Assembly (NCBI GenBank): GCA_030062745.1
Contig: CP099849.1
Span: 13,366,144-13,430,143, forward strand
Source of the DNA: Capitulum mitella
Taxonomy: Eukaryota; Arthropoda; Thecostraca; Pollicipedomorpha; Pollicipedidae
Length of the DNA stretch: 64,000 bases
Reading direction: 5' to 3'
A model generated the notes under the pieces. That model was not told where the DNA came from, ran no database searches, and worked only from the letters and a program-made list of their open reading frames with translations. Made by a program: the position numbers and the translations under genes. Shown here one piece after another: positions 1-64,000 of this stretch (positions are counted from its first letter, which is position 1; each line of letters begins with the position of its first letter).

Positions 1-640
1 CTGGGCATCAATGAGGTTGCATTCCTTGGGAGCAAATCAGTGCTGATGTAACACTTAACCTCAGATGATGCAACACTTAACCTAGTCACCTTAAAATCCA
101 ATGCAAAAAAGGATAACCTGCATCCCATCAGGAACCAAGCATATTTACATCATTTCCTGGGCAAAACATCATATGATGGATTAATGAATTGGCAAAAATA
201 TCCAAAGGGTATCAAAAGCAAAATAATGAGCACAAAATATGTGGTAGGATACATATCACCTGAAAATAATGAATGTGGAAAATATCAATGGGTAATATAT
301 TGGGCAAGGATAACTATCAAATGGGGATACTTACCAAAATGGAAAAATATCACAGGACAAAACAAAATGCAAAAGAAAGGAGAAGAAAACACTGGCCAGA
401 CCAAGAAAGAAACTGCAAAACAATGAATGATGAAATAAGGCTAAAAGACCATAAGACACAGTACGAGTCAGTGTGGAAAAAAAGGTTGCTATAGGGAAAG
501 CCATCAATTGATCAAGGGAGTACCAATCAGTCTGCCATGAGACATGATCTGTTTTCCATTATGTGCAGATATGAGTTTACCATAGAGGTTATGTTGGGTT
601 AAGTTAGGTTAAGTAATGTCATGCTCCAATGGGTTAAATC

Positions 641-670
641 AGGTCAGGTCAGGTCAGGTCAGGTCAGGTC
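641..670. repeat. (AGGTC)n short tandem repeat
   Basis: Six perfect AGGTC units lie inside a longer stretch of degenerate GGTTA and TTAGG-like words (about 590-720). Confidence 0.9.
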
Positions 671-2063
671 AAGTCAGACCAGGGTAAGTTAGGTTATGTT
701 AACTTAGGTAGGGCTAGGATTGTTTACCTTTATCTAGGGCAATCACTCATGCCATGATACCCTGAATATTTTGTCAAAAATTGGCCATCTTTGCAACAAT
801 TATGCTGCAATAATTCTCCAGTCCATTTCCAATCACTTCATCATTGGCGAAGTGGACGGGTGGCAGGGGTAATTGCCCAACAGCATAGGAAAATTCAACA
901 TTACCCCAACTATGATGCAGGAGAATGGCAAAAAATGCTGTTTTCTCCCATACATCATGATGCTGTCACTGCGGACCAGTGTGGACAACCCTGCAAAATT
1001 GGGTAGAAAATGACAGCTAACCAAAAAATACATCCATCATAAGTACACCAATAATTATGGTTGAATGTTATTCTGACAGTGAATGGCATGTGTCCAGATC
1101 CCAATGTATCATCTCACAGTGCAGGATTCAATCATAATGCACTCCTTCCCGTGATTTTCAAATCCTTCAACAGTTTTTCCATCTGCACACTGAATCAAGA
1201 ATAAATTTTTCAACACTGTAGTCACCTGCAATCTTTACTTTTGCCTTGGCCAATGAAATATTACATCTTTTCATTTTTTCTTACATTACAATACCCAGTG
1301 CATAAGGAATTTGGCCACAATGGTGCTGGCAGTCCTTGGAATCTGCAGCTCAAATCTTCTGCACAAACTCCAGTAATGCCAAATGATTAATGATGAAGAA
1401 CAAACTTTCCTGAAATACAAGGGCAACCTTCCATTCCTACCCTCTGCCCTCACTACTAACTCTGTCATTGCTGGATGTCAGACACACCTTTTAAATTGAC
1501 CTGTTATGCCACTAAACTTACACAATAACTGCTATCAGTATTTGGAGGCTTACTACAAATCATCATCAAACTGTTAGAAAATGTCTGAGTGAGGCCAAAC
1601 AAGCAAAAAAAGATTAAGAATAAGCGCTTTTGGTGAGCTTATAAAACAATGTCACTTCAGGAACATTAAGAAAATCAGTGGGTTCATTGATGCACAGGGC
1701 AGGAAACTTGGTTTTTGTTCTTGGTATCAGAGTATAATTTTTCTTTTGGAGTACAAGATTTTGCAAATGGTGATGCTGGTTTCAGCTGGCATTCTTGATG
1801 TTTAATCAGTTATGACACTATACCTGCTTCTTACTGAATGGAGACAGTCATTTGCTTGCAGACTTAAAAAATTGTCAATATGATTATAATGTAGCTTTTT
1901 GAAGGAGACACAAGGTCATACTTTCAGAGTATAAAATGTTTTGGAGCACACATTTTCTGGTGTTTTTCAACACCAAAAAACATCTTTTCCATCTATGGTG
2001 ATGCACAAGTAAAATTCAGCAAGCTGATAGTTTTGTACCTTGTTTTTTGAAGCTTAACATAAC

Positions 2064-3275
2064 TTTAATGTGCCCCTGACTGAGGGGTGGTTGACTGCCA
2101 CCCCACAGGTTTTCTGGGATTGCAGGAGAACACATAAATGCAGTGTCACAAAACTTTGTGTATCTTTTGTGTGATCATTTTTACACCTTGTATCCAATTT
2201 TTGGCCTCAGGTGTTGTAAAGTGTCTCACCTAGACCAGGTCAAGTGGATCTATGCCCAAAAAAGTTAAGCACCCTGTAACTTTTTACAAAACATGTTTCA
2301 CAAGACATTCAATGGTTAGAGGTTTTGATAAATGCAACAAAACTGTTACCTTGGACTTTTTGGAAATGTCCAGGCCATTGACCTAAAGTCAAACCAGTTT
2401 TCAACATGTCATTTTTTTAGAACTGATGGGATTTTTTAAAGCAATTTCAGTGTGGGGAGATCCAGACATCCAGTTGCTGTCACTGTGCTAAGTTTCAATG
2501 ACCTCCAACCACTGACCTGAGGTCAGGTCACTAATAACTGATATCAGTCAAAATGCACTGCATTCAAAATCAGAAATGAATGACTCAGATCCAGCTAAAA
2601 CTGGCAGAACTGGCTGAAACAGCTGCAAACAATACCAAGAAGTTCAAAAAGGTTGAATAAATTACATATTTTAGGAATAAACAGACATTCATGAAAAAAG
2701 CTTTGCCAATTGCATAGATTGGTAACCACCAAGTTTTCTAAAATTTAAACATGACAAATCATCCCAGGAACCACTAATATCAACAAACAACACTTGGGAT
2801 GGTACATTTTGCAAAAATATGACAGCACAGAAATTAGTTGCCTTTCATTTCATAACACCTCCATTTCATACCACCTCCATAGCACCTGCCTTGCAGCATT
2901 GCAAAAATCACTGTCTTCAACCTAATGCTTCTGTGTACATACTACACAAATCAGAGCAATTAGGCATGTATCAATGTCTGCAGACTTTTACCTGTTCACT
3001 AGTGCCTTTATCTAGACTTTATTAGTCAAAGCCCTTGAAATTCAGGCAGTTTCTCAGTCTCATGCATGCAGCTATGATGAAACATATCTAGCATGTGAAT
3101 GACTTACATATTATTCAAGACTAAAATTGAGACCAGTTCTGAGCTCTATTGATCAAGAGCTTTCCAACAATACATTTATGTGTATCGCACAACCAATCAT
3201 TCATGAGTTAGAGGAAGTGGTCAAATGCCTCCAGTTTAGCACCAATGGTGCCAACCCACAGTCAGGCATGGGTCA
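2064..3275 (+). mobile_element. TTAA-type non-autonomous element, family C, CpG-decayed copy
   Basis: The order of words matches the intact copy at 44278-45432: a G-rich palindromic start, 'gggattgcag..agaac', 'caggtcaagtggatcta', and a tail resembling 'gtgaccagccgttcgtgagtcagagg'. At sites where the intact copy has CG, this copy usually has TG or CA; the terminal cgcgcgttaa has become catgggtcaa. No long ORF is present. Confidence 0.7.
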
Positions 3276-3931
3276 AGAGTCACTGAACTGCCATATGACT
3301 GGATCATGGATCAAAGACTTGATAAAATAAAACCATGGTTCCAAGAATGGGAAGAACTTCCTGAGGCATTGTTTGATTGTAAATCAGGGACTTCCAACAG
3401 GAATAAAGAAAATGAGAATGGGTGCATATGTGATTAACCTACACATCTTCACCTGTAATTTTCAAAGAAGACCATTACATTTACATGCACTGTGCACCAA
3501 AAAATTACATTTATGCCTCAAAAATGTGAAATATGTGTTGAAACAAAAACATTGTGATAAAAAATCAATACAAAGAAAAATGTTTCAAAATACCTTTAAA
3601 TATATGCTACCTTTCTCACCAAGAGCTATGACAATGGAATAATCCACTGAAATGAAAGTGAATGTCACCTGGTATGCAGCAAATTATGCAGACCCAGGCA
3701 GAAAGGAACAATTTCAAGTATGAGTGGTTTTGACATGGGACAAGCTGTAGCAACATCTCCATGCTTTCCCTCATTTCAATGTCACAAAACTATGCATGAA
3801 AAGTAAAAGTCCCATTCGACAGATTTACATTTTTCGGGAACAGCATTCATAGTGACATAAAATAGCATCACCCGCAACCAGTTACCCAAATATCGACAAT
3901 CACTCTAGGGTGCGCAGTGTTTGCCTCGTAC

Positions 3932-4061
3932 CTTGGTGCACTGCGACATTACAGCCGTCCCCATCGCAGTAAACTAATGGATTTTCATCCCATCCACTTT
4001 CATCGGAGCAGACACAGCAGCCCCCAACCATTTCTTTCATGTCACCTTCGTCCTCCCCCAT
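3932..4061 (-). CDS. Alh: First coding exon of AF10/AF17 (MLLT10/MLLT6, fly Alhambra) homolog, PHD finger start
   Basis: The minus-strand reading from an ATG at 4061 gives a short acidic leader, then KEMVGGCCVCSDESGW and NPLVYCDGDGCNVAVHQ, and stops at a donor (G|gtacga) at 3932/3931. This is the first half of the first PHD finger of the AF10/AF17 family, which reads chromatin and works with the H3K79 methyltransferase DOT1L in the nucleus. Visible zinc ligands are the CCVC cysteines, the YCDGDGC cysteines and the VH histidine. The exon ends in phase 1, as needed for the family's next residue, an alanine. The rest of the gene must lie left of the window. An in-frame ATG at 4163 would add 34 residues, but an NRF1-type promoter palindrome sits inside that extension, so 4061 is preferred. 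Family assignment is strong; vertebrate MLLT10 versus MLLT6 cannot be separated. Confidence 0.85.
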
Positions 4062-4130
4062 TAGTGCACTTTCAACTCGTAGGCACCGCACGCCATCATT
4101 GTTTACAAACTCGAACCCGAACGCCGTGGC

Positions 4131-4140
4131 GCGCATGCGC
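4131..4140. promoter_or_regulatory. NRF1-type palindrome GCGCATGCGC
   Basis: A perfect match to the NRF1 core (nuclear respiratory factor 1; ewg in flies), typical of CpG-rich housekeeping and bidirectional promoters. It lies 70 bp upstream of the preferred Alh start codon. Binding is inferred. Confidence 0.5.
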
Positions 4141-4841
4141 GAGAGAGGAACTGGCTCTGCCACTGAATAGAATCCTGCGAGTTCGCTTAAATCAAGGAAT
4201 TTGGGTTCGGACTGAGATCAACTGAATTGCTTCCTTGTGTTTTTAGTAGAAAATATGTTTCCAACGACGGTGATCGGAATGTAGCAGCTATGAATCCGGG
4301 GGAATTGGCAAATCAGCGATCTTTCAATGTACGTTTTCTATGTTGTTGAGTGTATTAAGTCAGCATGGGCTCAAAATAAACCGGCTGTTTTTTGAAAACT
4401 TGTTTTTTATCCTGTTAAATGGCGGCTGAAGAGCGTTAAACTCAGCAACGAGTTAAATGCAAAACAACTCTGATAATAGAATGCAGCTATGCTAAAAATT
4501 TTACTTGTTCCAATTCATCATTCCAATTCATCCAGCTGAAGAAACGGTGTGGTACACTTAAGATATCCGGGAATCCTGCCGCTCGTGAGCCTTGTAAACG
4601 TTGCTGTACGAAACAGATGTTACTATTAAATAATATGTAGTAGTGATCAATTCACATCCAGTACATGTTACACTATAATGTTATGTGGAGACGTTGTCTA
4701 GTTTTTCTGAGACATTTTTAGGGCAATATTTCGTAAACCACGGCGCTATTCGGCGTGTCAACTCATCCAGCCTATTTCAGACTTCTCTGTTTCCATCATT
4801 TGCTTATCTTATGCACTGATTCGTCTCTTCTTGTTGTTACT

Positions 4842-4933
4842 GAGTTAGAACACACAGCCTCCTGGGCTCAGGTGTCCAGTCAGGTCAGGTCCTGTGTTCC
4901 GTTGAGCGTCAGTCAGTCGTACGTCCGTCTGTC
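4842..4933 (+). repeat. Dispersed repeat D, copy 1
   Basis: About 90 bp around GGGCTCAGGTGTCCAGT recur with roughly 80 percent identity at 51752-51842 in the same orientation. The class is unknown. Confidence 0.65.
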
Positions 4934-5159
4934 CTTTCTGCAGTTCTTCGCAACGTGGTCACATTCGTCTCATACGAGCCGTTGATCGCCGTGGCCAGTT
5001 TTCGTTGCTGTTCACACGGGGATGGGATTGCCAAAATGCTTTCTGAATGAATAAAGCTGTTCGCTGAGATCAATCAATATATATTAAGACGCATGGATTA
5101 AAGTAACTTATCATCCGATGGACAATGTAACGGCTTGAAACACCCGGCGTTGCTGCGAA

Positions 5160-5266
5160 ATTGCTCCGAAAGGAAGTGGTTTGTCTTGAGTCTTCCGCCG
5201 GAAGAGGTTAACCGATGCTCATCTTGTTCAAGGGTGCGAGGGATGTGAACAGACGATCTTACCAAG
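5160..5266 (+). other. Candidate non-coding first exon of CDK12 (donor at 5266)
   Basis: The sequence ACCAAG|gtgagtttc at 5261-5275 is a near-consensus donor at the edge of the CpG-rich block, with no long ORF running into it. A matching acceptor could be at about 8860 (cccgcacgccag), shortly before the CDK12 ATG. The exon's 5' end is not determinable, so the start given is nominal. A second weaker donor on the same strand is at 4329 (AAT|gtacgt). Confidence 0.35.
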
Positions 5267-8200
5267 GTGAGTTTCATTGCTTGTTAAACAATGGACATAT
5301 TGTGGACACCAGTAACGTGTGCATCGGTGGTGGGGAACAGGATAAGTAGCAAGGCCGCGTCGTAATTGTATTGAATGTCTGTGATGACTGACCACACAAG
5401 ATCATTTGCATGTATATGAATGTGGAAAAATAGTGGTTGGAACCTTCTAAAGGTGGCAGTGGAGTGGTGCTGCATTTGAATTTGATGTTAACAAAGTGCT
5501 AAATTATATGTCTTTTTACTTTTGTGTATGCTAAGTGAATTTAACATTAATACCAGTGCTCAAGAGCATAAATTCATTTGATGGTGTTTGCACTGTTTGC
5601 ACACAGCTATTAAAGCATCATGCTAAAGCTAACTCATACCTCCTGGTTGGGCCAGGCACTATTTGCTGGCTACATGTCCTGTGGGTCTGTTGTTAAATGG
5701 CCTGCTGGTCCACATTTATCTAATTTTATGCTGTGTGCACCAGTGCAGCCAAAGGGAGGGTGCCCTCCAGGGAGGGTGCATCCCTCCCCTTAGGCCTCCA
5801 TTGTTTGTGAAGACCATTTCACAACATATTTTCAGCAGGTTGTGTTCAAATGATCTTAATTCACCCTGGGCTCTGTCCCCCTCCCTTAAGGAAATTTTGG
5901 CCTCACCCCTAGCTGTGTGGTGGTGTGCAGCTGTGTGCTGGCCAGTGATGCATGGGTTGATGAGTTTTGGGGTTTTGTTAGGGTAGGTCAGGTTTAGCTA
6001 CAGAGGATGAATATTGTAGTGTCACTGGTTATGTTATTCCATGATATGTAGTGCTTGCCCTGGCAATGCTTGTCATGGGCTTGGACAGTGTCCCATTTTG
6101 CCAGTGTCACAGCCTATGCATGGTGCAAAATAGTAATGGGAACATCATATTAGATACCATGAAATGGTGGTGGTGCCAGATGGGCATATGCATTTGCTCA
6201 CAGTAACCATTTCTGATCTTGTCACAAACTCTTGGGAAATTCTGGCTTATTTGGCCTAATAAATCCTGGAAACTATTGTCATCTGGCATCTTCCACCAAC
6301 ACAGTCTTTGAGAAATTTCTTCTCTGGCAGAAATTTTTCCAGGTCACCAGCCCACACACTGATGGCCAGTGCACCGCTGAGTGACACCAAAGTACCATGC
6401 TGTGCCTGGGGTAAAGTTGGATGGATAGGATGGATCATGACTTATTATCACACATGTGCAGTTGTAATGGTTCAGTTAGTAATTGGCAGGTTGGTATGCA
6501 GTATTTGTGCACCCTACAGATATATCACAATACAGATGTTTTATTGGATGTTATTTGTGACAGTTTACATCACAGCCTCATAAATAATGTTGTTAGATAA
6601 AGAGTATTTTTTACAGCTACAACAGACCTGCCAACATAAAATGCCAGAAGCAGTAACAAGCCTTGTGGTTGTCTGGAACCAGTTAATGGCCACAATAAGG
6701 ATGTCACCAAATTTGGTGGCCTGTAACCCTATTCTGGGAGGGCTACACGATACGGCCGATTCCTGGCGGAGGACGAGTTTGGCCCCCCGAGATCTTGAGA
6801 ACTGCAGATCTGATTTCATCACAACCAACATCAATTGATTTGCCATGACATAAACTACATTTTGAAAAAGAAGCTTTCATAATTTTGAAAGGTGTGGATA
6901 CATGGGGGCAAAAATGGCAAAATGGTAGTATTTTTGAACTTCTAACTCCATTGTTTATGCACCGATTTTGATGAAATTGACATCAATCAAGAAATTATTA
7001 ATGGGACTTCTACCACTGGTGCACATATTTAAAATTTTGCAAAATTTGTAGGTGTTCACAGGGTTTCAAAAATAGGAGGACTAGTTTTTCAATAACTGAA
7101 TGGACGAAAAAGATAAAAGCACTCTTTTGGCTTCTGCTAGTCATGTTATGTTAAAGAAGTGCAAATCGCATTACAATGTTTGTATAATGTTAGCATGAGT
7201 GGTGCCAGGGACATGAAAAAGGGGTAACTGCCATGCTCATATGCTCCTCAGATTAACCTGTAACCTTTGACTTTAAATGACCTCCAGTGAGCTTGGAGTC
7301 ACTTGGAATGATATTGTGTGCATTTCATATCTGAAAATGTTTTTAATCATTTGAATTCACTCTGTTTCAAAAATTCAGTTTTACAGCTATTGTGGTGTGG
7401 GGTGCGCTCACTGACATTTTAGGTTATAGCTCTGTGACCCGATCTGATATGAAACTGAAACTTGATAAACAAGTCGAGGACACCCTTCTACGTGATATAT
7501 ATTTCGGGTTTGATATTTGAAGTAAAAAATAGCGCCATAATTGTTACTATAAAACCAAAATTTTGACTTTTGACCTTGACCTGACCTGGTAAAGTGACCT
7601 CTGATGAACGACATTGTATTTGTACGTCGCACCGCTATTTAGCTATACATCCATATAAGATTTTATCTTTTGTCTTAAAAATGCTATTTTTGGCAGTCTT
7701 TTTCCTTTTACCCTCAACAAGGCCAAAAATGGCGTGAGGTGCCTCCTAAAAACGTTGCCTGACTCCGCCCCTGAGCAAAAAAGGATTCCGAAATTCTGTC
7801 GCAGTACAAAGAAAGAATAGCTAGGAAAAGCGACCAAATTTTGTAAGACTGCGTCAAAAAGCCTGGAATTGGCGAGCAAAAAAACCGGAAGGGGGCGGAT
7901 TCAGCCCCCTTGCCGGGAATAGGGTTAACCCTGTTTCATGCTGGGGGGCAGACTCTGACCCTCCTGTTTTTTGGTCACCAATTCTAGGCTTTTTGGAGCC
8001 ATTTCACAAAACTGACTTTTCCAAAATATGTTTCTCACACATATGAGAAACACATGCGAAAAATGTTTAAATGTTATGAAAAATTTCAAAAATGGAAAAT
8101 GAAAAAGGATAAATCTTCTGTGAAAAACTTCAAAAATTTTCCTCCTCCAGAGACATTGCCAGGAGACATTTTTGGAAGGCATGTTTGATGAATATGTTTT

Positions 8201-8860
8201 CTGAAGATCATACACTTTATCATGGTGATATGCCATTTTGATATCCTTTATAGTGTCACAGGCATTTCATACAACCAGAATGTTTTCTTTTGTGTGGAAG
8301 CACTTTTAGTCGTCTTGATATGATCGGTTTATCTGTAGAGGACGAAAGCCAAGACATCTAAGCGAAACGCGTGAGACCCTGACTTTGACCTTTTGGGTCA
8401 CCTGGAAGGTGAACAGTACAAGATAGATGCATACATCCCAGACGTATTTAAATTGGAGGGACGTGGGCTACATACTGGTGAAAACCGCGTCTCTACGTGA
8501 TTTGGTTCGCGAGTTAGTGTTTGGGGGTCAAAGTGACCCCCCGGAATAAGCTTGGTAGAAAAAGTCCCAACTTTTTACGGGTTAGTGTCTTCAATTCAAT
8601 TTGCAGCGAAGCATGTTTGCATGTAGTTTTGCTTGTTCACCAATTTGTGGACACGAAAATATGTCGAAATTTGTTGTTCTTGTCACAGTCATAGAGCTGC
8701 TTCCACTTGCGTTGTTGATTTTCGGGACTTACCATCGTTAGCTGGTAGCGCGTTCTTTCCGTCGCAGCATGGGTATGCCTGTGTACGATGTGGCCGCGTA
8801 ATTGCATTGTGATGTCTGGGCAGGCGACCTTCAGCACCAGCTGTGACGGTCCATCTCCCG
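5267..8860 (+). other. Putative first intron of CDK12
   Basis: No coding exon is seen. From about 5400 to 6720 it is CpG-poor unassigned DNA. A piggyBac-like element follows (6727-7924), then about 600 bp (7929-8550) that starts CCCTGTTTC directly after the shared TTAA and ends in a GGGGGTCA..TGACCCCC stem, possibly a second, degenerate element of the same type. Confidence 0.4.
6727..7924 (+). mobile_element. PiggyBac-like non-autonomous element (family B), full-length copy
   Basis: The left end CCCTATTCTGGGAGGG and the right end CCGGGAATAGGG are inverted copies of each other. TTAA follows the right end (7925-7928) and GTAA precedes the left end, a one-base-decayed TTAA. CCCT ends at TTAA targets are the piggyBac hallmark. 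The 1.2 kb interior has no transposase. Two further copies start at 39141 and 50297. The first half of this copy has lost most CpG sites relative to the 39 kb copy. Confidence 0.7.
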
Positions 8861-8916
8861 CACGCCAGCTGGCCTCCGTCATGCGGCAGCCAACGTAGCC
8901 TGTCCGTGGCGAGAGT

Positions 8917-36505
<27,589 letters not shown>

Positions 36506-36722
36506 GCACATTCCGGCTGGTCCGCCCGCTCGGGGCACCTGTCTGTGATCGCGCCACGCCGCGCCCGCGGCGACGCGGTGGCCGGGCCAGCGTCGCGTAC
36601 CCAGCCGGCGTGCAACATCTCTGAACGACCAGTAACGCGCACGTGTAATTGACTGGTGGACTGTTTGCGAATGTGCAGGAATCTGCGTCATTGTAGTGTT
36701 AGGATGGTTTATTATCCCGAAC

Positions 36723-36728
36723 AATAAA
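36723..36728 (+). terminator. CDK12 poly(A) signal AATAAA
   Basis: AATAAA lies 218 bp after the CDK12 stop codon, in an AT-richer stretch, giving a 3' UTR of roughly 240 bp. Confidence 0.7.
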
Positions 36729-36749
36729 ACTACAATGGTGAAGCCATAG

Positions 36750-39700
36750 TAATGTAGCGGGCTCGCGCGGCCGGATGCGCGGCAGAAAAGTAAACCCCGA
36801 CGAGGGTACAGTCATCCGGCATCGTCCGAGCCGCCCAGCCACAGCACTCTGCGCGACGAGCCACCGTCCAGCAAGCTCAATCCCACAGCCAGTCCACGGG
36901 GCGGCCCTGGAAACGCAGTTGTTAGTTCGCAAGGGAACTCCGTCCAGAGGCGCAGCCAACCCCCAAATCCTGCCAGCATTTTTGGCGAAAACCATTGCAT
37001 ATCGTGTTTCCGGCAGGCGGTTTTCGTTTGATTTCAGTTCTTTCTGAGCTCCGCCCCCCCCCCCTCCGAAAGTACTGGCTGCGCCCCTGACTCCGTCGGT
37101 TGTCGGATGTTACTCTTGTTGTCAGGGTGTCTGTGCGTGCTCCTTGTGGTAATGGAATGAACAGGATGTGTCGCGGTGACCCATTTTGTCGAGGTTTTCG
37201 ACGAGCGAGTTACGTTTTTACGGGGATGCACCGCAAAACCTTGAATTAGAAAGCTTTTTCCAAAAATAAAAACTTGAGCCTGCGCCGGGCGATTTAAGCT
37301 TTTTGTAGGTAATTACAGCAACCCTAGCGGCAGAGCTGGGAATTAGTGGCTATGGTTCATTTTTGCGGGATGAGATTGCTTTTAAAAGGCTTAAAAAGAC
37401 TAAAAAAGGCTTTAAAAGACTAAAAGAAAAAAGGCTTTAAAAGACTTCATAGAGGGATTCCTATGACAGTGGTGAAGGTGGACCACAAATTTTAAGGGTA
37501 GTTTGTTGCATTAATCGTCCATTTCTTAGACAGAATTATTTTGGGAAACGCAGGTAATTTCAGATTTAAATGTTTCGACGGCCAGCACTAATAAGACGAC
37601 GGGGGACACAGCTGGTTGCAATAAGGTAGTTGTTGGCCACAACGTTGCCCCCCTCTGTCCGATCCTGGAGGGTTGGGGCGGTCCACCGAGATCACTTAAG
37701 CAGGAACAAACGCATGGCAGCTCCCCATGTCAAAGCGCGGAGTACGGGCTGGTTATGGTGGCGCTGGAAATGAGGTTAGTCTGGAATCTGACCGGACGTT
37801 CGAATCAAAACTGTTGACAGGATGACTAGGTGACAAAATGACGGAAGGATGGAAACGAACGGAACACTTGACCTTAGGATGGCCAAATGCGCTGGCTAAA
37901 ATTAGCTGCCTACCAAGATGTGGCCAGTTATGTGCGGCTGCTGCAGGAAAAGAGCAAAACCAATTCAGCCAGGTCAAATCGGGAAAACTTGTGGCAATCC
38001 GTCACCAAACCAGAGGCAGCTGAGAACGCAATAACGTGGGAAAACGGAAAGAACACCAGTAGTGACGTTTAGGAACTGTCCAGAAAAGGGTCCCTTACAC
38101 CAGGTACCAAGCGATCAGACAGAAAAGGAATGAGTCAAGCGAGCAGGAATGCCCATCGAAAAACCACGGACGATTCCCTCTTCTGATATCGCCCCATGTA
38201 AGGGTAGGGACGTAAACACTTGCGGGCGCGGTGCCACCGGCGAAGATTCATTTCCTCAAAGGACCAGTACGAATCGAGGTGAACGATGTTAGGTTCGTCA
38301 GATCGGTGTGCAACGGTCCGGAGACAAGCGCTGCAAACGAGAGGACGCCATGAACCTAAGGTGGAGGGGCTTCTGCCATTCGGAGACTCAGTCATGCCGG
38401 CTGAGTCTCCGCTCTCAGCCGGATCCTGCCGTAATCTGAGGCCGGGAACGCCAGACGCTGAACACATTGCGACACCAGTTCTTCTCCTTCAGCTGCTAGC
38501 CTTGTCGACAGAAAGCCCCCGAAGGTGTGAATGCAAATGATTGAATACTTTTCTGGCAGCGGGTCGGTATGGAATTCCCAGTCGGTTGGTGGCTGCTGTT
38601 TGCAACGGGTTTCAGCTGGTTACGACATCGTTTCATTTCACACGACAAACGTTTTCTGGTTGATCCCGCGAGAAGTCTGGTGGGCCCACTGGCGTCACCC
38701 GGATGCAGTCCTGACAATGGCTGCTGATCCCGACCTAGCCGTTCGGAAAAAAACAATCGTATCACAGCGTGCTGTTAAGCACGGAGCTGCAATGGCAGTA
38801 CAGAAAATATCCGACCGTTCGAACTTCCACGCAGAGACTTATGACGGCATAAAAGACTGAGACACTGCAGACATCCAGACCGCCGCCGCTAACCAGAGAT
38901 GGTGGCGATGAAGTAATCAAGGAAGCTGTCAGGGCAACTGTTGGTGAAACTAACAGACATAGCCTCGCATACGAGTGACATAAACATCGCCAGCTTTCGT
39001 ACCGTCCACGATAACAAAGCGATATTTCCTCCTGTAAGACGTTTGTTTGTATTGCTGCATTAATATCTTGAAGAATGGCTCATAAATACTCCTGGTTTTT
39101 AGACCTCGTTGGGGAAAAAGGGTGAATTGCGCCCCCTTAACCCTGTTCCCGGAGGGCTACACGGTATGGCCGATTCCCGGCAGGGGGGGGGGCGTATTCG
39201 GCCCCCCTTGACATCTCGAGAACTACTCAACCGATTTCATCGCAACAAACGGCAATCAATTTGCCATGACGTAAACTATACTTTTAAAAAAAGAAATTTT
39301 CAAAATTTTGAAAGGGGTGGATACAGGGGACAAAAATATCAAAATGGGGGGTACTTTTGGACTTCTTATAACTCCGTTGTTCATGAACCGATTTCGACGA
39401 AATTGGCATGAATCCAGAAATTATGGATTGGGCTTTTACCGTTGGTACACACATTCGAAATTAAAAAAAAAATCATAGGCCTTCACAGGGTTTCGAAAAT
39501 AGGATTAGTTTTTCAACAACTGAACGACCAAGAAAAGGAGCAACAGACGCTTTTTTGGCTTCTGCTAGTCATGTTATGCTAAAGGAGTACAAATCGCATT
39601 ACGATGTTTGTATAATGTTAGCATAGGCGGTGCCAGGGACATGAAGAAGGGAGGAACTGCCATGGTCACATGCTCTTTAGATCAGCTTGTGACCTTTGAC

Positions 39701-41157
39701 CTTAAATGACCCTCAGTGACCTTGGGATCACTTGAAATAATTTCGTGTGCACTTGGTATTACCTGTAAACGTTTTCAATCATTTAAATTCACTCTATTTA
39801 AAAAATTCCATTTTACGGCTATTGTGGTATAGGGTACGCGCACTGACGTTTTAGGTCATAGTTCCGTGGCCCGACCTGATATCAAGCTGAAACTTGATGC
39901 ACAAGTAGAGGGCACCCTTCTACGTCGTTTATATTCCGGAATAATAAAATAATAAATAATAAATAATAACTGAAGAAATAGTGCCAAAATTACTAACATA
40001 AAAGCAAATTTTGACTTTTGGCCTTGACCTGATCTTGTAAAGTGGTCTCAGATGCACAAAATTGCATTCGCCCGTTGCCCAGCTATTTTGCTATACATCC
40101 ATATAAAGTTTTAAGTTCTATCTTAAAAATGCCATTTTTGGCAGTCATTTTCCTTTTACCCTTAACAGGGCCAAAAATGGCCTGAGGTGCCTTCCCAAAA
40201 ACCTTGCCTGGCTCCGCCCCTGAGCAAAATAAAATTCCGAAATTTTGTCACAGCACGTAGAAAGAACAGCTGGGAAAAGTGTACAAGTTTCGTGGAGCTG
40301 CGTCAAAAAGCCCGGAAGGTTAAGCACAAACACGAACACGTGAGTCACCCATGAGCAGCAGAAACAAAACTTGCTTTTCTAGCGATAGAAAAAAAACACG
40401 ACTCTACATTATAACAACCTAAAAATTCTTTAGAAACCTGCTGCCTATTCTTGGCAGTCCATTTCCGTAAACTATTAAAAGGGCAACTGCCGAAATTCGT
40501 TGTTAATTGCGCCCAGGTGACCCAATTGGCATTCAATTGCACCCCAGTGGCGCAGTTAAACTGATGAATGAATATACACTGAATGTGGAAGACGGAAGTG
40601 TAGGTAAACATGTAGGCAAACAAACAAACATACGCCTACGTAGTACATAATAGCAAATCACGTGCTACCGAAGCGAGTACATGATTTGCTATTGAGTAAG
40701 TTAGATTAATTATAACGTACGGGTAACTAAATTCATATGTAAGTGTCTCATGAGAATACAACACCGGGCTTTGGCATCCCAGTTATAACTTGGTACGATA
40801 ATAAACAAATGTGTTTTATATTGGATTATGTTGACCAGTTTGCCCACCAGTGACAAACACAATTCGATTATGCAGATGCAGGTCATTCTTTAGTTTGCAG
40901 CCTGGTTTATCGCTCAGCTGTGTCCTTATGGTGCAGACATTTAATGACACATCGCATATCATGCTCAGCGTCATATTTATGCACTACAAAGAAACATATG
41001 CTTAAAAACGGATGTATTCCATCGATGCAAGATCGGCATCTACGATGTCCAACTCAGGAAACGCATTACTATATACGATCTCGGGCTTCTTTCTATGCCA
41101 AAAATTTACATAGAATCGCGGTAGCTCCGCGCGACTGCGCATCCAAACCGACGATGA
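36750..41157. other. Intergenic region between CDK12 and the transposase pseudogene
   Basis: No gene is recognised. It contains a tract of 'aaaaggctttaaaagac' words (37370-37450) and a family B element (39141-40325). The sequence at 37230-39110 and 40330-41157 is unassigned. Confidence 0.5.
39141..40325 (+). mobile_element. PiggyBac-like non-autonomous element (family B), right end lost
   Basis: Starts CCCTGTTCCCGG right after TTAA (39137-39140) and aligns along its length with 6727-7924. Similarity stops near 'aaaaagcccggaaggt', about 80 bp before the expected right terminus. This copy keeps the CpG sites lost from the 6.7 kb copy. Confidence 0.7.
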
Positions 41158-43219
41158 TCAGTTTATGGACGAACCGGCATGATGCGTACCGTTCTGTCGG
41201 CAGAAGTCACAGACAAAGCCCGCGCCCGAGTTTCCCTGTGAACAAGCCTCGTGACACCATTTTTCGCAACGTGTGCACTGTAACCAAAGCTCATGTTTTC
41301 CAATGACGCCTTCTCCACAGAAACTGCAGGTGTCACTACTCTCAATCCTTCCCGCTCTGACTTTTCTTCCGAATTTCTTTGCTCTTTCCTGTGTTTTGCA
41401 TTGCCTTTTGGCCGGTTTTGCTTTTGACTTGTTCTGTTTTTCTTCGAGCTTCCGCTTCGTAGGTGCACTGGTAAGTATCGCTGACTTCTGATATTTCGCC
41501 CTTCGCTTGATCTCCTTTGGGGACGGAGCTGGCAGTTTCAGAATATCTGACAACTTGCGCTTCCCATTGTCATCTTTCCTCTCTCCGCATTGGTCCAAAA
41601 GCATCTGGGTTGTCGTAACAACTATCGCTTCATCTTGTTCTATCACTCCTTTCTCATAATCGTCGTCATCTTCGCCTACTGAGGCAACATTATAGTTGTT
41701 CTCATCGCCAACCTCCGACACATCATCGACGCTGCCAGAAGGCCGGCCGGAGCGTCCGTCTGCTGGTTCCACGACTGGCTGGCCGGAGCGTCCGTCTGCT
41801 GGTTCCACGACTGGCTGGCCGGGGCGTCTGCCTGCTGGTTCCACGACTGGCTGGCCGGAGCGTCCGTCTGCTGGTTCCACGACTGGTTGGCCGGGGCGTC
41901 TGCCTGCTGGTTCCATGACTGGCTGGCCGGAGCGTCCGCCTGCTGCTTTCACGGTCGGCTGGCCAGAGTGTCTACCTACTGCTCCTTCGGCATCACTGGC
42001 GTCTTCATCTTCGATGAAAACGTATTCTGCGCCCTGGACGCCGAACTTATCGGTGACGTTCGGAGCGTCATAGTCGGCGTCACTGGTGACCTCGGCGGTG
42101 TCCATTGGCGGAGCTCGATCCGCCAGGACATGTGACGCCGCGACGAAGTCTTCTGGAGTGAATACCTTCGGGTTCATTGGAACGATGCTTGCTGCTCCGA
42201 AACCGTTAGCGGCTTTCTCGGCCCAAGCGGTACGCAAGTAAGCTTTGCCAAAAAGTGCACCCACGTCGTGCAAGGTTATTCTTTGACCTGGCTTCTTCTT
42301 CAAGAAGCTGCGCACTTCCTCCTTGTGCCAGGTCTTTAGTGGACCGTACACCGAGAGGTCAATGGCTTGGGTCATGTGCGAGGTGTGCGGAGGTATTGTC
42401 AGCATGTCGACCCCATGGTCCTCACAGACATTCAAGGCCTCCATGGGTACATGACTTGCGTGGCTGTCTAGGATTAAGATTGTCCTGTTCTCCTTGGATG
42501 GTCCAGTTTCCTTCGAAAAGTGCCTCAGCCACTCCACGAAGATCTCGTGGGTGACCCATCAATCTCCAGTGGTTGCCTAGATGGTGCCAGGGGGTGTGCA
42601 TCGCTTGAAGGACTCTGCAACTCTCTTTCGAGCAAAGATCAGTTGCGGGGGTATGAAAGAATCAGCTGCATTGCAACACACGGCCGTCGTATTTTGGCCC
42701 CTCTCAGTGCTCTTGACGACCCCGACTTGCCGCAAACATCTCCCTGCAACGGCTTTCTGTGTAGGCATCATAGTCGGAATGGCTGTCTCATCGACATTAT
42801 AGATCCTGGATGGAGTATAATGCTTATCCATCAGGATCTTCAGGTTGCTGAAGAACAACCTCACTTCAGACTCCCTGAAGGCGGCCAGCCTTGCGATGCT
42901 GGTCGCCTCTGGAGAACGTATTGCAAGATTGGGGTGCCGTGCCAGAAATCTTTGCAGCCAGTCTGTTCCGGCCATGAGCTAGGACGTATGAGAAAGATGA
43001 TCAAGCTGCATGTGTTCCGCAACATCATATGCCATCTTTCTGAGTTCAACTTTCATCACACCATAGATGTTCGGCATTTTCAGAATGTATGACCCTAACG
43101 CTTTTTGGTACACAGGAGGAAAGACAGGTATTCTCCTCCTTTTTCGGGGAGCGAATGGAGTTCCCCTCGAGTTCCTCACTCGGTAAGAGGCCTGGTCTCG
43201 AAGGGTGGTTCGTGGGATA
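41158..43219 (-). pseudogene. Pogo/Tigger-like DDE transposase with C-terminal PHD-like zinc finger, broken by three stops
   Basis: One minus-strand frame runs from an acceptor (cctatccacag) at 43220 to a stop at 41158. It starts IPRTTLRDQ, the second half of a Pipsqueak-type HTH, then a CENP-B-like domain (AGTDWLQRFLARHPNLAIRS) and a DDE nuclease: IYNVDETAIP, LILDSHASH and AIDLSVYGPLKTW keep all three acidic residues. A Lys-rich linker holds a 36-bp repeat array, and the end is CSFCGEGV..CTRCEKWCHEACS..CDFC, a C4HC3 zinc finger. Stops: TAG 42981-42979, TAG 42579-42577 and TGA 42561-42559, the last where homologs have GW in 'sGWmT.E.F'. Arthropods carry many such genes, often annotated 'clz9-like'. 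The upstream exon with the first HTH half was not found. Recently dead, or sequence errors. Confidence 0.85.
41731..41985. repeat. 36-bp minisatellite inside the transposase linker
   Basis: About 6.5 tandem 36-bp units, in frame as a 12-residue motif (GQPVVEPADGRS alternating with GQPVVEPAGRRP). Two unit types alternate, suggesting 72-bp higher-order expansion. The last units are more diverged. Confidence 0.93.
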
Positions 43220-43731
43220 CTGTGGATAGGAAAAGGTGTAGATTAGGAATACAAATAGTGATACGGTCAGGCACAGCTCCGGGGGTTCCTTGCAATGCGA
43301 TAAACGGGTTCCACGCCAGCCAAAAACGGAGGGGGGGATTTGAGAATTCAGACCAATGCTTTCGATGCAATGAGCATACGCGTAGGTATTGAATGTCACA
43401 AAACTTGCTGAGTAAATAGAGGAGTGTAACTACCCTTCCCTCCCCCTTCCGTGCGAAACTGATATGATACGCACGTGACATCGTATCTGGGTTTTTGCGT
43501 TATACGTGATATTTATTGAGTCCTGTAATTTCCTGGACTAGACGGTCTCTTAACCGAAATGTTTTGGGTGTCACATCCCATCCCCTCAGGTAGGTAACTC
43601 TGATGAAAATTCTTACGCTAAACTGAAGAAAGTTTCAGGAGCACTTAAGTTGAGTAACTGTGGCATTCTCCCGTAATTTTTGAATGATTTCCATACAGGT
43701 CATCATTAGAGGTCACAGACCCGTTAGCCCC

Positions 43732-43732
<1 letters not shown>

Positions 43733-43773
<41 letters not shown>

Positions 43774-43776
43774 AAA
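43733..43776. repeat. Poly-C (31) followed by poly-A (13)
   Basis: Thirty-one consecutive Cs run directly into thirteen As. On the minus strand this is T13 G31. Confidence 0.95.
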
Positions 43777-44181
43777 CACTTCTGACATGCCCGCTTTTAC
43801 TGCCCGGACAGCTAGCTGAAGCGTGCTTACAGTCCAAATGAAAGGCTTCATGTTGTCTGAAAATGCAGATGACAGTGATATACAATCCAATCCGTAATGC
43901 GCTCAGCTACATTCATTGTGCCCCCAAATGCGCATTTCTGGTGCATTTGCCATGGACGCAATTCAGTTTATGATACCTGTGCACAACAGCGCGCAAACAG
44001 GCGAGAAATCTCTCATGCTTGGGAAGGTTTTACGTGAAGATGACAAACAATCGTGTCTGTTTCTCAGAAGGTACACTTCGGATGCCGTACTTGTTATCAA
44101 ATCTTGTAGCCAGCACGACAAGAGGCTTAAGTAATTTTATTAAAACGCACAATTTTATTGAACAGCGTGGAGAGCGCTCCG

Positions 44182-44184
<3 letters not shown>

Positions 44185-44240
<56 letters not shown>
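44185..44240. repeat. (TA)n microsatellite
   Basis: About 28 TA units, 34 bp left of a family C element. Confidence 0.95.
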
Positions 44241-44242
<2 letters not shown>

Positions 44243-44277
44243 GCATATAATTTAATTATGTTGCCATGTTCTGTTAA

Positions 44278-45432
44278 CCCGCCCCCAAGTGGGGGGAGCG
44301 GTTCACCGCCCCTCGAGGTTTTTTTGCCAAGACTGCGAGAACCAAGGAACGTAGCGCCACAAAACCTTGCGTAGCTTTTACTTCATCATTTTTTTTACGT
44401 CCTGTTTTACAGTTTTTAACTCAGGTCAAGCCAGGTGTCTGACCTAGGTCATGTGAAGTGGACCTACGCCCCAAAAAGTTAAACGCCCTGTAACTTTTTC
44501 ACAAAACATCACAACAACACAACTTTCAGTTGAGATTTTGGTGGATGCAACAAATCTGCTCAGCTTTTACGGAATTTCCCGGGTCATTGATCCAAGGTCA
44601 ACCCTATTTTTATACATGTCGTCTTTTCGGGATTGCAAAGAATTTTTATGCCACTTTTAGTGGGGGGTGACGCAGACATTCATTTACCGTCAACGGACAG
44701 TGTATCAAGGACTTCCAGCCACTGACCTGATGTCAGGTCGTGCGGTAGTGAATTACTCAGAACGAGTTGAAAATGGCAGAATTGGCTCGTAGAACTGCGT
44801 GTAATACCAAGCGCAAGTTTCAAAAATTGCATATTTTGGAAATACGCAAACCCTCGCGAATAAACCTTCACCAGTTTCGCAAATTGGTAACTAATGAATT
44901 CTTCCAAAACTGAAGCATGACTAACCATCAGAAGAACCACTAGGATAACGACATATTACGCCAAAAGAACTATGTCAGGAAAATAAAGCTACGCTTATAT
45001 TCGTTCCCGTTAATTTCATACCGCGTTCGGCTACCGCGCCCGCCACCAATCGGCGCAAAAAAACCGCCGTTTTTTTTATCTTAACGTTTCGACGTATATA
45101 TTCAAAAATTCAGAAGTGCGCGCTTCGGCATCTGCGGACGTTTACCCGTTCATTGGTGCCTTCACCTCGACTTCATTACTTACAGCCCTTGAGATCCAGG
45201 CCGCTACTCGGTTTCATGCAGTCGGCTGTGAGAAAACTTACATAGTGTGTAAATGGCTTACATATCATCCAGAATTAAAAATAAGACCAGTTTCGAGCTC
45301 TACTTGGCACGAGCTTTCCAACAACTTCCTTAGTGCTTATTTTTATCGTGTGACCAGCCGTTCGTGAGTCAGAGGGGGGCGGTCAACTCCCCAGTCGGGC
45401 GTCATCGGCGCCGGCCGCCAATCGGACGCGCG
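44278..45432 (+). mobile_element. TTAA-type non-autonomous element (family C), full-length with target duplications
   Basis: An 1155-bp segment is flanked by TTAA on both sides (44274-44277 and 45433-45436). Each end begins or ends with a CCCGC/GCGCG-type terminus followed by a G-rich palindrome (cccccaagtggggg; ggggggcggtcaactcccc). Other copies: 2064-3275 (CpG-decayed), 19344-19720 (truncated) and 63540-64000 (inverted, cut by the window edge). There is no transposase; TTAA targets suggest piggyBac-class mobilisation. Confidence 0.75.
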
Positions 45433-45436
45433 TTAA

Positions 45437-46544
45437 ATACTAAGCCAAATAACCATGAAACACGAGCTGGTGCAGATTAGTTCCTTATTTACCCAAAACG
45501 TCCCCTGCTGTCGCCTGTGGGGGTTTTCGTCGCTTGGAGCAGGCTCCACGTTCTTTTCAATAATACCTTTCGTTTGTGGTTTAGGTACCCCACTTTGAGA
45601 GAATATCATCCGTTCGTCGGGATCTGTGACTAAAGACACAACGTAAGACATGCCGTACTCGGCCATCGTTCGGTGACCTTCACAGCGTAGTCAACGAATG
45701 TAGAAACCTCGTCGGGAAACGCACCACACACATCTCGATCGTTACAAAACGGTCATACATCACGACCAGAGGCGGCACGGTCTGTCTGGCGTCACGTCCC
45801 GCTCGGCGCTCAATGGTCTCACATACGAATAATGACGCACGCAGCTGGCGCCGACTGTGCATCGCATGTATTGTGGAGCCGTGCAGCGCTGGGCGCTCAC
45901 GGACTCGCCTCTGTCGCTGGCAGAACCGCCGTGATCGTCAGAGCGCGGCCCGGTGTCCGCGGTCGCCCAAGAGGTCTCCGATTCCGCTGCGCACACAGCA
46001 CTGTAGCGACGACATACTGCGCTCACGACAATCAGTTCTTGGAGAGCGGTCTAAAATGGCACTGGCACCGAACTAAACACAACGGCCTAAGGCCACCACG
46101 CTTTTCAAGCTAACCACAGGAACGCCATCAGGTCTAGAACCAGCGATCCAAACACGAAACTGTGCGCCAACAGGCACCGGATGTGGTCGGGCGGTAGCGA
46201 TTCTCATACAGATGTCAGAAAAGCAAAAACAAAAAAGTGAGCGTCCGCCGCGTGGAAGGATAACACATCTCACTTACTGACGTGAGAGACAGCGAAAGCG
46301 ATATACAGTCCCCGGAAAGCAACGAGTCCGCGGTCAGCGGTGCACACGCTTGTAAAAGTCCCCGCAGAAGTTCGCGACAAGGAAGGCACGACCGTCAGCA
46401 CGGGGCCGTAGATGAGACCGCCCCCACAGAAACAGCCTCCACCACGAAAACAGACCCCGTTCTCCGGGATCTAGCTGGTCGGCATGGCACGGATGACGCC
46501 AACACGTGCGCGACGGTGGCGCCACGCGCCGGCGAGTGGCGCGG
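45437..46544. other. Unassigned DNA, probable 3' flank of the minus-strand GFRP-like gene
   Basis: No conserved protein motif in any frame; CpG-rich with chance ORFs. No clear AATAAA on the minus strand was identified. Confidence 0.45.
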
Positions 46545-46754
46545 CTACATCTCGATGGCACGCCGCAGCGTCCACATGCACTCCTGGCCCCCGGAGGCGG
46601 CAATCACTTCGTAACCGAAGCGCGACACCAAGTTGATGACGTAGATGGGATCGCGGTTGAGGATGACGCCATTGACGCACTGTGACACGGTCAGCTCCGT
46701 GACGCCCAGCTGCCGGAAGGGGCGGGACAGGCCGTCAGGGTACTGGTACGTGCG
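46545..46754 (-). CDS. Last coding exon of a GFRP-like protein
   Basis: After acceptor tgcatatgccag the frame reads RTYQYPDGLSRPFRQLG, VTELTVSQCVNGVILNRDP, IYVINLVSRFGYEVIAASGG and QECMWTLRRAIEM, then TAG. Codons are uniformly GC-ending, as in the CDK12 exons. The core DP..V......GY.VIA..G.GQ...WTL fits the second half of GTP cyclohydrolase I feedback regulatory protein (GCHFR/GFRP), a small ring-forming protein that tunes tetrahydrobiopterin synthesis. The N-terminal half does not match well, so this may be a divergent relative. A second in-frame acceptor lies 12 bases further on. The exon is well supported; the family call is tentative. Confidence 0.65.
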   Translation of the reverse strand, partial: RTYQYPDGLSRPFRQLGVTELTVSQCVNGVILNRDPIYVINLVSRFGYEVIAASGGQECMWTLRRAIEM

Positions 46755-47182
46755 CTGGCATATGCACGCACAAGCACATGAACATGCATGCGCAGGGACG
46801 GCCCGCCCACCGACGAAAGGAGGGAAGCGGCTCACATGAGACAAAAAGCAAACATCTACATCTACATTTTAGACCAAACTGAACGATTTCGTCATGTACA
46901 CATGGTCGAACGGTGCCAGATACGACTGTCGTGACCATCAGCTGCATGCAATTTGAGGAAATCTTAGTTGAATTCGACATGAACCATCAAGATGGTGGCA
47001 GCGGATTCCAGGCCCGCAAAAAGCTAACCGCGAAAAGTCTGAACGCCAACCTCCGACCAACATCCAGAATGTACACAAAATGTTCGTCCACCACTACGTG
47101 CCCAGAGACGTCACGATTTACGAAACGGTTGAACGACATCTAACCCCGATTTATCGCCAGTCGCGCAACCCTGTAACCTTAC

Positions 47183-47295
47183 TTTCTGCGCCTCCTCCCG
47201 GAAGTGGGCGTCATTAATGCCGAAGATGTACGCCTCGGTGGCGAAGAGGGAGCCCTTAACGGCTATGTAGTGGCTGACCACCGGCATGACGGCAC
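47183..47295 (-). CDS. Internal (or first coding) exon joined to the GFRP-like last exon
   Basis: Between acceptor ggtctccgcag and donor AAA|gtaagg the frame reads AVMPVVSHYIAVKGSLFATE, then AYIFGINDAHFREEAQK, with GC-ending codons. It leaves in phase 0, fitting 46754, and enters in phase 1. The ATG at 47287 could be the start if the upstream exon is untranslated. I do not recognise this segment. The upstream exon was not identified; the CpG-rich block at 48590-49060 may be the promoter. Confidence 0.6.
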
Positions 47296-47299
47296 CTGC

Positions 47300-49300
47300 G
47301 GAGACCATTTGTACTCGTCACGTTTTGGCCAGGTCCGGTCAGCTGGACTAAGGAAAGGGGTCATGTCAGACCGTTATGACAGGAAGTCGAAATCGGAGAG
47401 GACCTGTGAGCGCAAGGCTAATACGGACAAAGCTCACAGTGCGCCAACTATGTTGGAGGGACACAGATCGGCTTGACAGACGAAGTCTGGGCGACATGAA
47501 ACAATGGTCGATATGGGCAAAATACCGTCTGGCAATGTTTACGAGAAACATCACACACAATGATTGCTTCGAAGGCTGATCGGGAACGAAAAGTCGGCAA
47601 CACTGCTGTGTGACATACGCCGTCAAGAGAGACTGTTCCGAACAGATACTGGACGTCCTTCTTGGCCTCTCACCTAATTTATCGTCCCTCGCCATTTTCG
47701 CGAAATCCAACGACCCAGGCAACCAGAAAAAGTAGTACGCCCAAAAGCCATACGCAGCACGCGCGCAACAAAATAAAACACCGGACCTCACGAAAACGGC
47801 TATGTACCTGGTCGGTACCGTCCCTGTCGCCATCTCTCATGCTCAAGTCTCGAGGGTCCCAATGTTGTCAATACCTGTATACATAATTCAACTGTCATGG
47901 CTAAATGTTTTTTTTTTGTATTCACACATAATTCAACTGTCACGGTGCAGAAGTATTCCACGCGGTAGCCTCATATCAATATCCCTTACAGTTACGTCGT
48001 TCGTAAGTTCTTTTACGTACCACGTAAATTGTTGTGTACCAGAGCCTTCTCCGAAAAACTAAAGCATGCTACAATAACGAACGTGAGGAAAACATGCCAT
48101 TAGAACTCAGCAAGAGGCAGAGAGCACGATCCACACAACACGAAACCCATTTTATGACACCAGGACCTTCCAGCACCTCCCGAAACCAAACTGAGGTAAG
48201 GTTTCCTAGTCAACACCTGTCATAATTCGAGGTCTCATTATGTACGCATGAGTCCTACAAAATTGACGGAGAAATCCCAAACGGCAAGATCTAGACGGCT
48301 GACCAACGTGAAAAAAAAAATGTTCGAGATAACCAAAGCGACCTCAGCTACAAACGTCTGGGGCAGCGGCTACCAGACGGCCCCGGATACCGACAGTAAT
48401 ATATTACCTCGCGCTGTCGACCTCTGATATCCTGAGACAAAATATCACGAACACAAACGTCGTGTTAGTATGAACAATCATCCCACAGCCATCCCTGTTA
48501 ACACATTCGGACTGAATTCATATACGAAAACGACGCGCAGGGCCAAGGCAACGATCCTGAATCACCAAACAGCGCGGCGCCCGCTCCCCCAGCGTGTCCG
48601 CACTGCTCCCGTCCAAATGTCAAAGTCCAAGTCCAAGTGCGCGTCGCTACATGTCCCGCCGTCCGCCGACCTCGACGGCCGGTCGACGCGCAGCCCGGCG
48701 CACCTTTCGACCACCGGCGCATTTCGGAGGGCTGCATGGCGGCGCCCGGGCACTGGCCGCTGCTGCGCACGCACACACAGGACGGGCGTCGCGCGGCCGC
48801 GCCTGCTCACTGATAGTACGGCGCCGCGGCCACCGGCGAACCGGTCGCGACCGGTCCGGCAACGCAGCCGGGCCGGTCGGCCGAGGCAGCGGCGCGCCGC
48901 CGACGTCGGCGGCTATTTCTGCCCGTCCGAGGTCGCGGTCGAGCGAGCCGCGGCGCCGGCCGTCAATCACACGCCGCCACGCGCTTCGACTTCCGCCGGC
49001 TGGGACGGAAAACTACTGCCGCGTGGCACCGATGCCGGATCCGCCCCACTGACGACTGTGGTGGTCTGTGTGGACCAGGTCAGCACACAGTTGTGGCGTG
49101 GGCCGCGAGCCCGCCACGTCACCGCCGGGCGCCAATATTGTACGCCAGAGGTCCGGGATGGAGTACACCAGGTCAGCGTCAGTCCATGTCGCCGAGTGGT
49201 CTATGATGAGTGGATCAGGTCACGCGCATGTCACCGGTCAGTGCCGGCCTCAAAACAATGCACATAAGCGCTGTCTCCGGTGCGCAGTCAGGCGTGCGCC
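47300..49300. other. Region upstream of the GFRP-like gene, with CpG-rich block 48590-49060
   Basis: The GC- and CpG-rich block opens long but motif-free frames on both strands (265 codons plus, 107 minus). At 49226-49025 the minus strand has an open GC-ending stretch containing ATWTDADLVYSIPDLWRT without an ATG; it is not recognised. The block is best read as a promoter/CpG island or unrecognised exon. Confidence 0.35.
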
Positions 49301-50296
49301 ACACCTTCCAGCTACAGCCTTTTTATGGCGCAATGTGATCCCCTGACGCTCCGGAATACCGGGAAAAAACGCGCGACGTAGTGCCGGCGTTATCACTACC
49401 AGGAGTGCCCCTGCCCGGAATTACAGGTCCGGTGTTATGAAATGTATCGTTGCAGCCTTCAGACAGAGTGCAGCCAGCAGCACACAGCAGACATCAGCGA
49501 TTGTTTTTCGACCTGTACCCCAGTGTGACCACTTTTATCACTGCTGTTCAAACGCAGTGCGGTGAGCGCCGCCTACAGAGAGTTTCACAATGTCTGTTAA
49601 TGCAGTGTAATGCGACGACGTGGGTGGCCTGCGTTTGTAAGTAATATGGTCCGTCCACAAACAGTTAACGATGCTCACGTTGTTAGGGCTGGGTTCGCGC
49701 CAATGCATCACCACGCTATTAAGCAATGAATGAATTTTTCTAAGATTCATGGCTGAAGATTTCCGCAGCTTAACTTTTGGGCAGCCACTAAGGGAAGGGG
49801 GGGGGGGGGCGTAAGAATTTCATGCCGTTTTTTTTCCAGTCTGCCACAGGCCTTGTGTCAAAATCCTTGAAAATTGTGGGGTATATATGTGGCCTCTGGG
49901 ATCGCCAGCCATGCTGCGACTCTCCAGAGTTGATATGGTTAAACCACGCACACCCCGACATCCGAATCGATCTTCGCTTACCCCGGGTCATCTAGACCCT
50001 CCCCAATGACGTCGAGAATTAAGGAGTACGGAGACGGGAGTGGCACCAATCCAAAGTTTGTCAAATGCTATATAAAGTGAACGCATATTCACTGAACCTG
50101 GTATACGAGGTGCAGTACTTTACGACCAACACGTCACACACGGTCACGTTTCAAAATACGTACGAAACAAAGCCAATCGGACGGTATCCTGCGTACTGAA
50201 TAGTCCAGGAAGCATCCGATTCTTCTATACCTTCAACAACTGCTGTAAAATAACAATGATATACATCGAAACCGGCAGGCAAGTAAAGAGGCTTAA

Positions 50297-51480
50297 CCCG
50301 ATTCTCGTAACCATAACGCTAAGGCGCATGCCCGTATGGGGGACTCATTCCCCCCTCCCATGCAAGAATATCTCGCAAACTAGCTGTCCGATTTCATCAC
50401 AACAAACTGCAATCGATTCGCCTCGACGTAACTAAGTTTTTTCACAAGAAGTTCCTAAAATCTTCAAAACGATGGATACGGATGGGGTATAAATCATAAA
50501 GGGGGTATTTCCTGCCTTGTTAAACTACGATGTTTATGGACCGATTCTGATGCAACTGGCATACATCGACATGTATTAGATGAAGCTCTTCCCGATAAGC
50601 CGTAACTTTGGAATTTTGACAAAGTCATACGCGTTCAAAGAATTTTGAAAATGGGAGCAACACTTTTTTCTTTGAAAACGGAATCAATCTTAAAGTTGTT
50701 TCTGCTTTTCCTAGGCATTCCATTCTTCAGAAATACAAATTGTACCACAATGCTTTCGCACGATGTTGGTATAGGCGGCATCAGGGACATGAAGAAGTTG
50801 GAGGTGGAATGGTCGCATATTCATCAGGCCAATTTACGTCCTTAAACTTACAACTACCTTACATGACCCTAAATGGCCTCAGAGTCACATGACCTTTGTT
50901 ACATTGGGACGCGTTCCCATCCCCGCCGTCGCATGTGGACCCCTGATGTGCGTGCCGACGGCGTCGTCCCTCACTGGTCAGTCTCGGCCCGGAGCTTGTA
51001 CGCGGCACTCGTGGCAATATATGCTCGAATGCTATACGCCCTTGCGGAACGAACAAAACAGCCTTGAGTTCATTAACAGTGCTTGGAAACGTTTCCAGTC
51101 GTTTCAGTTCAATGAAATCAGAAAAGTCTTGCTTATCGTCGCCGTGATATGAGGTACGTGCGCGGACATTCCAGGTCATAGCTCCGTGACCCAACCTGAT
51201 ATCCATCTGAAACTTGAAACGCAAATAGAGGACATTGTGCTGAGTCCAATGTGTTCCGGATTTTGTAGTTTGAAAAGTTGCATTAAAAACATTTGCATAA
51301 AACGAAACCTTGACTTCTGGCCTTAACCTGACCTTATGAAAGACCCCAAATCAACAAAAATATTTTCGTCTACTTGCGCAGTTATTTAGCTCATTTTTCT
51401 TTTACCCCCAACAGTTCCCAAAATGGCCTGAGACATCACCAAAAATTTGGTCTGGCCCCGCCCCTGGGCAAAATCGACAT
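50297..51480 (+). mobile_element. PiggyBac-like non-autonomous element (family B), diverged copy
   Basis: Starts after TTAA (50293-50296) as CCCGATTCTCG and follows the same block order as 39141-40325, for example 'ccgatttcatcacaacaaac', 'gcggcatcagggacatgaag' and 'ccccgcccctgggcaaaat' near its end. Confidence 0.6.
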
Positions 51481-51751
51481 AGTTACAATGACTTTTGGGC
51501 AACGCAATGGTATTCAAATAGGCCGCCAAATACAGTTCTTCCTACGGAGTGATTCATACCCATTGATAAAAAACGTTTTACTGATTACTAAAATACTGTG
51601 TCACTGCGCTCTACCACAGATAAACAAATACCACAAATACCAACAGATACCACCGTTCACATAGATCGACAAAGTACTACCTAGTGTTTACAACAAAAAT
51701 GATCCAACCCAACATGCATGGGCGTGTTGGCGCCTTTGTTTATCTGTTTGT

Positions 51752-51842
51752 GAGCCAGGACACATAGCCTCTTGGGCTCAGGTGTCCAGTGTTGGGTCAG
51801 GTCGTGTGTCTCATCGAGCGTCGGTCAGCCAGCCGTCTGTGC
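51752..51842 (+). repeat. Dispersed repeat D, copy 2
   Basis: Matches 4842-4933 in the CpG-rich promoter block. Confidence 0.65.
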
Positions 51843-53218
51843 TGACACGACTGACACAACAAGAAAAGAAAATATTGTTTCAACAGGCCGGAACTGCACA
51901 CAAGGCAACGATTCAAGTTTACAGTAAACATATTTTTGACATGAGTCCACATATGCTCCTTCACTGTTACCGCCACGCATCAGAGTTCATGGGAATAAGA
52001 CTGAAACTTAAATTATTCACGTTTTTGTATATGAAGAATTTGCATATGTGGGTGTTTTTTAAAGTTTATTTCTTGAAGGCGCACCTGAAAACTTACGCTA
52101 CTACTGTTACGCAACGAACGAATTATTTGGCTTAACAATGGGCAAAATTACTTTTGTCGGACCGCGTCTCTCTCTTCAGCCAAAGAATAATTTGGTCCCC
52201 GGCACCCCACTTCTAAACTCTCCTACGCCTATGTAACACAGTACAGGGCAAAATGCATGTACATACTCGTACATATTTTCCTTATAAGCACTTTTGCAGG
52301 CGTAAAAACAGTCGCAGTTTTGGTCAGTTTTGGCCATCTCAGTCAGCAAAGGGGGTGGTTTTTACCGGTTAAAATAGCTTTTACCACTGGCCTGGACTGT
52401 ACCTGTTTTAGCCAGCTTTTACCAACCCAATTTGGAGCCCAATTGTTTTGACCTAAATAGTTAAAGGTAAGACAAACCAACGAGTTGCACGGTTCGTTTG
52501 GAGTCAAAACCGAAGCTTTGTTTCGCAAGCAGACCTGCGCACCCACTCAGTACCAGCATTATGCCTATGAAACGACACCTGCCGTCCCCGTCATGCCCCG
52601 TCATAAAATGAATCGTACACCTTCCCGCAGAACAGAGGATCCCAAGCCCAACAAGTTGCACGCTCACAAGGGCGGCATCTTACCAGTGATGCCCTCAATC
52701 TTGCGCGTATTTGATGGCGTTTGTGACCGTGAAGCTCCCCACAAAATTTGGCGCCTCCAGCAACAACGGCTCCCAAACCAAATGCCAGAATGGCACTCGC
52801 GGGTACACTTCAGCACGTGTGTCTCGCACACACCAGGCTTAATCCGGCACCGCCTGGCGTGTTTTTGTACCTGCGACCGCCTAGCGGTGTCAAAAAGAGC
52901 ACCCCCCCGCTGTCTCAAGATCTAACCGTCTGATCTAAACCGGTCTACCGCCAATCGATAGCCCTGAGTCTTGCAATTCAGAAAATATTACGTTGGCCCT
53001 GTTCATGTGACTGATGACGTCACAGGTCACGTAAAACGCACAAGACAACGTTGAAGAAAATGGCACAGGTTTGTACATCATAATCATCGATAATAATGGT
53101 CTCGCAGTATTCAAATGGGTATCAGAGGGAAGATCACGATCTTTCGCATCAAAAGCATGCCAAAATGGCAAAAAATGTTGGGTCAAGGCCAACCTAAGTC
53201 GGGTTGAAATAATGTTGA

Positions 53219-53305
53219 GTAATGTAATAAAAATAATGGTGAATAAAAATAATAAAATAATAAAGTAATAAAATAAATAAAAAATAATAACAAAAATAAT
53301 GGTGA
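53219..53305. repeat. AATAA-rich low-complexity tract
   Basis: Interrupted (AATAA)n/(AAT)n over about 85 bp. Confidence 0.85.
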
Positions 53306-53719
53306 AATAATGTTCTTAATTTACATGCTAAAGATCAATACTTGCAGCCGTTCTGCTCTACGAGATGAAAATGACTGAAGCGAAACCCTTCTGATCATCA
53401 GTTTTGCATTACCCGCTTTCCATCCAGACAACATCGGTCTAGGTCAGATCAGATAAGGTTACATTACTCTGCCTGACAAAGAGCAATAATTATTCGCTGG
53501 GATTCTTGATTGTGTCAACTAAAGAGCTGCACTGATATGACAATTAAATCTGCGCTGTCTGTTCCATCGGGTCAAGATCAAGCCGGATCAGGAGAGATAG
53601 TCATTTTGCTTTCCCTGACAAGGAACAATAATTCCTCTTTGCTGCTACTGAAGGATCTTCCAAAGACAATGTTGTATTTCATTTTGTTTTGACATCTACG
53701 TATGACGTTATCTTACTGC

Positions 53720-55116
53720 CAGGCTCCACTGCGCGGTTTTCCAATTTTCTGCTTCGATTTTGCGATTTTTCATCTCAGTTTTGCGCTTTTCCGTCACCGG
53801 AAAATGTCAGATCCATAGGAATACACGGGGCCGGCTCCACTACGCAACACCGAGATGGAAAAACGCAAATTCAGGACGAGAAATCGTAAAAACGAATTGA
53901 AAACGCGGAAACTCGAAACGAAAAAATGAACAATCGAAAAACGAGAAATCGCAACAATGTTGAAGTATTTAAACTTTATTGCGGTTTTCCATCACAATCG
54001 TGTTGGTCGCTTTGTGATTTATCATTCCCAAGATACCTTCACTTTGTGCTGATTTTGAGGACAGGAGCGCGGATGCCAAGTTTAGCGGGCCTTGGCGTTA
54101 AGCATTTAGGGTTTGTAGGCTGGCTTGTTCTGCGGAGATGGAGGAAGGACAAGTACCGGGACAGGAGGGAGCCACTGGAATGGAGGAAAGTTGTGGTAAG
54201 CTCGAGAGACATGTTGATCATAGCAGTGATGGTAGCTACATGTGTGTATTCACTATTCAGGGACCTTGGCACCTCTTATTTGCATGCGTGCTTTCCTATG
54301 ATGGAAACATACACATCACGGACAGACAACACTTGCAGGAAGTCAGGCACAATGACAGATCCAGGGGGGGGGGGAACAAGGCCACCAAGATGGGCAAAGG
54401 AAAGTTTGTCTTAAAACAGTCTGGAAGGTGAAATGGAGCAAAACCCAACAAGTTTTGGAAACCAGTACACGTTTTTGGGATTGCCCCCCCCCCCCAACCA
54501 CCATAAACCAATATTTTAGGTCCACCCCTAATTCACACATGGATAATTCTGTTATGACTAGACTACCCAGCTCCTGTCTAGGATGATATTGCCATTCCTC
54601 TTGCTGCACATCCAACCTGCGGCAGGCGTGTCAGTGAGATGTAGGTATGGGGTGCCCTCAAACCCGTCCCAGATCGGGCAGAGGCAGTGTTGGAAAAAAT
54701 GTCGTTTTCTTGTGTCAAGGAGCACCAAGAAATTTATACTCCAAGAAAAATTTTGCACTCCAAAATGATCAATGCCCCCAAACCCCACCAAAAGACAATT
54801 GGTATTCCTACTCAATCAGAGTTTGAAGTTGCCCAGCCCCTCCCCCCCGGTTCATGGTTTGCTATCCATGCTCGGCTGCTGAAGTACACTCCGAAAACAC
54901 ACGGCCAGCCACCTTCCCCCGATTAACAACTCTGCTGACCTACCACGTAGACTCAGGAAACTGGTTTGCCCCGCACCCCAACGGAGCTGCTGGATCCGTC
55001 CCTGCTTGCCACATATGCTTGTAAAGCACCTAGTTAGTCCATGTTTCTCACATGAATGCATAACATTTTATACTCCAATGCATCCATCTTTATATCTTCT
55101 GCATATATACATACAT

Positions 55117-55157
<41 letters not shown>

Positions 55158-55161
55158 CCAT

Positions 55162-55194
<33 letters not shown>

Positions 55195-55894
55195 CATTAT
55201 ACATGAGGATAGATGCCATTCTTATTTCATAAGTGGTAAGAAAAAACTTAGAAACTTGCGTTAGTCAAAATAAAGTGAGCTAAATACGTTGAGAAACCCA
55301 CATTTTGGGGAAGGTTAGGCTGTCGGGCCATCAGCTCGCCCTCCCCCCCAAGTCATTTACAGAAACTGACAACCCTGCTTCTGGAGATCAAACGATGACC
55401 GGGGTCAAAATGTCACTTGAGTAATTTGATCGTGATTTCTTTGGAGCTTTCGAATGCCGTTCGTCTGAGCTTTCTTGCTTCATTGGATGCATTGATAAGG
55501 GTTTTTTTCTTTTCTCCACATTGATCGCGACGCAGGACGGGAGTATCGGACGCACCCAGCAGGATCGCTGGTTGTGCTGCCGCTGCCGCTCCCGCTGCCG
55601 AAGCCGCCACAGCAGCAGCAGGCGCAAGAGGCGCGGGCGTTCAAAAGCTCAGTCCACGTTAAAAAAAAAAAATCTTTCCGTTTCTGAACTGCTCAGACCT
55701 CAATTTAGACCCAATTACGCTAGGCCGTTCACGTCCAAGAGGACAAACTCAAAAGAACGCTAAGATGAAAAAATGAAAAATCCCATCGCAAAAGCGGAAA
55801 AACGCAAAATGCAAAAGCGCAAAAGGTGGGAAATCGTGATGCAAAAACGTAAAAGCGGAAAATCGCAAAACGAAAAAGCGCGCAGTGGAGCCTG
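53720..55894. mobile_element. Foldback-like element with inverted ends
   Basis: The left end CAGGCTCCACTGCGCG recurs inverted at the right end (55879-55894). Subterminal regions on both sides consist of short A-tract/CG words (aaaacgc, gcaaaagcgg), inverted relative to each other, over about 80-240 bp. An internal 'ggctccactacgca' at 53833 is a partial third end. The interior (2.2 kb) has no recognised transposase. CAG ends recall hAT elements, but no 8-bp target duplication is visible. Confidence 0.55.
55121..55200. repeat. (TA)n cluster with ATGTGCCATTA and GTATGTCATTA interruptions
   Basis: Two TA runs separated by 'tgtgccatta', followed by 'gtatgtcatta'. The cluster is self-complementary overall. 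Confidence 0.85.
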
Positions 55895-57923
55895 AGCTTT
55901 ACATGACCTTACGTCGGATCTGGTGAACCTTGCTAAGAGGCGAATATAGATTTGCTTGTCTGGCTTGAACGACAGGGAAAGTCAGCGGCAACCACTTCTA
56001 TCACCCACCATGCAAATCAGCCCACGTGTCACCACGCATGTGACCCAGCATGACCTCTAATGCTGGCGTTTCGCAGTTGTATATAGTGCTGGCGATAGCG
56101 CCCTATGTAAATTCAAATAATTCATGCATTATATTCGCGAATATTATAAAAAAAACAGGCATGTTCGCGCTACCGCCCGAAAAGGCGAAACGTCCATGCA
56201 AAGGTCCACTTATGACGTCATATCTCCATGACCTGGCTTAACATGGAAATGATTCTGATGTTAAAATGCGTCAAACTGACTGATGAACAGGTACTGAAAA
56301 TTTGGTTGACCTGGCAATAACGGTTTGGAAGGTATCCAAGACAAATCGAGGTGGGTGCCCTATATGATGTTCCCAGGTGGTGCCGGCTTAAGTTATCCGC
56401 GTGCAAAACAGACCATATATCGAAACACGTATCGTGTGCTCCCGCCCGCCAATTTTAAGCACCCAGTGGTAAAAGTTTTACGGCAATGAAAGAGGGATGT
56501 TACTCGTCTAAATCCATCGAAGATGATCGCCAGCTACCAGTCCGCCGTTCAAAGCCATCATCGCAGCAAACTGCGCCGTTTGTATTCCGGCAATCGACCC
56601 ATAAGAAACACAGGGGTATTAGAAGCGCATGCGCGCTGCACATGACCGTTGCACACCGTCCATCATATGGCGCACCGCTGGATGGCCCTGGTGCTGGTCT
56701 ACCTACCCACTAAATTCCGGCCGCCTACGTCAATGTTTCCGGCTGTCGGAGGTCCTAGAGTTCAAGCAGAAACACGTGCCTACGAATCGCCATGTGGATC
56801 GCACGTGGGTGTCGACCATGAAAGCGCACGCCTGCAAGTGGGGTCCATGTTGTCACCAAGTCTGGAGTTAACAGCGCTCGCCGTTTGACCGGTACCCGTG
56901 ATTAACTGAATTCCGCAGAGGTCCGGGTCGTGCCACGTGGCGAATGCCGCACGCCACGTAATGCTTCGAAACCCAAACCATAACCTGCCCACCGAATCAG
57001 CACATCCGATGGTGCCACTTGTGTCGCGATTCGCTGATGCGTTGCGTTCGGGCGCTAGAGGCTCCGAAGCTTGAACACACGCACGCACGCACGCACGCAC
57101 ATCTGGATCTGAACTTTTCCGAGCGACCGCCATATATGAAATATCACTCGCTAGAAGCGTGCAAAAACACGTTTTCAGTTCTTTCGAATCTGCATCATTT
57201 ATACTATCAACAGGTCAAAATAATCGCTGATTACGTTCAAGGTATGTCATCTAAAAATAAGGTCTATCGCCCACGTTGAACAAATCAGCATTCAAAATAT
57301 GAACTACCTTCTTGGTGTAGCCTTTGCGACAAGCGTCACACTTACGAAATGGCCGCAGTAGCCGAAACGCTGTATAAAACCCAATCATCATCGTCACATT
57401 TATAATATTAAAATTCTTGTTTCATTACGAATAAATCATCCATAATCTATCATATTCACACACGATATACAGTCCAACGGTGCATCACCACCTTCTCGCG
57501 CTCGCCAACGCCACAAGCCGCGTGGCTGCAACGAGTGGGTCGACACTATATGAGTTTTGGAAGTACTGCTTGGCACTCTTCGATAGAACGATGTACGGCT
57601 CACGATCTAATACGATACTTTATTTATTTACTATTTTACGATTCACTGCTCACGATCCATACGATACTTTATTTCTTTATTATTTTACGATACTTACGAT
57701 ACGATAGAATGCAATCTTCGATATACGATTCCAAATTGGTTGCAACACAGTTACCTCACACTTGGTTCGTCCACCGAGAGGCGCTTTCCCGTACCGAGAA
57801 AAAAAACGGAACCTAACCTAGGCCTCTAACCACTGCGACAGTCCACAGCTGACTAGCACTGACCAGCACTCGATGCACGAAACCAAAGGCGTCGGCTATC
57901 GCTGTAAGGTGCGCTGGCTCACC
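55895..57923. other. Unassigned intergenic DNA
   Basis: No conserved ORF. It contains a second perfect GCGCATGCGC palindrome (56625-56634) and a (GCAC)n run (57069-57099). The palindrome has no identified gene beside it. Confidence 0.45.
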
Positions 57924-58009
57924 TCAGCTGTCACTATCCCCGAGTTCTTCCGGCGGCGGCAGCTCTTTCTTCAGCGTCCAGACGTAGCCGTTGCCGTCCT
58001 CCGAGACGC
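57924..58009 (-). CDS. Candidate terminal exon of a second GFRP-like or related gene
   Basis: After acceptor cctcgtgcccag the minus strand reads GVSEDGNGYVWTLKKELPPP and EELGDSDS, then TGA, with GC-ending codons. G.G..VWTLKKE resembles the GFRP C-terminus (VGQT..W.L.KE) and the WTLRR of the exon at 46.5 kb, suggesting a tandem paralog. Only 27 residues are visible; upstream exons were not found between here and the candidate promoter at 61 kb. Confidence 0.35.
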
Positions 58010-58689
58010 CTGGGCACGAGGTGACTACCTGTCAATAGACGGCAGCACCTCGGTCATGGCGCAGCAATCTTAACACGACAAACTGCAATGCCTTATGGAA
58101 CAACGCGGTCATGAAGACAAGGCCCTACCAGAGCCCCGTTCGCGAGCCTCCTTCGCGAGTTACCGAAATATCAGCCCTGGGAGAATGTCAGTAGGTTAGT
58201 TTTCGAACGCCATTTGAACTTCGTCCATTACTGCACTGTTGCGAGAAGGCGCCAACTTGCTGAAAGCACAATGCACGTATTGGTAGGGTCGACTGTTTGT
58301 AGTCGATTGTCCCGACCCGGCAGGGTCGGTGGTGTATCATTTGAAGGAGGACGCCATACTTACACTTATCTCGGCGCCCATCAATAAACGGGGCAACAAC
58401 GCAGGGAATGACCGCTAGCATCCGCCACAACTACAAGGCTTCGTACGGAAGTCAGCCAGACAAACAACGGAGCAAAAAGGGTATGGAAAGTCCAGACCCT
58501 TTTGGTCGGACAGCGCAACGTGCCACTGTGGTACACCAAGGCAACTGTACGCTGCTCTGTAGCCACAAAACCCACACCTCCATTCCCGGCCTGCACTCCG
58601 TTTCTGATCAAGCACGCACGAACGCACGCACACAAACTGCCGCTTGGCATCGGGCCTTACAGAGGTCCAAATGGCCTCAAGCCCGCAGG

Positions 58690-58930
58690 TGAGGCGATTA
58701 GAAGCAGGTAGCTTCCAGGGTGTTGCATGGATTCCGTTCCTGCGCGACTAGCCGGTATCCCGGCAACACTAATAGATGGCTCGATGTTGCAGATGCCAGC
58801 CAAGTCTCCCAGAGCACATGACGTACATGAAGTCATGGTGGTGACTCGTTAACTCCAATAGAGGGCCTCAGGCTCTGGATGTTCAGAGAGCCGATGATGA
58901 TGTCAGTGCCGGGTGACGTCGGGCGCTCCC
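58690..58930 (-). mobile_element. Degraded LINE endonuclease fragment (CR1/Jockey-like)
   Basis: The minus strand reads DIIIGSLNIQSLRPS at about 58.9 kb, the usual start of the AP-type endonuclease, and, one frame over, VLWETWLASATSSHLLVLPG, the conserved ETWL segment. The GC-rich 59200-58930 upstream is probably the same element's 5' region. Broken. Confidence 0.6.
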
Positions 58931-59439
58931 GTGGCAACCGTCCCGGCGCCAACGGCGGCGTGCCCCGGCCACGCCTGGTCCGGCGCAGGCAGCCCTCCGG
59001 TCGGCTGACTGCGCGACAGGCGCTGGCGCCCGAGGTCTGTCACGTTATCGGCAAGCGCCAGGCCTCCGTCAAGCCGGGCCGCCGCCGGCCGGCCGCTGAG
59101 AGTCGAGTGACGGCGGCCGGGGGGAAGGGGCGTGGCGCCAGGGCCAAGGCGCTCACGACGACCAGTAGCATAAGCCACAGCAGAAAGCAAAACAGGATGT
59201 GACCTTGCTCAGTTCAGTACTGGCTGAGTCCCCACACTGCAATGCCACAGGCGCCACGCCAGGCAGACATAGTGGTCGGAGGAGACGAAGAAGCTGGAGC
59301 CGAGTGTCTATGCGACCAAGAACAGAGTCTCACACCATACAGCACACATCACGCCCTTCACACAGGTGGCCCGGAGCACCGGCACTGCATCCCTGCAGCA
59401 GGACATTCTGCACTCGGGGCCCAGCACACAGGTAAATGA

Positions 59440-60830
59440 GACAACTTTCTGGCATCAAAGCCAAATCATTTATGCTATCTCACTAATATCTGATGACTTT
59501 TCATGTGTATTCCTTCTACACATTCTTGACAACTCAAAAACTCTACATGAATAGGACTGGTTCCAGGGGACATTTCTGAAAGGCATGTCAGGCTATTCTG
59601 CAGATGTTTTAGATGTGTGTTGGATCATTTAAATATTGGTGCTGTAAGACAATATTTTGCCATGCTATGACCATACAAAAAAATGTTTGGAGACTGCCAT
59701 GGGCAGATACAGGGAACATTGCAGAGGCATGCTGAAAACATGATGTAAAGTTTCTTATCCATTAACAGATTCAGTGATGCATCATGCCATAGACCATGCA
59801 CTGACTGACATTACTTTCATTACAGTTTGACCATTGTTTGTATTATGACTCCAACTTTCATGCTAGTGAAAATGTGCATACTTTATTACATGACACTAAA
59901 ACAGAATAGCCACATGTTCAGATTTCACTTCAGAACACATTCATCAGCATCATATATTTCTACATGTATTGACAGGTGTTGATCCAGTAATGAAATGAAG
60001 GGGACAAATGACCTAATACAAACTATGGACTAGTTTTATGATCTACCACAGACACATCCAGAATGCTACAATAACCACAAATTTCAGTGTCCTGGGCCCA
60101 TCAGTGGTATTTCTAATAAGTAGCATGTGTTGATTACCCAACTCAAAACTATAACTTTTCCAAGATTTTCCAACTCCAAAGTGAAAACTGGTTGGATGCC
60201 ACACTAACTCCTTGGAAAAAAATTGGAAGGTTTTTGCATGCCAGCTGCCAGGGAAAGTGATAAAACAAAATCTTACTTATTATTCTGGTTATAAACTTAA
60301 ACTCCAAGCATGGCACAAAATTCACATTTTCATGGAGTCACCCAACATCATGGCTAAGCTTCTGCATAATGCAAACTCAATTCAGCCCACATATTTTATC
60401 CACTTTGCAAACATTTTAAGTGAAGCAAGACTGTTCCAGGTGAAACCAATCACTACAGACTTCTAATTCAAAACTGGAAAGTGATATTTACTACAATTTT
60501 CATAGTGTATCCAAATAATGTACCAAACATACCCACATTTGCCACAACAGACTAACAGACTACAGGAAATAGTCTTCAGTATTTTATGACTTGCACATCA
60601 CAAAAGTGCAGCATTAAAAAACTGAGTGCTTAACCAGCTTTTAGGTCACTTTCCTTATGCAGTGTCCACAGGCACAATAAATGTCCAATTTTCAGGCTAC
60701 TGGGGATGCCAATACACCCTTGGAATATACATTGCACCAAAGTACAGGCAATATCACACACTGCTGTCTCTTTAAGACCAGTTTTGCTGTCTAAGACCAG
60801 TTTTGCTGTAAGATCAGTTTTCCTGCACAA
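59440..60830 (-). other. CpG-depleted stretch downstream of a candidate minus-strand promoter
   Basis: AT-rich, with almost no CG dinucleotides and no coding exon. It lies just downstream (minus orientation) of the CpG-rich block with YY1 and CRE motifs at 60.9-61.1 kb, mirroring the arrangement at 1-3.8 kb. Read as a possible first intron. Confidence 0.35.
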
Positions 60831-60984
60831 AAAAAAAATGAGAATGCGCAGATTTCAAAAACGCACAAATGCAGTGCGGAATGCAAACAAACTTCCCTAC
60901 AAAATGGAAAAATGGCTACACTACCCGGATCGTTTCCGAAGAAAATTGACCTATATTGCACCGTCAATAACCTTGACAGGGTCT

Positions 60985-61090
60985 CATGCCGCCATCTTGC
61001 CGACACTAACTCACGGCCCTCTGCAGGAGGTATCGTCACCAAGCGATTTATTTACACTCTGAACAAGCCGCTGTGTGACGTCACTGGGAG
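60985..61090 (-). promoter_or_regulatory. Candidate promoter: YY1-type motif and CRE
   Basis: GCAAGATGGCGGC on the minus strand (61000-60988) is the YY1-type downstream promoter element, here pointing to leftward transcription. TGACGTCA at 61077-61084 is a perfect CRE about 80 bp upstream. The surrounding 250 bp are CpG-rich. A second GCCGCCATCTTGCG lies at about 62226-62239. Confidence 0.4.
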
Positions 61091-61264
61091 TGACTCCGTC
61101 GGCGCCCGCCATGGGCATTGAATAAGCAGCACAGATCTCGGCAGCCGGACGCTTGTGCTTCATCTTCATCCCGATTTTAACGGATACAATACCATGCAGT
61201 ATGCCATGTTTTCATGAAAGCAAAGTAATAATCTATAAGAAAGGTGCATGTGTTGTGATTGTCG

Positions 61265-61340
61265 TGTCGGTGGCTCAGTTAGTTAAATGTCTGTTGCCGC
61301 TGTGCACCGTGGCCAGGTGGCTTCGAATCGTCTCTGCCAT
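61265..61340 (+). repeat. tRNA-derived SINE head
   Basis: A-box-like TGGCTCAGTTAGTT (61271) and B-box-like GGCTTCGAATC (61319) are spaced about 48 bp apart as in a tRNA gene, but the arms do not pair into a good cloverleaf. A non-tRNA tail ('cacttaaccctccaagcaa') follows. Confidence 0.55.
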
Positions 61341-61788
61341 CACTTGCTCTCCTGGAGGCCACTTAACCCTCCAAGCAACCCATAGAAGGAGACGCTGACT
61401 ACCGCGCGATCGTGTGGGTTATACCCGCACGTTAAATTTTCGCCTCCGAATTACGCAATTAGGTGTGCATAGCGCGATCCGGTGCATGAGTCTGTACAAG
61501 CACTGTTCAGCACGGGCTCTAACATTTCTCAATACGGCCATGCCGTCTCTCCGAGTGGAGCGATAGGCCGGGGCACTTCTCCGAGCACCGCGGCAGACTG
61601 GAACACCTCTCAAAGCTGGGCTTCCTCTTCAGACTGTATTCGGTTCCTCCTCACAAGCACACGTTAGATGGGGAGGTACAACCACCACCTAAGGCTAGAT
61701 ACGGTCAACCGGTCGGCCACGAAGGCCCGTCGGGTCAGCGGGCCGCAGGCGCCGACGTCCGAGCCCAGCGCATTCATGGGTACACAAC

Positions 61789-62445
61789 ACCTCCCCCTAG
61801 GACGTGGTGGAGGAGACCAACCCACATTTCCGATCATAAACACCACCGCAACCAGAACAAAGCAACAGCCAATAACAATGCAGCCACCCCCACGAAACCT
61901 GCTCGGCCTGACTACTTCTCTGCTGCCTTACCTTTCACACGTAACGATACACTGGCTCGGACCAGTCAACCCACAGTTTCTGCGGCCGCTGGCGTCCTCG
62001 CAGCCCGAGTTCAGTCCGCAGCCCGCCTCGCGGGCAACACTGCCGGAGCTCTAGCGCCCATGCGGTCGCTGTCACACGCAACGCCGGAGACGCGAAGGCC
62101 ACCGCAGTCGCCGTATTCAACGTCGTCAGGGCCGTTGTCACGGCTGTCATCGCCCTTAATGCTGCCGTCGCCGCCGTGGCGGTCGCCGGAGCCGAGGTAG
62201 CAGCCTCACCGTTGTCTCAATCTCTGCCGCCATCTTGCGAAACCGTCACGAACGGTCACGGGGCCGGAGATACCGGCTGTTGCGCCAGTATATGAGCTCG
62301 CTCGGCATACGTACCAGGCCATTGCGTCGCCAGCCAACGTCCACGACGGTCCCCGACCGGTCCCACAGACTTAACTTGGAGTCCTGCATCAGGACGTGCT
62401 GTCCATAACAGAGAAGCCGAAGTGGGCGGGCGCACATGTGGTTAC
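61789..62445 (-). mobile_element. Ty3/Gypsy-type LTR retrotransposon remnant: pol tail, polypurine tract, LTR start
   Basis: The minus strand encodes GQHVLMQDSKLSLWDRSGTV, then MPSELIYWRNSRYLRP, the C-terminal domain after the integrase of arthropod Gypsy-like elements. After a stop, a second frame ends in RPQKLWVDWSEPVYRYV (to 61935). A polypurine tract GGGGGAGG (61797-61790) follows, and TGTTGTGTA at 61789 looks like the LTR start. The rest of pol is absent to the right; the LTR 3' end was not located. Confidence 0.55.
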
Positions 62446-63225
62446 AAATGTAGTTACAACCGTCCGAGACGAGATACATGTAGTTACATGTACAAAACTA
62501 CACCTTGTTACTACGTGTTGTTGTATTTACAATTTTCAATGGCATTTTTTGCATGATAATGGCATACATCAATTAACTGCCCACTGCCTTATGATACCTG
62601 TAATGCAGGCTGCAACCAGCTTCACACCTTTCGTATTAAATCTGTCTGGCATGTCAATGGCAGCTGCGCAGTCCACATGTCATTACTCACAATACAACCA
62701 CACAAAGTAACATGAAAACAGGACAGGTGGTATGGAAGGAGGCAACACTCAGGAATCACACCGCACCTTCCATGCTTTACTGTTTTTTTTCTTTAAATTA
62801 AGCATACTTCATAAAACGTGTCATCTCCCGCAAGGACAAATCAACTAGATATTGCTTGTAATTACAATTAATTCACTTCATATTCACAAATCTAGCATTC
62901 CATCATACAGGTATGGTAAAATACTGTGTACAATCAATATTGAGACAAGTGACCCTCCAATGATTTATATAAAACATAAGTAAAAGAAGAAACTGGTAAA
63001 AGAACATCATGCACAACACAACCAACAAAAAGTAAACCAGCCAGACATGTTTATTACTTGGTGTCATGAGCACTGTGGTCTTTGCTGGTGAGCGGGGCCG
63101 TCCTGCCGTCGCAACGTGTGCAAACCCGAACTTAGGCAAAGCCGTTCGGGTTGTTATAAAATGCCACAAAAACATAACATCGGCAGGTAATGGTATGTCA
63201 TAAAGCAGCACTCAAATCATGCCTG
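62446..63225. other. Unassigned, CpG-poor DNA
   Basis: AT-rich with few CG from about 62500 to 63060; no conserved ORF. Confidence 0.5.
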
Positions 63226-63227
63226 TT

Positions 63228-63520
63228 CTGCATAGGCGTGGATTTTTAAAAATAATTGGGGGCGGGGGCCAAGCGTAGGGCCCTACAACCTAGCTTCCCC
63301 CAAATGTCGGTTTCTCAACGGTTTAACCCACTTTATTTTGACCAACGGAAATTTACGGGTTTTTTCGTTACCATTTATCAAATGAAAAAAGAACTTACCC
63401 TAGGTATACAGGTGTATATATGCATATATAAAAAAGACAGAAAGATAGATATATCAACTTAAAGTTTATTCTTCACTTCCTGCCTATTTCTTATCTACTG
63501 CGGTCGTTTTTTTCGCTGTT
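63228..63520 (+). repeat. Dispersed repeat family A, copy 3
   Basis: Matches the 20.15-20.46 kb copy: G-rich start, 'caaatgtcggtttctcaacgg', 'ttattttgaccaacggaaattta', short (TA)n and 'agtttattcttcacttcctgcc'. Confidence 0.65.
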
Positions 63521-63539
63521 TTTACTTACTTCCCTTTAA

Positions 63540-64000
63540 CCCGCGCACGACCATCGGTCGGCGACGATCACGCCCGATTGGGGAAGGGGGGCGGTTGACC
63601 GCCCCCCTCTAACTCACGAACGGTTGGTCACACGATAAAAACAAGCACATTATTGGAAAGCTCGCGACGAGTAGAGCTGCAAACCGGTCTCATTTTCTTT
63701 AGTTTTAGATAACGTGTAGGCAATTTACGTCCTATATGTTTTCCTATATGTTTTCAGTCGGCTATGTTTTCTCATAGCCGACTACATGAGACCGAGAAAC
63801 GGCCTGAATCTCAAGGGCTGTGACTAATAACGCATAGGTAAAGGCACCAGCGCACAAGTAAAGGTCCGCAGATGCCGCTACACGTCTAATTTCCTCAGAC
63901 TTGTTCAATATATACGCCGAAACGTTGAGTTACAGACACGACAATTTTCATGCCGGTTGCCGGCGGGGGCCGCAACCGTACGCAGTATGAAATTAACGGG
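63540..64000 (-). mobile_element. TTAA-type element (family C), inverted copy cut by the window end
   Basis: Starts after TTAA (63536-63539) as CCCGCGCACGACC and matches the reverse complement of 44.97-45.43 kb, for example 'gaccgcccccctctaactcacgaacggttggtcacacg'-like order read in shorter blocks. Confidence 0.7.

Follow-up and report, generated by a model that had tools for sequence, protein, structure and literature searches.

A candidate footprint of germline CpG methylation on both sides of an inferred Alh/AF10–CDK12 promoter region in Capitulum mitella

Methylated cytosine deaminates to thymine, turning CG into TG or CA depending on the strand. The observed/expected ratio (O/E) of CpG is a standard proxy for germline methylation (Strigamia genome, PMC4244043), and the recovery of CpG at promoters is established (locust, PMC8011201); these and the literature statements that follow are drawn from excerpts of the papers cited. 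Most of the arthropods sampled show exon-biased methylation (PMC7343188). The Hymenoptera are described as having methylation weighted towards gene starts (PMC5111047), and in Daphnia it peaks at exons 2–4 (PMC6097596). Intron methylation is present in the termite, where it rises towards the 3' end (PMC5111047), and in the hard tick, where it peaks near the gene end (PMC12128260). In the spider Stegodyphus dumicola introns are methylated about as much as exons, and elements lying in genes share the state of their host gene (PMC6409797).

In the 64,000-base stretch of Capitulum mitella DNA analysed here (the window) two blocks almost free of CpG flank a putative promoter region of Alh/AF10 and CDK12. 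We put the probability at roughly 87% that both blocks are scars of long-lasting germline CpG methylation, promoter-proximal in two units that would diverge from a single unmethylated promoter region. This one stretch carries its own controls, the same elements lying inside and outside the zone, so that a methylation history becomes readable from sequence, and its borders are resolved to about 100 bp.

Gene content and CpG landscape

The CpG expectation was calculated as the product of the C and G counts, with Poisson p values, and CpG-normal and CpG-depleted segments were set by a two-state model using settings of our own choosing. The window has a GC content of 0.48 and a CpG O/E of 0.93; by the two-state model the segments between the depleted ones have O/E values of 0.90–1.09. 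A tRNA scan with bacterial settings found none, and no Rfam family was matched at gathering score. The window also contains a Tigger-like frame with 11 relatives by protein search.

On the minus strand the frame at 3903–4217 matches the AF-10 PHD domain (PDB, E 4.7e-18), the Pfam PHD match being sub-threshold only, and the first donor of Alh (CACCAAG/GTACG) follows 3932 on the same strand. On the plus strand the best PDB match of the frame at 17789–18049 is CDK12 (E 1.3e-23), followed by CDK13 (3.4e-23), and 25488–25841 holds a kinase domain (Pfam, E 2.3e-20). The strands of the AF-10 and CDK12 matches show that Alh/AF10 runs leftward and CDK12 rightward. Together with the donors, these matches bear out the two gene identities, and the geometry of a putative promoter flanked on both sides, as proposed in an earlier note on this DNA. 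The splice consensus would place the first CDK12 donor after 5266; this exon, the promoter and the transcription of the two units are predictions from sequence. The frame at 8899–9837 has to our eye a charged, RS-rich look, and a Pfam search with it gave no match.

Table 1. Positions and strands of the principal features of the window
Feature	Position	Strand	Basis or content
CpG-depleted block 1	1..3813	-	7 CpG against 136.4 expected, O/E 0.05, Poisson log10 p -48
Repeat D copy (D1)	1702..2003		0 CpG; partner at 18677-18980 has 9
Family C copy (C1)	2064..3275	+	1 CpG; partner C3 at 44274-45437 has 72
CpG-normal stretch, putative shared promoter region of Alh and CDK12	3814..5361		80 CpG in 3814-5378, O/E 1.02
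Open frame with first coding exon of Alh/AF10 (start of N-terminal PHD finger)	3932..4217	-	PDB match to AF-10
Putative non-coding first CDK12 exon, end only	5200..5266	+	Donor AAG/GTGAGT after 5266; start arbitrary
CpG-depleted block 2	5362..6747	+	Single CpG (6375) between the CpG at 5361 and at 6748
Element B copy (B1)	about 6724..7927	+	11-bp inverted terminal repeat; CpG decay strong in 5' half, fading 3'
Six surviving CpG, 5' tip of element B	6748..6788		CpG positions
Frame taken as first coding exon of CDK12	8917..9837	+	Position upstream of kinase exons, our reading
CDK12 kinase-domain exon, matched part	17873..18040	+	PDB match to CDK12, E 1.3e-23
Further block of the same kind	59416..60846		Zero CpG in 1.43 kb; two-state limits 59383-60828, O/E 0.02

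Within its two-state limits (5379–6746) block 2 holds one CpG against 63.3 expected (O/E 0.02, Poisson log10 p -25.7). GpC is not depleted: block 1 has 145 (CpG expectation 136.4) and block 2 has 73 (CpG expectation 63.3). Both TpG and CpA exceed expectation in the blocks (O/E 1.53–1.74), and the surplus is similar on both strands: 110 TG and 132 CA in block 1, 57 TG and 49 CA in block 2. The near absence of CG described earlier for 1–3810 and about 5400–7400 thus stands for both blocks, but 7400 does not mark a sharp right edge: the six CpG listed in Table 1 are followed by three up to 7404, and O/E is 0.78 at 7869–8880. The intervening part (3815–5350), which had been called CpG-rich, is not rich and lies simply at expectation, with a GC content of 0.45. 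It is extremely unlikely that the blocks are CpG-poor merely by origin or base composition; their GC content is indeed lower (0.38–0.43, against 0.49 for 7401–64000), but O/E allows for base composition, GpC stands at a normal level, and element copies in the blocks have lost CpG which copies elsewhere have kept.

The last CpG before the two blocks, at 3817 and 5361, lie 115 and 95 bp past the first donors (3932 and the putative one at 5266). We take block 1 to be wholly intron 1 of Alh/AF10, continuing past the left end of the window; no second Alh exon was recognised by eye among the listed frames of at least 40 amino acids. Block 2, which fades inside element B, would be the beginning of CDK12 intron 1.

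The two blocks are not unique in the window. Besides the segment at 59416–60846, the two-state model returned two with partial loss, at 22322–24151 (O/E 0.27) and 54210–54847 (O/E 0.23), and a segment at 15471–15664 which has zero CpG and lies within a CT/GA simple repeat. The right edge of the block near 60 kb is 141 bp from an exact AAGATGGCGGC at 60988–60998 on the minus strand. With up to one mismatch this motif has three matches against 1.1 expected, and 8 of 100 shuffles reached three. The motif is typical of YY1-type housekeeping promoters; at these odds its presence beside this block is only suggestive. No gene was identified near 59–62 kb by Pfam with the seven single open frames at 58.8–62.2 kb; the ten single frames so searched (these seven, one at 48.4–49.3 kb and two of CDK12) gave two matches, both in the CDK12 frames and below the curated cut-offs.

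Element copies as internal controls

Self-comparison of the window revealed three copies of element B, four of family C and one pair of repeat D, and all element comparisons are between copies within these 64 kb. In the pairwise tests the CpG of a reference copy were compared with transitions at its other C/G sites, sites being treated as independent; a second alignment setting altered only the B2–B3 rows, and those slightly. The alignments bear out the earlier observation that the C copy at 2064–3275 and the first half of the B copy show TG or CA where other copies have CG, and the 20-base B example quoted with it is present in the B alignment.

The loss in block 1 is CpG-specific. From C3 to C1 (2126–3170) none of 52 CpG was kept, 36 having undergone transitions and 16 other changes, against transitions at 66 of the 309 other C/G sites (p=2.6e-11). 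With C4 as the reference, C1 kept 1 of 20 CpG and shows 14 transitions against 21/93 at other sites (p=8.5e-5), and from D2 to D1 none of eight was kept (6 transitions against 24/99, p=0.0058). At block 2, B1 kept 13 of 42 CpG overall, but beyond the tip its 5' half retains just 2 of the 17 present in B2; the remaining 15 are transitions, against 27/159 at other sites (p=4.8e-9). Had CpG been lost no more often than other transitions occurred, the earlier interpretation would have failed; the comparison (36/52 against 66/309 in C, 15/17 against 27/159 in B) leaves it in place.

Outside the blocks the same comparison gave no significant excess in either the C3–C4 or the B2–B3 pair. C3 and C4 are approximately 70% identical. 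C4 kept 28 of 40 CpG of C3, with transitions at 4/40 (0.10) against 23/130 (0.18) other sites (p=0.33), and in the opposite direction 28 of 38 were kept, with transitions at 7/38 (0.18) against 18/134 (0.13; p=0.44). In the B2–B3 pair transitions affect 13/33 and 14/38 CpG (0.39 and 0.37) against 87/333 and 83/328 other sites (0.26 and 0.25; p=0.11 and 0.17). The control direction from B1 to B2 shows a weak excess over the whole element (7/24 against 47/376, p=0.03); the 5' half of B1 past the tip offers just three CpG, two of which B2 kept. A C copy at 19340, in a later CDK12 intron outside the two blocks, has transitions at 6/10 CpG against 18/108 other sites (p=0.0047). Some CpG loss therefore extends beyond the blocks, and the contrast with the rest of CDK12 is not absolute.

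In a separate count the direction of change was polarised with a third copy. C1 kept 1 of 28 shared CpG, with 20 transitions and 7 other changes, against 17/89 at other sites (p=6.4e-7). B1 kept 5 of 14, with 9 transitions against 24/177 (p=5.3e-5), and its losses fall at 7 of the 8 sites before 7400 and 2 of the 6 after. No significant excess was found in B2, which kept 5 of 6 (1 transition), or in B3, which kept 5 of 10 (3 transitions, 2 other changes); in the reverse direction the C copies offered zero or one usable CpG. If the polarised C1 sites are limited to those now reading CG, TG or CA, a single CpG of 21 survives, against a proportion of 0.19 of other C/G sites changed. By our arithmetic the CpG rate in block 1 is raised roughly seven-fold per base, and because the loss of CpG is nearly complete this figure is a lower bound.

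We considered whether a strand-biased, transcription-linked process, such as deamination where single-stranded DNA is exposed near promoters, could have removed C without methylation. The blocks do start just downstream of the two putative promoters, as such a process would have it. The excess is nevertheless confined to the CG context, other C/G sites of the same copies changing far less often, and the TG and CA surpluses are about equal, as are the changes at CpG in C1 (15 to TG, 20 to CA). We regard this explanation as very unlikely; the like gains of TG and CA fit symmetrical CpG methylation rather than a strand-biased process. We also rejected a former genome-wide methylation with subsequent loss, since the diverged copies of B and C that lie outside the blocks retain many CpG.

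Somewhat better placed, though still improbable, is the view that the inserted elements themselves were the target of methylation, or of a different repeat-silencing mark, which then spread into adjoining DNA, transcription being incidental. Elements C, D and B do sit inside the blocks, and element-directed methylation has been reported in cnidarians (PMC8857917, from the excerpt available). Against it, comparisons among the outside copies (C3 with C4, B2 with B3) gave no significant CpG excess, and 3276–3813 and 5379–6723 are equally depleted with no repeat match of at least 80 bases in the window, although single-copy elements could still be present there. Furthermore, each border falls near a first splice donor, and the two flank a single promoter region.

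Extent and interpretation of the depletion

On the methylation reading, germline CpG methylation over the promoter-proximal part of Alh and CDK12 would have raised the rate of C-to-T change at CpG. Elements situated in the methylated zone would have lost CG at the same raised rate, as most copies outside did not, and the CpG-normal 1.5 kb between the blocks would be the unmethylated promoter region common to both genes. 5-Methylcytosine would be the cause, its presence in the germline is presumed, and transcription may have set the borders, with the first CDK12 exon probably ending at the donor named above.

The depletion does not extend over most of the CDK12 body. O/E is 1.33 for the putative first coding exon of CDK12, 0.88 for that of Alh, and 0.67–1.05 for five kinase-domain exons (exon limits approximate). 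Later parts of CDK12 range from 0.90 to 1.06, except for 22322–24151 and a simple repeat, and the intron at 18.7–25.4 kb has 0.78 as a whole. Within the window CDK12 measures no less than 16 kb (8917 to about 25.6 kb), and block 2 takes up only some 1.4–2 kb of it. Since the first coding exon and most of the later body of CDK12 are undepleted, the scar would lie mainly in promoter-proximal intron 1. The suggestion of germline-methylated 5' gene bodies around an unmethylated promoter is thus supported in so far as the loss is CpG-specific and locus-dependent; "5' gene body" is too broad.

It is possible, although we would not wager on it, that germline methylation in this lineage is concentrated in a short intron 1 zone which opens about one nucleosome past the first donor, fades within 1.4–2 kb (in CDK12) and spares coding exons. 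What defines such a zone would be its distance from the promoter or the chromatin of the first intron, as opposed to exons or the gene body as a whole. The layout is seen at one locus, or at two counting the block at 59416–60846. If it were general in the lineage, it would separate promoter-distance models from those of exon or whole-gene targeting.

The six CpG at the tip of B1 count against a simple methylation picture, being survivors inside the zone. When the ten CpG of 5379–7400 were placed at random 20,000 times, no such cluster of six in 41 bases arose. Our guesses as to its cause are that a bound factor gave local protection or that conversion took place later.

Comparison with known systems

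As far as the excerpts of the cited papers go, the locus resembles invertebrate mosaic gene-body methylation in its CpG-specific loss, its gain of TG and CA, and a predicted CpG-normal promoter adjoining a putative transcribed unit. The studies excerpted score individual genes, 1-kb windows or promoter averages, whereas here a single locus is resolved with borders of about 100 bp and O/E values of 0.02–0.05. The exon bias reported for most sampled arthropods (PMC7343188, in the part available) counts against the methylation reading, the putative first coding exon of CDK12 having an O/E of 1.33.

With the Hymenoptera and Daphnia, on the same partial sources, the locus shares a bias towards the gene start. 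Methylation in those groups is aimed at exons, however, while here intron 1 of CDK12 bears the loss and its putative first coding exon escapes it. Exon-targeted 5' methylation was examined in the early coding exons, and neither first one (CDK12 1.33, Alh 0.88) is depleted; for Alh the comparison covers the first coding exon, exons 2–4 not being recognised in the window. The termite and the hard tick, as excerpted, have intron methylation as inferred here, but it is 3'-weighted, unlike the CDK12 pattern.

The pattern of Stegodyphus dumicola, so far as its excerpt describes it, is close to the present one in being intronic, with elements following the host gene. In the spider genes were scored whole, whereas here the main depletion is the first 1.4–2 kb of intron 1 in CDK12 and at least 3.8 kb in Alh. 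No description of a germline footprint restricted to the first intron was found among the literature matches listed, seen in part and largely without subscription journals. On these partial sources the donor-anchored layout in intron 1 matches none of the compared systems exactly; the locus would be a further example of a known phenomenon.

CpG-free block and AAGATGGCGGC matches

Besides the Alh/CDK12 pair, counting of CpG in the window revealed an additional block, 59416-60846, in which not one CpG occurs across 1.43 kb. A donor-like site (CAG|GTAAAT) lies close to its left edge and an exact minus-strand copy of AAGATGGCGGC, a motif typical of YY1-type housekeeping promoters, close to its right edge; from sequence, the block is a putative transcription unit. 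The surroundings of the second match (see table) are CpG-dense, and to its right is a CpG-poor stretch (62515-63092, 5 CpG).

CpG pattern within CDK12

In one CDK12 intron a patch high in GC and CpG (about 21.4-22.1 kb) is followed by a partly depleted segment, 22322-24151, with a CpG observed/expected ratio of 0.27. Region 21336-24151 is a possible internal promoter. Within the depleted zone at the putative start of intron 1, the tip of repeat element B retains 6 CpG within 41 bases (6748-6788). The 3' end of this element carries an imperfect palindrome (7839-8011), where a second B-like end (TAACCCTGTT) adjoins it.

Transposase-like frames

In our reading the tabulated frames would specify a Tigger/pogo-like transposase. 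A protein search with the frame at 41161-42558 found PF03184 in all 11 of its 11 relatives. Self-comparison of the window showed a repeat with a 72-bp shift (41741-41981) within the transposase-like frame.

Features located in the window
Feature	Position	Strand	Basis
Second exact AAGATGGCGGC match	62226-62236	minus	motif search
Tigger/pogo-like transposase frames (putative)	41161-42978	minus	authors' reading of sequence
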